Origin: Poseidonibacter antarcticus
Lineage (GTDB): Bacteria > Campylobacterota > Campylobacteria > Campylobacterales > Arcobacteraceae
Reading direction: 5' to 3'
Assembly (NCBI RefSeq): GCF_003667345.1
Contig: NZ_RCWF01000001.1
Location: 1-64,000, forward strand
Length of the DNA stretch: 64,000 nucleotides
Part shown: positions 1-64,000 of the stretch, piece after piece
Layout of the letters: each line of letters opens with the position of its first letter
Numbering within the stretch: position 1 is the first letter of the stretch
Program-made: the position numbers and the translations under genes
Notes under the pieces: generated by a model
Told to the model about the DNA's origin: nothing
Database searches by the model: none
Seen by the model: only the letters and a program-made list of their open reading frames with translations

Positions 1-65
1 CTGGATTTGAACCAGCGACCTACGGGTTATGAGCCCGTCGAGCTACCGTGCTGCTCTATTCCGCG
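1..65 (-). tRNA. tRNA-fMet (CAT), 3' end cut by window edge
   Basis: Read on the minus strand, the gene starts CGCGGAATAGAGCAG and has the anticodon stem-loop CGGGCTCATAACCCG (anticodon CAT) and a T-arm with GGTTCAAATCC. Three G-C pairs in the anticodon stem and an unpaired-type first base C1 are the marks of the initiator tRNA. About 12 nt of the acceptor 3' side lie beyond position 1. Confidence 0.93.
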
Positions 66-83
66 ATAATTAAAATACTTAAG

Positions 84-158
84 TGGATGGGGTAGAAGGA
101 TTCGAACCTTCGAATGCTAGCACCAAAAGCTAGTGCCTTACCACTTGGCGATACCCCA
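84..158 (-). tRNA. tRNA-Gln (TTG)
   Basis: Full cloverleaf on the minus strand: acceptor strands TGGGGTA and TACCCCA, anticodon loop CTTTTGG (anticodon TTG) and a T-arm with GGTTCGAATCC. CCA is encoded at 86-84. The discriminator base reads U rather than the G of E. coli tRNA-Gln. The U1-A72 end pair is the type read by GatCAB in bacteria that charge tRNA-Gln indirectly, as Campylobacterota do. The fMet gene follows in the same direction, so the two may be co-transcribed. Confidence 0.95.
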
Positions 159-276
159 ATGTTTTTAAGTGACGAAATTATAGTAAAAAAGTATATACTT
201 GTCAAGTAGTTTTAGATTAAATTTTAATATTTTTGATATAATATTGAAAAACAAATATTATATAAAAAGAAGAAAA

Positions 277-1308
277 ATGAATGCAATACAAAGAGTGAAA
301 GAAGCTATTTTAGAAATTCAAAAAGGTAATATGGTTATTATGCTTGATGATGAAGATAGAGAAAATGAAGGTGACCTTGTTTATGCAGCAGCGTTAAGCA
401 CTCCACAAAAAGTAAATTTTATGGCAACAAATGCAAAAGGTTTAATTTGTGTATCAGTTACAAAAGAGACTGCAAATAAATTAGAACTTAATCCAATGGT
501 TAAAGCGAATACATCGTCATATGAAACAGCATTTACTGTTTCTGTTGATGCTGTTGATGCATTAACTGGAATTAGTGCAGGGGAAAGAGATGATACTATT
601 AAAATTTTAGCAAATCCCATTTCAAATGCTGCACAACTTGTACGACCAGGACATATATTCCCTTTAATTGCAAAGGATGGTGGAGTACTAGTAAGAACAG
701 GGCATACAGAAGGAAGTGTAGATTTATGTAAGTTAGCTGGACTTAATGGTGAAGCAGTTATTTGTGAGATCATGAAAGAAGATGGAACAATGGCTAGACG
801 TGATGATTTAGATATTTTTGCAAATAAACATAATATGAAACAAATTTATATTTCTGATTTAGTTGAATATAGATTATCACATGAAAAATTAGTAGAAGAA
901 GTTTCAAATGAGAATACATTATTTTTTGGAACTACTACACTAAAGAAAGAATTTAAAGATCATTTAGGAAATATTCATACAGCTATATTATTTGGTGAGA
1001 CAAATGAAATAACACATGTTAAATTTCATACTGTAATCCCTGATTTAGATCTCTTCTTAAATGATGAGAAATTAAATTCAATGCTTAAAACAATAAATTT
1101 TTTACAATCAAAAGGTGGAATTTTAATTTTTCTAAGTAATGATGCAACATCAAAAGAATCTCAAAAAGATTTTGGAATAGGGGCACAAATATTAAATACA
1201 CTTAATATTAAACAAATTAAATTAATGACAAGCGGTGGAAAACATTCATTTGTTGGTTTAAATGGATTTGGACTAGAAATAATTGAAGAAATTCAAATAG
1301 AGTGTTAA
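277..1308 (+). CDS. ribBA: 3,4-dihydroxy-2-butanone 4-phosphate synthase with degenerate GTP cyclohydrolase II-like domain
   Basis: Riboflavin biosynthesis: makes dihydroxybutanone phosphate from ribulose 5-phosphate. The N-terminal ~205 residues are a complete RibB domain, with the acidic DDEDRENEGDL motif, a RTGHTEGSVDL segment and a CEIMKEDGTMAR segment. The rest aligns with RibA only in outline: the end, FGIGAQILNTLNIKQIKL then GLNGFGLEI, matches, but the zinc-cysteine cluster is replaced by a segment with no cysteine. GTP cyclohydrolase II activity is therefore unlikely. The start is the ATG at 277 (343 aa). An in-frame ATG at 199 would add 26 residues with no family similarity. It is convergent with pckA across a shared terminator. 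Confidence 0.93.
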   Translation: MNAIQRVKEAILEIQKGNMVIMLDDEDRENEGDLVYAAALSTPQKVNFMATNAKGLICVSVTKETANKLELNPMVKANTSSYETAFTVSVDAVDALTGISAGERDDTIKILANPISNAAQLVRPGHIFPLIAKDGGVLVRTGHTEGSVDLCKLAGLNGEAVICEIMKEDGTMARRDDLDIFANKHNMKQIYISDLVEYRLSHEKLVEEVSNENTLFFGTTTLKKEFKDHLGNIHTAILFGETNEITHVKFHTVIPDLDLFLNDEKLNSMLKTINFLQSKGGILIFLSNDATSKESQKDFGIGAQILNTLNIKQIKLMTSGGKHSFVGLNGFGLEIIEEIQIEC

Positions 1309-1361
1309 TAAATTAACTTATTGTTACAATTTTTATTAGATTTAATAGAAGTTATTTATAT

Positions 1362-1396
1362 AAAAAAAGGAGTGAATTAATTCACTCCTTTTTTTT
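1362..1396. terminator. Bidirectional rho-independent terminator between ribBA and pckA
   Basis: Perfect inverted repeat GGAGTGAATT / AATTCACTCC (1369-1388), with seven A before it and eight T after it, so it can act on both strands. It sits 53 bp after the ribBA stop and 24 bp after the pckA stop. Confidence 0.9.
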
Positions 1397-1419
1397 ATAA
1401 GATATATTAAAAATATATC

Positions 1420-3000
1420 TTATAAAATTGGTCCTGCAGCAGTGAAATCATATTCACTTTCCAAAGTTAAATATTTTTTAAAGTTTTCAATATACATTGA
1501 AGCTAATCTACTTTTTGTTTCATCATATTCTGCTTTATTAGCCCAAGTATTTCTAGGATTTAAAACCTTAGTTTCAACACCATTTAGCGTTTTTGGAATT
1601 TTTAAATTAAAAGTTGATAAAGTTTCAAACTCTGAATCATTAATAGATCCATCTAAAATTGCATTAATACAAGCTCTAGTATTTTTAATAGTCATTCTTG
1701 TTCCAACACCATAAGCACCACCTGTCCATCCTGTATTAACAAGAAAAACATTTACATTATGTCTATCAATTTTTTGACCTAATAATTCTGCGTAAACAGT
1801 AGGATTTAATGGTAAAAAAGCTTCTCCAAAACAAGATGAGAATGTTGCAACTGGTTCAGTAATACCTCTTTCTGTTCCGGCAACTTTAGCAGTATATCCA
1901 CTTAAAAAGTAATACATAGCTTGTTGTTTATCAAGTTTTGCAACTGGAGGTAAAACTCCAAATGCATCAGCACATAAGAATATAATATTAGTAGGGTGTC
2001 CACCCATCATATCTGGTGTATGATTTACTATATGATTTAAAGGATAAGAAACTCTTGTATTTTCAGTTTTTGAAGCATTTGAATAATCAACAACACCATT
2101 TTCATCAGCAACAACATTTTCTAAAATTGCACCTTTTTTTATAGCATTAAAAATTTCAGGTTCAGAACTTTCATCAAGATTAATTACTTTTGCGTAACAT
2201 CCCCCTTCAAAGTTAAACACACCATGATCATCCCAACCATGCTCATCATCACCAATTAAAGCTCTTTTAGGATCAGTAGAAAGTGTAGTTTTACCAGTTC
2301 CTGATAAACCAAAGAATAAAGCAGTATCACCATCTTCTCCAATATTAGCAGAACAATGCATTGCCAACTTACCTTCTAAAGGAAGCCAATAATTCATCAT
2401 TGAGAAAACACCTTTTTTCATCTCACCAGCATACCAAGTTCCACCAATAATTGCTACATTATCTTCTACATTAAATACAACAAATACTTCTGAATGTAAA
2501 TTATGACTAGCATATGCCATATCAACAGTTTTACAAGAATTATAAATTGTAAAGTCTGGAACAAAATTATCTATTTCCTCTTGTGTTTCAGGCATAATAA
2601 ACATATTCTGAATAAAATGAGCCTGCCATGCAACTTCAGTAATAAATCTAACAGATTTTCTTGAATCTAATGATGCACCACAATACACATCTGTAACATA
2701 TAAATCTTTGTTACTTAATTGTTTTTTTGAAGTAACTAATAATTCTTCATAAACTTCTTTAGATACTTTATGATTTATATCACCCCATGCAATATATTTA
2801 TTTGATGGATCTTGATTAACAAAAAACTTATCTTTAGGACTTCTACCTGTAAATATACCAGTATCAATCATTAATGCACCAGATGAAGATACTTTTGCAC
2901 CTTCATTTTCAACTGCATGTTCTATTAATGTATCCACATCAAGATTTCTTCTAACCATTCCCACATTTTCTAAACCTAAAGAGTCTTTAATTTCAGACAT
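1420..3000 (-). CDS. pckA: Phosphoenolpyruvate carboxykinase (ATP)
   Basis: Converts oxaloacetate and ATP to phosphoenolpyruvate, CO2 and ADP in the cytosol, the first step of gluconeogenesis. The 526-aa length is usual for the ATP-dependent family. Visible signatures are the kinase-1 P-loop [11 protein letters not shown] (about residues 232-242), the following metal-binding kinase-2 segment GDDEHGW, the oxaloacetate-binding TGRSPKDKF near the N terminus, and the C-terminal adenine-binding NTGWTGG and [10 protein letters not shown]. It is last in the oadG-oadA-oadB-pckA run, 27 bp after oadB. This context links PEP synthesis to oxaloacetate handling. Confidence 0.97.
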
Positions 3001-3027
3001 AATTTAATTCTTCCTACTAATTAATTT

Positions 3028-4353
3028 TTATTTAAATATTGATAAAAGTACACCCGCTGCAACGGCTGACCCAATTACCCCAGCAACATTAGGACCCATC
3101 GCATGCATTAATAAAATGTTCGATGAATCATATTGTTGACCTTCTTTACTTACAACCCTTGCTGCCATTGGTACAGCTGATACTCCAGCTGCTCCAATTA
3201 AAGGATTGATCTGATTGTCTTTTGAACTTAATAAGTTCATAACTTTTGCCATTAAAACACCCATAGCAGTACCTGCTGCAAATGCTAATAATCCTATTGC
3301 CATAATACCCATAGTCTCTACAACTAAGAATTGTTCTGAAGCAAGTTTTGATCCTACTCCTAATCCTAAGAATATTGTTACAATATTTATTAAAGCATTT
3401 TGCATTGTATCAGAAAGTCTATCAACAACACCTGATTCTTTAGCAAAATTTCCAAAACAAAGTGCACCAATAAGTGGAGAGGCATCTGGCAAGATTAATA
3501 ATGTTAAAGTTAAAACAACAAGAGGAAAGACCATTTTTTCTAATTTTGAAACTTTTCTTGTTGATTTCATTCTTATTTTTCGTTCAGCATCATTTGTAAA
3601 CAATCTCATAATAGGAGGTTGAATAACTGGAACTAAAGCCATATAAGAATAAGCGGCAACTGCAATTGCACCAAGTAATTCAGGTGCCAAAGCAGATGCA
3701 ATAAATATTGAAGTTGGACCATCAGCCCCTCCAATAATTGAAATTGCAGCTGCTTGTTGTAATGTAAAATCAATTCCTGGTGCATATTGAGAAAGAACAA
3801 CCGCTCCAACTAATGAACCAAAAATACCAAATTGTGCTGCACCACCTAGTAATGCTGTTTTTGGATTTGCTAATAATGGACCAAAATCTGTCATAGCCCC
3901 AACACCCATAAATATAAGTAATGGGAAGAACTCATTTGCAATACCCATATTATAAATAATTCCAAGCATTCCATGGTCACCTGCTATATTTGCGATTGGA
4001 ATATTTGCTAAAATTCCACCAAATCCAATTGGAATTAGTAGTAATGGTTCAAAACCTTTTTTAATTGCAAGATAAAATAGTAAAAAACAAATAAGAATCA
4101 TGATAACTCTACCGCTACTTTGTGCGAAGATACTCATATCATTACCGTGCGAATCTTTTACACCTTCTTTAGGACTAAGAATTGCACTTAATCCTGTAGT
4201 TTGATAAAAAGACCCAATAAGTTGTGTCATACTTTTTGATTGATATTCTTCACTTTGAGTATCAGCATCAACTACTGTAGTCGTTGATGCTGATGCACTA
4301 AAAGAGAAGAAACTCATTAAAAGGAAAATAGAAATAAATAAACTTTTTTTCAT
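3028..4353 (-). CDS. oadB: Sodium-pumping oxaloacetate decarboxylase, beta subunit
   Basis: Integral membrane subunit that decarboxylates carboxybiotin and exports Na+. Family signatures include [10 protein letters not shown] (the Asp of the ion path) and the repeated hydrophobic membrane spans; the C-terminal [18 protein letters not shown] is also typical. The N terminus [20 protein letters not shown] looks like a signal peptide or first membrane span, followed by an extra polar stretch of about 50 residues. I place the start at 4353 (441 aa), because GGAG lies just upstream. A longer reading from 4380 would overlap oadA and lacks a site. It is preceded by oadA with a 19-bp gap. Confidence 0.95.
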
Positions 4354-4372
4354 TATTACTCCAATAAAACTA

Positions 4373-6187
4373 TTAACCAATAATGGCTAAAGTTTGTCCT
4401 TCTTCAACAGCATCATTTGCTGCAACTAAAATTTTAGTAATAGTACCAGCCTCAGGTGCATTAATATCAATTTCCATTTTCATAGCTTCTAAAATCATAA
4501 TTTGTTGATCTTTTTCAACTTTATCACCTTCTTTTACAAGAATTTTCCATACGGCACCATTTACAACTGCAGGTACTTCTACTCCTTCACCATTTGAACT
4601 AACTGGAGCTGAAGCTGTATTAGAATTTGAAGTAACTGGAGTTACTTGTATATCAGCATTACCTTCTGCAATTGACACATTAAACTTTTGACCATCTACA
4701 ACTACTGTATAATTTCCATTTGCATTACTCATATTCTTATTTTCTCCTAAATTACAATCTTTATCATTTTCACAAGCTGAATCATTTTTTCTAATATTTA
4801 ATGGTGATTCACCTTTTAAGAAGGCAATACCTTTTTCATCACAAGCTGCTGCAATAAATATGTTTTCTTCACTTGCTTCAATACCTTCTATTTCTAATCT
4901 TTGTTTCCAAACAGATATTTTTTTCTTTTCATCTCTATCTGCAATATCTAAAGGATTTTCTTTAGTTGGTTCCATTTTTAATTTTTCTGCTGCTAATGCA
5001 ACAATTTTTTCATCTGGAGCAACTGGAGTTTTACCAAAATATCCAAGTACCATTTTCCCATAACCTGGTGCTATTTGTTTCCATGGTCCAAACATTACAT
5101 TTGCATATGCTTGTTGCCAATAGAATTGTGAAACAGGAGTTACAGATGTACCATAACCACCTTTTTCAACAACTTCTCTCATAGCTTTAATTACTTCTGG
5201 AAATTTATGTAAAGTTCCATTATCTCTCATCATTTGAGTATTAGCAGTTAAAGCTCCACCTGGCATTGGTGAAAATGGAATTAAAGGAGAAACTTGCGTT
5301 GCTTCTGGTGGGATAAAGTAGTCTTTTAATTGGTGACCTAAAACTTCTTGATATTTAAGAATTTTTTCAATTTCTAAACCACCAAGATCATAGTTTTTAC
5401 CTTTTACAGCATGTAACATAGTTAAAATATCTGGTTGAGAAGTTCCACCTGAAACTGGACTTGCTGCTAAATCAATACCATCTGCACCTGCATCTAAAGC
5501 AGCTAAATAACAAGCAACTGATACACCAGCTGTTTCATGTGTATGTAATCTAATATGAGTATCATTTCCAACTAGTTTTCTAGCCATCTGAATAGTTTCA
5601 TATACTTTTTGAGGAGATGAAGTTCCTGATGCATCTTTAAAACAAAGAGAATCATAAGGAAGTCCACTATCTAAAATTTGTCTTAGTGTTTTTTCATAGA
5701 AAGCAACATCATGTGCACCCGTACATCCTGGAGGTAAATCCATAAGAGTAACAACAACTTCATGATTTACCCCATACTTCTTAATACATTCAGCTGAGTA
5801 CTCTAAATTTTGAACATCATTTAGAGCATCAAAATTTCTTATTGTTGAAGTACCATGTTTTGCGAACATTTTTGCATGTAAGTCTATTAGTTCTCTAGAA
5901 CCTGTATCTAACATTACTGTATTGATACCACGAGCTAGTGTTTGTAAGTTTGCATCTGGACCAACAATTTCTCTGAATTTATCCATCATTTCAAATGCAT
6001 TTTCTTGTAAGTAGAAAAATAAAGATTGGAACCTAGCTCCACCACCAAACTCAAAATGAGTTATACCCGCATCTTTCGCAGCTTCTACAGCTGGGAAAAA
6101 GTCATTCATTAAAACTCTACCTCCAAAGACAGATTGAAATCCATCTCTAAATGTAGTATCCATAACATCTATATACTTTTTCGACAT
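4373..6187 (-). CDS. oadA: Oxaloacetate decarboxylase alpha subunit (carboxyltransferase with biotinyl domain)
   Basis: Moves the carboxyl group of oxaloacetate to biotin; cytosolic part of the OadABG complex. The N-terminal carboxyltransferase barrel shows [10 protein letters not shown], the catalytic-lysine segment SLCFKDASG and the metal site [10 protein letters not shown] conserved PYC/OADA domain follows. A short linker with two cysteines and Asn/Asp-rich sequence (about 465-490) then leads to the C-terminal biotinyl domain with EAMKMEI, where the lysine carries biotin. A pyruvate carboxylase B subunit looks similar, but oadG and oadB on either side favour the decarboxylase. The oadG gap is 5 bp. 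Confidence 0.95.
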
Positions 6188-6192
6188 TAAAA

Positions 6193-6435
6193 TTAACCTT
6201 TTAGATTTTTATGATGTTGAACAGCTGCAACTATAGCAGCCACCTTCGCAGCTTCATTAGATGAAGCAGTTGCGGGAGGCCTTTTAATTGCTTCTATTTT
6301 CTTTTCGGGAAAATATTTTGTTAATAATGCCGCCTGAGCTTTAAGCACAAAAATCATAATAACTAAAAATGAGAATACAACACCCATCCCTAATAACATA
6401 AATTTAAATGCTTCCGTAACTAAGTTTATTTCCAT
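6193..6435 (-). CDS. oadG: Oxaloacetate decarboxylase gamma subunit
   Basis: Small membrane anchor that joins the alpha and beta subunits. It is 80 aa with one clear transmembrane helix near the N terminus (FMLLGMGVVFSFLVIMIFVL), then a charged, proline-containing cytosolic tail, the usual OadG plan. The ATG at 6435 is chosen because GGAG lies 6 nt upstream. An in-frame start at 6456 would add seven residues with no ribosome site. It is the first gene of the oad-pck unit and is divergent from the repressor gene at 6755. Confidence 0.88.
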   Translation of the reverse strand: MEINLVTEAFKFMLLGMGVVFSFLVIMIFVLKAQAALLTKYFPEKKIEAIKRPPATASSNEAAKVAAIVAAVQHHKNLKG

Positions 6436-6754
6436 AACAGTCTCCGTGGTTACCACAATGTGATTATTAGTGTAATAGTATATTAAAGTAGCTTTATTAA
6501 CATTTATACTTATCCTTGTTTTTTATTAAATTTATAAATTTGTTTTATTTATAATACTTTCTTAAAAAAGCTAAAAAATAAAGTTCAATTATTATGAAAA
6601 AATTTATTGCGTTATTTTAAAGTTTCATTATTTTTATAATCATTTTGTTCTTTTTTTTATTAAATATTACATTTTATTAAATATTTTAGATAAATACTTG
6701 ATTTATATTTCATAATGTAATATAATTGTGTAAAGACTATGTAAAGGATTAAAA
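6436..6754. other. Divergent AT-rich intergenic region between oadG and the repressor gene
   Basis: About 319 bp of very AT-rich DNA with no credible gene. It must hold the oad operon promoter (minus strand; a TATACT lies near 6480, assigned weakly) and the promoter and possible operators of the plus-strand repressor, listed separately. Confidence 0.7.
6656..6726 (+). promoter_or_regulatory. Sigma-70-type promoter with flanking repeats, probable self-operator of the S24 repressor
   Basis: TTGATT (6698-6703), a 17-bp spacer, then TATAAT (6721-6726), 28 bp before the gene's ATG. A 10-bp inverted repeat, ATATTACATT (6664-6673) and AATGTAATAT (6714-6723), brackets this promoter, and its right arm overlaps the -10 box. 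A 13-bp direct repeat TTTATTAAATATT occurs at 6656-6668 and 6673-6685. The promoter is seen directly; the operator role is inferred from position, and low sequence complexity weakens it. Confidence 0.55.
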
Positions 6755-7411
6755 ATGCTTATTGTAAGCGAAATAATTGATAAGTTAAAAGATATATTAA
6801 GTGCTGATGGAGTAAATGGGAAAATCTTTGATAAAGATGTTGCAAATTCATTAGAATTATCTCAGGCAAATTTTGCAACTATGAAAAATAGAGGGAAGAT
6901 TCCTTATTCAAATATCTTAAATTTTTGTGCAAAAAAGAAAATTTCTATCAATTGGTTACTTTATAATCAAAATCCAGGTTCTCTTGTAGATAGTACAGAT
7001 AAATACTGGATTAAGTATTTTCCAGAAATAAGTGTTAGTGCAGGAGGAGGGGCATATGAGAATAATGATGACTTTGAATCACTAGAAGTTCCAACATATT
7101 TTGTCAATAGTTTAGGTGGTAAAGAAAACCTTAAAAATATTGATGCAATTAATGTAGTAGGGGATTCAATGGAACCTACATTAAACGATAATAATATTAT
7201 ATTTTTAGATAAATCAAAAAATGATTGTTCAAGAGATGGTATATACGCTTTTACAACAGTACATGGATTATTTGTAAAAAGAATACAGAAAAGAGTTGAT
7301 GGAAAATTAGACATTATTTCGGATAATAAGGACTATCCTTCACAGGTGTTAAGTAATAAAGATATTAAAATTATGGGCAAAGTTATAAGCTCTTTTGGAT
7401 CAGTGTATTAA
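6755..7411 (+). CDS. LexA/CI-like transcriptional repressor with peptidase S24 domain
   Basis: A DNA-binding repressor of the phage CI/HipB type. The N-terminal ~70 residues carry a helix-turn-helix in which VANSLELSQANFATMKNRG fits the two helices. The C-terminal S24 domain has the catalytic serine in NVVGDSMEPTL and the lysine in GLFVKRIQKR. A possible self-cleavage site is in the SAGGGAYEN segment between the domains. The ribosome site AAGGA sits 7 nt before the ATG. No other phage gene is nearby, so it may be a domesticated or stress regulator rather than part of a prophage. Its targets are unknown, perhaps its own promoter and the divergent oad operon. Confidence 0.85.
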   Translation: MLIVSEIIDKLKDILSADGVNGKIFDKDVANSLELSQANFATMKNRGKIPYSNILNFCAKKKISINWLLYNQNPGSLVDSTDKYWIKYFPEISVSAGGGAYENNDDFESLEVPTYFVNSLGGKENLKNIDAINVVGDSMEPTLNDNNIIFLDKSKNDCSRDGIYAFTTVHGLFVKRIQKRVDGKLDIISDNKDYPSQVLSNKDIKIMGKVISSFGSVY

Positions 7412-7426
7412 TATTAAGATTTAAAA

Positions 7427-8416
7427 TTAGAAAAGAGATAATTCTTTTTCTTTTTTTAATAGAATTTGTTGTATATCTTCAAACTTAAAACCGCTTATAT
7501 ATAAGGCATTAAAAGATTGGTTTTCTATAACATTTTTTATTTTATTTATATCTTTTACAATAATTTGCTCAACAGAAATATTTTTTATATAAGTTGAAGT
7601 GATATAAACTGTTTTTGCATAAGAGAACTTATCTTTTAAATAATTAATCTCTTTATTAATTAAAGAAGGCTCATTTTGAACTATAATAAACTTATTACTT
7701 TTCCCAAATTCAATAATAGTTAAATTTTTATCTAAAAAGATTGGTTTAAAGAAATTAAAATTCTTTAATTTGGAATCATCGAATTCATTAAGACTAAGAA
7801 AATTATAAACTCTTATAAAATCTTCTATATAAATACTTGGTATTTTTATTCTTTGAAAATAAGTATCTTTATAAGTAAAAGAAACTTCAAAAATAGAATG
7901 TTCAATTAAATTAGTTATACTAAAATTTTCTTTTTCAAAATTAGTATTATTAGGATAAAGTTTATTTAATAAATCAATATCTTTTGAAATGATTATTGAA
8001 TTTCCATCTATTTCATCAATTGTTGATATAAATTTACCTAAATCTTTTGAAATTAGTTTTACTTTTTTCTCATTAGAAGAAAAAACTGTAAGCAATTCAT
8101 AACTTATATCATTACAGAAATAAGCTTTTAGATTAAAGTTGGCTAATTTATATCTAATAAGTTTTATAATAATAGTATTAATATCATCTACTTTTATCCA
8201 AGCAATTTCATTATCTATTATAGGATAAATACTTTTTGTAATAATAGCAAAAGCACCTTTTTGTACAGCTATTTGAATATCATCCAAATTATTAGCTATA
8301 AAAAGATCACCTTCTTTTACTTTATTTACATCAGTTTTAAAAGAGTATATAAAAGATATTGATGGGGAATTTAAAAGTTTCCCATCAATAATATCTATAA
8401 TAGAATTTATTTTCAC
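7427..8416 (-). CDS. Mur-ligase N-terminal-like protein of unknown function
   Basis: A 329-aa protein whose N terminus resembles the UDP-binding domain of MurE/MurF: VKEGDLFIANNLDD followed by AVQKGAFAIITK matches the family's 'GDLFIA...A..KGA..I' pattern. The ATP-binding GTNGKT loop of Mur ligases is absent, and the rest is Lys/Ile/Asn-rich without a motif I can name, so ligase activity is not supported. The start codon is GTG at 8416, whose G is the last base of the metG stop (TAGTG), which implies translational coupling. As I recall, an uncharacterised gene also sits by metG in Campylobacter. I do not assign a function. Confidence 0.75.
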   Translation of the reverse strand: MKINSIIDIIDGKLLNSPSISFIYSFKTDVNKVKEGDLFIANNLDDIQIAVQKGAFAIITKSIYPIIDNEIAWIKVDDINTIIIKLIRYKLANFNLKAYFCNDISYELLTVFSSNEKKVKLISKDLGKFISTIDEIDGNSIIISKDIDLLNKLYPNNTNFEKENFSITNLIEHSIFEVSFTYKDTYFQRIKIPSIYIEDFIRVYNFLSLNEFDDSKLKNFNFFKPIFLDKNLTIIEFGKSNKFIIVQNEPSLINKEINYLKDKFSYAKTVYITSTYIKNISVEQIIVKDINKIKNVIENQSFNALYISGFKFEDIQQILLKKEKELSLF

Positions 8417-10371
8417 TAACTTATTTTTGTACCTATTTTTTTAGGTGCTTCTGGTCTAATTAAAGATAAACCATTTTCATCCTTTGCAGCCATTAACATA
8501 CCTTCACTAATCATACCCATTAGTTTTGCAGGTTTTAAGTTAGCAACTACACAAGCTTGTGTTCCTATTAAATCTTGAGCAGAATAAAACTCTTTGATTC
8601 CTGCTAAAATTTGTCTATTTCTACCTTCACCTAAGTCTACTTGTAATTTTAAAAGTTTTTTAGATTTTGGAACTTCTTCTGCATCTACAATTGTTCCAAT
8701 TTTTAAAGTTGTTTCAAAAAATTTATCTATTGTAATTAGATTATCATCTTCTTCAATAGCTTCATCTTTTTTTGAAGATTCTTTTTCCGCAACTGCTTTT
8801 TCTACAATAGCTGGTTTAGCTTGTTCTAAAAGAATATCTTCAATTCTTGGGAATAATTGCTCAACTTTTGTAATAGTTGTACCAGGAATTAGTTCTTTAT
8901 TTTTAATTAATCTAACATAAGTAGCATTGTCAATTGTTATTCCAAGAGATGTTGCAATTTTGTCAATTTTTTCTGGCATAACAGAGTCTAAAAGAAGAGA
9001 AACTCTTGCCATAATATTAGTAATTAAAGCAACTAAAGCCATTGCTTCATCAGTTCTACCTTCTTTCATTTTAGCCCAAGGTTCATAATCACCAATTGCT
9101 TTATTTGCAATTGTTAATACTTTCCAAATATCTTCTAAATATCTATTTAATTGCATTTTATATAAATATTCTTCAATATTTTCTAAAATGCTTTCTACTT
9201 CATCTAATTCTTTTTGGTGATATTTCTTTACATCTTTAGAAGTGATTTTAAAATCAAAATATTTCCCACTCATTCCCGAAATTCTATTTAATAAGTTTCC
9301 TAAGTCATTTCCTAAATCTGAATTAATTCTATCCATTAATGCTTTTTGAGAAAAATCACCATCTTGACCAAAAGGAACTTCTCTGAGCATAAAGTATCTA
9401 AATGCATCCAATCCATAAGCATCAGCAACTTTTTTAGGGTCTACTACATTTCCTTTTGATTTTGACATTTTTTCACCATCTCTTGTCCACCAACCATGTG
9501 CTGCAATATGTTTTGGTAAAGGTAAGTCTAAAGACATTAAAAAAGCAGGCCAATAAATAGCATGGAATCTTAAAATATCTTTTCCTACTAAATGAATTGA
9601 AGCTGGCCAATGAGACATCTCTTTTTCATCTGTTCCATAACCAAGAGCTGTAATATAGTTCATTAAAGCATCTAACCAAACATACATAACATGTTTTGGT
9701 TCATTCATAGATTCAGGAAGCTTAATTCCCCAATCAAAAGATGTTCTAGAGATTGATAAATCTCTTAATCCACCTTTTACAAAATTAATAATCTCATTTT
9801 TCTTAGATCTAGGTAGAATACAATCTTCATTTTCTTCATACCATTTTAATAATCTATCTTCATAAGCAGATAATTTGAAAAAGAAACTTTCTTCTTTTAC
9901 AATATTAGTAGGTCTTCCACAATCAGGACAAAATTGTTCATCAACTAATTGTTTTTCTGTAAAAAATGTCTCACATGATACACAATAATAACCTTCATAT
10001 TCACCTTTGTAAATATCACCTTTATCATACATCTTTAAAAAGGCATGTTGAACACCAATTTTATGTTGTTCATCTGTTGTTCTAATAAATTTATCATAAG
10101 AAATGTCAAAATCATCCCATAAAGTTCTAAATTTACCTGATACTTCATCTGCATACTCTTTTGGAGTTTTACCTCTTGACTCTGCACTTTGTGCAATTTT
10201 TTGACCATGTTCATCTGTTCCTGTAAGGAAAAATGTATTTGCACCAGTTAATCTAGAATATCTAGCTAACATATCAGCTATTATTGTCGTATAGGCATGG
10301 CCTATGTGTGCTATATCATTCACATAATATATAGGTGTAGTTATATAAACATTTTTACAAGATTCTTCCAT
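8416..10371 (-). CDS. metG: Methionyl-tRNA synthetase
   Basis: Charges tRNA-Met. Class I signatures are present: HIGH near residue 22 (AHIGHAYTT) and KMSKS near 300 (GEKMSKSKGN). A zinc knuckle lies between them, CVSC then CPDC. After the anticodon-binding helical domain comes a C-terminal EMAP/Trbp-type tRNA-binding domain (about 545-651, LKLQVDLGEG...QILAGI...NLKPAKLMGM), which gives dimeric enzymes of this length (651 aa). A Lys/Glu-rich linker separates the two. It begins a short gap after the Cys-rich small gene and runs into the next gene with a 1-nt overlap. Confidence 0.98.
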   Translation of the reverse strand: MEESCKNVYITTPIYYVNDIAHIGHAYTTIIADMLARYSRLTGANTFFLTGTDEHGQKIAQSAESRGKTPKEYADEVSGKFRTLWDDFDISYDKFIRTTDEQHKIGVQHAFLKMYDKGDIYKGEYEGYYCVSCETFFTEKQLVDEQFCPDCGRPTNIVKEESFFFKLSAYEDRLLKWYEENEDCILPRSKKNEIINFVKGGLRDLSISRTSFDWGIKLPESMNEPKHVMYVWLDALMNYITALGYGTDEKEMSHWPASIHLVGKDILRFHAIYWPAFLMSLDLPLPKHIAAHGWWTRDGEKMSKSKGNVVDPKKVADAYGLDAFRYFMLREVPFGQDGDFSQKALMDRINSDLGNDLGNLLNRISGMSGKYFDFKITSKDVKKYHQKELDEVESILENIEEYLYKMQLNRYLEDIWKVLTIANKAIGDYEPWAKMKEGRTDEAMALVALITNIMARVSLLLDSVMPEKIDKIATSLGITIDNATYVRLIKNKELIPGTTITKVEQLFPRIEDILLEQAKPAIVEKAVAEKESSKKDEAIEEDDNLITIDKFFETTLKIGTIVDAEEVPKSKKLLKLQVDLGEGRNRQILAGIKEFYSAQDLIGTQACVVANLKPAKLMGMISEGMLMAAKDENGLSLIRPEAPKKIGTKIS

Positions 10372-10398
10372 TATTTACCTTTTTTATAAATTATAATA

Positions 10399-10605
10399 TT
10401 AAAATTCAAACCCACCGTTAGAGCCTTTATTCATAGAGGCATAAACAGCAAGTACATATTTATTTCTTAAATCACAGTCAAAAAACTTATCACAAGGATT
10501 ACATGATTCTAAGGATTCATTTTTTTGACATTCTTTTAACTCAAGTAATTTCTGATCAAGCTTTATTTGCCATTCATCAATTACTATATCTGTATTATTA
10601 TCCAT
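10399..10605 (-). CDS. Small conserved cysteine-containing protein
   Basis: A 68-aa acidic/charged protein with four cysteines spaced as C-x8-C-x2-C-x5-C in its middle, a possible metal site, and a glycine-rich C terminus ([10 protein letters not shown]). I choose the ATG at 10605, which overlaps the end of fbp by 8 nt. A longer reading would need a TTG at 10623. It lies between fbp and metG, a position that, from memory, a small hypothetical gene also holds in Campylobacter (Cj0839c region). No function can be assigned. Confidence 0.75.
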
Positions 10606-11440
10606 TCTTTTTATAAACTTCAAGAACTCTATTTATTTCAGTATTTGAGCCAAAGAAACAAGGAGTTGTATCATGAATATGAGTAGTCTCCACTTCTAAA
10701 GCTCTTTTATATCCATCAACTGCTTGACCATTTGCTTTTTCATAAACATATGCAAATGGAAATACTTCAAATAATTGTCTTAATTTACCTTTAGGTCTAT
10801 CTGTAGTACCTGGATAAGAGAATAATCCACCACCTTTTAATAAAATTTGATGTAAATCAGGAACCATTCCTCCTGAGTATCTTAATCTATAACCATCATT
10901 AAAAATATCATCAATTAATTTTTTATGAAATGGAGCCCAACAATTTTGTGTAGAACCAGGGGCATTTAATTTACCTTTCTCATCTAAAACAATTTTTTGA
11001 ATAAATTCAAATTTACCTTTTAAAAGTCTATACATTTTAACATCATCAATAGCAACTACCATTTCTACACGAGGTCCAAATACCACATATACAGATGCAA
11101 TAATATTTTTTGCATTAAATTCGTTTTTATAAATTCCATAAATAGAACCAACTGATAAATTTACATCCACCAATGAAGAACCATCTAAAGGATCATAAGC
11201 TATTAAATATTCACCATTTTCATGTAAAGGAACAATATTTTCTTGCTCTTCACTTACAATTGCTTTAATACTTGGAATTGTTTTAAAGATATCTTCAATA
11301 ATAATATCACTTGCAATATCAAGTTTTAATTGAGTATCACCCGTTGAATTTTCTTGTTCACTTTTACTTGTATCACCTGTCTCAATTAACTCTTTAATCT
11401 TAATACTAGCTTTTTCTATAGCTTTAATTATATCTTGCAT
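10598..11440 (-). CDS. fbp: Fructose-1,6-bisphosphatase, class I
   Basis: Hydrolyses fructose 1,6-bisphosphate to fructose 6-phosphate in gluconeogenesis. It shows the metal-binding [13 protein letters not shown] motif near residue 90 and, later, the substrate-site segments [13 protein letters not shown] and GLFSYPG. At 280 aa it is a little shorter than E. coli Fbp but complete. It is 2 bp downstream of mobB and overlaps the next small gene. With pckA elsewhere in the window it supports growth on organic acids. Confidence 0.96.
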
Positions 11441-11442
11441 TT

Positions 11443-11940
11443 TTATACTCTTTTTGCGTTTTTATCAATCCAGATAATTATATCTTCTGGAGAGTTTAAA
11501 TTTAATTTATCAATTGATGATGGAATATCATCATTATTTATTGTTTCATCACATGCAATTGCATGTGTGAATTTTAAATACGTTTTGTCTATGCTATTTC
11601 TAAAAATAGAAATTCTTGGTAAATCTAATGTTTTTAAGCCTTCAACTAACAAGTAATCAAAGTCATTAAATAAATAAATTAACTCTTCTATTGAAGAAGT
11701 TTCTTTTTTCATTAATGTAGTTTTATTTGGAGATACAACAGCAACATCTGCACCTGTCTCTCCAAATTTATATGAATCTTTTCCCACTCTGTCAAACATA
11801 GCTTTATCTTTTGGATCGTGTTTTATGATACAAACTTTAAAGCCACTATCTTGTAAAATATTTGATATTTTAACAATTGCTGTAGTTTTGCCACTATTTG
11901 ATGGTCCAGAAAAGGCAACTGCCAATCTTTTTGTTTTCAT
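11443..11940 (-). CDS. mobB: Molybdopterin-guanine dinucleotide biosynthesis adapter protein MobB
   Basis: A GTP-binding P-loop protein that assists MobA in attaching GMP to molybdopterin. The N terminus reads [20 protein letters not shown], with Walker A close to the start as in the family. Later come KHDPKD and [11 protein letters not shown], then DYLLVEGLK, all typical of MobB. The start at 11940 gives 165 aa. A longer frame begins at 12015 but would overlap the divergent lipoprotein gene, and its 25 extra residues have no family match. moeA elsewhere in the window belongs to the same cofactor pathway. Confidence 0.9.
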
Positions 11941-12007
11941 AAAATGGATTTTATCTAAATGATGGTTAAAGTATTGTAAAATATTGGCTTTAAAGCTCGG
12001 AGAAGAT

Positions 12008-12487
12008 ATGTACAAAACTTTATTTTTATCAATATTATCAACAATATTTATTGGATGTTCATCAACAACTGCATTGAAACATTTTAAGAAAAACGAAATT
12101 GAAGCAAAAGCTATGCAATATACAAAAAAAGCGGATGTAATAATAAATGAGGAACAAAAAGTCCTTTTATGGGCTACTTATCTAAATAATATAGATATAA
12201 AAGAGTTTCAATCTGATTATGAAACATTTATTACTTCTTTATATTTTATTAATTCAGATACACAAGATATAAAAGAGAATGGATATTCTTTTTATTTGAA
12301 TACAAAAAAACCTATATCTATTGAAGAAATTTCTTATGAAAACAAAATGTATAAAGATATTTTATCTAAGAATACTTGGGGAAAATATTATTTAGTGAAA
12401 TTTAAAAAGAATAAAAAGAGTGATAAACTAATTTTAACTTTATCTAATACGAATGCTAATTTTGCAAAATTAACGTTTGAAAAATAG
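12008..12487 (+). CDS. Putative lipoprotein
   Basis: A 159-aa exported protein. The ATG at 12008 follows CGGAGAAGAT, a clear ribosome site. The N terminus MYKTLFLSILSTIFIGCSST is a lipoprotein signal with Cys17 as the lipidated residue. The mature part is charged with no motif I recognise. It is the only plus-strand gene in this minus-strand block, and its last 32 nt overlap the end of slt head-to-head. As I recall, a lipoprotein sits at the same place in C. jejuni. Confidence 0.82.
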   Translation: MYKTLFLSILSTIFIGCSSTTALKHFKKNEIEAKAMQYTKKADVIINEEQKVLLWATYLNNIDIKEFQSDYETFITSLYFINSDTQDIKENGYSFYLNTKKPISIEEISYENKMYKDILSKNTWGKYYLVKFKKNKKSDKLILTLSNTNANFAKLTFEK

Positions 12488-14108
12488 AAGATAAAGTTAA
12501 TTTATTCTTTTTATTTAAATGATTATTATATATATAATAATTAGTTAAAACTTTTTTACCATACTTTCTAGTTTCTGCATAAGAAATTTGTTCCATACTC
12601 ATAAATGGTTCAAATCTATTTTTTTCTTTAAATAGACCACGTTTAAATTGTGTTCTTGTATAACCAGCACCACCATTATATGCGTAAGCAATAAATAAAG
12701 GATTATTATTAAATTGTTTACTTAATGAATCAAGATGTTTATTTGCATATCTTAAATTTACTTCAGGTAAAAACTGCTCATATATATTATATGGTTCTTT
12801 TAATTGTTTTGCTAATGATTTAGATAAAAATGGCATTATTTGCATAACACCTTGAGCCGTAGCAAAAGAGACTGCTGATGGGATAAAACGACTTTCTTGT
12901 CTACCAATTGAATACATTAATACTTGTCTATTAATATCATACTTTTTCATTATATTTTTATAAGGTTCAATAAAATATTGTTTTTTATATCTTGAGTATC
13001 TTTCTAAGACAAATGCATAATGAGGTAAAGTAGAGTTATCAGTAAATAAATTAGAATATTTCTCCAATTTATTTTCATCAAGATTTTTTCTTGTATCTTC
13101 TACAACTTTAATCCATTCAAATTGATCTAAAGTATTAAATGCACTTTTTGTATTTGGAATATCAATATTATAATAAATATTATTGATTGAAACTTCTAAT
13201 AATTCTTTTGCATATAAAGAATATATATTATTATCCCAACTCTTTGATACTTCATATAAAAAAGATTTATTTTGAGTTAATAAATAAATCCAGAAAAGTG
13301 TTCTATCTTTTGATGATTGGAAATAAGCCTTTTTATAAGCTTTTTCCAAATAATTTAATGCGACATCATCTTTTTTATATTTAATTGCATTTAATGCTAA
13401 TGAAAAAAGTGTTTGATGTGTAATATTTTTATTATCTTTTACATTAAATAATGATTTTTGGATATTATTTAGTTTATCTATATGAATTGCATATAAAACA
13501 AATCTATTAAAATCCTTATCCATTGAGATTTCATCAATAAAACTATCAGGAAGAGCATAGTCTATAAAGTTTTCACGAAAATCTCTTCTTGTATTAAAAA
13601 ATAATCTATAGAACCTATTTGTATTTGCATTAAGTAAAGATTCAAAAGGATTTTCTGAAGCAATAACTTTAAGGTCATTTCTTAAAGTAGGGTAGGGTTT
13701 AATCTTTTCAATTGCAATATTTAAATCTTCTTTTGAGATTTTAGTTGCATCAAAAATACTTAAACCTAAGGCAATACATCTAGAGCTTTCTTTTAAAAGT
13801 TCTTTGCTCCTTGCTCTATAACATTTTAAATCTTCATCAGGAATCTTAGAAGAAAACTTTTTAAAAGCTTTCTTAACTCTACCATTTTTAGATTTGGACA
13901 TTTCGTATGCTATTTGAGCATCTTTAGGATTTGTATTATTTTGTTTTAAATATTGAATAATAAAAAAATCTTTTGCATAAGATTTTGGTTTATCTTCAAG
14001 CCAATCTAAACTTACTTTAAAATCTTTATCTGTAATATTTATTATTTCATTATTAGCGTGAGTATTTATCACAAGTACACATAATAATGAGGCTATTGTT
14101 TTCTTCAA
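12456..14108 (-). CDS. slt: Soluble lytic murein transglycosylase
   Basis: Periplasmic enzyme that cleaves peptidoglycan to 1,6-anhydro-muropeptides. A signal peptide (MKKTIASLLCVLVINTHA) is followed by a long alpha-helical region typical of Slt70 superhelical domains. The C-terminal lysozyme-like domain has the catalytic glutamate in SIGRQESRF, then AQGVMQIMP and IAYAYNGGAGYTR. The 550-aa length is usual for Campylobacterota. The 3' end overlaps the convergent lipoprotein gene by 32 nt. yggT lies 9 bp upstream. Confidence 0.95.
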   Translation of the reverse strand: MKKTIASLLCVLVINTHANNEIINITDKDFKVSLDWLEDKPKSYAKDFFIIQYLKQNNTNPKDAQIAYEMSKSKNGRVKKAFKKFSSKIPDEDLKCYRARSKELLKESSRCIALGLSIFDATKISKEDLNIAIEKIKPYPTLRNDLKVIASENPFESLLNANTNRFYRLFFNTRRDFRENFIDYALPDSFIDEISMDKDFNRFVLYAIHIDKLNNIQKSLFNVKDNKNITHQTLFSLALNAIKYKKDDVALNYLEKAYKKAYFQSSKDRTLFWIYLLTQNKSFLYEVSKSWDNNIYSLYAKELLEVSINNIYYNIDIPNTKSAFNTLDQFEWIKVVEDTRKNLDENKLEKYSNLFTDNSTLPHYAFVLERYSRYKKQYFIEPYKNIMKKYDINRQVLMYSIGRQESRFIPSAVSFATAQGVMQIMPFLSKSLAKQLKEPYNIYEQFLPEVNLRYANKHLDSLSKQFNNNPLFIAYAYNGGAGYTRTQFKRGLFKEKNRFEPFMSMEQISYAETRKYGKKVLTNYYIYNNHLNKKNKLTLSSIFQTLILQN

Positions 14109-14117
14109 AAGCCTACT

Positions 14118-14390
14118 CTAAAAGAATAAATTTTTTAAAAATATTTCTATGAACATTAAAGCAAAAATCAATATAACTGGAGCTAGATCCATCCCACCAA
14201 ATACTGTAGGAATAAATTTTCTAAGAAGTGCATAAGCAGGTTCTGTTAATCTATATAACATTTGTACAATAGGATTATTAGGATCTGGATTTACCCAAGT
14301 TAATAAAGCAGATATAATAATAACCCATTTATATAAAGATATAATAGTTAAAACTACTGTTAATACTGATGTTGTAAAAGCATCTATCAT
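14118..14390 (-). CDS. YggT family membrane protein
   Basis: A 90-aa protein with two membrane helices and the YggT signature between them: [34 protein letters not shown]. The family is linked to membrane organisation and osmotic stress, but its exact role is unsettled. The start overlaps the gltX-like stop (ATGA-type coupling, 4 nt). Confidence 0.9.
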
Positions 14391-15628
14391 TTTATGATTT
14401 CTCCTAAATAGTTTTTAATTAAAGGGTAAATTTTAGATAAATCAGGAGCATTTAAAGAACCTGTTAAAATATATTTTAATGGCTTAACTAAAGCATCACC
14501 TTTTAATTGTGTTTCTTTTATAATGTACTTTTTTAATTCATCAAAATTATCATAAAAAGGTGCATTTTGTAAGCACTCTTTTATTTTTAAAATTTCTTCT
14601 TCTAAACCTTTAGATGTAGTTTTGGCTGTAAAAATAGTATTAATTTTATTTTTTAATTCTTTTATAGTAGAAACTTCTTCTAAATAAATTTTTCCTAATT
14701 TCCCAATATCTAAATCTGCAAATCCTAATATTTTTGATAATCTCATATCATCAATAAGTTCTAAATGCTTTTTATTAATAGATTTTAATTTTTCAATATC
14801 AAATTTTACTTCTGTTTTAGAAATATTTTCAATCTTAAACCATTTAATAGCTTCTTCTAATGTAAATATTTCTTTTGGTGTAACATTACCTAATGATACT
14901 AAATAATTAGCAATTGCACTAGGAAGAAAACCTTCATCTATTAGTAATTTAAGTGAATTATCTGAAGCATTTGAAATACTTGGTAAATGAGCATATTTTA
15001 TCTCTTTTGTATAACCCAATGCATTTCTAATATGTATTTGCTTAGCAGTATCAGATAAATGTTTTATATCTCTAATAACAAGTGAAATATCCATTAACAT
15101 ATCATCAATTGCACAAGCATAATTATATGTTGGTGTTTTATCATGTTTTAAAATAATAAAAGAATCAACATCTAAAACACTTGCAGTAAAGTCATCATTA
15201 ATCATATCTGTAAATATAATATTTTGATTTGGCTTTTTAATTCTTACTGTAAAAGGTGCATTTACTTCTAAAACTGTTTCATCAGATAATGTTTCACAAA
15301 AACCATCATAATTTTTTAATTCTTTAAGTTTTTCATCACCACAAAAACATGAAAATGCTTTTTTTTGTGTTAATAACTGCATAGCTATTTTTTGATGATA
15401 TTTTAAAGAATCACTTTGATGAACAGCTCTAGAATAATCAATAGAAAATAAAGCTAAAAATTCAAGAATTTCTTTATCTTTTCCATCAATATTTTTATCT
15501 TTATCATAATCTTCAATTCTAATTGTTAAATCTTCATTTAATTGCTTAGATATAATATAATTAAAAATGGCAATTCGTAAATCACCTATATCCATATTTC
15601 TTGTAGGACTTGGCGCAAATCTCAACAA
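14387..15628 (-). CDS. Glutamyl-tRNA synthetase paralogue with degenerate catalytic signatures
   Basis: Clearly homologous to GluRS along its whole 413 aa. Glutamate-site elements are retained: R3 and S7 in [11 protein letters not shown] at 37-40, [11 protein letters not shown], and the arginine in VIRDIKH. The HIGH element is altered (MDIGDLR, with His13 now Asp and the preceding Gly10 now Arg). The KMSKR loop is missing: the sequence runs from AHLPSISNA directly through [12 protein letters not shown]. Other Campylobacterota have two GluRS enzymes and no GlnRS, and one of these (GluRS2) charges tRNA-Gln. This gene sits where C. jejuni keeps a normal gltX, as I recall. I cannot tell whether it still charges tRNA. 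Confidence 0.85.
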
Positions 15629-15629
15629 A

Positions 15630-16922
15630 TTATTTCCTTACTATTGCAAATGTTAAATTATTAATCTCTTTATGAGATTGAATAAATTTATTTAAATCTT
15701 CTAATTTTAGATTTTCGATTAACTTTAACTCTTGATTGGGATAATCTTGATCTAATCCTCTATAAAATAATGTAAAAGCTTTATTTAATCTTTGAGATAA
15801 AACTTCATTTCTTAAAGGTTCACTCCCTGTTAAGAAATTCCTTGCTGCTTTTAATTCATTTTGAGTAACACCTTTTTTAACAAAATCTTCAATAATTTGT
15901 GTTACTAAAGTTTGTGCTTCTTTTGCACTCTCATTTTTTGTTTGTAAATATCCACTAAAAAAAGTATGAGATTTATTGATTGATACAGAACCATAAGCGC
16001 TATAAGCTAAACCTCTTTTTACTCTGATTTCTTCCATAAGTCTTGAACCAAAACCAGAACCACCTAAAATAAATGATGCTACTTTTGCCATATATCTATT
16101 TTCATCTGATGCTGTAATATTATAAGAACTTCCAAAATAAATATAAGCTTGTTCTGTTTCTTTTATTAAAGTCTCTTCTTGTTTTTTTGATACAAACTTA
16201 ACTTCTTCTAATTTTCTTTTTGTTCCAGTTTTTAAAGCTTCTAAAACAGGAGTAATTAATGTTTTAAATTCTTCATAATCAAAATCTCCACCTGCTACAA
16301 TAATTAGATTATTTAAGTTTACTGTATCATTGATAAAGGTCTTTATGTCTTTTAAATTAATTTTTTCAATTGATTCAATTGTCCCAGAACTCGGGTTTTG
16401 TAAAGAAGTTCCTTTAAATAACTCTGCTTTTAATAAATTTTTAGCTGTATAGTCAAAATCATTCTCTTTTCTTTTTAAAGCACCGATTTTTAGTGTTTTG
16501 ATTTTATCTAAAGTATCTTCTGTATAATTTGGTGATTTAATTAATTTTGTTAATAAATCTATAGATTTAGAAGATACATCTTTTAAGTTAGATAATTCTA
16601 TTACAAATGTTTCAAAACCATTTGATGCCTGTAGTGAAATTGCATTTTCTTCTAATTTTTGTGCAAATGCAGTTGAACCTAACTTTTTAGTTCCTTCATT
16701 TAATAACTGTGAAGAAAGACTTGCTAGTCCACTTTTATTTTTATCTTGAATATATCCAGAATTTTGAAAAACTAATTGTAAGTTAAGAATTGGTAAACTT
16801 TTTTGTTCTTCAAAAATCACTGGAATTTTAATTCCATTTGTTTCAATATGCTTTATAGTAGCACTCATTAAACTTCCTTGTAAAATTACTAATGCAAATA
16901 AATATTTTTTAAATTTTTTCAT
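15630..16922 (-). CDS. M16-family peptidase-like protein lacking the zinc site
   Basis: A 430-aa protein with a signal peptide ([21 protein letters not shown]), so probably periplasmic. The fold is M16 (pitrilysin): the C-terminal half keeps [24 protein letters not shown], the Arg/Tyr element of non-catalytic subunits. The zinc motif HxxEH is replaced: where GLAHLLEH is expected it reads GLASLSSQ. It is therefore likely the inactive partner of a heterodimeric M16 protease, or a scaffold. It lies in an operon between mqnC and the gltX-like gene; no catalytic partner is in the window. Confidence 0.88.
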
Positions 16923-16928
16923 AAAGGA

Positions 16929-17999
16929 TTAATACCTTTCTAATATCTCATAAGCTGTATTTCTTTTTGCAGGATTTTCACCTATGTCTTTAATCAGCCT
17001 AATCATTTCTTCTTGATTCATTCTATTAGAAGCTCCTGCTGCTTTAACAACATTTTCTTCCATCATAGTACTTCCTAAGTCATTAGCTCCAAAATTTAAA
17101 GCTAATTGACCAATATATGAGCCTTGTGTAACCCATGAACTTTGCATATTTTTAAAATTATCTAAATAAAGCCGTGAAACTGCTAATAATCTTAAATATC
17201 TATTAGAAGATTGAGGTTTAATGTCTGGTATTTCTTCTAAAAGTTTAGTATTTGCACCTTGGAATGACCACATAATAAAGGCTCTAAATCCACCTGTTTT
17301 ATCTTGTAAATCTCTTAATAGTTCCCAATGCTCAATAATTTCTTCATCAGTTTCAACTGTTCCAAACATCATTGTAGCAGTAGTTTTCATACCAATTGAG
17401 TGTGCAAGAGCATGAACATTAATCCAATCTTTACTATCCATTTTAGAAGGAGCAATAATATCTCTTACTCTATCACTTAAAATCTCAGCCCCAGCTCCAG
17501 GAATTGAACTTAAACCTTTAACTTGTAATCTCTTTAAAACTTCTAAAATAGTTATTTTTGATACTTTTGCAATATATTTTATTTCAATTGCAGAAAAACC
17601 ATGAATAGTAATATCAGGATATTTAGTATGAATATGTTCAACTAATTCTTCATAATAATCTATTTTTAATTTTGGATGAACTCCACCTTGAAATAAGATT
17701 TGTGTTCCACCAATTTCAATTAGTTCATCAATTTTTTGATCAATTTCATCAAATTTTAATACATATGCTTCATCATCCCGACCATGACGATAAAATGCAC
17801 AAAATTTACAATCAACCCAACATACATTAGTATAATTAATATTTCTATCAACAATAAAAGATGTAGTTTTATCAGGATGAAGTTCAAGTTTTCTTTTACT
17901 TGCTAATTCACCTAACTCTAATAGTGGTGCATTTTGTATTAAATCTAATGCCTCTTCATTTGTTATTCTTCTATTTAATATATCCATTTTTTTAACCAT
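16929..17999 (-). CDS. mqnC: Cyclic dehypoxanthinylfutalosine synthase (radical SAM)
   Basis: Menaquinone synthesis by the futalosine route: cyclises dehypoxanthine futalosine. The radical-SAM cluster motif is CWVDCKFC near residue 60, then AFYRHGRDDEAYVL, GGTQILFQGGVHP and SIPGAGAEIL, all features of MqnC rather than MqnE. At 356 aa it is the expected size. The ATG at 17999 shares its first bases with the bamA stop (TAATG) and has GGGAG 9 nt upstream, inside bamA. This pathway is standard in Campylobacterota. Confidence 0.93.
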   Translation of the reverse strand: MVKKMDILNRRITNEEALDLIQNAPLLELGELASKRKLELHPDKTTSFIVDRNINYTNVCWVDCKFCAFYRHGRDDEAYVLKFDEIDQKIDELIEIGGTQILFQGGVHPKLKIDYYEELVEHIHTKYPDITIHGFSAIEIKYIAKVSKITILEVLKRLQVKGLSSIPGAGAEILSDRVRDIIAPSKMDSKDWINVHALAHSIGMKTTATMMFGTVETDEEIIEHWELLRDLQDKTGGFRAFIMWSFQGANTKLLEEIPDIKPQSSNRYLRLLAVSRLYLDNFKNMQSSWVTQGSYIGQLALNFGANDLGSTMMEENVVKAAGASNRMNQEEMIRLIKDIGENPAKRNTAYEILERY

Positions 18000-20257
18000 T
18001 AAAAACTACTCCCTAGTGAGAATTCAAATGTAGATGTATCATCAGTTGTTTCAGCATCTAAAGGTTTAGCAAAAATTAATTGCAATGGTCCCATAGGAGA
18101 AATCCATTCTAATACAGCACCAGTACTTGATCTTTGAATTTCACTAAAACTATCTTCTCCAATCATACCATAGTCATAAAATAAAGCCCATCTCATTTTT
18201 GCATTTGGAATTAAAGGGAAACTCATTTCAAGAGAGTTTGCCCATAAGTTTTTATATGGTTTTGTAACTTCACCATCTTCATTTGCAGGGAAAGAATAAG
18301 ATTTAAATCCTCTTAAAGTTTTTGGACCACCAAGATATAATGAATCCCCTTGATTAATTTCTCCATTATCGATTAGAATACTAACTTTAGTTTTAAATCT
18401 AAAAATCCAATCTAATTCAGCATAATCATTTAAATTATTGAAATATTTAAAATAAGTAGTTGATTTTAAATACTTAGAATCACCACCAATACCTGCATAT
18501 TGTAAAGAAGTACCAGCTTTTACACCTTCTCTTGGTAATTGATAATTATCTGTATTATCATAATTTATATAAGGTGTAATAGAACTAGAAATATAATCCT
18601 TATCCACATAAGGGTTTGTGATAGTAGAAATATCATCATATGTATAATCTTCATCTATAAAATCAAGTTTATATCTTAATCCACCACGTAAATCTCTTAT
18701 TATTTCTCTACCAACTCCAACAGAGAAACCCTTTGTATTTTTATCTAAATCATATACTGTTCTATTTATTTCACTCTCAGTATTATGAATTTCTACATCT
18801 CCACTAAACTTACTATCATCAATAGCAGGATTATTTAAACTTAAAGAAAATGCACTCCTTGTAGCAGATAAATCAGCACTAATTCCGACACTTAATCCAG
18901 AACCAAAAATATTAGAATCACTTACTGAACCATTAATCATTAATTTATCATAAGAACCATATCCACCACCGATAGTTAAGGAACCAGTTGATCCTTCAAC
19001 AACATCAATTAAAATATCAATCTTATCTTCTGATACTCTTTTTTGTTCAACCTTAACATTATCAAAATATTTAGATCTACCTAATTTTGATTTAGTATCA
19101 TTTAAATCAGTTTCATTATATAAATCTCCAGGAGCTAAATAAACATCACGTCTAATAACTCTATCTAATGTTCTAGAATTACCAGAAATTCTTACATCAT
19201 TTACATAAACCTTTTTACCTGGGATTACATTATATACAACATTAACTTTTGAATTTTTTTCATCTTTTTGTATATCAAATTTAACTTGTGCAAAAGCATA
19301 ACCTTTATTTGCAACTTGTGTTTTAATATAAGCTTGATCTCTTCTTAATTTTTTTATGTTAAATGTATTTCCAATTATCAAATCTAACTCAGGGTAAATA
19401 TCTTTTGGATCAACAATAGATGAGTCTAAAAATATTTTTATATCATTTGTAGTGTATTTTTTTCCTTCTTTTATAAAAAAGTCTAAGTTTGCTTGATTTG
19501 AAGCAAAATCTATATTTAAGAATGGTTCTTTAACTTGTGCATCTAAGAAACCTTTTTCAAAATATAATTCATTAATTCTTCTTGCATCATATTTTAGTTG
19601 ATCAATATTAACTTCACCATCATTTTGACCAAACCACCATGATGCAAACTCTTTTTCTTTATTTGAAGTTACATTATCAAAATCACTTTGATCTAAATTA
19701 TCAGATCCATAATAATTCGCTTTTTTGATAATAATTTCATCACCTTTGTTTACATAAAAAGTAAGTTTTAATGAATGCTCATTTAATTTTTCTACTTCTG
19801 TTTCAACAACAGAATTAATATATCCATCATTTTCAAGTAAATCTAATAAAATCTTTTTTGCATCTTTTACTCTTTTTTCAGTATACATAGAACCTTTTTT
19901 AAGTTTAATCATCGTTTTTAATGATTCTATATCTTCAGCTCTAGTTTTATAACCTTGAATGTCTACGTTAGCTATTGATGGCTTTTCTTTAAAGTTCAAT
20001 TGCAATTTACCATTATTATTAACAGCAACTATATCATCAAAATAACCAAATTTATAAAACTCTTTTATTGCATTATTAATTTTGTCATTATTAAATTCAT
20101 CACCAACTTTTATACCTAGTGTTTCATTTATTATTTTTTTAGATATCTTATTTAAATTATTATATTCTATAGATTGTATTGTATCTGCGCATAGTACTGT
20201 TGCACATGCTAAAGAAAATAGGATTACTTTATTTTTCACGACTTTCCTTGATTTCAT
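17999..20257 (-). CDS. bamA: Outer membrane protein assembly factor BamA
   Basis: Essential outer-membrane insertase. The signal peptide ends about residue 24 (VLCA-DT). It is followed by POTRA repeats, for example GYKTRAEDIESLKTMIKLKKG, then KVYVNDVRISGNSRTLDRVIRRD. The C-terminal 16-strand barrel has the family signatures GGPKTLRGFKSYSFP (lid-lock RGF) and WISPMGPLQLIFAKPLD, and a terminal phenylalanine in FEFSLGSSF. It is 752 aa, a normal length. It overlaps mqnC at the stop and is divergent from tyrA across an 84-bp gap. Confidence 0.97.
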   Translation of the reverse strand: MKSRKVVKNKVILFSLACATVLCADTIQSIEYNNLNKISKKIINETLGIKVGDEFNNDKINNAIKEFYKFGYFDDIVAVNNNGKLQLNFKEKPSIANVDIQGYKTRAEDIESLKTMIKLKKGSMYTEKRVKDAKKILLDLLENDGYINSVVETEVEKLNEHSLKLTFYVNKGDEIIIKKANYYGSDNLDQSDFDNVTSNKEKEFASWWFGQNDGEVNIDQLKYDARRINELYFEKGFLDAQVKEPFLNIDFASNQANLDFFIKEGKKYTTNDIKIFLDSSIVDPKDIYPELDLIIGNTFNIKKLRRDQAYIKTQVANKGYAFAQVKFDIQKDEKNSKVNVVYNVIPGKKVYVNDVRISGNSRTLDRVIRRDVYLAPGDLYNETDLNDTKSKLGRSKYFDNVKVEQKRVSEDKIDILIDVVEGSTGSLTIGGGYGSYDKLMINGSVSDSNIFGSGLSVGISADLSATRSAFSLSLNNPAIDDSKFSGDVEIHNTESEINRTVYDLDKNTKGFSVGVGREIIRDLRGGLRYKLDFIDEDYTYDDISTITNPYVDKDYISSSITPYINYDNTDNYQLPREGVKAGTSLQYAGIGGDSKYLKSTTYFKYFNNLNDYAELDWIFRFKTKVSILIDNGEINQGDSLYLGGPKTLRGFKSYSFPANEDGEVTKPYKNLWANSLEMSFPLIPNAKMRWALFYDYGMIGEDSFSEIQRSSTGAVLEWISPMGPLQLIFAKPLDAETTDDTSTFEFSLGSSF

Positions 20258-20280
20258 AATTAGGCATAAATATATCTAAA

Positions 20281-20309
20281 TTCACTTTATATAAATATTA
20301 AGATATAAT
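20281..20309 (+). promoter_or_regulatory. tyrA promoter
   Basis: TTCACT (20281-20286), 17-bp spacer, TATAAT (20304-20309). Transcription would begin near 20316, only 8 nt before the first ATG (20324). This supports the downstream TTG at 20342 as the real start. Confidence 0.6.
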
Positions 20310-20341
20310 CACAAAATTAAATTATGAAAAAAGGTGTAACG

Positions 20342-21172
20342 TTGAATATAGGAATAGTTGGTTTAGGACTTATGGGAGGTTCTCTTGCAAAAGCAGTTAA
20401 AAAATATGGTATTGCTAAAAAAATATATGGATATGCAAGAAGTGAAAAATCTAAAAAAGAGATTTTAGAACTAAATTTAGTGGATGAATTAGTAGATATA
20501 AAAAGATTAAAAGAAGAGTGTGATTTAATTGTTCTAGCAATTCCTGTTGATACTATTATTTCGATATTACCAGAATTTTTAGATATTAAAGATTCAACTA
20601 CAATTATGGATTTAGGCTCAACAAAAGAGTTCATAGTAAAAAATATCCCAAAAGAGATAAGAAAAAATTTTATCGCTGCACATCCTATGACAGGTACAGA
20701 AAAATCAGGTCCAAAAGCATCTATGGATAATTTGTATGAAGGCAAAACTGTTGTTTTATGTGATTTAGAAGAAAATACAGAACTTCATAAAAATAGGGCT
20801 ATCAAAATATTTCAAGATATTGGAATGAGAATTGTTTTTATGAATTCACATATTCATGATGTACACGCTTGCTATATGTCACATTTACCACATGCTATTT
20901 CTTATTCTTTAGCAAATACAGTAATGAATCATGAAGATCCAAAATCAATAATCGCATTAGCTGCTGGTGGATTTAAAGATATGAGTAGAATTGCCAAGTC
21001 AAGTCCTGATATGTGGACAGATATTTTTAAACAAAATAGAGAGAATTTACTAAAAGGTATAGACTTATTTGAAGTTCATATGAAAAATGTTCGAGAAATG
21101 GTTGAAAATGAAGAATATGAGAAATTAGCAAAATGGATGAAAAAAGCTAATACTTTACATGAAATACTTTAG
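20342..21172 (+). CDS. tyrA: Prephenate dehydrogenase
   Basis: NAD(P)-dependent oxidative decarboxylation of prephenate to 4-hydroxyphenylpyruvate for tyrosine. The N-terminal Rossmann motif is IGIVGLGLMGGSLA. The catalytic histidine is in HPMTGTEKSGP and another conserved segment is CYMSHLPHAISY. I place the start at the TTG at 20342, giving MNIGIVGLGL at the N terminus: AAAAGG lies 8 nt upstream, while the ATG at 20324 has no ribosome site and lies almost on the predicted transcript end. The protein is 276 aa. It ends in a hairpin shared with folP. Confidence 0.92.
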   Translation: MNIGIVGLGLMGGSLAKAVKKYGIAKKIYGYARSEKSKKEILELNLVDELVDIKRLKEECDLIVLAIPVDTIISILPEFLDIKDSTTIMDLGSTKEFIVKNIPKEIRKNFIAAHPMTGTEKSGPKASMDNLYEGKTVVLCDLEENTELHKNRAIKIFQDIGMRIVFMNSHIHDVHACYMSHLPHAISYSLANTVMNHEDPKSIIALAAGGFKDMSRIAKSSPDMWTDIFKQNRENLLKGIDLFEVHMKNVREMVENEEYEKLAKWMKKANTLHEIL

Positions 21173-21185
21173 TATTTCATGTTTT
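21157..21185. terminator. Hairpin terminator between tyrA and folP
   Basis: Perfect 11-bp stem ACATGAAATAC / GTATTTCATGT with a TTTA loop, followed by a short T run. It overlaps the tyrA stop and lies just before the folP stop, so it can serve both convergent genes. Confidence 0.7.
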
Positions 21186-21984
21186 AGATATTGTTAATTG
21201 CTTCTTGAACTTTAATTGCTTGATTATGTTCATAAACATCATGACATCTAATAATTGAAGCACCATTTCTAATTGATTCTAAATGAATTGCCAAAGTTCC
21301 TGCTAATCTATTCTCAATTGTAGAAGGACTAATCATATCTATCATAGATTTTCTACTAGCACCTATTAACAATTCATATCCAAAATGTTTAAAATAATCT
21401 AAATTCTTTAAAAGCATTAAATTATGTTCTAAATTTTTCCCAAAACCAATACCTACATCTAATACAATATCATTAATTCCAAATTTTTTTGCTTTTTTTA
21501 TTTGTTTATCAAAAAAATTATCAATATCTAACACAATATCTTTATACAAAGGCTTTTCTTGCATATTTGAGGGATTGTTTTGCATATGCATTATTACTAC
21601 TTGTGCATCATATTTAGAACAAACTTTACATACTTCATCATCTTGAAGACCTGTAATATCATTTACTATTTTAAAACCTTTATTTAAAACGTAATTGATA
21701 ACTAAAGGAGAATAAGAATCAATAGAAAAATCAACTTTTTCAAAATATTTTTCATCATAAATTATGTCAACAATATTTTTTAATCGTTCTAATTCTATTT
21801 TTTCATCAACTGCAATACTTCCTGGTCTACTTGAAACTGCACCAATATCAATAATATTAGCACCATTTTCTATCATACTTTCTATTTTAGAAGAGGCTTC
21901 TTTACTATCAAATCTACTGCTTTTAAAAAAAGAGTCTTCATTTGCATTTAAAACACCCATTATTTTTATTTTATAATTTTTCAT
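21184..21984 (-). CDS. folP: Dihydropteroate synthase
   Basis: Folate pathway: condenses the pterin pyrophosphate with p-aminobenzoate. Family signatures are MGVLNANEDSFF at the start, GANIIDIGAVSSRPG, a later DVGIGFGKNLEHN, and IRCHDVYEH at the end. The 266-aa length is normal. It is the last gene of the rppH-lysC-hobA-holB-folP run, an order I recall from H. pylori. The gap to holB is 17 bp. Confidence 0.95.
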   Translation of the reverse strand: MKNYKIKIMGVLNANEDSFFKSSRFDSKEASSKIESMIENGANIIDIGAVSSRPGSIAVDEKIELERLKNIVDIIYDEKYFEKVDFSIDSYSPLVINYVLNKGFKIVNDITGLQDDEVCKVCSKYDAQVVIMHMQNNPSNMQEKPLYKDIVLDIDNFFDKQIKKAKKFGINDIVLDVGIGFGKNLEHNLMLLKNLDYFKHFGYELLIGASRKSMIDMISPSTIENRLAGTLAIHLESIRNGASIIRCHDVYEHNQAIKVQEAINNI

Positions 21985-22001
21985 ATATTAATTCTTATTT
22001 T

Positions 22002-22637
22002 TTAGTTTTGTTTGTTCGCTAAAGATAAAAGTAGAGTAGTTAGAATATTTATAGGTCTAGAATTTAAATCTAAAAGTTTTAAACTCTGTGAAAATAAATC
22101 TAATTGTTTTTTTGATAATTTTAATTTCTCTTTACTAACTTTTAATAAAATAGATTCAACTACATCTTTTGCATCATTTTTAGAAATTTTTTGATTTTCT
22201 TTTAGAAATAAATAAATATCTTTTAAATCAAGTTTCGATAGATTTAATGAAATTTCATTTTTAGGTGATGATGTTTTTAAATACTTAAAAGGAATTCTAG
22301 AGTAAATAGTAGGAAGTATTGAAGACTTAGAATTTGTAAGAATTATGAATACAACATTTCTTGGTGGCTCTTCTAAAACTTTCAACAAAGAGTTTTGAGC
22401 TTCATTTCTAAAAGTACTTCCACATAAAAAAATATATTTATTTTCATTTGAAGCGATATATGCTTCTTTTATTGCTTGAGTAGCTTGAATAAGTAAGAAA
22501 TCATCTTTCTCTTCATTCTTAATTACTCTAATACTATGTGATGAATAAAAAGGTAATAAATCATTTAATGTTTGATTTATATCATTTACAATTAGAATTG
22601 TTGATTTATCAATCTTTTTATTAAGCATCTTTTTCAT
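22002..22637 (-). CDS. holB: DNA polymerase III delta-prime subunit
   Basis: Clamp-loader subunit. It is 211 aa, short against E. coli but usual for Campylobacterota. The conserved core includes FLCGSTFRNEAQNSLLKVLEEPP, in which the LLKVLEEPP segment is diagnostic of delta-prime/gamma proteins, followed by IILTNSKSSILPTIYSRI. There is no Walker A motif, normal for delta-prime. It lies 3 bp downstream of hobA, another replication gene, in the order known from Helicobacter. Confidence 0.88.
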   Translation of the reverse strand: MKKMLNKKIDKSTILIVNDINQTLNDLLPFYSSHSIRVIKNEEKDDFLLIQATQAIKEAYIASNENKYIFLCGSTFRNEAQNSLLKVLEEPPRNVVFIILTNSKSSILPTIYSRIPFKYLKTSSPKNEISLNLSKLDLKDIYLFLKENQKISKNDAKDVVESILLKVSKEKLKLSKKQLDLFSQSLKLLDLNSRPINILTTLLLSLANKQN

Positions 22638-22640
22638 AAT

Positions 22641-23192
22641 TTAATTCTCTACATTTATTTCAGCAAAAAGTGCAGAACTTACTGTTCTATTATATAGTCT
22701 AAACATTTGTAATAATTTCATATCCAAAGCCTCATCACTTGATCTTAAATTAAACGCATCTTGTTGTTCTTCATCAAAAAGCCATAGAAAAGAGTTTTTT
22801 GATACTTTTGGAATAACTGCACGTACATCCTGACTTCGTCCAATATACCAAAAACAATAACCATTTGGAAATGAAATATTTAACATATCTTTAATATTTG
22901 CAATATCATCATCAGATTTAATATTATCCATATATTTGTAAAAAGATTTAAAATCATAAAAAGGTAAGAAAGGTCTATTTAATTTAGGTGAATTTATATT
23001 TGTTAAAATATACTCTAAAAACCATTCCCTATCTCTATCTGTTAATACAATAACTGAAACACCTTTTTCTAATAAATTAACAATATTTTTAGAAACTAAA
23101 GGCGTCCATTCATATTTCTTTTCTTCTAGCCAAGGAGATATTAATCTATCTTCTCTAATTATATCAACTGTCCAGTTTAAAAATTCCTGCAC
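22641..23192 (-). CDS. hobA: DnaA-initiator-associating protein HobA
   Basis: Campylobacterota-specific SIS-fold-like protein that binds DnaA and helps its assembly at oriC. The 183-aa sequence lines up with H. pylori HobA (from memory) through the N-terminal WTVDIIRE, DREWFLEYILTNIN, FWYIGR and SFLWLFDEEQQD segments, and in the C-terminal KLLQMFRLYN. Gene context (between lysC and holB) is the same as in Helicobacter. It is a strong lineage marker. Confidence 0.92.
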   Translation of the reverse strand: MQEFLNWTVDIIREDRLISPWLEEKKYEWTPLVSKNIVNLLEKGVSVIVLTDRDREWFLEYILTNINSPKLNRPFLPFYDFKSFYKYMDNIKSDDDIANIKDMLNISFPNGYCFWYIGRSQDVRAVIPKVSKNSFLWLFDEEQQDAFNLRSSDEALDMKLLQMFRLYNRTVSSALFAEINVEN

Positions 23193-23194
23193 AG

Positions 23195-24406
23195 TTATTT
23201 ATCCAAGTGATAAGCTTCATGTAAAGATCTTACTGCCAATTCAGCATATTTTTCTTCAACAACCATCGATACTTTTATTTCAGAAGTAGAGATAATTCTA
23301 ATATTAATATTTTCATTTGCAAGTGCAGTAAATGCTTTTGAAGCAACACCTGTATTAGATTTCATACCAACACCAACAATTGATACTTTACAAATATTCT
23401 CATTATAATCAATATTTTTAGATTGTTCTTTAAATTTTTCCATTACTTTTTGACACTCAATAAAATCTGTAGTCGGAATAGTAAAATCCAAATCAGTCGT
23501 TCCATCAAGTCCTCTTGTTTGAACTATCATATCAACATTAATATCTGCATCAGCTAATGATGAAAAAATCAATGCAGCAATGCCAGGCTTATCAGTAACG
23601 CCATACATTCCAACTCTAATTTGATTTCTATCTATTGCAATTCCACTTACAATTGGTTCTTCCATAATATTTTCTTCCTTTGTTATTAATGTACCTTCAA
23701 CTTCTGGAGTAAAGCTACTTCTTGATACTAAATTTACGTTTAATTTTTTTGCCATTTCTACAGATCTATTTTGTAAAACCTTTGCTCCTAATGAAGCTAG
23801 TTCTAACATTTCATCATAAGAAATTTTTTCTAATTTTCTTGCTTTTGGTTCAATTCTAGGGTCTGTTGTATAAATACCATCAACATCAGTATATATTTCA
23901 CAAATATCAGCTCCAATTGCTCCTGCAATTGCAACAGCAGATAAATCACTTCCACCACGTCCTAAAGTTGATACTCTATGAGTATTACTTGTTACACCTT
24001 GAAAACCAGCAACAATAATCATCTTACCATCAGCAATAGCATTTTTCATATTTGTTGTATCTATTTCTTCTATTCTAGCTTTTGTATGAGAATTATCTGT
24101 AATAATTCCAGCTTCTCTACCACTCATAGAAGTTGTTTTATAACCTTGTTCATTTAATGTAATTGATAATAAGGCAGATGTTACTCTTTCACCTGAACTT
24201 AATAATAGATCCATTTCAGCAGCATTTGGCTCAGCTGAAAAATTCTGTGCATATTCAATTAATTTATTTGTTTCGCCACTCATTGCAGAAACAACTGCAA
24301 TTACGTCATGACCTTCATCTCTATTTTTTTTTATAATATTTGCCACATTTTGGATTCGCTCAAGTGTTCCTACACTTGTACCACCAAATTTAAGTACTTT
24401 TAACAT
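23195..24406 (-). CDS. lysC: Aspartokinase
   Basis: Phosphorylates aspartate as the first step to lysine, threonine, methionine and diaminopimelate. N-terminal kinase signature KFGGTSVG, then GRGGSDLSAVAIAGAIGAD. The C-terminal part has two ACT-type regulatory domains (about 265-400, with GVTDKPGIAALIFSSLADA and GVGMKSNTGVASKAFTALA), so feedback control by lysine or threonine is likely. At 403 aa it is a single-function enzyme with no homoserine dehydrogenase fusion. The gap to hobA is 2 bp. Confidence 0.97.
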   Translation of the reverse strand: MLKVLKFGGTSVGTLERIQNVANIIKKNRDEGHDVIAVVSAMSGETNKLIEYAQNFSAEPNAAEMDLLLSSGERVTSALLSITLNEQGYKTTSMSGREAGIITDNSHTKARIEEIDTTNMKNAIADGKMIIVAGFQGVTSNTHRVSTLGRGGSDLSAVAIAGAIGADICEIYTDVDGIYTTDPRIEPKARKLEKISYDEMLELASLGAKVLQNRSVEMAKKLNVNLVSRSSFTPEVEGTLITKEENIMEEPIVSGIAIDRNQIRVGMYGVTDKPGIAALIFSSLADADINVDMIVQTRGLDGTTDLDFTIPTTDFIECQKVMEKFKEQSKNIDYNENICKVSIVGVGMKSNTGVASKAFTALANENINIRIISTSEIKVSMVVEEKYAELAVRSLHEAYHLDK

Positions 24407-24423
24407 ATTAGTTTTTATCCTTT

Positions 24424-24918
24424 TTAAATATAACCTTCATTTTTAAAATATTTAAGAACTTGTTTATAAACTGTTCTTTTAAAGAAAGTTATATAATCAT
24501 AAATATTTTTTGTTGGTACAAATTTATATTCACTAAATTCTGGAATTTCAGTGTTAATATTTATTTTTGCACCTTTTTTTAATTTTACTAAATAGTATTT
24601 CTGTATTTGCCCATCATAAGGTTGCATTTTCTTTGCAATTGCAGGAGGAAAGTCATAAGATACCCATTTAGGATATTCTGCAATAATTTCTACATTCCCT
24701 GTTCCTATTTCTTCTTCTAGTTCTCTATAAAGAGCTTCTTTAGCTGTTTCACCTTTATCAATTCCACCTTGTGGGAATTGCCAAGCATTATCAACATCTG
24801 TTCTTGAAGCAATAAATATTTCACACGTATGTGGGTATTTCGCTGATAGCACAATCGCTGCTACATTTGGTCTGTAATTTTTGGTATTATCTTTTGTGAT
24901 TTCATTTTTATCAGTCAT
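24424..24918 (-). CDS. rppH: RNA pyrophosphohydrolase (Nudix)
   Basis: Removes pyrophosphate from mRNA 5' ends and so starts decay; the family was first named invasion protein or NudH. The Nudix box begins at GGIDKGET and continues through REL-EEE-IG (the G-x5-E-x7-RE-x2-EE pattern, about residues 52-73). AWQFPQGGIDKGE and the YRPNVAAIVL start are typical of RppH. The length is 164 aa. It is first in the lysC-hobA-holB-folP unit and divergent from hemW with 55 bp between them. Confidence 0.93.
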   Translation of the reverse strand: MTDKNEITKDNTKNYRPNVAAIVLSAKYPHTCEIFIASRTDVDNAWQFPQGGIDKGETAKEALYRELEEEIGTGNVEIIAEYPKWVSYDFPPAIAKKMQPYDGQIQKYYLVKLKKGAKININTEIPEFSEYKFVPTKNIYDYITFFKRTVYKQVLKYFKNEGYI

Positions 24919-24973
24919 AAATATGTTTTCCCTTATAATTAGCCGGACATTTTACAAAAAATAGGATTAAAAA

Positions 24974-26041
24974 TTGCTTTTATATATACACATACCTTTT
25001 TGCGACAGTAAATGTTTTTACTGCGCTTTCAATTCATATACAGATAAAACACATTTAAAACAAGAGTATATGAAGGCTTTAAAAATACAATTAAAAGATG
25101 AATTAAGTAATTATGTAAAAAAACATAATAAAGAAATAGAAACAGTTTTCATAGGTGGAGGAACTCCTTCTTGTGTTAAACATCATGAGTATAAAGAAGT
25201 GTTTGAAATCATCAAACCTTATTTAATAAAAGATGCAGAAATCACAACAGAAGCCAATCCTAATTCAGCCTCGTATGAATGGTTAGAAAATATGCATAAA
25301 TATGGAGTAAATAGAGTAAGTTTTGGAGTTCAAAGTTTTGATAATACAAAGCTAAAATTCTTAGGACGTTCGCATAATAATAAAAGTGCTATAAAAGCTA
25401 TACAAAATGCAAATAGTATAGGTTTTAATGGTATTAATTGTGATATTATATACGGAGTCCAAGGTGATACTTTGGAAAGCATGAAAGAAGATTTTGATCA
25501 AGCTTTTGCTCTTCCTATTACACATTTAAGTGCTTATTCATTAACAATTGAGGAAGGTACAAAATTCTTTGATAGATCATCAGTTAAAATTGATGATGAA
25601 GAACTATCTTATAAAATATTTGACCATATAAAACAGAATAATTTTACTCAATATGAGATATCAAATTTTGCAAGAGAAAAAAAATATGAATCAAAACATA
25701 ATTATGGATATTGGGAACATAAAGAGTATTTAGGAATTGGTGCAGGAGCTGTTGGTTATACAAATAAACAACGGTATTATCCTATTAAAAGTATTGAAGA
25801 ATATATTAAAAATCCATTTAATATGGAGTTTGAAGATATAAGCGATGAAGATGTAAAAACAGAAAAAATATTACTTGGATTTAGATGTTCAAATGGTGTT
25901 GATTTATCACTATTTAATGAAAATGATTTAAAAAAGATTGATGACTTACTTGAATATGACAAAGTTAGTGTAAAGAATAATAGAATTTACAATAAAAATT
26001 TCTTATTATCTGATGAATTAGCTTTGTACATATTAGGATAA
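24974..26041 (+). CDS. hemW: Radical SAM heme chaperone HemW (HemN-like)
   Basis: Member of the coproporphyrinogen III oxidase-like family now regarded as heme chaperones. Cysteines C10, C14 and C17 in IPFCDSKCFYC bind the 4Fe-4S cluster. FIGGGTPS and RVSFGVQSFD follow, then LSAYSLTIEEGT, and finally EISNFAR and HNYGYWEHKEYLGIGAGA. The 355-aa length fits HemW rather than the longer oxygen-independent HemN. The start is TTG at 24974 with AGGA 7 nt upstream; no ATG fits the family's N terminus. Confidence 0.92.
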   Translation: MLLYIHIPFCDSKCFYCAFNSYTDKTHLKQEYMKALKIQLKDELSNYVKKHNKEIETVFIGGGTPSCVKHHEYKEVFEIIKPYLIKDAEITTEANPNSASYEWLENMHKYGVNRVSFGVQSFDNTKLKFLGRSHNNKSAIKAIQNANSIGFNGINCDIIYGVQGDTLESMKEDFDQAFALPITHLSAYSLTIEEGTKFFDRSSVKIDDEELSYKIFDHIKQNNFTQYEISNFAREKKYESKHNYGYWEHKEYLGIGAGAVGYTNKQRYYPIKSIEEYIKNPFNMEFEDISDEDVKTEKILLGFRCSNGVDLSLFNENDLKKIDDLLEYDKVSVKNNRIYNKNFLLSDELALYILG

Positions 26042-26064
26042 ATATTTTTTCATAATAGTTTAAC

Positions 26065-26070
26065 TATAAT
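26065..26070 (+). promoter_or_regulatory. -10 box (TATAAT) before prmC
   Basis: TATAAT lies 23 bp before the prmC ATG in a 51-bp AT-rich gap, suggesting prmC and the genes after it can be transcribed separately from hemW. No convincing -35 box is visible. Confidence 0.45.
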
Positions 26071-26092
26071 ATTAGGTTTCAAAAGGTAAAAA

Positions 26093-26920
26093 ATGACAAT
26101 AAAAGATACAGTTAGAAAATATTCAAATGATTTAAAGTTTGTAACTCATATTCCAGCAAAAGAAGTTGAAATATTAATGATGCACTTATTAGACAAAAAT
26201 ACTATATGGTTACATTTGAATTATAACAAAGAGTTTGAACAAGAAAAAGAGCTTATAAAACTTGTTAAAAAAAGAGCTCAAAATTATCCAATAGAGTATT
26301 TAACAAATAAAGTTTCATTTTATGGAGAAACATTTATTATAAAAGAGGGTGTATTAATTCCTAGACCAGAAACTGAGCTATTAATTGATAATGCACTTGA
26401 AATATTAAAGAATAAAAAACAAAAAGTTAATGTTTTAGAAATAGGAACAGGCTCAGGAATAATATCAGTAATGCTAGCATTACTAGTAAAAGATATAAAA
26501 ATTATTGCAGTTGATATAAATGAGAAAGCTCTTGAATTAGCAAAACAAAATGCAATAAAACATAATGTAGAAGAAAATATAGAGTTTAGACTAAGTAATT
26601 TATATGAAAATGTTACTGAAACAAATATTGATTTAGTGATTTCAAATCCACCTTATATAGCAGATGATTATGAATTACCAAAAAATGTAAGTTATGAACC
26701 ATCAAATGCTTTATTTGGAGGGAATATTGGTGATGAGTTACTCAAAAATATAATAAAAGATACAAATGAACGAAATATTGAATATTTATTATGTGAAATG
26801 GGATTTGATCAAAAAATACCATTAACAAAATATTTAGAAAATTTCAACACAAAGAGTTTTACATTCTATCAAGACTATGAAAAGTTTGATAGAGGGTTTA
26901 CAATACAATTTAATAAATAA
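26093..26920 (+). CDS. prmC: Peptide chain release factor N5-glutamine methyltransferase
   Basis: Methylates the glutamine of the GGQ motif of RF1/RF2. It has the SAM-binding motif VLEIGTGSGIISV (about 115-128) and the amide-methylating NPPY motif (ISNPPYIADDY), plus the PrmC-specific LIPRPETELLID. The length is 275 aa. AAAAGG sits 6 nt before the ATG. The next gene follows after 13 bp. Confidence 0.95.
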   Translation: MTIKDTVRKYSNDLKFVTHIPAKEVEILMMHLLDKNTIWLHLNYNKEFEQEKELIKLVKKRAQNYPIEYLTNKVSFYGETFIIKEGVLIPRPETELLIDNALEILKNKKQKVNVLEIGTGSGIISVMLALLVKDIKIIAVDINEKALELAKQNAIKHNVEENIEFRLSNLYENVTETNIDLVISNPPYIADDYELPKNVSYEPSNALFGGNIGDELLKNIIKDTNERNIEYLLCEMGFDQKIPLTKYLENFNTKSFTFYQDYEKFDRGFTIQFNK

Positions 26921-26933
26921 AAAGGATTAAAAA

Positions 26934-28901
26934 ATGTTTAAAGAATTTAATTTAGAAAAATTAACAGATTCAAAAGTGTTACTAGAAAAGTTATTAGAAC
27001 AATCTAAGAATGAAATATTAAAATTAATGGAAATAGAAAATAAAACTTATGAAAATTTTGTTATGCCATATGAAGAAATAGGGGAGGGTATAAATGATTT
27101 TGTAACTCCAATTTTTCATATAGATTCAGTTAAGAATTCTGAAATTACTGGAAAAGTTTATCAAGAATGTCTTCCTGTTATTTCAAAATATGAGACTTGG
27201 ATATCACAAAATGATAATATTTATAAGGCTTTAAAAGATATACAGTCTAACTATAAAACTACTTTAAATGGTATACAAAATAAAGTATTAGAAAATGAAA
27301 TTAGAGATTTTAAACTTTCTGGTTCACACTTAGATAAGGATAAAAAGAAAAGATTAGAAGAAATAAATTTAACATTGAGTGAAATATCTCATAAGTTCTC
27401 ACAAAATCTTCTTGATGCTACCAATGATTATGAAATGATTATTGAAAATAAAGAAGATGTTAAAGAAATACCTGTTTCTGATTTAGAACTTGCAGCATTT
27501 GAAGAAGATGGAATTACTAAATATAAATTTACTTTACAAATACCTTCTTATATGGCTTATATTACATATGGTACATCTAGAGAGAAAAGAGAAGAGTTAT
27601 ACAAAGCGTATTGTACCAGAGCACCTGAAAATGGAAAAGTAATTGAGAAAATTCTAAGTTTAAAAAATGAAAAAGTTAAAATCTTAGGTTTTAAATCTTA
27701 CTCAGAATATTCGTTACAAACTAAAATGGCTTCAAAAGAAGAAGAAGTTATAACTTTCTTAGAAGAATTAGGTCATAAAGGTAAAGCAAAAGCAATTGAA
27801 GAAATAGAAGAATTAAAACAACTTGCAGCTAAAGATGGTATTAATGACTTTAGATCTTCAGATATGGCTTATTATTCAGAGAAACTAAAAAAAGCTAAAT
27901 ATGATTTAGATGAAGAATATTATAGACCTTATTTTGAACAAAAATCTGTTCTTACTGGTTTCTTTGAGTTCTTACACCAAATGTTTGATGTTAAATTTGT
28001 TGAAGTTAACGCTCAAGCATGGGATGAAAAAGTAAAAGTTTATAACCTTTTAACTAATGATAAAGAAATTGGAAGAATATATATTGATTTAGAAGCTAGA
28101 AAAGACAAAAGAGGGGGTGCGTGGATGAATAACTGGCATTCTCACTATATTAATGCTAAGGGTGATAAAAAACTTCCTACAGCTTTTATTGTTTGTAATT
28201 TCCCACAATCAACAAAAACAACTCCATCTTTATTAAGACATTCTGATGTAGTTACGTTATTTCATGAGATGGGTCATGCTTTACATCATTTATTAAGTGA
28301 TATAAGTGAGCCTTATGTTAGTGGGATTTCTGGTGTTGCTTGGGATACAGTTGAATTTCCATCACAATTCTTAGAATATTTTTCATATGATAAAGATGTT
28401 TTAAAACTTTTTGCTAAACATTATAAAACAAAAGAAGTATTAGATGATGAAGCAATCAACAGAATTATAAAAGCTAAAAACTTTCAATCATCATTAGCAT
28501 TAGTTAGACAAGTTGAATTTGCATTGTTTGATTTTAAACTATATCAAGACTTATACAAAAGTGAAAAAGAAGTTCAAGATTTATTAGATAGTATTAGAGC
28601 TGAATTTGCAGCTATGATTCCTCCATCATATAATAAATTTCAAAATGGTTTTTCTCATATATTTGCAGGTGGATATTCAGCTGGGTATTATTCATATAAA
28701 TGGGCTGAAGTACTAAGTGCTGATGCTTTCTATATGTTTATTGATTCTAAAAATATATTTAATAAAGAACTTGCTATGAAATATAAAGAGACTATATTAT
28801 CAAAGGGTGGTTCTGCAAATATGGATGAATTATTCTACAATTTTGCACAAAGAAAGCCAAGTGTTGATTCTTTATTGAAAATTGATGGAATTATTAGCTA
28901 A
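26934..28901 (+). CDS. M3 family oligopeptidase (oligopeptidase A-like)
   Basis: Cytosolic zinc metallopeptidase that degrades short peptides. The zinc motif is in FHEMGHALHHLL near residue 445, with the third ligand Glu in the following VEFPSQFLE segment. The C-terminal SHIFAGGYSAGYYSYKWAEVLSAD is a signature of the prlC/dcp branch. It is 655 aa, a normal length, with no signal peptide. An AAAGG site precedes the ATG. Confidence 0.93.
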   Translation: MFKEFNLEKLTDSKVLLEKLLEQSKNEILKLMEIENKTYENFVMPYEEIGEGINDFVTPIFHIDSVKNSEITGKVYQECLPVISKYETWISQNDNIYKALKDIQSNYKTTLNGIQNKVLENEIRDFKLSGSHLDKDKKKRLEEINLTLSEISHKFSQNLLDATNDYEMIIENKEDVKEIPVSDLELAAFEEDGITKYKFTLQIPSYMAYITYGTSREKREELYKAYCTRAPENGKVIEKILSLKNEKVKILGFKSYSEYSLQTKMASKEEEVITFLEELGHKGKAKAIEEIEELKQLAAKDGINDFRSSDMAYYSEKLKKAKYDLDEEYYRPYFEQKSVLTGFFEFLHQMFDVKFVEVNAQAWDEKVKVYNLLTNDKEIGRIYIDLEARKDKRGGAWMNNWHSHYINAKGDKKLPTAFIVCNFPQSTKTTPSLLRHSDVVTLFHEMGHALHHLLSDISEPYVSGISGVAWDTVEFPSQFLEYFSYDKDVLKLFAKHYKTKEVLDDEAINRIIKAKNFQSSLALVRQVEFALFDFKLYQDLYKSEKEVQDLLDSIRAEFAAMIPPSYNKFQNGFSHIFAGGYSAGYYSYKWAEVLSADAFYMFIDSKNIFNKELAMKYKETILSKGGSANMDELFYNFAQRKPSVDSLLKIDGIIS

Positions 28902-28952
28902 ATTTTGCAATAATAACGATCTAATAATAATATCAATAAGGATTTAATACAA

Positions 28953-29414
28953 ATGACAAATGCAGAAACAATTTCAAAACTAAATAATGCTTTAAATACT
29001 TTAATAAAAGCCTATGAAGAACTTGAAGAAAAAAATAGTAACTTAGAAACTAAAATAAGTGAACTAGAAGATGAAATACTTGATCTTGAAGTAGCTAAAG
29101 AAGATTTAGAATCTAATGTACATGAATTTAAGACACATACAGAAGAAGATAATTCAAATATATCTTCAATGTTAGGAAAAATTCAAGGTTTATTAAATAA
29201 AAAAGTTGAAATAGGTGGTTCTAAAGATGAATTATCAGTTAATAGTGACGAGACGGAAACTGTAGAAGAAGATGAAGAGAAGAAGAGTGAAGAAGACGAA
29301 TCTATAATAGATATTAATGATTTAGATAAAGATGATTTAAATGAAAAAAAATCTGATGATAATAAAATAGATTTAAATAGAATGGCATCATTATTAAATG
29401 GTTTTAATAATTAG
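28953..29414 (+). CDS. Acidic coiled-coil protein, unknown function
   Basis: A 153-aa protein. Residues about 5-65 form a strong heptad coiled coil rich in Leu/Glu/Lys (LNNALNTLIKAYEELEEKN...). A very acidic low-complexity stretch (Glu/Asp/Ser/Lys, about 85-135) and a short conserved-looking end NRMASLLNGFNN follow. No enzyme motif. It has a good AAGGA site and is probably in one unit with the gene at 29426. I cannot name it. Confidence 0.72.
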   Translation: MTNAETISKLNNALNTLIKAYEELEEKNSNLETKISELEDEILDLEVAKEDLESNVHEFKTHTEEDNSNISSMLGKIQGLLNKKVEIGGSKDELSVNSDETETVEEDEEKKSEEDESIIDINDLDKDDLNEKKSDDNKIDLNRMASLLNGFNN

Positions 29415-29425
29415 TAAAAGTAATA

Positions 29426-29704
29426 ATGATTACACTAGTAAATAAAATATCTTTGTATAACACTTTTGGTGTTGATAATTTTAACTCTATTGAGGAGGCC
29501 ATAAATACTATGGCCCCTTCTATGGTAGAGTACTATTTATCAGACTTAAGTGAATATTCTGAGGACATTTATTTAAATAAAAAAGATATAGAAAATACTC
29601 TTTCATTAGGGGATTATAACTTATACATAGATTATAATGATAATATCTATTTAGAATTAGACAATAATCAAACTTCAGTTTATGAAACAGCTTCTTTCTG
29701 GTAG
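29426..29704 (+). CDS. Small acidic protein, unknown function
   Basis: A 92-aa protein, rich in Tyr, Asn, Asp and Ser, with alternating hydrophobic residues that suggest beta strands (DYNLYIDYNDNIYLELDN). There are no cysteines, membrane spans or known motifs. It starts 11 bp after the coiled-coil gene and ends 13 bp before the convergent xerH. The reading frame and base use match its neighbours, so I take it as real. Confidence 0.6.
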   Translation: MITLVNKISLYNTFGVDNFNSIEEAINTMAPSMVEYYLSDLSEYSEDIYLNKKDIENTLSLGDYNLYIDYNDNIYLELDNNQTSVYETASFW

Positions 29705-29717
29705 TTATAATACCCCT

Positions 29718-30776
29718 TTAATCCATTATATTTGTAGTGGCTTTTAATCTATTTTTATCAAAGTGTGTATATATTCTAGATGTATTAATATCTGCATGAC
29801 CTAATGCTTCTTGAACCAAAATCAAGTCATGATGTTTTTGGTATAAAAGAGTTGCAAAAGAGTGTCGTAGCATATGAGCACCATTTTTTTCTTTTCTAAT
29901 ACCTGCACTAATTAAAATATTTTCAACTACACGACTAACATAGCTTTGACTTAATCTATTGCCTTTTTGATTACAAACTAATAAATCATTATCATTGCAT
30001 ACTCTTATTTTAAGCCAGTTATTTAAATCATTTTCTATGATATTTGCTTTAATCATAACAACTCTTGGTTTATTACCTTTTCCTTTTATTTGTAATAAAT
30101 AAACATCTTCTTCTTTATAAATATCTTTTAAATCTAAATTTAACATTTCAGATACACGAATACCTGTATAAATTATCATTTTTATAATTAGTCTATTTCT
30201 ATATGATGTCTTTTCTGTAAACTTATATTCATCTATTGCAATTAAGAACTTATTGATTTCATCTTTATTCATAAAAGAGGGTAGTTTTGTACCAGATTTC
30301 CCAGATAGACCACCCCAGTTTTTCAACTCAATCTTATACATATATGAATTACCATTTTCTGTTTCATTTTGTTTATCAATATAAGTAAAAAGTCCAAGTA
30401 GGGCGATTCTATAATTTTTCTTTGTAGCATCTGATAATCTACTAGTGCTTGAAGCTAAAAAATCACTTAGTAATTCTTCATCAATTTCTTTCATAGAAGC
30501 TAAGCCTAAATCTATTAAAAAGTTAAAGAATTTTACTAAAGGATTAAAATATGTATTAATTCCAGCTAAACCAATATTTCTAGCATCTTTTACTAATATT
30601 GATAATTCTTCAATTGAAGAAGTTCCAATTATTAACTTTTTTATAATAAGTGCAAGTTTATCTTTATCATTAACTTGTCTATTTGATAATGATGTTAATT
30701 TATATCTTACAAAACGCTCAATCCAGAATAATAAGGTTTTATCAAAATTATTAGTAAAATCTAGATCATATCTCAT
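29718..30776 (-). CDS. xerH: XerH-type tyrosine recombinase (copy 1)
   Basis: Site-specific recombinase; in Campylobacterota a single XerH acts on difH to resolve chromosome dimers. It has all catalytic elements: Arg in TGIRVSEML, Lys in KGKGNKPRV, HMLRHSFAT, then LGHADINTSRIYTH with the histidine and tyrosine nucleophile. Residues 1-150 form the core-binding domain. The length is 352 aa. AAAGG precedes the ATG. A divergent paralogue follows at 30947, so one of the two may have a specialised role. Which copy is the housekeeping enzyme is not visible from sequence alone. Confidence 0.9.
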   Translation of the reverse strand: MRYDLDFTNNFDKTLLFWIERFVRYKLTSLSNRQVNDKDKLALIIKKLIIGTSSIEELSILVKDARNIGLAGINTYFNPLVKFFNFLIDLGLASMKEIDEELLSDFLASSTSRLSDATKKNYRIALLGLFTYIDKQNETENGNSYMYKIELKNWGGLSGKSGTKLPSFMNKDEINKFLIAIDEYKFTEKTSYRNRLIIKMIIYTGIRVSEMLNLDLKDIYKEEDVYLLQIKGKGNKPRVVMIKANIIENDLNNWLKIRVCNDNDLLVCNQKGNRLSQSYVSRVVENILISAGIRKEKNGAHMLRHSFATLLYQKHHDLILVQEALGHADINTSRIYTHFDKNRLKATTNIMD

Positions 30777-30826
30777 TTTAAGCCTTTAATATAATATTTT
30801 AAGTATTATACTTTTCTAAGTTTAAC

Positions 30827-30840
30827 TTAGTCTTGAAAAC
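30827..30840 (+). repeat. Half-site repeat of the dif-like arm
   Basis: TTAGTCTTGAAAAC, identical over 14 nt and in the same direction as 32039-32052, the left arm of the dif-like site beyond xerH2. It lies in the xerH1-xerH2 divergent gap, but the second arm and centre are not present here, so it looks like a partial copy or single binding site. Confidence 0.5.
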
Positions 30841-30890
30841 AAGCGTTATATTTAGTATAATAGAACAACAAAATAGTAAATATATTATAA

Positions 30891-30918
30891 TTTGGAAATT
30901 ATAGTTTCCAAAAGTAAA
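30891..30918 (+). repeat. Dif-like site 1 (imperfect palindrome upstream of xerH2)
   Basis: Arms TTTGGAAA and TTTCCAAA (30891-30898, 30905-30912) around an asymmetric centre TTATAG. Twenty-four of 28 nt match the reverse complement of 32038-32065. Size and layout (two ~11-bp arms, ~6-bp centre) are those of a Xer recombination site. It ends 28 bp before the xerH2 start codon. Use as a recombination site is inferred. Confidence 0.55.
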
Positions 30919-30946
30919 TAGTATATATTTGATTAAAAGGTTAAAA

Positions 30947-31999
30947 TTGAAATACCCATTAGACTGTGAAGCTTCATTTAAAAATACATACTTGTTTTGG
31001 TTATCAAGGTTTATTAGAAATAAAATTACAGGTTTATCAAATAGACAAGTTAACAATAAAGAACGTTTAGCTCAAATACTTCAAGAACTAATATTAGGTT
31101 TTGATTCAATTAAGGAATTGAAACTTGTAGTTAAGGAAGTTAGAAATATAGGAATTAATAGTATTCATGTATATTATATACCACTTGAAAAATTATATAC
31201 TTTTTTAATTAATTATGGTGCTGCATCTATGAAAGAAATTGATGAAGAATTACTAAGTGATTTTTTAGCTACTGAAACAAGTACATTATCAGATGCTACA
31301 AAGAAAAACTATAGAATTGCTTTAATTACCTTTTTTAATTACTTAGATAAACAAAATGAAGCAGAAAATGGAAATGTCTATAGATATGGAATTGAATTAA
31401 AAAATTGGGGTGGTCTATCTGGGAAATCTGGTACAAAACTACCCTCTTTTATGCAAAAAGATGAAGTTAGTACTTTTATACAAGCAATTGAATCTTATCC
31501 CTTTAGTTCAAAAATAGCTGCAAGAAATAGACTTATGATAAAAATAATTCTATACACAGGAATAAGAGTTAGCGAAGCAATAAATATTGATTTAAAAGAT
31601 TTTAATAAAGATGGCAATGCTTATATTATACAAGTTAGAGGAAAAGGAAATAAGCCTAGAGTTGTTATGATTAAAGAAGAAATTATTAGAAAAGATTTAA
31701 AAGAATGGAATGAAGTTAAATCTTCTTCTAATAATTTACTTTTATGTAATCAAAAAGGTAATCCTCTAAGCCAAGCTTATATTAGTAGTATAGTAGAAAA
31801 AATACTTTTAAGTGTTGGAATAAGAAAAGAAAAAAATGGTGCTCATATGTTAAGACATACTTTTGCTACAATGCTTTATCAAAAAAGTAAAGATTTAATA
31901 TTAGTTCAAGAATCATTAGGACATGCAGATATTAATACATCTAGAATATATACACATTTTGATAAAGATAGATTAAAACAAACTACAGATATTTTTTAA
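30947..31999 (+). CDS. XerH-type tyrosine recombinase (copy 2)
   Basis: Paralogue of the divergent gene at 29718, similar over the whole length and roughly 60% identical by eye. The catalytic residues are intact: TGIRVSEAI, RGKGNKPRV, HMLRHTFAT, and LGHADINTSRIYTH. The most conserved stretches are SMKEIDEELLSDFLA and ELKNWGGLSGKSGTKLPSFM. The start is TTG at 30947 (350 aa; AAAAGG 6 nt upstream), and the N terminus MKYPLDC then aligns with MRYDLDF of copy 1. Dif-like sites in opposite orientation lie on both sides of the gene, so it could act on its own locus. Confidence 0.9.
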   Translation: MKYPLDCEASFKNTYLFWLSRFIRNKITGLSNRQVNNKERLAQILQELILGFDSIKELKLVVKEVRNIGINSIHVYYIPLEKLYTFLINYGAASMKEIDEELLSDFLATETSTLSDATKKNYRIALITFFNYLDKQNEAENGNVYRYGIELKNWGGLSGKSGTKLPSFMQKDEVSTFIQAIESYPFSSKIAARNRLMIKIILYTGIRVSEAINIDLKDFNKDGNAYIIQVRGKGNKPRVVMIKEEIIRKDLKEWNEVKSSSNNLLLCNQKGNPLSQAYISSIVEKILLSVGIRKEKNGAHMLRHTFATMLYQKSKDLILVQESLGHADINTSRIYTHFDKDRLKQTTDIF

Positions 32000-32029
32000 G
32001 TAAAAATGAAAAGTTTTTTTACTTAAAAA
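31993..32029 (+). repeat. AT-only hairpin at the end of xerH2
   Basis: Perfect 14-bp inverted repeat TTTTTAAGTAAAAA / TTTTTACTTAAAAA around a 9-nt loop, overlapping the xerH2 stop. No G-C-rich stem or clear T tail, so only a weak terminator candidate. Confidence 0.4.
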
Positions 32030-32037
32030 TAAGTCAT

Positions 32038-32065
32038 TTTAGTCTTGAAAACTATAATTTTCAAA
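32038..32065 (-). repeat. Dif-like site 2 (downstream of xerH2, inverted relative to site 1)
   Basis: On the plus strand it carries TTGAAAA...TTTTCAA arms (32045-32051, 32058-32064) around CTATAA; on the minus strand its centre reads TTATAG like site 1. It resembles, from memory, Campylobacterota difH, whose arms carry GAAAAC/GTTTTC. Of the two sites it is the one closer to that pattern. It lies 24 bp after the cheB stop on the minus strand. Confidence 0.6.
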
Positions 32066-32088
32066 CAAAGATATAAATAGTAAAATAT

Positions 32089-33162
32089 CTAAACTTTTTT
32101 ACCTTCTGAATAATGTATAATATTTTGTGCAATTTTATCTAATGGAATAATATCTTTTACTGCTCCTATTTTTATAGCTTTTGCTGGCATACCAAATACT
32201 ACACAAGATTTTTCATCTTGTGCAATTGTATAAACATTATTATCAAACATATTTTTCATTGCTATCATTCCATCATCACCCATACCTGTCATAATTATAG
32301 CCATTGCACTTGATCCTATAACATTATTTACAGATCTATATAAAACATCTACACTTGGTTTATGCTGACTAACTTTTTTTGTATCTAATAATTTAATTCT
32401 GTATCCTAATCTTGCTTTTTCAATTGTTAAATGCATATTACCAGGAGCTAAATATGCATGTCCTTTTTCTAAGATCATACCATCTTTTGCTTCATTAACA
32501 ATTACTTCTGAATTATCATTTAATCTATGAGCAAGTGAATTTGAAAAACCATAAGGAATATGTTGAACAATTAATATTGGAGGTAATTGGGAAGGGAGTT
32601 CTAAAAAAATTTTTAATAAAGCTTCAACACCACCTGTTGAAGAACCCATTGCAATTATCTTATCTCCTTTCCCTTTTATTGGACGAGAAGGAATAACATC
32701 ATCAGGATGAATTTTATATTCAATTTCCTGAATGGTACTTTTTTTTTGAATTAAAGCTTTAGGTTTCTTCAAGGTATATCTTTTAAGTAAGAAAGTTAAA
32801 CTTAAGAGAGTTTCTTTTATTCTTTTGTGAAAAGATATCATTGATTCTTTTGCTTCTGGTTTTGGAATAAAACCAACTGCTCCATCATCAAAAATATCAT
32901 TGCCACGTACGCCCTCTCCTGAAATAATAACAGCAGGCATTGGATGAAGTCTCATTAAGTTTCTTAAAAAAACAACACCATTCATTTTAGGCATATTTAT
33001 ATCAATAGTTACCATATCAGGTTCATATTGCTTTATTTTTTCTCTAGCATCAAAAGCATCTACAGCACTTGATATAACTTCAAACTCATCTATATCATTA
33101 ATCATATCTTTTAAGATTCGTCTCATTGAAGCTGAATCATCAATAACTAAAACTGTATACAC
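32089..33162 (-). CDS. cheB: Chemotaxis methylesterase CheB
   Basis: Removes methyl groups from chemoreceptors. The N-terminal receiver domain has acidic residues in VIDDSASMRR and the phosphorylated Asp in MVTIDINMPKMNG. The C-terminal esterase has serine in MGSSTGG, histidine in QHIPYGFSNSLAHRL and aspartate in MTGMGDDG. I choose the GTG at 33162 (357 aa): the protein then starts MYTVLVIDD, and GGGTGG lies upstream. The open frame runs on to 33375, but that part overlaps cheD and is Lys/Leu-rich noise. It ends the che operon. Confidence 0.94.
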   Translation of the reverse strand: MYTVLVIDDSASMRRILKDMINDIDEFEVISSAVDAFDAREKIKQYEPDMVTIDINMPKMNGVVFLRNLMRLHPMPAVIISGEGVRGNDIFDDGAVGFIPKPEAKESMISFHKRIKETLLSLTFLLKRYTLKKPKALIQKKSTIQEIEYKIHPDDVIPSRPIKGKGDKIIAMGSSTGGVEALLKIFLELPSQLPPILIVQHIPYGFSNSLAHRLNDNSEVIVNEAKDGMILEKGHAYLAPGNMHLTIEKARLGYRIKLLDTKKVSQHKPSVDVLYRSVNNVIGSSAMAIIMTGMGDDGMIAMKNMFDNNVYTIAQDEKSCVVFGMPAKAIKIGAVKDIIPLDKIAQNIIHYSEGKKV

Positions 33163-33187
33163 AAAGAACCACCCTATTTCATAAAAT

Positions 33188-33859
33188 CTAAAAAAGTTCA
33201 ATTTCCATTTGAGCTTCTTCCTTTTCAATTCCGAATAAATCAACTGCACCAACGTATTCTTTGATAACTGGTGCTTTTGTAATCTCTTTTTGTAAAGATT
33301 TTTCTTCAGATACAATTTTACTATCTGTTTCACTTTTTTGTGTAACTTTAATAAATGTTTTAAAATCATTAGCAAGTAAGATCAATCTACCATGTTCTCC
33401 TCGTGTATGTTCACTTATTAAGGTAAAACCTTCTGATCTACAAAAGTCTTTTGCAAATTCCACATTTCTTTGTCCAATAGATTCAGATGAAACATTAATC
33501 TGCATAATATCAGCACCACCAGATATTTTTGCAACCATATTTTTTTTGCTACATCCTAATTTATACATTTCATTAAGCATTGCTTCAACAGAATACAATC
33601 CATATTTCATATCATCATTGTTATTATCTGTTGTAGGAAGTAAAAAGTGATTCATCCCTTTAATTTTATTAACTTTATCAAAAAACATAATGGCAACACA
33701 AGATCCTAACAAAGTTTTAAAAGCAATTTCTTCAATATCATTTCCAACTGCAAATTCTCCACCAATTACTGTGTGAGTAAAGAAACCTTTTGTTTTTTGT
33801 GTATATCTTATAGCAGAAGTTTTTTCAATACTTCCATCTTTATGTCCGATTATAATCAA
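33188..33859 (-). CDS. cheD: Chemoreceptor glutamine deamidase CheD with C-terminal extension
   Basis: Deamidates receptor glutamines to glutamates. Catalytic Cys in LLGSCVAIMFFD and His in IKGMNHFLLP are present, plus KISGGADIM and GQRNVEFA. The protein is 223 aa, about 60 longer than usual, because of a Lys/Glu-rich tail ending VDLFGIEKEEAQMEIELF. That tail could bind CheC, CheA or a receptor, but this is a guess. Its start overlaps the cheR stop by 4 nt. Confidence 0.93.
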   Translation of the reverse strand: MIIIGHKDGSIEKTSAIRYTQKTKGFFTHTVIGGEFAVGNDIEEIAFKTLLGSCVAIMFFDKVNKIKGMNHFLLPTTDNNNDDMKYGLYSVEAMLNEMYKLGCSKKNMVAKISGGADIMQINVSSESIGQRNVEFAKDFCRSEGFTLISEHTRGEHGRLILLANDFKTFIKVTQKSETDSKIVSEEKSLQKEITKAPVIKEYVGAVDLFGIEKEEAQMEIELF

Positions 33860-34701
33860 AAAATTTCCTTCTCTTTAATAAAAATATTTTGCCCTACTCT
33901 TTTTACATAATTAACCAAATCTTGAGGATTCTCAGAGTGTCCTAAATACAATGTTCCTCCAATTTTTAAATAAGAAAAGAGTCTTTTTAATATTTTATTT
34001 TGATCTGAAGAAGAAAAATAAATAAGAACATTTCTACAAAAAATAATATCAAATTGATTTTTTGCAAAAGGATAAGAATCATCATTTAAATTCATTACCT
34101 CGAAAGATAACATCTTTCTTAATTCATCTTTTACTTTAATAAGTATTTCTTCACCTGATAAATTTCTTTGAATTCTCCGCTTAAAATATTTAGAAGGTTT
34201 AATCCAAGATGGAAATTCCTTTGAAGATTTAGAATATCTATATACTCCATTTGCAGCATATTGTAAAACATTTGTATCAATATCTGTAGCAATTATAGAT
34301 GCATTTAGTCTTTTTCCTATTTTATCTTGTACTTCTAAAACTGTCATTGCCATAGAATATGGTTCTTCACCTGTAGAAGAAGCAGAGCAATACATATTAA
34401 TTTTATTTCCTGATTTAGCAAGATTTGGGAGTGCTCTATTTTTTAAATCCAAAAAATGAAAATCTTCTCTAAAAAAATGAGTTTTATTAGTGGTAAAAGA
34501 GTTGATAAATTCAGTAACATATGAACCATTTTCGATTAGTTTAAGAAGATCTTCAATATTACCTTGATATTTACTATCTCTTTTTAACTTATCAATTCTG
34601 TTAGATATCATTATATCTTTATTATCTGCAAGAGTAATACCAGTTAATGCATACAGAAGTTTTTTTACTTTTTTATGAATATCATCTGTAGAGTAACTCA
34701 T
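33856..34701 (-). CDS. cheR: Chemotaxis protein methyltransferase CheR
   Basis: SAM-dependent methylation of receptor glutamates. It has an N-terminal helical domain (LLYALTGITLADNKDIMISNRIDKL), then the SAM domain with FFREDFHF, MYCSASSTGEEPYSMAM and IIATDIDTNVL, followed by FDIIFCRNVLIYF. No C-terminal TPR. It is 281 aa, normal. It starts immediately after the cheA stop (TAA-ATG) and overlaps cheD by 4 nt. Confidence 0.96.
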   Translation of the reverse strand: MSYSTDDIHKKVKKLLYALTGITLADNKDIMISNRIDKLKRDSKYQGNIEDLLKLIENGSYVTEFINSFTTNKTHFFREDFHFLDLKNRALPNLAKSGNKINMYCSASSTGEEPYSMAMTVLEVQDKIGKRLNASIIATDIDTNVLQYAANGVYRYSKSSKEFPSWIKPSKYFKRRIQRNLSGEEILIKVKDELRKMLSFEVMNLNDDSYPFAKNQFDIIFCRNVLIYFSSSDQNKILKRLFSYLKIGGTLYLGHSENPQDLVNYVKRVGQNIFIKEKEIF

Positions 34702-36747
34702 TTATGAAGCTTTTTTTGCCTTATTTATATTTCTTTCAATGTTAATTTGAGCATTAATAATACCAACTACATCTAAAATTAATCCGATACTACCATCACC
34801 TCTTACTGTTGCAGCACCAATACCTTGAACAGATCTAAAGTTTTTATCTAATGGTTTTACCACAACTTGATGTTGATTTAAAAATTCATCAATTGATAAT
34901 GCAACTTTTGTATTACCTGATTTCACGACAATAAGCATTCCATCTTCTAAATTTTCAAAACTTTTCTTTAATCCAAATAGTTGATGTATGCGTACTACAG
35001 GAATGAATTCTTCTCTTAACATTAATAAATCTTGTGTCCCATCACCAATTTTTTTAATCATATCTGAAGTTGGTTGCAATGATTCAACAATCGAAGATAA
35101 AGGCAAAATATATTTTTGATCACTAACGGCGATATCTAAACCATCAAGTATTGCTAATGTTAAAGGTAACATTATTGTAAGAGTAGTCCCCTTACCTAAG
35201 GTTGTATCTAACTTAAGATCACCACCTAGTTTTTGAATATTAGTTTTAACAACATCCATACCAACACCCCTTCCTGAAATTTCTGAAATCTCATCTGCAG
35301 TTGATACTCCAGCACCAAATACAAGCATTGCTTTTTCATTATCACTCATATTATTATATTGATTTTCATCAATTTGTCCTTGATCTAAAGCCTTTAATGC
35401 AACTTTTTCTACATTAATTCCTCGTCCATCATCTTCTATTGTAATAATCATTTGACCATTTGCCTGTTCTGCTGAAATGATAATAGAGCCAATATTAGTT
35501 TTATCTGTTAATGCCCTTTCTTCTTGTGTTTCTAAACCATGATCAAGTGAATTTCTAATAATATGCATTAATGGATCTGTTAAACCTTCAATCATTGCTT
35601 TATCAATTTCAACATTATCTCCAAAATGTTTAAATTCTACTTTCTTACCAAGTTTTTTTGAAATATCTCTTACAACTTTTGGAAATTTTGAATAGATTGA
35701 TTCCATAGGAACCATACGTATACTCATAATAGAATCTTGCATATCTCGAATATGTCTTTCCAATAATTCTAATCTTTCAAGTACAGAATTTCTTGTTTTT
35801 GTATCTTCTATAGTTGATGAAAATTGTGTAAGCATTGCATTAGTAATAACTAAATCTCCTACATTATTCATAAGTAAATCAATTTTATCAAGATTTACTC
35901 TAATATTATTATTTGTTGATGCTTTTTTTGTAATTTTTTCTTTTATTTCTCTAGAAACTTTACTTGTTGGTTTTTGAACACTTTCTTCATCTAAAGGAGT
36001 AGTCATATTATTTGTAGTACTAGGAATTAAAGTATCTTTCTTTTCTTCAATTTCATTAGTTTCCATAACTGCATCAGGTGTTAAAGATGGAACATCATCA
36101 AAGAAACCAAAATTCTCTTTATCTTTATTATCCAAAGAAGTTTCAACATAATTATTAGCTACTTCTTCTAATTCTTCATCAAAGAAACCAAAATTTTCTT
36201 GATTTTCATCTATATCATCTGCAAATAATCCATATGAGTTATTATTTTTTTGATTATTTAATTCTTCATCAAAGAAACCAAAATTATCATTATCATCAAC
36301 AACTAATGTTTTAACTACAATAGGTTCTTCTTTTTTAACAACAGTAGTAACATTTGTATATGAACGAACTTCTTTTAATGAAGCACTAGTCATTTCAGTA
36401 AAAGTTTCTCTATCTAGGTTTTCTGCAACTTCTAAATCTAAAATCTCTTTCATTACATCTAATGCATCAATTAAAGTTCCTGCCATTTCTGGGATAAATA
36501 CAATTTTATGATTTCTTAATTTATCCATCATATTTTCAACATCATGAGTAAATTCTGCAAAAAGTTTTAATTCTACAGATGCACCACTACCTTTTAATGT
36601 ATGTACATCTCTAAATAATTGTCCCATTTCATCATCAGTTAATGAGCCATTATTTTCTGCTTCTAAAAGTACATTATCAGCTGATTCAAAAAGTTCTTCA
36701 GCTTCTTCTAAAAACATTTCTCTATATTTGGAAATATCAAATGACAT
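34702..36747 (-). CDS. cheA: Chemotaxis histidine kinase CheA with FGFFDEEL-type linker repeats
   Basis: Autophosphorylates and passes phosphate to CheY/CheB. The Hpt domain (1-105) has His49 in DVHTLKGSG. P3 dimerisation is about 275-345, and the ATPase domain shows NSLDHG, DDGRGIN and GRGVGMDVV; the CheW-like domain is at the C terminus. No receiver domain is fused, although many Campylobacterota CheA have one. Between Hpt and P3, where P2 is expected, lie four copies of a short motif (NFGFFDEEL at 155 and 185, SYGLFADDI at 171, NFGFFDDVP at 212) in an acidic linker. It is 681 aa. Confidence 0.96.
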   Translation of the reverse strand: MSFDISKYREMFLEEAEELFESADNVLLEAENNGSLTDDEMGQLFRDVHTLKGSGASVELKLFAEFTHDVENMMDKLRNHKIVFIPEMAGTLIDALDVMKEILDLEVAENLDRETFTEMTSASLKEVRSYTNVTTVVKKEEPIVVKTLVVDDNDNFGFFDEELNNQKNNNSYGLFADDIDENQENFGFFDEELEEVANNYVETSLDNKDKENFGFFDDVPSLTPDAVMETNEIEEKKDTLIPSTTNNMTTPLDEESVQKPTSKVSREIKEKITKKASTNNNIRVNLDKIDLLMNNVGDLVITNAMLTQFSSTIEDTKTRNSVLERLELLERHIRDMQDSIMSIRMVPMESIYSKFPKVVRDISKKLGKKVEFKHFGDNVEIDKAMIEGLTDPLMHIIRNSLDHGLETQEERALTDKTNIGSIIISAEQANGQMIITIEDDGRGINVEKVALKALDQGQIDENQYNNMSDNEKAMLVFGAGVSTADEISEISGRGVGMDVVKTNIQKLGGDLKLDTTLGKGTTLTIMLPLTLAILDGLDIAVSDQKYILPLSSIVESLQPTSDMIKKIGDGTQDLLMLREEFIPVVRIHQLFGLKKSFENLEDGMLIVVKSGNTKVALSIDEFLNQHQVVVKPLDKNFRSVQGIGAATVRGDGSIGLILDVVGIINAQINIERNINKAKKAS
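36088..36285 (-). repeat. In-frame repeats in cheA coding an FGFFDEEL motif
   Basis: Three near-identical DNA copies of ATCAAAGAAACCAAAATT and one diverged copy encode four 9-residue motifs in CheA (residues 155-220). They are spaced 14-27 residues apart in an otherwise acidic, low-complexity linker. Confidence 0.75.
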
Positions 36748-36762
36748 ATTTAAATCCTTTAA

Positions 36763-37131
36763 TTATCTGCTTAATACAATGTTTACGGCTTTTAATAATT
36801 GATCAGGAACAAAAGGTTTAACAATCCAACCAGTAGCCCCTGCTGCTTTACCTTTGGTTTTCATTTCATCACTTCTCTCAGTTGTTAGTACTAGAATAGG
36901 TTTTTTTGAATATTTTGGAATTTTTCTTAGTTCGCCAATAAGTGTTAGACCATCCATATTTGGCATATTTACGTCAGTTATTATTAAATCAAAATCAGTG
37001 CTGTTAGCTTTTGCTAAACCATCTACACCATCAATAGCTTCAGTTACTTCAGTGTAACCTCCTTCAGTTAATGCGTAGTTTAACATATCTCTTAACATTG
37101 TAGAATCATCTACGATTAAAAGCTTGGCCAT
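36763..37131 (-). CDS. cheY: CheY-type single-domain response regulator
   Basis: A 122-aa receiver: acid pocket in LIVDDSTMLRDML, phosphorylation Asp in DLIITDVNMPNMDG, Thr in VLTTERSDEMK and Lys in WIVKPFVPDQL. As first gene of the che operon and directly before cheA it is probably the CheA partner; binding to the flagellar switch is expected but cannot be seen. AAGGGG lies upstream of the ATG. The sequence has the TGWIVKPF end of motility CheY proteins. Confidence 0.92.
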   Translation of the reverse strand: MAKLLIVDDSTMLRDMLNYALTEGGYTEVTEAIDGVDGLAKANSTDFDLIITDVNMPNMDGLTLIGELRKIPKYSKKPILVLTTERSDEMKTKGKAAGATGWIVKPFVPDQLLKAVNIVLSR

Positions 37132-37208
37132 ATTAGTACCCCTTACGTTGTATATTAGAAAATTATTTATCTATACTAACGTAAGAAATATTAAATCAGG
37201 GTTAATTA

Positions 37209-39389
37209 TTAAATTGAATTAGAAGCTAATTCTATTCTATCTTTTGTTACTTTTAAAACTCTTATTTTTATCTCATCTCCAACACTTAAAACATCAGAAA
37301 CATTTTTAACTCTTTCTTTAGATATTTTTGAAATATGAAGTAATCCTTCTCCACCTTGAGGTAAAGAAATAAATGCACCAAAGTCAACAATTCTTTCAAC
37401 TTTTCCACTTAAAACATCATCTACTTGATATATTTTTTCAAAATTTAAATCTTTTGATGGAGATTTTCTAGATACTGCATTATTAGAAATAGTTTTAATA
37501 TGTTCACAAGCATCTAATACATTTTGTTTATTATTTCCACTTACTTTTACATTTCCACTATCTCTATCTAAGTCAATTCCTACAGAGAATTTTTCAATAA
37601 TTTCTTTAATTGTTGAACCAGCTTTTCCAATTACAACCATTATTTTACTAGGATCTATTGCAAATTGCTCAATTAAAGGTAATGCATCACTTGGAATTAT
37701 TTCTTCTGCTGCTGTTTCCATAAGACCTAAAATATGTTCTCGCCCTTCTTTAGCTTGTAATAATGCTTCTTCTAAAACATTTAATTCAATTCCACCAAGT
37801 TTAATATCCATTTGTAAAGCAGTAATACCTTTATTTGTACCAGCAACTTTAAAATCCATATCACCATCGTGATCTTCAAGACCCATAATATCAGTTAATA
37901 CAGAATATTTTCCATCTTCAACTACCATTCCCATTGCAACACCTGCAACTAAATCTGAAATTGGAACACCTGCTGCTTTAAGTGCTAAAGAACCACCACA
38001 AACAGTCGCCATTGAAGAAGAACCATTAGATTCTAGAATTTCTGATACTAATCTTACTGTTTCAGTATAATCATCATCAATTGTTGGTTCAAGTGCTTTT
38101 TTACCTAAGTTACCATGACCTAATTCACGACGACCTACTCCAAACATTGGTTTTGCTTCACCTACAGAGAAACCTGGGAAGTTATAGTGAAGAATGAAAT
38201 TTTCAATTGAAGTTGATTTTTCAGTAAGTTTTTCATACATTTGACCATCTTTTGCACCAGCTAATGTTCCAACAACTAAAGCTTGTGTTTCACCACGTGT
38301 GAATAAACAAGAAGAATGTGCAGATGGTAAAATATTAGTCTCTATTGAAATTGGTCTAACATCTTTTAGCCCTCTTCCATCAGCTCTTACTTTTTCATTT
38401 ACAATCATTCCTCTTACAATTTCTCTTTTTACAACAGATACTGCTTCGTATACTACAGAAAATTCAATTTCATTTTCTGTACAATGATCATCAATTGCAA
38501 TCATTTTTGCAAGATCTTTAAGTTCAGTTGCTCTTTCACTTTTTGCTAACTTTTTAATAGCTTCTGTAATATTTGACGAATAAGTATTTCTAACATAAAC
38601 AATTACTTCTTCAGGAATTTTAAATTCAACTAATTCAATATCTTTCATTTCTTTACAAGCTTCTTCAAATCCAGCTTCATAAGCAGTATTTGCTTCATGT
38701 AATGATTTTTGAGCAAAAGCAATAGCTTCAACTAAATCAGCTTCATTCATTTCATTTGAATTATGAACTTTTGTAAATGCTTCAATATCAACTTCAACCA
38801 TATCAGATGAAGAAATAGATTTCATTTCAATCATTAATAATTCATCTTTAGAACCAGCTATGTATAAATCAAGTGTAGAATTTTCAAGCTCACTCATTTT
38901 TGGATTAGCAATATATTCACCTTCAATTTTAGCAACTCTTACACCACAAACTGATTTTTTAATTGGTAGATTTGAAGTATATAAAGCAGCATTTGCAGCA
39001 TTTAAAGCTAAAGCTTGTAAATCAACATCTTTATCTGCACTTAAAACCATAACTGTAATTGTTGTTGGGTACACATAACCTTTTGGAAATAATGGTCTTA
39101 AACTTCTATCGATTACTCTTGAAGTTAATGTTTCAAATTCACTTGGCTTTGCTTCTCTTTTTATAAAACCACCTGGTAACTTAGCTGCTGCATAAGTCTT
39201 TTCAATATATTGAACTGTTAAAGGAGTAAAATCTTCACTTACAGGATTATCAAACTCACTAACCACTGTAGCTAAAACCACTGCATTTCCTAATTTTGCT
39301 AATACTGACCCATTAGCTTGTTTGGCAACTTTACCAAACTCAAAAATTTCTTGTTTCTTATTTAATTCAAACTCACAAACTGTTGACAT
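37209..39389 (-). CDS. pnp: Polyribonucleotide nucleotidyltransferase (PNPase)
   Basis: 3'-5' phosphorolytic RNA decay. It has two RNase PH-type domains (first about 1-140; second with GRGLKDVRPI, HSSCLFTRGETQALV, and GVGRRELGHGNL). Between and after them are the helical insert and the catalytic IMGLEDHDGDMDFKVAGT. The C-terminal KH (about 565-620, IGKAGSTIKEII) and S1 domains (about 630-700, VDFGAFISLPQGGEGLLHISKI) are both present. It is 726 aa, full length. It begins a five-gene minus-strand unit's last part, 6 bp after the phosphoribosyltransferase gene. Confidence 0.98.
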   Translation of the reverse strand: MSTVCEFELNKKQEIFEFGKVAKQANGSVLAKLGNAVVLATVVSEFDNPVSEDFTPLTVQYIEKTYAAAKLPGGFIKREAKPSEFETLTSRVIDRSLRPLFPKGYVYPTTITVMVLSADKDVDLQALALNAANAALYTSNLPIKKSVCGVRVAKIEGEYIANPKMSELENSTLDLYIAGSKDELLMIEMKSISSSDMVEVDIEAFTKVHNSNEMNEADLVEAIAFAQKSLHEANTAYEAGFEEACKEMKDIELVEFKIPEEVIVYVRNTYSSNITEAIKKLAKSERATELKDLAKMIAIDDHCTENEIEFSVVYEAVSVVKREIVRGMIVNEKVRADGRGLKDVRPISIETNILPSAHSSCLFTRGETQALVVGTLAGAKDGQMYEKLTEKSTSIENFILHYNFPGFSVGEAKPMFGVGRRELGHGNLGKKALEPTIDDDYTETVRLVSEILESNGSSSMATVCGGSLALKAAGVPISDLVAGVAMGMVVEDGKYSVLTDIMGLEDHDGDMDFKVAGTNKGITALQMDIKLGGIELNVLEEALLQAKEGREHILGLMETAAEEIIPSDALPLIEQFAIDPSKIMVVIGKAGSTIKEIIEKFSVGIDLDRDSGNVKVSGNNKQNVLDACEHIKTISNNAVSRKSPSKDLNFEKIYQVDDVLSGKVERIVDFGAFISLPQGGEGLLHISKISKERVKNVSDVLSVGDEIKIRVLKVTKDRIELASNSI

Positions 39390-39395
39390 TTTATT

Positions 39396-40046
39396 TTAAT
39401 CCTTTTTTATTGTTTCTATATCTTCAAATTTTAATTCATTTAATGTATCATAATAAAAATTAATAGATATAAAGTGATCTAATTTTTCTACATAATACAA
39501 GTCATCTGCAATTGATTCAATCGTTTGAATACTTGCACTTGGTATTACAGGTGTTGCAACTGATATTGATTTTGCACCAAGTTTAATTGCACTTTTAATA
39601 CATGCCATCATTGTTAAACCAGTATTTAATCCTTCATCTATAAGTAATATGTTTTTTTCATTTAAATTTGTTAATTTCCTATCATCTCTAAACTTATTTA
39701 CTTCATATGATAATTCATTATCATATAAAAATTTTGATTGTCCATAAATTAAATCTAAACTTATATCAAATACTTTTACAAGTTCTTCATGAATCAAAAC
39801 TTCTTCAACTTCAGTAACAATAGCAATTTCACATTCGTGATTATTAGGAGCATAAATCTTTTTAGAAAACATCATATCTAATTGGGCATTTAACTCTTTA
39901 GCAATAATCTTAGCAATTGGATATCCTCCATAAGATGTAGATAAAACTGTCCAATCCTCTAATTTCATTTTATCAATTGGTAAAATATCAAGTAGTCTAT
40001 ATGCTGCAACTTCTCTATTTTTAAAAAATATAGGGTCAGTTGTCAT
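39396..40046 (-). CDS. Phosphoribosyltransferase-family protein
   Basis: A 216-aa protein with the PRPP-binding loop signature in NILLIDEGLNTGLTMMACIKSA, preceded by the flexible-loop region and an N-terminal SYGGYPIAKIIAKEL element (pyrophosphate-binding loop). It matches the general type I PRTase or ComF-like fold, but the substrate base is not evident. It abuts lptD (1 bp gap) and pnp (6 bp gap). From memory, a gene of this kind lies between pnp and ostA in Helicobacter too (HP1214). Confidence 0.8.
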   Translation of the reverse strand: MTTDPIFFKNREVAAYRLLDILPIDKMKLEDWTVLSTSYGGYPIAKIIAKELNAQLDMMFSKKIYAPNNHECEIAIVTEVEEVLIHEELVKVFDISLDLIYGQSKFLYDNELSYEVNKFRDDRKLTNLNEKNILLIDEGLNTGLTMMACIKSAIKLGAKSISVATPVIPSASIQTIESIADDLYYVEKLDHFISINFYYDTLNELKFEDIETIKKD

Positions 40047-42161
40047 CTAATCTTCCTTATACTTTTGATTAATTCCACCAAGTGGCTTAAGTTCTAAATT
40101 AAAATATACAATTTTTTGATCTATTCCATCACTTGTGCTACTACTAGTAGTAGAAGGAACTCTTTCTCTTTCATATTTAATATCTAAATTCCAACATCTA
40201 TCATTTATATTTAAACTAATTCCTTGTTTACTTCTAACTTTTTCTAGAAGGTTGTAATTTTCATAATAAGATACTTTATAATCTTTAGAAAGTTGATAAT
40301 CTGCTTGTGCACGATATGATTCTAAATCTTCATTATCAGTATATGGATTTTCTGTATCTTTTGATTTATAATAACCAACACTTAAAGACAAATCATCAAG
40401 TTTGTAAGTAGCATCAAATGAAGTTTCAATAAACTGTTTATCTTGAACATTATAAACAAGTCGATTTGATATCGAACCATTCTGATAATTTAATTTAATA
40501 TAATTCTCAGTATTTTGTAATTTTGGTTCATCTACACTATTATATAAAATTGATTGTGTTAACTTATGATTTATAATTTGATTTAAATTATTATTATCAT
40601 ATAAAGATTGATTTAAAGATATGTTTATATTTCTATTTCCTTCTGTATTAGGAAAAGATGATAATTCACTTGTACTATCAGTTGTAGTGATTCCATATAA
40701 ATCTCCATCTTCTTCTAAACTTTCAGGATGAGAATAACTTACATTAAAATTTATAGTATGGAGATAATTATCATAAGGTTTAATTAAATCTGTACCAACA
40801 GAAACTTTAAACTCATTTTGTACAAGTGTCCCATCTTCATAATTCGAAGTATTATTTGAATAATTATATTTACTAACTAGAAGTTTATTTTCAACATTAA
40901 GATATAAAAAATCATTTAAAAAATATTTATTATAATTTATAGGTAAAGAAATTTCATATTGATTTGCTGTTAAACCTTCTTCTCTTGTATAGTTTCTATA
41001 TTTAGTATCAATTGAATATATAAGTTTATCTATCCCAAATAATTCTTTGTTATATGAGTGAAATTGAATTTGAGGAAGTTCTTGTAAAGTTGAATCATTA
41101 GAATCTTTGGAAGTATCAATATAGTATCTACCATATACTCCACCATAATATTCTGGAGTATTATAAAAATAGTTTATTTTAGATTCAACTTTTTGATCAG
41201 TAGAAACAGTATTTTCTTCATCTTCTAATGTTTCATATTCAACATCATTTAACCAATTGATTGATGCATATAAACCATCTTGATGATTCTTACTCGAGAA
41301 AAGTTTTGTTCTTTGATAATCAACACTCCAACCATAATGTTTTTGATTATCCAAATCATTCTCTATTTGATAAGATCCTTTTTCTTTAAAAAATCCTGCA
41401 TTTAATTTAAGTAAAGAGTATGGAGAATCTGCATATCTAAAATAAGAATAAGCACCATAACCTCTTTGTGTTCTAATTTGCGGAATTATTTCTAAATCAT
41501 AATTTGCCTTTGGAGCAATAAATAAAGATTGAGAATAATATAATCCTTCATTACCTGAATACCCAATAGTAGGAGGTAATAAACCTGTTCTTCTAGTTGT
41601 ATCTGTAGGAAAACCTAAATAAGGACTATAAAATACTGGAACATCTTTAAAATATAATCTTGGATTATATGCATGTACCCATTTATTCTCTGTATCGTAA
41701 GTTGCAGAAGATACTTTAATACTCCATGCAGGATCAACACAATCACATGACGAAATTATTGAACTATCTAATGCAATATTAGTATTTTCTTTTGTAGATT
41801 TTTTTGAATTAACCCATAGATTACTTTCTTTATCAAAAAGAAGCACAGGTGTTTGAGAATATGAATCCTTTTTCAAATTAATTAAAGCATAATCACTTTG
41901 TGTTTGAATATTATTATCTTTTAGAATTAATACATTATCAAATAATTCAAAAGTTTCCTCAAGTTTATTATAAATAATTTTTGATGCACTAAGATAGTAT
42001 GTTGGAGAAAAAACAATAACATTCCCTGTTGCTGTAACAATATTGTTTTCAGTGTTTATATTCTCAGATATTAGTTGAAATTTTTCATTTTTTAATTCAG
42101 CTGCATTTACCGTGGCTATGGAAGAAATTAATAATAAAGAAGCTACATTATTTTTAAGCAT
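40047..42161 (-). CDS. lptD: LPS-assembly protein LptD
   Basis: Outer-membrane barrel that inserts lipopolysaccharide. A signal peptide (MLKNNVASLLLISSIATVNA) precedes an OstA/LptA-like jellyroll domain (about 25-150, with TATGNVIVFSPTYYLSASKIIYN). A cysteine pair is in SSCDCVDPAW. The barrel domain begins around GLLPPTIGYSGNEGLYYSQ. The C-terminal part has alternating Tyr/aromatic strands and a late cysteine (DRCWNLDIKYER), suggesting the disulfide link of LptD. The 704-aa length fits. Its start overlaps the RDD gene by 8 nt. Confidence 0.93.
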   Translation of the reverse strand: MLKNNVASLLLISSIATVNAAELKNEKFQLISENINTENNIVTATGNVIVFSPTYYLSASKIIYNKLEETFELFDNVLILKDNNIQTQSDYALINLKKDSYSQTPVLLFDKESNLWVNSKKSTKENTNIALDSSIISSCDCVDPAWSIKVSSATYDTENKWVHAYNPRLYFKDVPVFYSPYLGFPTDTTRRTGLLPPTIGYSGNEGLYYSQSLFIAPKANYDLEIIPQIRTQRGYGAYSYFRYADSPYSLLKLNAGFFKEKGSYQIENDLDNQKHYGWSVDYQRTKLFSSKNHQDGLYASINWLNDVEYETLEDEENTVSTDQKVESKINYFYNTPEYYGGVYGRYYIDTSKDSNDSTLQELPQIQFHSYNKELFGIDKLIYSIDTKYRNYTREEGLTANQYEISLPINYNKYFLNDFLYLNVENKLLVSKYNYSNNTSNYEDGTLVQNEFKVSVGTDLIKPYDNYLHTINFNVSYSHPESLEEDGDLYGITTTDSTSELSSFPNTEGNRNINISLNQSLYDNNNLNQIINHKLTQSILYNSVDEPKLQNTENYIKLNYQNGSISNRLVYNVQDKQFIETSFDATYKLDDLSLSVGYYKSKDTENPYTDNEDLESYRAQADYQLSKDYKVSYYENYNLLEKVRSKQGISLNINDRCWNLDIKYERERVPSTTSSSTSDGIDQKIVYFNLELKPLGGINQKYKED

Positions 42162-42591
42162 TTACAACCAATGTTTTACCAATTAAATCATGGAATGTTT
42201 TTTTCCCATCATTAAAAAATCCAATTAAAAAACCTATATAAAAGAACATTTCTGAAAAAATTCTTCCTATTGATCTTAAAATCGCAGAAAATAGTGATAC
42301 TTGACCCCAAGTATCCGTATCTATAACCCTAATTTTAGCTACAATTTTACCTACTGTGGCACCATAATACCAAACAAACACTGCTTGATATACTAGTTTT
42401 AAAAGTAATAAAGGCATTACTAAATCTGTTTGAATAAAATACATCATTGCATTCATATCACTACTTACAGCCATTATATTATCCCAAAAAATAATAAGAA
42501 CAATAGCTGTTACAAGTAAATCATCAATTACAAACGCAACAGCTCTTGATCTCATTGATGCTAATTGTAAATCATTTGTATCATTACTCAT
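42154..42591 (-). CDS. RDD family membrane protein
   Basis: A 145-aa protein starting near MRSRAVAFVIDD (RDD signature R..A..ID) with three or four membrane spans and the conserved WYYGATVGKIVAKIRVI, then GKTFHDLIGKT. RDD proteins are thought to act in transport of small ions or organics, but function is uncertain here. It lies between purD (4 bp gap) and lptD (8 nt overlap). The same trio occurs in Helicobacter as I recall. Confidence 0.9.
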   Translation of the reverse strand: MSNDTNDLQLASMRSRAVAFVIDDLLVTAIVLIIFWDNIMAVSSDMNAMMYFIQTDLVMPLLLLKLVYQAVFVWYYGATVGKIVAKIRVIDTDTWGQVSLFSAILRSIGRIFSEMFFYIGFLIGFFNDGKKTFHDLIGKTLVVNA

Positions 42592-42595
42592 ATAA

Positions 42596-43861
42596 CTACT
42601 TTAATGCTTGATATGCAATATCAGTTCTGATTTTTTTCCCAGCAAAATGCACTTGACCACAAAGCTCATAAGCTCTATCTCTAGCTTCTTTAATACTATT
42701 CCCAAAACCAACACAAACAAGAACTCGTCCACCATCAGCCATTAGTTTCCCATCTTCTTTAGACACTCCTGCATAAGAAATATGAGAGTTATTTAATAAA
42801 TCTAAATCTACTATATTGTCAATAATTATTTCAGCTGGAGTTGAACTTGAATATGGATAATTTTCGCTTGCCATTACAACACCAACACCAAACTCATTTT
42901 TTATTTTTATATCTAATTTATCAAGTTGCTTTGTTGCACCTTTATAAAATAATTCTGAAACTGGTGTTTCAAGTAAAGGCATTAAAATCTCACATTCAGG
43001 GTCACCAAATCTTACATTGTATTCTAAGATAATTGGTTCACCATTAACTACCATTACTCCAATAAAAAGAACACCTTCAAATGGAGCTCCTTCTTTTTTC
43101 ATACCTTCTAAAGTTGGTATGATAACTCTATCTTCTACTTTTTGATAAATTTCATCATTAACTAATGGAGTTGGAGCATATGCACCCATTCCACCAGTAT
43201 TTGGTCCTGTATCTCCATCACCTATTCTTTTGTGATCTTGTGCAGCTGGTAATACTACATAATTCTCACCATCACAAATAGCAAAAATTGAAAGTTCATA
43301 ACCATCAAGAAATTCTTCAACAACTATTGAAGTTCCTGCATCACCAAAAGAAGTTCCTGCTAGCATATCAGATGCTGCATCTTTTGCTTCTTGGATACTT
43401 TGTGCAATAATTACACCTTTTCCACCACATAATCCATCTGCTTTTACAACAATTGGTACACTCATAGTATCAATAAAATTATGAGCTTCTTTTTCATCTT
43501 TTGTTTCTATAAACGCTGCTGTTGGTATGTTATATTTTTTTAATATATTTTTCATATAAACTTTTGAACCCTCTAATTGTGCTGCTGCACGACTTGGTCC
43601 AAAAATAGTTAAGTCATTTTCTTTAAATATATCAACAACACCATCTACTAAAGGAGCTTCTGGTCCTACAATTGTCAAATCTATTAAATTGTCTTTAGCC
43701 CACAAAGCTAATTCATTATAATCTTTAATATTAATATTTGTCCCTAAATTATCAGTAGCACCATTTCCTGGCATAAAAAATAAGTTATGCTCATTTTCTT
43801 TAGAGATTGCTAATCCAATAGAGTATTCTCTACCACCACTACCAAGTATTAATATATTCAC
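42596..43861 (-). CDS. purD: Phosphoribosylamine-glycine ligase
   Basis: ATP-grasp enzyme of purine synthesis. N-terminal [18 protein letters not shown], then [15 protein letters not shown]. The ATP-grasp core shows [14 protein letters not shown] and [25 protein letters not shown]. The metal-binding [11 protein letters not shown] is also seen. The 421-aa length is normal. It starts with ATG at 43861 and is the first gene of the purD-RDD-lptD-PRTase-pnp unit, so its promoter should lie in 43862-43990, where an opposing plus-strand promoter also occurs. Confidence 0.98.
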
Positions 43862-43885
43862 GATTATTCCTTGTATTATTATTAT

Positions 43886-43891
43886 TATAAT
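43886..43891 (+). promoter_or_regulatory. -10 box for the orphan small gene
   Basis: TATAAT on the plus strand, 25 bp after the purD ATG codon and 108 bp before the small gene's ATG. Transcription from here (start near 43898) would give a leader of about 95 nt. No good -35 box is visible. Confidence 0.4.
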
Positions 43892-43912
43892 TTATTAAAT
43901 TTATTTGAATAT

Positions 43913-43960
43913 CCAAGTAGCCGTTAACCATCAACTTGGCCCTAAAAAGCCAATAACTGC
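43913..43960 (+). promoter_or_regulatory. Leader RNA with two alternative folds
   Basis: Three stems can form: A, CCAAGT (43913-43918) with ACTTGG (43934-43939); B, TTGGC (43936-43940) with GCCAA (43949-43953); C, GCCGTTA (43920-43926) with TAACTGC (43954-43960, one mismatch). B and C stack end to end and exclude A. The layout looks like a regulated leader, but it matches no riboswitch family I know. Confidence 0.4.
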
Positions 43961-43993
43961 ATATAAGAGGAGTACATTAGGAGCGAGAACATA

Positions 43994-44107
43994 ATGAATC
44001 ACTGCACACCATACTTCTACAATTACACGCACAAATACAGTATCGGACCCTCAACAATGGAAATCCCGTACTACTTAGATGGCGATATTCTATCTAAAGA
44101 TGATTGA
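43994..44107 (+). CDS. Orphan 37-residue tyrosine-rich small protein
   Basis: An ATG with AGGAG 10 nt upstream opens a frame of 37 codons ending TGA. It begins MNHCTPYFYNYTHKYSIGPS and ends DGDILSKDD, with six Tyr and one Cys. All six Tyr codons are TAC, and TTC, ATC, CAC and GGC are used, whereas neighbouring genes mainly use T-ending codons. This implies a foreign origin or strong selection, as in highly expressed genes. No modifying enzyme or partner is adjacent; it is convergent with hemD and stops 8 bp before it. I recognise no family. It could also be part of a structured RNA rather than a coding gene. Confidence 0.42.
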   Translation: MNHCTPYFYNYTHKYSIGPSTMEIPYYLDGDILSKDD

Positions 44108-44115
44108 ATTTGAGT

Positions 44116-44748
44116 TTAAAGTAAGTGTTGTTTTGCAAGTTTTATACATTCATCAATTGATGTTTTTTCACTTACATAATATTTAATATTTGAAGGCAAA
44201 TATTTTGCAGTTGTTTTTCCAATTGCTATTGCAGTATAAGTATCACTCCATTTATAATTTTTAAAAAAACATTCTACACTTGAAGGTGCAGAAAATATAA
44301 AGACAGAACCTTCTTCAAGTATTTTAGTAGATTTTTTGCATGAAGTCTTATACGCAATTAATTCATCTACATCAATATCGTTTTCTTTTAAAATATTACT
44401 AATATTAGATACTGTTTTTAAAGCTCTAATATATAATACTTTTTTATTTTTAAGTAAGCAACTCAACTCTTTTGCAAACTCATTCCCATGAGATGAAACA
44501 CCGGTAAAAATGAGATTTCCTCCATGATCTTTTATAATCTTTGCAGTTTTAGGAGCAATTGCATATGAAGGTATAGTTTTCCAAGATTTATTAAAAGAGT
44601 CAATAGAATATATTGCATTTTTTGATGTAAAAACCAATGCATCATATATTGATAAATCAATAGCAGATTCTAAATATTCAATACCAAAAACTTCTAAGTT
44701 TTCAATACCTTCATATTTTAAATTATTTAATAAATATATCTTAGACAT
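44116..44748 (-). CDS. hemD: Uroporphyrinogen-III synthase
   Basis: Tetrapyrrole pathway: cyclises hydroxymethylbilane with D-ring inversion. HemD is poorly conserved, and support here comes from ALVFTSKNAIYSIDSF, the AIAPKTAKIIKDHGG element and VFIFSAPSSVECFF, then TAIAIGKTTAKYL, the usual four landmarks. It is 210 aa. Its start overlaps the sulP stop by 8 nt, giving coupled translation. It is last in the der-sulP-hemD run. Confidence 0.88.
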   Translation of the reverse strand: MSKIYLLNNLKYEGIENLEVFGIEYLESAIDLSIYDALVFTSKNAIYSIDSFNKSWKTIPSYAIAPKTAKIIKDHGGNLIFTGVSSHGNEFAKELSCLLKNKKVLYIRALKTVSNISNILKENDIDVDELIAYKTSCKKSTKILEEGSVFIFSAPSSVECFFKNYKWSDTYTAIAIGKTTAKYLPSNIKYYVSEKTSIDECIKLAKQHLL

Positions 44749-46309
44749 TATGTTTTAAAGTTAATTTTTGAGTATAGTCAATAGCATCTTCAAGTTTAAA
44801 AAACATTTTATTTTTTGAAAAAGAGCCATCGGTATCAACATCAATAATATCTCTTTTATGTCCATGTTTTAAAACAAGTAATGTTTCAATATTTCTATTT
44901 TTTAATTTTGTAATCATATCTTCTAAAGTAAAAATAGCTGATATATCTAAAAATGAAACATTTTTACAATCAAGTATAACTTTTTTAAAAGAAGGTATAT
45001 TATCTAATCTACTATCTAAATGCGAAACCGTACCAAAAAATAATGAGCCATCAATTTTAATAATTTCTATATTCTTATTTTTAATATCACAAAAACTTCT
45101 TTGTCTTTTTGCTTTTATTCTTGTATTTCTAGATATTTGATAAACTGCAAGAATTGATGCAATCGTTATACCAACACCTACTGCCATAATTAAATCTACA
45201 AAAATTGTAAGTAAAAAAACTGTTACCATTATAAGTAAATCTTGTCTTGATACCTTATTCATAATTCTTAAGAATTTATAATCTAAAATATCAAAACCAA
45301 CTTTTATTAGAATACCTGATAAAACTGCAAGTGGGATTTGTGAAGCAAGTGGTGCTAAAAATAATATGATAATTAAAAGAGTAATAGAATGAACTACTCC
45401 AGATAATTTAGTTCTTCCTCCACTATTAATATTTATTACTGTACGCATAGTTGCCCCCGCACCTGGAATTGCACCAAAAAATGAACAAATTGTATTACCA
45501 ATCCCTTGACCAATTAATTCTTTTTTGGGATTATGTTTAGTTTTAGTCATTGAATCAGCTACAAGCGAAGTTAGCAAAGAATCAATAGAACCTAATAATG
45601 CTAATGTAATAGCATAAGTAATAATAGTATCTAATTGTAATAAATCAAAAGAAAAGGGCAAAGTAAATTGAGGTAAACCTACAGGAATAGTTCCAATTGT
45701 ATCAACATCATAAGCCATATAAATAGTAAAATATGTAACAACAAAAAGAGCTATTAATGCAGAAGGAACATATTTTGTAATAAATTTAGGAGTTAAAAAC
45801 ATTATTGCCAATGTTATATATGCAATAATTAATGCATGATTATCTGCATGTTTAACTGTGTCAAAAAGTTGTGATAGTGTATAAATAACTGAACTATATG
45901 ATTCAACACCTAAAAATGGGTTAATTTGCAAAATTATGATTATTACCCCAACACCTGACATAAAACCTGAAATAACAGGATATGGAATATATTTAATCCA
46001 CTTTCCAATACCAACTATTCCAAAAGAAATTTGGATTAATCCAGATAGAAAAATTATAGTCATTATAGTTGAAAAATCATTTGGGAATATTGCAATAGCA
46101 GATGCTATTACAACTGTCATAGGACCAGTTGGTCCAGAAATTTGAGTAGGAGTTCCTCCAAAAATTGCAGCAAAAAAACCTAATATAATTGCACCATACA
46201 ATCCAGCAATAGCACCAGCCCCACTTGCAACACCAAAAGCTAAAGCCAATGGAAGTGCTACAACAGCAGCTGTAATACCAGCAAATATATCATTTTTTAT
46301 ATTCTGCAT
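44741..46309 (-). CDS. SulP family anion transporter with STAS domain (copy 1)
   Basis: A 522-aa membrane transporter. The N-terminal part has about 10-12 helices with SulP landmarks ALPLALAFGVASGAGAIAGLYGAI and FGGTPTQISGPTGPMTVV; a later GQGIGNTICSFFGAIPGAGATMRTVININSGG. The C-terminal STAS domain (about 410-510) has ILDCKNVSFLDISAIFTLEDM. Substrate could be sulfate, bicarbonate or a dicarboxylate; sequence alone does not decide. It lies 17 bp after der. A second SulP gene is at 57607 and belongs to a different subgroup. Confidence 0.9.
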   Translation of the reverse strand: MQNIKNDIFAGITAAVVALPLALAFGVASGAGAIAGLYGAIILGFFAAIFGGTPTQISGPTGPMTVVIASAIAIFPNDFSTIMTIIFLSGLIQISFGIVGIGKWIKYIPYPVISGFMSGVGVIIIILQINPFLGVESYSSVIYTLSQLFDTVKHADNHALIIAYITLAIMFLTPKFITKYVPSALIALFVVTYFTIYMAYDVDTIGTIPVGLPQFTLPFSFDLLQLDTIITYAITLALLGSIDSLLTSLVADSMTKTKHNPKKELIGQGIGNTICSFFGAIPGAGATMRTVININSGGRTKLSGVVHSITLLIIILFLAPLASQIPLAVLSGILIKVGFDILDYKFLRIMNKVSRQDLLIMVTVFLLTIFVDLIMAVGVGITIASILAVYQISRNTRIKAKRQRSFCDIKNKNIEIIKIDGSLFFGTVSHLDSRLDNIPSFKKVILDCKNVSFLDISAIFTLEDMITKLKNRNIETLLVLKHGHKRDIIDVDTDGSFSKNKMFFKLEDAIDYTQKLTLKHNV

Positions 46310-46326
46310 TAATGCTACTCCTTGAA

Positions 46327-47823
46327 TTAACTATCTTCTTTTAAATATTCCTCATCACCCATTTTATCATTTTTCCCACGTGCTATAATATGAATTGGAC
46401 AACCTTCAAAATTAAAATTATCTCTTAAGAAGTTAATTAAATATCTTTTGTAAGAAAAATGTAATAATTTCGGTTTGTTCATAACAAGAGCAATTCTTGG
46501 TGGTTTAGTTTCAAATTGTGTTGAATAATAAATTCTCAAATAAGCTCCATTTGGACTTGGTAGAGCATGTCTAATAGTTGCTTTTTCAATTACTCTATTA
46601 AGAGCTGATGTTGGAATTCTTTGTGTATAATTATTATATATTTCAATAATTTTATCTTTTAATCTATCTATAGAACGCCCAGTTTTAGCTGAAACTGCAA
46701 TAATTGGAGCATAATAAAGAAATTTAAATCTTTCTCTAATTAATTCTTCCATTTTTTTGAAAGTTTCCATATTTTCATCCCATTTATTAAGAACGATTAT
46801 AGTACCTAAGCCAAACTCATCAACTAATCCAGCAATTTTTTCATCAAGGTCTGTTAATTCTGTTGAAGCATCAAGAACTAATAAAGCAACATTTGCTTTT
46901 TCTAACATTTCTTTTGTTCTTAATAAAGCAAATTTTTCAATTCCTTCAATTCTCCCACGTCTTCTTAATCCTGCTGTATCTACAAAAGTAACACTTTTAT
47001 CAGCATACTCATATACTTCATCAACAGGATCAATAGTAGTCCCTGCAATTGGAGATACAACTGATCTTTCTTGTCCTACAATTGCATTTAATATTGAAGA
47101 TTTTCCAACATTAACACGTCCAATAATTCCTACTTTTATTTTATTATCAACTACAAAAGTATCAGGAGTTTCAACTTCTTCATCATCTAAAATAATATCT
47201 TCTTGAACTTCATACTCACCTAAATTATCGCTAGCTTCTATTTGGGCTAGTGGAAGGATGTGAGCTTCTGTTATAACTTCTTTAACTTCACTTGATTCTA
47301 ATACTTCTTCTTCAACTTCAGGAAGATGTGAGTAAAGCCACATAAATAAATCTTTTGTACCTCTATTATGAGAAACTGAAACTCCAAATAAGTTTTCTTC
47401 ACCAATTCCAAATTCAAAGAATTCCCAAAGTCTTTCTAATTCTTTATCATTATCAATTTTATTTACAATTAAAGCTAATTCTTTCCCTAATCTTTGAAGC
47501 TCATAAAATAATTCTTTATCTTTATCATCAGGTATATTTTTACCATCAACCATAAAAAGTATTATATCAGCCTCTTTTGCTGTTTCTATAGCTTTTCTTT
47601 TTACATTTGAAAATATTGCATCGTTTGTTTCATCAATACCACCTGTGTCAAGCATTAATGCTGTCTTATCCATAATAGTAACTTCATGTCTTCTAATATC
47701 TCTTGTTGTTCCAGCTATATCAGAAACAATTGCAATTCTTTTTTGTGCAATTCTATTGAACAAAGATGATTTTCCTACGTTTGGTTGACCAATAAGTGCA
47801 ATCTTTTTTAATGTTTTATTCAT
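46327..47823 (-). CDS. der: Ribosome-associated GTPase Der (EngA)
   Basis: Double-GTPase needed for 50S subunit assembly. First G domain: IGQPNVGKSS, DTGGID, NKIDND. An acidic linker (about 170-225) separates it from the second G domain (GRVNVGKSS, DTAGLRR, NKWDENME). A KH-like C-terminal domain ends in CPIHIIARGKND. It is 498 aa, standard for the family. Promoter probably lies in the 87-bp gap after hpf. Confidence 0.98.
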   Translation of the reverse strand: MNKTLKKIALIGQPNVGKSSLFNRIAQKRIAIVSDIAGTTRDIRRHEVTIMDKTALMLDTGGIDETNDAIFSNVKRKAIETAKEADIILFMVDGKNIPDDKDKELFYELQRLGKELALIVNKIDNDKELERLWEFFEFGIGEENLFGVSVSHNRGTKDLFMWLYSHLPEVEEEVLESSEVKEVITEAHILPLAQIEASDNLGEYEVQEDIILDDEEVETPDTFVVDNKIKVGIIGRVNVGKSSILNAIVGQERSVVSPIAGTTIDPVDEVYEYADKSVTFVDTAGLRRRGRIEGIEKFALLRTKEMLEKANVALLVLDASTELTDLDEKIAGLVDEFGLGTIIVLNKWDENMETFKKMEELIRERFKFLYYAPIIAVSAKTGRSIDRLKDKIIEIYNNYTQRIPTSALNRVIEKATIRHALPSPNGAYLRIYYSTQFETKPPRIALVMNKPKLLHFSYKRYLINFLRDNFNFEGCPIHIIARGKNDKMGDEEYLKEDS

Positions 47824-47857
47824 AAATTTTTAATATCCTATTTGTATATTATTAAAA

Positions 47858-47891
47858 TAAAAAAAGGCATTAGTCAGTAGACTAATACCTT
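47858..47891 (-). terminator. Rho-independent terminator of hpf
   Basis: On the minus strand AAGGTATTAGTC and GACTAATGCCTT form a 12-bp stem (one G-U or mismatch) with a TACT loop, followed by TTTTTTATTTTAATA. It lies 20-53 nt after the hpf stop. Confidence 0.85.
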
Positions 47892-47910
47892 CTTAATTGA
47901 AAATTCGAGA

Positions 47911-48453
47911 TTAATATAATCCGAATTTTCCTTCCGTACTAGTTTTGTATAATACTCTCATATTATCGTCTTTATCATAAAATACTTTAAATTGAGCATC
48001 AGAAGACTTTAATTCTTTTAACGCTTCTTCAATATCAATTGGTTTATAAGAAATAAGTCTTACTGGAGTAATCTCATCTTCAAATCTTTCTAATTCACTT
48101 GCAATTTTATCTTCAATTACACTTGAATCAATCTCAGTTAACTTCGTAGCTTTATGAGCAGAAATTTTATCATGATGTCTTCTTAAAACTTTTGAAACTC
48201 TATCAACTGCAATATCAATTGCAGAATATAAATCTTTATCTTTTTGTTTAACAACAACAGTATCTAAATTAGCAACATTTATAGTAAATTCAAATGAAAA
48301 TGCTTTTTTACCTTGTTTCTCTTCTTGTGAAATAATTGAATTTACAGAAATAATATCTAAGTTATATTTTTTAAATACGTCCACCGAGCTATTTATATAT
48401 TCTTTTATTGGTTCAGTTAAATTTATATGTCTTCCTACAATACTTGTATTCAT
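47911..48453 (-). CDS. hpf: Long ribosome hibernation promoting factor
   Basis: Binds the small ribosomal subunit and, in the long form, joins 70S ribosomes into 100S dimers in stationary phase. N-terminal domain 1-105 has the beta-alpha-beta-beta-beta-alpha pattern (NTSIVGRHINLTEPIKEYI; DLYSAIDIAVDRVSKVLRRH). The C-terminal dimerisation tail (about 125-180) shows VRLISYKPIDIEEAL and FKVFYDKDDNMRVLYK. The ribosome site AAGGAG is strong. It is 180 aa, with its own terminator. Confidence 0.95.
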   Translation of the reverse strand: MNTSIVGRHINLTEPIKEYINSSVDVFKKYNLDIISVNSIISQEEKQGKKAFSFEFTINVANLDTVVVKQKDKDLYSAIDIAVDRVSKVLRRHHDKISAHKATKLTEIDSSVIEDKIASELERFEDEITPVRLISYKPIDIEEALKELKSSDAQFKVFYDKDDNMRVLYKTSTEGKFGLY

Positions 48454-48544
48454 AACAAACTCCTTATAATAATTTATTTATTTTATCATAAATAAAATAA
48501 AATAAGGCTCTATATAACTTTAGAGTTGACTTAAAAATAATTAT

Positions 48545-50758
48545 TTAGCCTAAAATCTCTCTATTACCTTTGATATTAGGCTCAGATAAGATTCCTGTTT
48601 GTTCTAATTGTTCTACAATAGTAGCTGCTCTGTTATAACCTATTCTAAGTTTTCTTTGAATATATGAAATTGAAGTTTTTTTATCATTTAAAACTACCAT
48701 TTTTGCAGATTCGTATAATTCGTCTAAATCACCTAGTTCTGCACTTGTTGAAGTATTTGAAGAATTTTGAGAATTTCTATCTTTAATAAAATTCATATCG
48801 TACTCTACATCTCTTTGATCTTTTAAGAAATCAACAACTTTTTCAATTTCATCTTCACTTGACCATGGAGCATGAATTCTAACAAGCCCTGACATCCCAG
48901 GAGGTGTAAATAACATATCTCCACGACCAAGTAATGATTCAGCACCCATTGAATCTAAAATGATTTTAGAATCAATTTTTTGCCCTACTTTATATGAAAG
49001 CCTACTTGGAAGATTTGCTTTAATAAGACCTGTTACTACATCAACAGAAGGTCTTTGTGTTGCTACAATTAAGTGAATACCAGAAGCTCTTGCCATTTGG
49101 GCAAGTCTTGCTATTGAGTATTCAACATCTTTCCCACTTGTCATCATTAAATCTGCTAACTCATCAATTACTACAACTATATAAGGAAGTGTATCAAAAC
49201 CTTCTTTTTTACCTTTTTCATTATAGTTTTCAATATTTTTTGTTTTTGTTTGTGACATTAATGTATAACGTCTTTCCATTTCTGTCACCATATTTGCAAG
49301 TGCATTAATAGCATCCCCTGCTTTTGTAATAACAGGAGTTAATAAATGAGGAATATCATTATACATAGAAAACTCAAGCATTTTTGGATCAATCATTACA
49401 AGTTTTAAATTATCTGGTGAATTCTTATATAATAATGATAAAATCATAGAATTAATACCAACAGATTTACCTGAACCTGTTGTTCCTGCAATAAGCAAGT
49501 GTGGTAATTTTTTTAAATCTGTAATAAAGGGTTTTCCAACAATATCTTTTCCTAGAATCATTGTTAATGGTGATTTAGAATTTTGAAATAAATCACTTTC
49601 TAACATCTCTTTTAAATATATTGTTTGTGTATCTTCATTTGGAACTTCAATCCCAACAACATCTTTTCCAGGAATTGGAGCTTGAATTCTAATAGTTTGA
49701 GCTTTTAAAGCCATTGCTAAGTCATCTTGTAAATTTAAAATTTTAGATACTTTTACATTTGGTGCTGGTTTAAACTCAAAAGTTGTTACAACAGGTCCTG
49801 TATAAGTTCTTACAACATCACCTTCGATTTTGAACATTGAAAGTTTATCTAATAAATCAGATATTTTTTGATCAATAACTGCTTCAGATACTTTTGATTT
49901 CTTTTCTACTGGAGTTGCTTGAAAAAACTTTGTAGGAGGCAATTTAAAATCTTTAGGTTTTTCTGTTTCACCTACTTCTATTTCATCTAAAAGCTTTTTA
50001 TTTTCTTCTAACTCTTCTACTATTATTCCATGTGCTTCATTTTGTTCTTCAACTATCTCTTCTTTTTTTGTATTTGATTCTTCTTTTTTTACTTCTTCAA
50101 TTATTTCAGCAATTTCAACTTCATCATTACTTCTTTGCACATTATTCTTAACTTTTGTTTTATTAGAAGTTGATGATTTAACAGTAGGCATTTCCATAAT
50201 TATTTCAGCTGTATCACCATTTTCTCTTACTGAAACTTTTTCATCTTTTCTTTTTTCTTTTCTATTGTTTTCAATTCTTTTAATTTTATTAGAGTTCTCA
50301 AATTTTAGTTTTCCTATAATTTTTTCAATATCCATTTCGGAATTTTCAAAGATAACTAAAAAAGATATTATAAAACCTACTAAAACAAAAATATAAAGTC
50401 CAGCATTACCAATAAATGGGCTTAAACTATCAACTAATATATTTCCTATTTCACCACTATAAATTCCATCTGTAAGAACTAATGATTGGAAGATTAGTGA
50501 TACAAAGAGTACAATTAAGACTATAATAATATTTAATACTAAATCTTTTCCTCTTATATTTTCTTTAAAATTTATTATATATAAAGGATAAATAAATAGT
50601 AATAAATATATATAAGATAGAAAACCAAAGTATATATGAGAGTTTTTAGCAAATATAAACCCTACTTTCCCAACTATATCTTTAGTACTATAAAATGTAG
50701 AAAATTCAAAATAAACAATAATAAATAAAACGATTAAAGATATAATTTTTTTAGCTAT
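48545..50758 (-). CDS. ftsK: DNA translocase FtsK, apparently starting at ATA
   Basis: Pumps chromosome DNA at the septum and activates Xer recombination. The motor has Walker A AGTTGSGKSVG, Walker B YIVVVIDELADLM and FDVVTGLIKANLPSRLSYKV-type RecA segments; the C-terminal gamma domain is complete (SISYIQRKLRIGYNRAATIVEQLEQTGIL). The first ATG (50335) would drop the membrane domain. The frame stays open upstream for 141 further codons that encode four membrane helices, with no ATG, GTG, TTG or CTG. AAAGG sits 7 nt before an ATA at 50758, just after the lpxD stop. That reading gives 737 aa, the expected plan. Confidence 0.85.
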   Translation of the reverse strand: MAKKIISLIVLFIIVYFEFSTFYSTKDIVGKVGFIFAKNSHIYFGFLSYIYLLLFIYPLYIINFKENIRGKDLVLNIIIVLIVLFVSLIFQSLVLTDGIYSGEIGNILVDSLSPFIGNAGLYIFVLVGFIISFLVIFENSEMDIEKIIGKLKFENSNKIKRIENNRKEKRKDEKVSVRENGDTAEIIMEMPTVKSSTSNKTKVKNNVQRSNDEVEIAEIIEEVKKEESNTKKEEIVEEQNEAHGIIVEELEENKKLLDEIEVGETEKPKDFKLPPTKFFQATPVEKKSKVSEAVIDQKISDLLDKLSMFKIEGDVVRTYTGPVVTTFEFKPAPNVKVSKILNLQDDLAMALKAQTIRIQAPIPGKDVVGIEVPNEDTQTIYLKEMLESDLFQNSKSPLTMILGKDIVGKPFITDLKKLPHLLIAGTTGSGKSVGINSMILSLLYKNSPDNLKLVMIDPKMLEFSMYNDIPHLLTPVITKAGDAINALANMVTEMERRYTLMSQTKTKNIENYNEKGKKEGFDTLPYIVVVIDELADLMMTSGKDVEYSIARLAQMARASGIHLIVATQRPSVDVVTGLIKANLPSRLSYKVGQKIDSKIILDSMGAESLLGRGDMLFTPPGMSGLVRIHAPWSSEDEIEKVVDFLKDQRDVEYDMNFIKDRNSQNSSNTSTSAELGDLDELYESAKMVVLNDKKTSISYIQRKLRIGYNRAATIVEQLEQTGILSEPNIKGNREILG

Positions 50759-50768
50759 GACAGAGCCT

Positions 50769-51716
50769 TTATTTTATTAATTTAGCAATTTTACTTTGTA
50801 ATTTAAGCCATTTTCTATGCTCAAATAAAGGAAAACCAGCCCAAGATTTTTTAGGATCTGTAATATTTTTTGTAACACCACCACGTGCTGCAATTGTTGT
50901 AAATGGAGCAACTTCTAAATGTCCTGCTGTTCCACTTTGTCCACCCATTATTACATAATGATTAAGCGTTGTAGAACCAGAAAGTCCAACTTGACCTGTT
51001 AAAATACATCCTGTTCCAATTTTACAATTATGCCCAATATGTACAAGGTTATCAATTCTTACACCATCTGAAATTATAGTTGATTTAAATGCAGCTCTAT
51101 CTATTGCTGTATTTGCACCAATTTCTACATCATTACCAATTTCTACATTACCATTTTGGTAAATCTTTACATATTTACCTTCTTTAGTGTTTGCAAAGCC
51201 AAAACCATCACTTCCTATTACAGTTCCTGCATGAATAATACAATCAGAACCAATATTACAGTCTCTATAAACTACAACATTTGGATGAATAATAGTATTA
51301 TTACCAATTTTTACATTATCACCAATATAAGCACCTGCCATTATTGTACATTCAGAACCAATAACTGAACCTTTTCCTATATAAACATTTGGCATAACTT
51401 TTGTAAAACCACCAATTATTGGTTTTTCACCTTCAATTTCTATCACATCAGGAGCAAAAAGTTTCGATAATTTAGCAAGATTTAAGTATGGTTCATCACA
51501 AATAAGTGCAATTGTTCCAGTAGGAACTTCATTTGCAAACTCTTTATGTATTAAAACTGCTGCTGCTTTTGTTTTTCCTAAGTCATTTAAATATTTTTTA
51601 TTTTCTAAAAATGTGATTTCTGTTTGTGTAGAATCTAGTAAAGTACTTAAACCTGATATTTCTTTTGCATTATCACAATCAATTCCTATTGATTGAGCTA
51701 TTTTTTGTAGAGTCAT
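50769..51716 (-). CDS. lpxD: UDP-3-O-(3-hydroxyacyl)glucosamine N-acyltransferase
   Basis: Third step of lipid A synthesis. An N-terminal uridine-binding domain (LTLQKIAQSIG...) is followed by a left-handed beta-helix of hexapeptide repeats (IGKGSVIGSECTIMAGAYIGDNVKIG..., about 105-270) with the catalytic His in LVHIGHNCKIG, then a C-terminal helix. The 315-aa length is normal. It lies between ilvH and ftsK; ilvI-ilvH-lpxD is also found in C. jejuni, as I recall. Its stop is 10 nt before the ftsK start codon. Confidence 0.97.
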   Translation of the reverse strand: MTLQKIAQSIGIDCDNAKEISGLSTLLDSTQTEITFLENKKYLNDLGKTKAAAVLIHKEFANEVPTGTIALICDEPYLNLAKLSKLFAPDVIEIEGEKPIIGGFTKVMPNVYIGKGSVIGSECTIMAGAYIGDNVKIGNNTIIHPNVVVYRDCNIGSDCIIHAGTVIGSDGFGFANTKEGKYVKIYQNGNVEIGNDVEIGANTAIDRAAFKSTIISDGVRIDNLVHIGHNCKIGTGCILTGQVGLSGSTTLNHYVIMGGQSGTAGHLEVAPFTTIAARGGVTKNITDPKKSWAGFPLFEHRKWLKLQSKIAKLIK

Positions 51717-51755
51717 TTGTTATCCTTTTATAGGATAAGATAAGAAAAAGTTTTC

Positions 51756-52253
51756 TTATCTTTCCATTGCTACAATACCACTTCTTACGACTTCAAGTGG
51801 ATTGAATTTTTCCATTACTTTAATAAAGTTCATAATTCTTTCACTTGAATCAGTCGCCGAAACAATTATAGCTTCATCTGTAACATTTTGAATTGAACCA
51901 TTATAAGCACGTGCAATTACATCAATGTCAGATAATTCATTGTTAATAGAGAACTTAATTAAAACAGTATCTTTTTCAACAACATTTTTGTGTTCATTAA
52001 CTTTTAATACTGGTATTAATTTATTTAATTGTTTTACAATTTGATCAATTACTCTTTTATCACCAGTTGTAACAATTGTCATTCTAGAATATTCGCTACC
52101 TTCCATTGGTGCTACTGTTAAAGAGTCAATATTATAACCACGAGCAGAAAATAATCCAACAATTCTTGATAATACATTATGTTCATTCATAACAACAACA
52201 GATATTACTTGTCTAGTTGTTTCTACATCGTAGTAGTGATTAAAATTATTCAT
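51756..52253 (-). CDS. ilvH: Acetolactate synthase small (regulatory) subunit
   Basis: Binds and gives valine feedback to the IlvI catalytic subunit. The N-terminal ACT domain is ISVVVMNEHNVLSRIVGLFSARGYNIDSLTV (shown in part); a second domain follows (about 85-160). The 165-aa length is typical. Its ATG overlaps the ilvI stop (TAATG), so the subunits are made together. Confidence 0.96.
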   Translation of the reverse strand: MNNFNHYYDVETTRQVISVVVMNEHNVLSRIVGLFSARGYNIDSLTVAPMEGSEYSRMTIVTTGDKRVIDQIVKQLNKLIPVLKVNEHKNVVEKDTVLIKFSINNELSDIDVIARAYNGSIQNVTDEAIIVSATDSSERIMNFIKVMEKFNPLEVVRSGIVAMER

Positions 52254-53950
52254 TATTTCCCCTCTTCTATTAAAGTCATTTCATTTAAAGCATGACCATT
52301 TGGTACCATTGGAAGTACTTCTTCATCTCTTGCAACAATAACTTCAATCATTGCAGGTCTTTTTTGTTTAATAGCATCTCTTAATGCTGCATCAAACTCA
52401 TCTTTTGTAGTAACTCTGTAACCTATTCCACCAAAAGCTTCAACAAGTTTTGGAAAATCTGGTTGCACAGATAAATCTGTTTGCGATAATCTATTTCCAT
52501 AGAACATAGTTTGCCATTGTCTAACCATTCCTAAGTAATTATTATTTAAAATAATATTAATTACAGGTAAGTTACTTTCAACACAAGTCATAAGTTCTTG
52601 TATATTCATAAGAATTGAACCATCACCTGTAATATTAATAGAAACTTTATCAGTACCTTGAATTGCTCGTGCAACACCAAGTGCAGCGGGTAAGCCAAAT
52701 CCCATTGTTCCTAATCCACCTGAAGTAACCCATTGTCTTGGATGAGAGAATGGAAAAAATTGTGCTGACCACATTTGATGTTGACCAACATCAGTAGAAA
52801 TAACAGCTTTAGAACCTAAAATTTTCCCAATTCTTTGTATTGGCCATTGAGGTTTAATAACATCATTAGAATCATTGTATCTTAATGGTTCTTTTTCTCT
52901 ATATTCTCTTAAAAGTTCAACCCAATTAGTAAAATCATTAAATTCTAAATCATCTATAGATTCAAGCATACCATTTACTGTTCGTTTTAAATCACCAACA
53001 ATTGGATAATCTGCTGTTACTAATTTACTAATACTCGCAGGATCAATATCTACATGAATAACTTTTGCTTTTGATGCAAATTCATCTAATCTTCCTGTTA
53101 CCCTATCATCAAATCTTGCACCCAATGAAATTAAAAGATCAGTTTCATGTGCTGCCATATTCGCAGAAAATTCACCGTGCATTCCTAACATACCAAAGAA
53201 CAATGGATTTTCATCACCCATTGCACCTCTTGCCATTAATGTTTCAACAGCTGGAATATTAAGTTTTTTTGCTAAATCTCTAATTTCATAAGCACAATTA
53301 GCTAAAATTGCACCACCACCAATATATAATAATGGTTTTTTAGCTTTGCTAAGTTCATTCATAGCTCTTTTTAACTGTTTTTTGTTATAGTTAATAGTTG
53401 GTCTATATGTTGGTAAATGTACTTCTTTTGGATATACAAAATCAGATATTTCTGCTGTAATATCTTTTGGAATATCAATATGAACAGGACCTGGTCTACC
53501 TGTACTTGCTATATGAAAAGCTTCTTTCATAATTCTTGGTAAATCTTCAATTTTATTTACTAAATAATTATGTTTTGTACATGGTCTTGAAATACCAACT
53601 GCATCAATTTCTTGGAAACCGTCTGTACCAATTATATTTGATGGAACTTGTCCTGAAATTACAACTAAAGGAATAGAATCCATATATGCATCAGCTAAAC
53701 CTGTAACTGCATTTGTAAATCCTGGTCCACTTGTTACAATTGAAACACCTACTTTACCTGTTGCTCTAGCATAACCTTCAGCTGCAATTATTGAAGCTTG
53801 TTCATGTCTGTTAAGAATATGTTGGAAATGATTTTGTTTATAAATTTCATCATAGACGTTCATAATAGCGCCTCCAGGGTATCCGAAGACAACTTCAACC
53901 CCTTCTAGATGTAATGATTCTACAACCATTTTAGCGCCACTCATTTTCAT
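52253..53950 (-). CDS. ilvI: Acetolactate synthase large (catalytic) subunit
   Basis: ThDP-dependent synthesis of acetolactate or acetohydroxybutyrate for branched-chain amino acids. It has the N-terminal FGYPGGAIMNVYDE with the catalytic glutamate in LNRHEQASIIAAEG, a central FAD domain (GARFDDRVTGRLDEFA) and the ThDP motif GDGSILMNIQELMTCVES...NNNYLGM. The 565-aa length is normal. GGAG 7 nt upstream supports the ATG at 53950. It is the first gene of ilvI-ilvH-lpxD-ftsK. Confidence 0.98.
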   Translation of the reverse strand: MKMSGAKMVVESLHLEGVEVVFGYPGGAIMNVYDEIYKQNHFQHILNRHEQASIIAAEGYARATGKVGVSIVTSGPGFTNAVTGLADAYMDSIPLVVISGQVPSNIIGTDGFQEIDAVGISRPCTKHNYLVNKIEDLPRIMKEAFHIASTGRPGPVHIDIPKDITAEISDFVYPKEVHLPTYRPTINYNKKQLKRAMNELSKAKKPLLYIGGGAILANCAYEIRDLAKKLNIPAVETLMARGAMGDENPLFFGMLGMHGEFSANMAAHETDLLISLGARFDDRVTGRLDEFASKAKVIHVDIDPASISKLVTADYPIVGDLKRTVNGMLESIDDLEFNDFTNWVELLREYREKEPLRYNDSNDVIKPQWPIQRIGKILGSKAVISTDVGQHQMWSAQFFPFSHPRQWVTSGGLGTMGFGLPAALGVARAIQGTDKVSINITGDGSILMNIQELMTCVESNLPVINIILNNNYLGMVRQWQTMFYGNRLSQTDLSVQPDFPKLVEAFGGIGYRVTTKDEFDAALRDAIKQKRPAMIEVIVARDEEVLPMVPNGHALNEMTLIEEGK

Positions 53951-54097
53951 TGTTCTTCTCCGTTTTAAAATAAGCGTAATTCTACAAAAATTTTTATTAA
54001 TTATTGGTTAACAACTAATACATAAATATTAGATTTTAGATTGCTTTTAGTTTACTTAACATATAATCAAAATAATAAGTAATTTTAGGAGTTAATA

Positions 54098-54907
54098 ATG
54101 GATGTGAACAGTATAAATAACAATATTAATAACCTTAATCAATCATCTCAACTTCAAATTGATAAAACGTCAGAATCAAAACAACTTCAAAAAATTGATA
54201 ATGATACTGCATCTTCACTTTCAATTAATGAATATAATAAGAAAAGAGATGAATTATCTTTAAATGTACAATCATTAAATGATGGTATTGCAATTAGTAA
54301 AATTGCAAATAATGCACTAGAGAAAGAACAAAACTATTTAAAAAATATCCAAAATGAATTAGAAAATTTAAAAAGTGATAATAACACTTTAGAAGATAAA
54401 AATGATATAAAACAAGTTGTAAATGATAATCTAAAAAATTTTAATCAAATAGCGTATGAAACAAAATATAAAAATGAAAATTTGTTAAGTACTGATTATT
54501 ATGATGAAAAAAAACAAATTACTATTAATACAGATAGTGCTAATTTTTCTATTGAAAAAATTAATACACCAGAATTTGCAAATCAAATATTTGAAACAAT
54601 TAATAGTGCTAATTTAAATGATTCTATTCAGTTAGATTCAGCTATTTCAAAAGTTGAGAATAGTTCAAACCAAATACAAAATATTTCTAATGAATTTACA
54701 CAATTAGGAAATAAAGTAGAAGAAACTGCAATAGAAAATATTAAAGAACAAGTTGATTTATATAATAAGAATAAATTAAATAAAGATAAAAATTTTGGAG
54801 AAGAGTCTTTAGACTTTTCTAAAAACAATGTATTTTCTAATATTGGATATTTAGCAGCATCTCAAGCTAATATTGTACAGGCACAAAGTGTAAGGTTATT
54901 ATCTTAA
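54098..54907 (+). CDS. Flagellin-like protein
   Basis: A 269-aa, Asn/Ser/Ile-rich, cysteine-free protein. The C terminus FGEESLDFSKNN...GYLAASQANIVQAQSVRLL (shown in parts) matches the D0 helix of flagellin, and residues about 60-110 resemble the N-terminal D0/D1 helix (SLNDGIAISKIANNALEKEQNYL). A D2/D3 hypervariable domain is essentially missing. The canonical first residues of flagellin are not present. It may be secreted by the flagellar apparatus, like FlaC of Campylobacter, or it may cap/modify the filament. It stands alone, with its own AGGAG site; no flagellar gene is adjacent. Confidence 0.72.
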   Translation: MDVNSINNNINNLNQSSQLQIDKTSESKQLQKIDNDTASSLSINEYNKKRDELSLNVQSLNDGIAISKIANNALEKEQNYLKNIQNELENLKSDNNTLEDKNDIKQVVNDNLKNFNQIAYETKYKNENLLSTDYYDEKKQITINTDSANFSIEKINTPEFANQIFETINSANLNDSIQLDSAISKVENSSNQIQNISNEFTQLGNKVEETAIENIKEQVDLYNKNKLNKDKNFGEESLDFSKNNVFSNIGYLAASQANIVQAQSVRLLS

Positions 54908-54921
54908 CCCTTACACCTTTT
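54888..54921 (+). terminator. Hairpin terminator at end of flagellin-like gene
   Basis: GTGTAAGGTTA / TAACCCTTACAC (one bulged C) with a 6-nt loop, followed by CTTTTA. The stem covers the stop codon TAA at 54905-54907. The convergent ppx gene ends at 54920. Confidence 0.6.
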
Positions 54922-55828
54922 ACATTATATAATGATTAATAGCAACACCCTCTCTTAGCCCATCATCTAACACTATTGATTCAGTTTTTCCTAAAACTTC
55001 AAAAATAGTTCTGTATATATAAATTCCAACTTGAATAAACTCAACTCTTCCACTTCCAACTAGCTTTGTAATCTCATCTTTTGAACAATTGTCAAAGATG
55101 CTTAAACAATCTTTTAAATCTTTTAAATCTACAATTGTTCCATTTACAATATTTCTATCATAAGAGAAAAAATCTTGTCCTAATTTTACTGCTGCTATTG
55201 TTGTAGGAGTTCCTGCTGTTGCTACAAATTCATATTCATTTAAATTAATATTTAATGAGTTTAAATATTCTTTTATTTGTATTTTCTTTTTAGATAAATC
55301 ATTATGTAAATCATGATGTTTTAAAAATTTTTGAGTCATTGTAACAATACCAAAATCAAAACTATGAGATTTATACTCATCATTAGTATTAACAATAATT
55401 TCAGTTGAACCACCACCAATATCTAAAAGAATAAATTTAGAAGAGTTAATCTTTTCTCTTTTTAATGCATATTTAACAGCAAGAAGAGTTAATCTAGCCT
55501 CTTCTATACCATCTATAATACTAAATCTCACGCCTGTTTGCTTTTCAAAGTTTTCTAATACTTCTTGACTATTACTAGCTTTTCTCATTGCTGCAGTTGT
55601 AACTGCAACAGCATAACTAGGTTTATAATCAACAACTTTAATTGATTCTTTTAAAGCTGTTATAACTCTTTGCTGTGCTTCTTGTGATATAAGTCCAGTA
55701 TCTACTAAACCATCTGCTGTACCAACTACTTGATTATATTCACTTATAATTTTGTTATTAATACAATCATATTTTAATACCCTAAAAGAATTAGAACCTA
55801 AATCTATACTTACTACTTCATTATTCAT
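54920..55828 (-). CDS. ppx: Ppx/GppA family exopolyphosphatase
   Basis: Hydrolyses polyphosphate or pppGpp to control the stringent response. ASKHA fold: VSIDLGSNSFRVLKY at the N terminus, ILLDIGGGSTEI in the middle, and VATAGTPTTIAAV. It is 302 aa, a single catalytic domain without the extra C-terminal domains of E. coli Ppx. It is 12 bp downstream of pssA. Confidence 0.92.
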   Translation of the reverse strand: MNNEVVSIDLGSNSFRVLKYDCINNKIISEYNQVVGTADGLVDTGLISQEAQQRVITALKESIKVVDYKPSYAVAVTTAAMRKASNSQEVLENFEKQTGVRFSIIDGIEEARLTLLAVKYALKREKINSSKFILLDIGGGSTEIIVNTNDEYKSHSFDFGIVTMTQKFLKHHDLHNDLSKKKIQIKEYLNSLNINLNEYEFVATAGTPTTIAAVKLGQDFFSYDRNIVNGTIVDLKDLKDCLSIFDNCSKDEITKLVGSGRVEFIQVGIYIYRTIFEVLGKTESIVLDDGLREGVAINHYIM

Positions 55829-55840
55829 AAAATATCAATC

Positions 55841-56398
55841 TTATAAATGAGGGATTTTTATTTTAGAATTTAATAAGTATCCAATAATAATCATTAATAC
55901 TAAAACAACGTGTTCATTCATAAATCCTGTTAAATATATTAAATAAACAAGCCATAATAAAATTGCACCTAAAGGAGTAGGAATACCAACAAAGTGTTTA
56001 GCTACTGTTCCTTCTTCTGCATCAATATTAAATTGAATCAATCTTCTTAAACCTGAAATAACATAATAAATAAATGCAAATACAATCAATGGAGTATTAA
56101 GCATTAACTCTTTTGTATCTATTACTGCAAAATAAATAAACATTGTAGGAACAATTACAAATGATAGAAAGTCAGCAAATGAGTCTAATTGAATTCCAAA
56201 CTCTGTTGAAAGATTATATTTTCTTGCTATCTTCCCATCTATAATATCAAAGCCACCTGCTAACCACGCAAAAAGTGCTGCTGCGAAAAACTCATGATGA
56301 GTTAAAAAATAAATTGCAAAAATACCTGATGCAATATTAAAAAAAGTTACTATATTAGCTAAATTAAAATGATTATTTTTATTAAATAAAAAAGACAT
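55841..56398 (-). CDS. pssA: CDP-diacylglycerol-serine O-phosphatidyltransferase
   Basis: Makes phosphatidylserine, the precursor of phosphatidylethanolamine. The CDP-alcohol phosphotransferase motif D-G-x2-A-R-x8-G-x3-D-x3-D is exact at DGKIARKYNLSTEFG and QLDSFAD (about 50-75). About six membrane helices; FNLANIVTFFNIASGI at the N terminus is typical of the PssA type. It is 185 aa, a short form. The next reading frame upstream (56398) shares one nucleotide with it. Confidence 0.9.
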   Translation of the reverse strand: MSFLFNKNNHFNLANIVTFFNIASGIFAIYFLTHHEFFAAALFAWLAGGFDIIDGKIARKYNLSTEFGIQLDSFADFLSFVIVPTMFIYFAVIDTKELMLNTPLIVFAFIYYVISGLRRLIQFNIDAEEGTVAKHFVGIPTPLGAILLWLVYLIYLTGFMNEHVVLVLMIIIGYLLNSKIKIPHL

Positions 56399-57504
56399 TA
56401 TTTTCCTTTGTATATATGGTATTGATTTCTACCATTATGTTTTGATTTATATAAACTATCGTCTGCTCTTTTAAAAAGTTTATTTGCAGAGATATACGTA
56501 TTTGGTTCATATATTATTGCACCAATTGAAATAGAAATAACATCTAAAACTTCACTTGTTTTATGTTCAATTCCTAAATCTACAACTTTTTGATTTATCT
56601 CTTTCAAGCATGATTCTAAGATATCATAATCTATATCAAATAAAATCACACCAAACTCTTCACCACCTAATCTAAATACAAACTCATATTTATTATTAAA
56701 ATACTCTCTTAAAGCATTTGCAACTTTTTTAAGAGCCACATCACCCAAGTCATGTCCATAAGTATCATTATATTGTTTAAAAAAATCAATATCAAACATT
56801 ATAAATGCACATTCCCATTTATTTGCATTTGCAATAAACGTCATATTATCAAATATTGTATCAAAATATTTTCTATTGTATATTTGTGTCATTGAATCAG
56901 TAATTGAATCAATTTTATATTTTGTATTTAATATTCTTAATTGATTATCTTTTTTAACAAGTTGATAAATAATATATGCAACAATTGCAAAAGTTAAAAC
57001 TAAAAGTAGAAGTATATTAAAAAATAGATAATCTTTCATAGTTTTATAATCTTCAACAAAAAATTTTCTTTGTTTATACGCAGATTGAGTTTCATAATCA
57101 ATTAAAAAATCTATTTTTTTAACTATTTCTTTAAACTTATAGAGTTTATTTACTTTAAATGTTTCTTTTAATGCAACATCAATACTATTAATTACATTTC
57201 TCTCTTTTTTGTTTTTATAAGAATTGTAATAATAATCCCATTCATTTAGAATGATTTCTTTTTCTTTTTTAAAATCACAAATATATTTAAGTGTTCGACA
57301 TGAAATAATTTTTTTATAATTGTCTTGAATATTTTCTAATTTTATAATAGGCACAAAATTACCAAAATAAAGATTGTCAATTTGTTTTTTTAGCCTATCT
57401 ATTTGAGAGTTAAATAGAAGCGATGCACTAATTAATGAAAAAAGAACAACAAGAACTAATAAAATTAGTTTGAATGTAACGGACTTAAATAGCTGTAATT
57501 TCAT
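56398..57504 (-). CDS. Membrane diguanylate cyclase (GGDEF)
   Basis: Makes cyclic di-GMP. One membrane helix at the N terminus, a periplasmic domain of about 130 residues with two cysteines (ISCRTLKYICD), a second helix (LFFNILLLLVLTFAIVAYII) and a GGDEF domain (about 200-368) with a complete active site RLGGEEFGV plus DIDFFKQYNDTYGHDLGD. No RxxD inhibitory site precedes GGEEF. The start is uncertain: ATG at 57504 (368 aa) places the first helix near the N terminus, while one at 57528 adds eight residues; neither has a strong ribosome site. Confidence 0.88.
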   Translation of the reverse strand: MKLQLFKSVTFKLILLVLVVLFSLISASLLFNSQIDRLKKQIDNLYFGNFVPIIKLENIQDNYKKIISCRTLKYICDFKKEKEIILNEWDYYYNSYKNKKERNVINSIDVALKETFKVNKLYKFKEIVKKIDFLIDYETQSAYKQRKFFVEDYKTMKDYLFFNILLLLVLTFAIVAYIIYQLVKKDNQLRILNTKYKIDSITDSMTQIYNRKYFDTIFDNMTFIANANKWECAFIMFDIDFFKQYNDTYGHDLGDVALKKVANALREYFNNKYEFVFRLGGEEFGVILFDIDYDILESCLKEINQKVVDLGIEHKTSEVLDVISISIGAIIYEPNTYISANKLFKRADDSLYKSKHNGRNQYHIYKGK

Positions 57505-57556
57505 TAAATTATTATATCTAAAAATCATTTAAAACTAAGATTAATTACTTCTTCGA

Positions 57557-57562
57557 TATAAT
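57557..57562 (+). promoter_or_regulatory. -10 box for the second sulP gene
   Basis: TATAAT in GATATAATCGCG, 45 bp before the TTG start and in the divergent gap to the GGDEF gene. The -35 region is not clear. Confidence 0.45.
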
Positions 57563-57606
57563 CGCGAATTATTAAAAAACAAAATTATGATAAAAAGGTT
57601 TAAGAT

Positions 57607-59148
57607 TTGTTAAATATAAAAGATACTTTTATAGGAAATAGTGCAAAAAATGATATTTTATCAGGACTAGTAGTCGCAGTTGCACTTGTTCCTGAAGCTA
57701 TTGCTTTTTCATTTATTGCACAAGTTAGTCCAATTGTTGGATTATATGCTGCATTTATTTTAGGATTAATAACCGCACTTATGGGTGGAAAACCTGGAAT
57801 GATTTCAGGAGCAACGGGTGCGGTTGCTATTGTACTTGTTGGTTTAAGTATTGCGGCAAAAGATATATTAATCGCTCAAGGATTAAGTGGTGATGAACTC
57901 TCTTTTGGAATAGTGCAATATATTACCTTAACAGCAATTGTTGCGGGAATTATACAAATAACAATTGGTGCTTTTAAAATGGGTAAATTTATTCGTTTAG
58001 TTCCGCAACCTGCTCTTCATGGCTTTGTAAATGGACTTGCAGTTGTAATTGCTACTAGTCAATTTAAGTTTTTAGATGGTGCTGGAATAGTTATGTATGC
58101 AATTATCTTAGGAACAATGGCAATTATGTACTTTTTACCTAAGTTGACAAGTGCTGTTCCTGCTGGTCTTATAGCAATTATTGTATTTACTCTTGGTGTT
58201 TATATTACAGGTATAGATACAAAACTTGTAGGTGATTTAGCTAACTTATCACAATTTAAAGGATTACTTCCATCATTTCATATTCCTGATACGATTTTAA
58301 GTTTAGATGCATTAAAACTTATTCTTCCTTATGCAATTATTGTTGCACTTGTTGGTGTAATTGAATCACTTTTAACACTTTCTGTATTAGATGAAATTAG
58401 TGGGAAAAGAGGAAGTGCAAATCAAGAATGTATTGCACAAGGAACTGGAAATATTACTTGTGGATTATTTGGAGCAATGCCAGGATGTGCGATGATTGGG
58501 CAATCAATTATTAACTTTACATCAGGTGGTCTTGGACGACTTTCAAGTCTTGTAGCATCTATTGGATTAATTTTGTTAGTTGCAACATTAACAGACCTTC
58601 TAAATATCATTCCTGTTGCTATTTTAGTTGGAATTATGTTTATGGTTTCTATTGGAACTTTTGAATGGAGTTCTTTTTCAAGAATTACAAAAATGCCAAA
58701 AAGTGATGCTTTTGTACTTCTAACTGTAACTGGTATTACAATAGTTGCAGATTTAGCAATTGCTGTTATTTCTGGTGTGATAATCTCAGCACTTGTATTT
58801 GCTTGGAAACATGCAAAAGTTGTAGCTAAAACAAATATAGAAGAAGATGGAACAAAAATATATAATTTTGATGGACCATTATTCTTTGGAAGTGTAACAG
58901 CTTTTAATGATAATTTTGATGTAGAAAATGATCCAAAAAATGTTGTATTAGATTTTAAAGATGCAAGAGTTATGGATATTTCAGGTGTTGAAGCAATTGA
59001 TGCAATTACAAAAAAATATCTTGAACTTGATAAAACAATCAAAATTAGACACTTAAGTCCTGAATGTAAATCTATTATGAAAAATGCTGGACAATTTTGT
59101 ACATACGAAGAAGATGATCCAAAATATAAAGTTGCTTATAATTATTAA
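57607..59148 (+). CDS. SulP family anion transporter with STAS domain (copy 2)
   Basis: A 513-aa transporter. Landmarks: VALVPEAIAFSFIAQVSPIVGLYAAFI, GGKPGMISGATGAVA and GQSIINFTSGGLGRLS. About 11 helices, then a STAS domain (about 405-510, VVLDFKDARVMDISGVEAID). It differs from copy 1 at 44741 and resembles the bicarbonate/sulfate SulP group. The start is TTG at 57607, with AAAAGG 8 nt upstream. A thioredoxin gene follows after 58 bp. Confidence 0.88.
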   Translation: MLNIKDTFIGNSAKNDILSGLVVAVALVPEAIAFSFIAQVSPIVGLYAAFILGLITALMGGKPGMISGATGAVAIVLVGLSIAAKDILIAQGLSGDELSFGIVQYITLTAIVAGIIQITIGAFKMGKFIRLVPQPALHGFVNGLAVVIATSQFKFLDGAGIVMYAIILGTMAIMYFLPKLTSAVPAGLIAIIVFTLGVYITGIDTKLVGDLANLSQFKGLLPSFHIPDTILSLDALKLILPYAIIVALVGVIESLLTLSVLDEISGKRGSANQECIAQGTGNITCGLFGAMPGCAMIGQSIINFTSGGLGRLSSLVASIGLILLVATLTDLLNIIPVAILVGIMFMVSIGTFEWSSFSRITKMPKSDAFVLLTVTGITIVADLAIAVISGVIISALVFAWKHAKVVAKTNIEEDGTKIYNFDGPLFFGSVTAFNDNFDVENDPKNVVLDFKDARVMDISGVEAIDAITKKYLELDKTIKIRHLSPECKSIMKNAGQFCTYEEDDPKYKVAYNY

Positions 59149-59206
59149 CAAATAGTTTACTAATAAAGTGTATGATACAGATAAATATAAAATAAAGGAA
59201 AATAAA

Positions 59207-59638
59207 ATGAGTAAAATAAATGTTATTTGTCCATCTTGTTTAAAAGTGAATTCAATTCCTAAAAAAGATAGTTATAGTAAGGCCAATTGTGGGTCTTGCA
59301 AAAATTCATTATTAGATACAACTCCAATAGAACTTGATGAATCAAATTTTGACCATGTTGTTGTAAATTCTGATATTCCTGTTATTGTAGACTTTTGGGC
59401 ACCTTGGTGTGGACCTTGTAAAATGATGGCACCAATATTTTTAGAAGTTGCACAAAAATATCCACTTAAAGCATTATTCGTAAAAGTGAACACAGAAGCA
59501 CATCAAGATTTAGGTGCAAAATATAATATAAGATCAATTCCTACAATTGTAGTTTATAAAGGTGGTCATGAAGTTAAAAGAGTTTCAGGAGCTTTAGATC
59601 CATTAAGACTATCAAATTTAGTAAATGAAAATTTATAG
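59207..59638 (+). CDS. trxC: Thioredoxin 2 (zinc-ribbon thioredoxin)
   Basis: Disulfide reductase with an N-terminal zinc ribbon: CPSC and CGSC (residues 7-28). It is followed by the thioredoxin fold with VDFWAPWCGPCKMMAPIF (active site WCGPC), NIRSIPTIVVYKGG and the end RLSNLVNENL. This layout is TrxC (Trx2), which in E. coli is linked to oxidative stress. AAGGAAAATAAA precedes the ATG at 59207 (143 aa). A longer frame from 59168 has no ribosome site. The 3' end is inside a palindrome shared with the DUF523 gene. Confidence 0.93.
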   Translation: MSKINVICPSCLKVNSIPKKDSYSKANCGSCKNSLLDTTPIELDESNFDHVVVNSDIPVIVDFWAPWCGPCKMMAPIFLEVAQKYPLKALFVKVNTEAHQDLGAKYNIRSIPTIVVYKGGHEVKRVSGALDPLRLSNLVNENL

Positions 59639-59660
59639 AATCTAATTAGATTCTATAAAT
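59631..59660. terminator. 30-bp perfect palindrome at the convergent ends of trxC and DUF523 gene
   Basis: ATTTATAGAATCTAA (59631-59645) and its exact reverse complement (59646-59660). It includes both stop codons (TAG on each strand). There is no T run beyond, so it is a hairpin-type terminator or transcript end stabiliser. Confidence 0.6.
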
Positions 59661-60133
59661 TGTTTTAAATCTTCCAATTGAGTTTCATTAAAAACTCTTA
59701 TTCCATTTTCTTCTAAAAGTCTAGCTGTTAAGCCTTGTCCTTCTATTAAAGTATTTGAGAAAGTTCCATCATATATATGTGTATTTCCACATGAAGGAGA
59801 TTTTGATTTTAATAATGCAACTTTAATACCCTCTTCATTACATATATCAAGAGCATTTTTTGCTCCTATTAAAAAAGGTATTGTAACATCTGTTTCATCA
59901 TTTGTTTCAACCTTAAAAGGTTTAGTTGTACTTACTATTTCAGCAGGTAATCTAGGTGTACTTAAACCACCTGAAACTTCTGGACAAAAAGAGTATATTT
60001 GGTTTTCACAAAGTATATCCATAAATATCTCTTTTTGTGAAAATGTAAAAGATGAACCCATCGCAATTGATGAATTTCTACCATCATATCTTACATCTTC
60101 GCCTAATAAACATGAAGAGACTAATACTTTCAT
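59642..60133 (-). CDS. DUF523 family protein
   Basis: A 163-aa member of DUF523: VLVSSCLLGEDVRYDG at the start, FCPEVSGGLSTPRLPAEI, and VALLKSKSPSCGNTHIYDG are family marks, with conserved cysteines that suggest a metal or redox role. Function is not established. GAGGAAG lies upstream of the ATG. It starts 4 bp after ttcA and may be co-transcribed with it. Confidence 0.9.
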   Translation of the reverse strand: MKVLVSSCLLGEDVRYDGRNSSIAMGSSFTFSQKEIFMDILCENQIYSFCPEVSGGLSTPRLPAEIVSTTKPFKVETNDETDVTIPFLIGAKNALDICNEEGIKVALLKSKSPSCGNTHIYDGTFSNTLIEGQGLTARLLEENGIRVFNETQLEDLKQFIESN

Positions 60134-60136
60134 ATA

Positions 60137-60913
60137 CTAATCTTCCTCTTCTTTTAGAACTGTCTTTAATTCTTCTTTATTAAAAAATGTTGATGGTTGG
60201 AAATTTTTAAATGCAGCTTTCATAGATACAAAAATTTGTGGATTTTCTTCTTCTAATTTTGCTAATAATTTTTTAGTACTAGCTCTTGCATGAGGCATTT
60301 TAATATCAAATCTCATACCAGGACATGCTTCATCACCAATTACATTGATTTCATTTTTATCAGCAAATGCTCTTAATTGTCTTTCTCTACAAAAGATTAA
60401 AGGTCTTATCACTTCTAAACCATTTTCAGCTTTGTAAATTGGAGGCATTGAACGCATTGTTCCATTATAGAAGAAGTTCATAAAAAATGATTCCATTGCA
60501 TCATCTAAATGATGTCCTAAAGCTACTTTATTAAAACCTTGTTCAAGTGCTGTTGTATATAAATACCCTCTTCTCATTCTTGAGAAAAATGAACAAAATG
60601 AAGAATTTTTTCTAATCTTTTCACCAGCTAATTCAAATATTTTTGTATCAATAATTTCATGGTCAATTCCATGTTCTTTACAATGATCTGCTAAAAACTG
60701 TACTTGTTCACCCATTCCATATGTAACAGTAACTGCTTTAAAATCAAAATCATATTGTGCAACTTTTTTCATTCTATTTAGAGTGTGAATTAGAGTTAAA
60801 GAATCTTTTCCGCCAGAAAAACCAACTAAAACTTTATCACCCTCTTTTATTAATTTGTATTCAGCATTAGTTCTACCAACTAATGAAGATATTTTTTTAC
60901 TTAATTCAAGCAA
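60137..60913 (-). CDS. ttcA: TtcA-like tRNA 2-thiocytidine synthetase (PP-loop ATPase)
   Basis: Puts sulfur on C32 of some tRNAs; member of the PP-loop group with GFSGGKDSLTL (about 35-45). The region aligned to TtcA's iron-sulfur site reads SFCSFFSRMRRGYLYTTA, so the second Cys of the usual C-x2-C is Phe; another Cys is retained in GDEACPGMR. The start is TTG at 60913 with AGGA 8 nt upstream (258 aa). It could be a TtcA variant or a TtuA-like paralogue; I favour TtcA family, with activity open. Confidence 0.8.
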   Translation of the reverse strand: MLELSKKISSLVGRTNAEYKLIKEGDKVLVGFSGGKDSLTLIHTLNRMKKVAQYDFDFKAVTVTYGMGEQVQFLADHCKEHGIDHEIIDTKIFELAGEKIRKNSSFCSFFSRMRRGYLYTTALEQGFNKVALGHHLDDAMESFFMNFFYNGTMRSMPPIYKAENGLEVIRPLIFCRERQLRAFADKNEINVIGDEACPGMRFDIKMPHARASTKKLLAKLEEENPQIFVSMKAAFKNFQPSTFFNKEELKTVLKEEED

Positions 60914-60948
60914 GATATAAATCCTATATAATTTTTTTGCAATTATAG

Positions 60949-61374
60949 CTAAAAGTTTATCAAATCTATGCTAAAATGATGAGATTCAATATTTAAATCT
61001 TGACTTAAGTAGAATTTATGAGCATCTTTTCTATGAACACTTGAGTCTAAATGAATTGATTTGCATTCTTGTTGTTTCGCATATAATTTAATAAAATCTA
61101 ACAAAGCTTTTCCAGCATGTGTTGCATTAACACTTTTATCTGTAACAAAATCATCAATATAAATATGTTTCCCTATAGATAACTTATATCCAATTGAAAA
61201 TCCGGCAACACAAATAACTTCATCATTATGTACTACATACGCTAATTGATATCCATTTTTTATTTGATTTGAAATAATTTTATGTAAAGCATCATCTGAT
61301 AAGTCTTCTCTTATTTGATGCATTATTTTATAACAATATTTTATCTCATCTTCACTTGCAATTTTTATTTCCAA
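60949..61374 (-). CDS. GNAT family acetyltransferase
   Basis: A 141-aa GNAT fold: N-terminal helical MEIKIASEDEIKYCYKIM; then YVVHNDEVICVAGFSI, the pantetheine-binding IDDFVTDKSVNATHAGKALLDFI segment and HLDSSVHRKDAHKFYLSQ. The Arg/Gln-x-x-Gly motif is altered (VNATHAGKALL), but the fold is clear. Start TTG at 61374, AAAAAGG 8 nt upstream. Substrate unknown. Confidence 0.82.
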   Translation of the reverse strand: MEIKIASEDEIKYCYKIMHQIREDLSDDALHKIISNQIKNGYQLAYVVHNDEVICVAGFSIGYKLSIGKHIYIDDFVTDKSVNATHAGKALLDFIKLYAKQQECKSIHLDSSVHRKDAHKFYLSQDLNIESHHFSIDLINF

Positions 61375-61538
61375 TCATTTAGCCTTTTTATTATTATTTA
61401 TCTAATATATTTATTATAATAACAAAACTTTTTTTTAATATAGTTATAAAAAAGTCAAAAAAAATAGTTTTTTAGCAATCTTTTATATAAATAGTATATA
61501 ATTCGGATTAACTAACTAATAAAAATAAGAGATAAAAT
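61375..61538 (+). promoter_or_regulatory. Promoter region before the 62-residue gene
   Basis: AT-rich gap between divergent genes. A plus-strand TATAAT at 61497-61502 lies 37 bp before the ATG at 61539. I see no -35 box of good quality and no gene. Confidence 0.4.
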
Positions 61539-61727
61539 ATGACAAAAGAAGAAGAACAAGAATTCCGAGAAAAAGTCGCTCAAACAATTTTGCCAATTAC
61601 ATTAAATATGTCAGAAAAACAAATCAAGCAAATAATAATATCAGTTGAAAAAGAAAATCCAAATTTGCCAATAGGTTTTGCAGATATGTTATTCCAACAA
61701 ATAATGGTTTACAAATATAATAAATAA
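61539..61727 (+). CDS. Small conserved-looking protein, unknown function
   Basis: A 62-aa charged protein, predicted helical: acid/base-rich start (MTKEEEQEFREKVAQTILP), then KQIKQIIISVEKENPNLPIGFADMLFQQIM. AAGAGA lies upstream of the ATG. No motif recognised. It could be the first gene of a run that ends with moeA. Confidence 0.6.
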   Translation: MTKEEEQEFREKVAQTILPITLNMSEKQIKQIIISVEKENPNLPIGFADMLFQQIMVYKYNK

Positions 61728-61809
61728 TATTTTTAATAGTTACTATCAACTAGATCACTTGGTTATATCCATATAAAATAAATTTAAAAAATAATTAAAA
61801 GGTTTTAAA

Positions 61810-62130
61810 ATTAGAATTACAATAACAGTCAATGAATTAAAGATATTGCAAGAATTAACTAAAGAACATGGACAATTAGACTTATATGAAAAACTTTGTA
61901 ATGAAGAAAAAAAATATGAAAAAAGTATTACCGAAAAAAAAACAAATGCAACTAAAAAAGCAACTAAAACTAGACAAGAAACTGCAAAGAAAAAAATAGA
62001 AGCATCTGTTAATATGATGAGAATGTTTAATCAAAAAATTACCATTTACTCTGTTGCAAAAGAAGCACAAGTAAGTTATAATACAGCATCAAAATATAGA
62101 GATTTTATTACAAAAAATTCAGATAATTAG
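61810..62130 (+). CDS. Small HTH protein, apparently starting at ATT
   Basis: The C-terminal third, KITIYSVAKEAQVSYNTASK, fits a helix-turn-helix (VAKEAQVSYNTASKYRDF). The middle is very basic and Lys/Thr/Ala-rich (ITEKKTNATKKATKTRQ), and may bind nucleic acid. A TTG at 61846 is the only canonical-like start, but its ribosome site is weak. An in-frame ATT at 61810 has AAAAGG 7 nt upstream and yields RITITVNELKILQELTKEHG, plausible as a real N terminus. So 106 aa rather than 94. It lies 9 bp before moeA. It is like small DNA-binding factors, but I cannot name it. Confidence 0.6.
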   Translation: MRITITVNELKILQELTKEHGQLDLYEKLCNEEKKYEKSITEKKTNATKKATKTRQETAKKKIEASVNMMRMFNQKITIYSVAKEAQVSYNTASKYRDFITKNSDN

Positions 62131-62138
62131 GAAAAGAA

Positions 62139-63359
62139 ATGAGAAAATTTATTACTTATGATAAATCTATTGAAATACTAAATAATATAAAGTTAAATAA
62201 ACCTACAACAGAAAAAGTTTTTATAGTCGATGCAATTGATAAAGTAATAGCATATGATGTAATTGCAGATCATAATAGTCCTGAGCACCCAACTTCTGGT
62301 ATGGATGGCTATGCTATAAAATTTGAAGATATGAATAATCCTAGTATTGAGATTATTGATAAAAATCCTGCAGGCAGTGTTGTTGAATCAAAGGTTGTAA
62401 AAGGAGTATGTATCAAAACTTTTACTGGCTCTTTAATGCCAGAAGATAGTGATACATTAGTTCCAATTGAAAATGTAGAAGTAAATAAAAATACAATAAA
62501 AATTACTAAAGCAGTTCCTTTTGGTTTTGCAACAAGAGATATTGGTGAAAACTACTCAAGAAATGAAGTATTAATTAAAAAAGGTACTGTAATTGGTTTT
62601 GCTGAAGTAGGAGTCTTAGCTTCATTAAATATTGCTCAAATAAATGTAATAGTAAATCCTACTGTTGCAATTGCAAGTACAGGAAGTGAGATACTTGATT
62701 TAGGAGAAATTCAAACTAATCAAGCACAAATAAGAAGTTCAAATCATCTTACTATTGAGGCTTTATGTAAAAAAAATGGTGCAAATACACTTCAAATGGG
62801 TATAGTTGAAGATGATATTGAATCAATTACAAACTTACTTGAAACTGCTTTACAAAAAGCTGATATTGTTGTAACTACAGGTGGTGTTTCTGTTGGTGAT
62901 TATGACTTCGTTCAAGATGTTATAAAAGACAAACTTCAAGCTGAAGTATTATTTCATGGTGTTACTATTAAACCAGGAATGCATATTCTTGTAGCAATTA
63001 AAGATGGAAAAACAATTATTGCACTTCCAGGTTTTGCATACTCTTCAACAGTATGTGCAATTTTATATGTATTACCGTTAATTTATAGATTTAGACAATC
63101 TAGTGAATCATTACCAATAGTAAAAGCAAGAATTAGTGAAGATTATCCACGAAGAATGCCAAAGACTATATTTTCTGCATGTAATGTTGAATATATAAAT
63201 AATGAATATACTATAAATTTTGATGGAAAGAGAAAAGGAACAAGTGCTATTTTAACAAATATGTTAGAAAGTCCAGCACTTTTAATTCAAAAAGAAGATA
63301 GTAAAGATATTAAAAAAGGTGACTTAGTAGAGATACTTCTTCTAAATCAGTTAAAGTAA
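62139..63359 (+). CDS. moeA: Molybdopterin molybdenumtransferase
   Basis: Inserts molybdenum into adenylylated molybdopterin. It has ADHNSPEHPTSGMDGYAI near the start, SLMPEDSDTLVPIE, VAIASTGSEILDLGE, TTGGVSVGDYDFV and KPGMHILVAIKDGKTIIALPGF, all MoeA landmarks. It is 406 aa. mobB at 11443 belongs to the same pathway, in line with respiration on formate, nitrate or similar compounds. It is convergent with rmuC. Confidence 0.95.
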   Translation: MRKFITYDKSIEILNNIKLNKPTTEKVFIVDAIDKVIAYDVIADHNSPEHPTSGMDGYAIKFEDMNNPSIEIIDKNPAGSVVESKVVKGVCIKTFTGSLMPEDSDTLVPIENVEVNKNTIKITKAVPFGFATRDIGENYSRNEVLIKKGTVIGFAEVGVLASLNIAQINVIVNPTVAIASTGSEILDLGEIQTNQAQIRSSNHLTIEALCKKNGANTLQMGIVEDDIESITNLLETALQKADIVVTTGGVSVGDYDFVQDVIKDKLQAEVLFHGVTIKPGMHILVAIKDGKTIIALPGFAYSSTVCAILYVLPLIYRFRQSSESLPIVKARISEDYPRRMPKTIFSACNVEYINNEYTINFDGKRKGTSAILTNMLESPALLIQKEDSKDIKKGDLVEILLLNQLK

Positions 63360-63378
63360 ATAACTTAAGTTATTTACT
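63355..63378. terminator. Perfect palindrome at convergent ends of moeA and rmuC
   Basis: AGTAAATAACTT (63355-63366) and its exact reverse complement (63367-63378) span both stop codons. It probably forms a transcript-ending hairpin for both genes, though T runs are short. Confidence 0.5.
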
Positions 63379-64000
63379 CTATACTATTATTTTTAAGATT
63401 GATTTGTCTTTTAGGTTTTACACCTAATTCAAGAAACTCTTCAGATCTTTTAAGAAGATTTCCATTACCCGTTGATAACTTAGAAAAAGCTCTATCATAA
63501 GCTTTTTGGGTTCTATTAATATTTAAACCTATATCTTCAATATCATTTATAAATCCATGAAATTTGTCATATAAATCTGCTGCTTTTTTTGAGATAATTT
63601 CTGCATTTTCATTTTGATGTTCATTTCTCCAAATATTTTCTATTGTTCTTAATGTAACAAATAATGTAGATGGTGAAACAATCATTATATTATGATCAAA
63701 TGCTGTTTTAAATAAATTTTTATCTTCAGAAGATGCCAATAAAAATGCACCTTCTATTGGTATAAACATTAATACAAAGTCTAAAGTTTTAACACCTTCA
63801 ATATCCTCATATTTTTTAGAACTTAAACCTTTCATATGATTTGAAATAGATTTAAGAAGTTCTTTTAAAGCTTGTTCTTTTTTATCTTTATCATCTTTTT
63901 GCGTATATGCTAAATATGAGTTTAGTGATACTTTTGAGTCAATAATTATATCTTTTTTAGAAGGAAGATGAACAACAACATCAGGTCTTAACACTTTCCC
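63374..64000 (-). CDS. rmuC: DNA recombination protein RmuC, C-terminal part (cut by window edge)
   Basis: About 208 residues, open at position 64000 so the N terminus lies outside the window. The frame begins GKVLRPDVVVHLPSKKDIIIDSKVSL, where RPDVVVHLP and DSKVSL are RmuC landmarks, then GVKTLDFVLMFIPIEGAFL and SPSTLFVTLRTIENIWR. RmuC limits DNA inversions at short inverted repeats in E. coli. The usual N-terminal coiled coil would be upstream. The stop is in the palindrome shared with moeA. Confidence 0.93.
   Translation of the reverse strand, partial: GKVLRPDVVVHLPSKKDIIIDSKVSLNSYLAYTQKDDKDKKEQALKELLKSISNHMKGLSSKKYEDIEGVKTLDFVLMFIPIEGAFLLASSEDKNLFKTAFDHNIMIVSPSTLFVTLRTIENIWRNEHQNENAEIISKKAADLYDKFHGFINDIEDIGLNINRTQKAYDRAFSKLSTGNGNLLKRSEEFLELGVKPKRQINLKNNSIE

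Follow-up and report, generated by a model that had tools for sequence, protein, structure and literature searches.

The question raised by this locus is what one chromosome does with two xerH genes and two difH-like sites lying side by side. The common view of Xer/dif is that of a fixed housekeeping system, passed on with the chromosome. The window, meaning the whole stretch of 64,000 nucleotides that was analyzed, comes from a member of the Arcobacteraceae close to Poseidonibacter and carries both genes and both sites (Table 1). Elsewhere the window also has a purD RNA motif (RF01069) above gathering score at 43911-44020 on the reverse strand. The original prediction was that the two sites form an inverted Xer pair around xerH2, that one of them may be the real difH, and that recombination between them would flip the gene. 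The reading favored here, with a probability of about 0.78, is that this Xer locus at the terminus holds two complete and separately specific XerH/difH systems, which resolve joined daughter chromosomes, and is most likely an intermediate in the replacement of one system by the other.

Table 1. Features of the xerH/dif locus, in window coordinates.
Feature	Position	Strand	Remarks
SFW gene, left locus marker (92 aa, ends SFW)	29426..29704	+	flanks xerH/dif locus in most of the family
xerH1, native B-type XerH recombinase, 352 aa	29718..30776	-	PF18644 + PF00589; 5jjv XerH E=2.5e-108
Native difH left half TTAGTCTTGAAAAC	30827..30840	+	exact 14-nt direct repeat of 32039-32052
Promoter-like TTGAAA-N17-TATAAT toward xerH2	30833..30861	+	11/12 consensus, best in region
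Inserted unit, 1212 bp including one repeat copy, with dif2 and xerH2	30841..32052	+	absent between same flanks in G002, G007
dif2 = site 1, variant difH: left arm ACTTTTGGAAA, centre CTATAA, right arm TTTCCAAATT	30889..30915	-	
xerH2, A-type XerH recombinase, 350 aa, TTG start	30947..31999	+	PF18644 + PF00589; 5jjv E=1e-96
Probable terminator: perfect 14-bp stem-loop at xerH2 end	31993..32029	+	repeat search
dif1 = site 2, native canonical difH: left arm AGTCTTGAAAA, centre CTATAA, right arm TTTTCAAACA	32041..32067	+	
cheB, right locus marker	32089..33204	-	flanks xerH/dif locus in most of the family

Site 1 (30891-30918) reads TTTGGAAATTATAGTTTCCAAAAGTAAA and site 2 (32038-32065), taken as its reverse complement, reads TTTGAAAATTATAGTTTTCAAGACTAAA. 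The two sites are inverted, agree at 24 of 28 positions and have the same centre, TTATAG; the repeat search extends the match to 45 nt at 76%. When the two 300-bp flanks were put through 2000 dinucleotide shuffles, the best inverted 28-mer match stayed below 24 every time, with 23 in seven shuffles; therefore, the match is not due to chance. Exact matches to TTGRAAACTATAATTTYCAA occur in the 2.92-Mb genome only at these two sites. Site 1 stops 28 bp short of the xerH2 start codon, TTG at 30947, with a further in-frame TTG at 30929, and site 2 starts 38 bp past the stop codon (31999). The predicted geometry, two inverted sites of Xer type bracketing xerH2, was thus borne out when it was recomputed. 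In the repeat search the two genes also show up as an inverted pair (72-79% over 732 and 264 nt). A direct 14-nt repeat of the site 2 left arm occurs at 30827-30840, at a spacing of 1212 bp and beside xerH1, where it is half of a further dif copy. This repeat had been missed by the earlier reader. The stem-loop at the end of xerH2 was missed by the terminator scan because it is A/T-rich.

Both genes encode proteins with the features of XerH. Each has a Phage_int_SAM_6 (PF18644) and a Phage_integrase (PF00589) domain, the best solved relative of each is H. pylori XerH (5jjv), and the six catalytic residues (R213, K239, H309, R312, H335 and Y344, as named in PMC5241119) are intact in both. The proteins are 66% identical to each other, and XerH1 is 87% identical to its counterparts in the sister species G002 and G007. 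The dN/dS values of 0.11 for xerH1 (against G002) and 0.145 for xerH2 (against G001) indicate that both genes are under purifying selection. An unusual loss of family-invariant residues was not seen in XerH1 or XerH2. Decay of xerH1 was considered and set aside; three conserved residues are changed, which is within the range of its relatives, and its branch is longer than those of its sisters.

The two sites are of different types. The core of site 2, TTGAAAACTATAATTTTCAA, is the canonical difH core and is identical to the one published for Arcobacter and most Campylobacter (PMC3325230). Site 2 also has the inverted arms, the 6-bp centre, T4 and the inner arm bases of difH, is intergenic and low in G+C, and lies before cheB in the same position and orientation as in G002 and G007. 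Site 1 has the core TTGGAAACTATAATTTCCAA. It keeps T4, the centre and the geometry, but in place of the canonical inner arm TTGAAAA/TTTTCAA it has the TTGGAAA/TTTCCAA found in a clade of XerH genes here called A. The expectation that one site is the real difH therefore holds for site 2, the native difH, while site 1 is a difH variant. The core and orientation of site 1 are those seen upstream of close xerH2 relatives, and the spacing is similar. The difference between the sites falls at base pairs 9 and 22 (H. pylori difH numbering), within the inner 5 bp of each arm. The XerH of H. pylori reads the inner arm base by base, and mutation there abolishes or greatly reduces cleavage (PMC5241119).

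The same two site types divide the XerH proteins of the family. Among 126 distinct XerH, sites of type A (TTGG..CCAA) accompany 33 and sites of type B (TTGA..TCAA) accompany 60; 59 of the type B sites were read directly beside the gene, while that of xerH1 was assigned to be site 2. Type A is a single XerH clade (SH-aLRT 99) with all 60 type B proteins outside it, so that the XerH tree has a single change of site type and the pairing of protein type with site type is strict. A third site type, TGAAAACAT..TTTTCAC, occurs in another XerH clade. Residue 73 is Asn in 60/60 type B and His in 33/33 type A proteins, and residue 74 is Thr or Ile in B versus Val or Leu in A. Residue 73 falls within the N-terminal part of XerH (aa 12-88), which makes most of the base-specific contacts (PMC5241119). 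Residue 73 tracks the arm difference and may be a specificity code, a candidate which, like the A/B pairing, rests on essentially one evolutionary event, the origin of the A clade. Two A-clade proteins (G022 and G089) have Ser73, and the sole exact site in their genomes is of the TTGA type, 33-35 kb off; this is what co-variation would predict, by an indirect link between gene and site. In both genomes xerH lies beside the SFW gene (G022, L250/L251 and L074; G089, L105), and in G022 difH lies beside cheB. In the proposed mechanism, XerH1 would act at site 2 (dif1, TTGA arms) and XerH2 would act at site 1 (dif2, TTGG arms), and both systems are probably active.

This pairing bears directly on the predicted self-inverting cassette, in which XerH recombines sites 1 and 2, flips xerH2 and switches its expression. 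In favor of such a cassette, the sites are truly inverted, with the common centre CTATAA and 24 of 28 positions alike. However, the arms differ at the base-read pairs 9 and 22, and the two arm types go with different XerH proteins. Inversion would make two hybrid sites, yet true A/B hybrids number 0 among about 93 typed sites; the lone mixed site, in G090, marks the modified end of an inserted phage. Conservation of the site pair in close relatives had been set beforehand as a test, and the pair is kept in none of those examined, each of which has one xerH and one site. The lack of conservation, the differing arms, the separate recombinase for each arm type and the absence of hybrids together make inversion of xerH2 very unlikely. 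Given the identical centres, rare cross-recombination of the two sites is possible. Should any Xer reaction act on xerH2, the direct repeat (30827-30840 and 32039-32052) would predict excision over inversion.

The history of the locus supports two systems of separate origin. The sample comprised 104 genomes of the family, with XerH in 97. Usually a single xerH lies between the SFW gene and cheB, with a single difH-like site about 20-115 bp upstream of it. A tree built from flanking genes (hemN, prmC, pepF, cheB, cheD, cheR and cheA) shows at least 8 switches between A and B, and these genes have kept their positions. Since the XerH tree shows a single such switch, xerH and its dif have been swapped as a pair, again and again, at the same position. 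The left-flank genes place the window with G002 and G007 (support 98), both of which carry only xerH1 and a full dif1; therefore, the B type is native to the window genome. The next clade, the A-type Poseidonibacter, has only dif2 and xerH2, in the order SFW - dif2 - xerH2> - cheB. Without xerH1 and both dif1 pieces, the window would have exactly the arrangement of this sister Poseidonibacter clade. A local inverted duplication of one xerH-dif module, with the copies diverging later, would also give adjacent, inverted modules that are 66% identical. However, xerH1 groups with G002 and G007 (support 99) and xerH2 falls in the A clade (SH-aLRT 99), which is common to many genera. The two genes therefore diverged long before this species, and duplication is scarcely credible.

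The xerH locus lies 50-56% of the chromosome from dnaA in complete relatives with dnaA at the contig start, so the orthologous locus is at the replication terminus, a position taken from the dnaA and xerH positions of these relatives because the window genome is in 55 contigs. This position also bears on whether site 1 is a mere operator for XerH control of xerH2 and no recombination site. In favor of an operator, most A-type genomes have such a site 20-60 bp upstream of their xerH. In A-type relatives, however, it is the sole exact difH-like site of the chromosome and is at the terminus, and a dif adjoining xer is usual in single-recombinase systems (PMC2731167). A function as operator only is therefore improbable.

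The preferred reading of two XerH/difH systems leaves the question of how the second one arrived. The left flank follows G002 and G007 up to TTAGTCTTGAAAAC, after which those genomes run on into difH and the window runs into the insert; on the right, a full difH reappears after xerH2. The half-site at 30827-30840 is at the normal difH distance from xerH1, where G002 and G007 have a full difH, and its right half is replaced by the insert. The native difH is thus split at the sequence level. A foreign dif2-xerH2 unit of the A clade would have landed between the two arms of the native difH; the native left arm would have stayed beside xerH1, with an intact difH at the far side of the unit. Insertion seems to have left the footprint of an IMEX, with an intact dif at 32041-32067 and the left arm only at 30827-30840. 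IMEX lack a recombinase of their own, whereas xerH2 is the sole gene of this insert. A mobility gene besides xerH2 was not found in the insert. The centre at the half-site is CAAGCG versus CTATAA in dif1, with only the first base in common; since so little matching sequence is left in the centres for strand exchange by Xer, the unit may instead have come in by homologous or illegitimate recombination. A misassembled draft join is also possible, although the contig measures 524 kb and both junctions have unique sequences.

The -35 box of the promoter-like element toward xerH2 falls within the dif half-site, and promoter-like hits in the region occur at the number expected by chance. As a speculation, XerH1 bound to the half-site could repress xerH2. 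A motif GAAAAC-N5-TTATATWTAGTATAATA, which is found without mismatch only in the window and in genome G061 among the 104 genomes, was considered as a common element end but was downgraded, because the emergence of a TTGAAA-N17-TATAAT promoter at that position would account for it as well.

The footprint also suggests that dif2-xerH2 could be a still-mobile element of the IMEX kind. XerH1 would recombine the half-site at 30827-30840 with site 2, excise a 1.2-kb circle and restore dif1, and the circle could invade another difH. A modified dif at one end and an intact dif at the other are also seen in LME-1 and GGI (PMC9765430), and phage elements have a like footprint at difH in three other genomes of the family (G087, G090 and G070, described below). 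In H. pylori a difH with the left arm only is bound and cleaved as well as the full difH; by analogy, the half-site could be a substrate. However, the two centres have very little homology, and the repeat copy has the AGTCTTG variant of the host lineage, so the repeat may be a local duplication. The circle itself was not seen. A close relative of xerH2 was also not found on plasmids, phages or viral contigs (best 28-37%, plus one 65% B-type viral-contig record). Present mobility is therefore rather doubtful as an explanation.

Replacement in progress, the preferred reading, has a parallel in the family. Only one genome besides the window, G061, has both full modules among the 104. Here an island of about 20 kb with GmtY, GmtZ, GmtX, dif2-xerH2 (84%) and defence-like genes lies within the native difH. 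Its dif1 is split into TTTTAGTATTGAAAACTTTAATT beside cheB and TTTTCAAACAAATAT beside xerH1, and the sister genome G065 has the unsplit TTTTAGTATTGAAAACTTTAATTTTCAAACAAATAT. G061 is a second, independent case of dif2-xerH2 splitting a native dif1. The native dif is destroyed in this case, and the chromosome would have to rely on the module that came in. The GmtY of G061 is the sole one over the family cut-off among the 104 Arcobacteraceae. The island (G061:C1:1264657-1284880; L061/L062/L121) also has 6A-MBL-type defence genes and a BrxD-like ATPase.

Other elements are found at difH as well. Three genomes have an insert between a full and a modified difH: a filamentous phage with a Zot-like protein, a secretin and a replication protein in G087 (L249:5344-15430), a coat-P2-like phage in G090 (L248:1877-11190), and a lysozyme-bearing element in G070 (L247:2831-14854), the bounding sites of which score in opposite orientation. 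Judged by these arrangements, difH is an integration site for phages in the Arcobacteraceae.

Additional xerH genes occur in two further genomes. G005:C131 (L065:1850-4640) has a decayed type-A xerH cluster, with one intact and two broken frames, inside a tolC-like gene. Inverted repeats of about 24 bp (GGTAC..CATACCACTT) enclose the cluster, which has worn TTGG-type sites, and it looks like a xerH-carrying transposable element. In G078:C2 (L063:7474-12175), two more divergent XerH-like genes share their contig with genes of resolvase-like and HipA-like type.

These results may be extended, tentatively, to a general model in which xerH-difH pairs are self-contained 'usurper' units. Such a unit would invade a resident difH, break or displace it and supply dimer resolution, after which the old system could be lost; the Asn73/His73 switch would keep the two systems apart. 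Within one bacterial family, a single locus has seen Xer/dif swapped at least 8 times, and the old and the new system coexist in two genomes, with the new one inside the site of the old one. How site-specific recombination systems get replaced is therefore directly testable here. A natural recombinase pair of differing arm specificity is also useful for mapping XerH-DNA recognition and is a possible orthogonal recombination pair.

A search of open-licence papers found no report of two XerH modules or of XerH in Poseidonibacter; the locus does resemble several known systems in part. The IMEX LME-1 of Legionella and GGI of Neisseria (PMC9765430) also have an intact and a modified dif at the ends of the insert. 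In contrast, the window insert has no phage or island genes, has a second xer gene with its own dif, and keeps only one arm at its modified site. XerT of the H. pylori TnPZ (PMC3325230) is, like XerH2, a second Xer-like recombinase beside the housekeeping XerH and is associated with mobility. However, XerT is divergent and belongs to a large conjugative transposon, while XerH2 is a true XerH with orthologues that are the sole chromosomal XerH of many relatives. The Gamma-mobile-trio islands (GmtX/Y/Z; NF040693, NF047926, NF040692) are represented by the G061 island in difH with its dif2-xerH2; GmtY and the Gmt trio are absent from the window genome. The locus also resembles XerH/difH of Helicobacter and Campylobacter (PMC2731167, PMC3325230, PMC5241119). 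XerH1 and XerH2 share with that system the XerH-specific N-terminal domain and the full catalytic set, and site 2 is a canonical difH by its gene's locus at the terminus. Site 1 differs from the canonical difH in having G/C in place of A/T at base pairs 9 and 22. The genomes described for that system have one module, whereas the window has two XerH and two difH at one locus.
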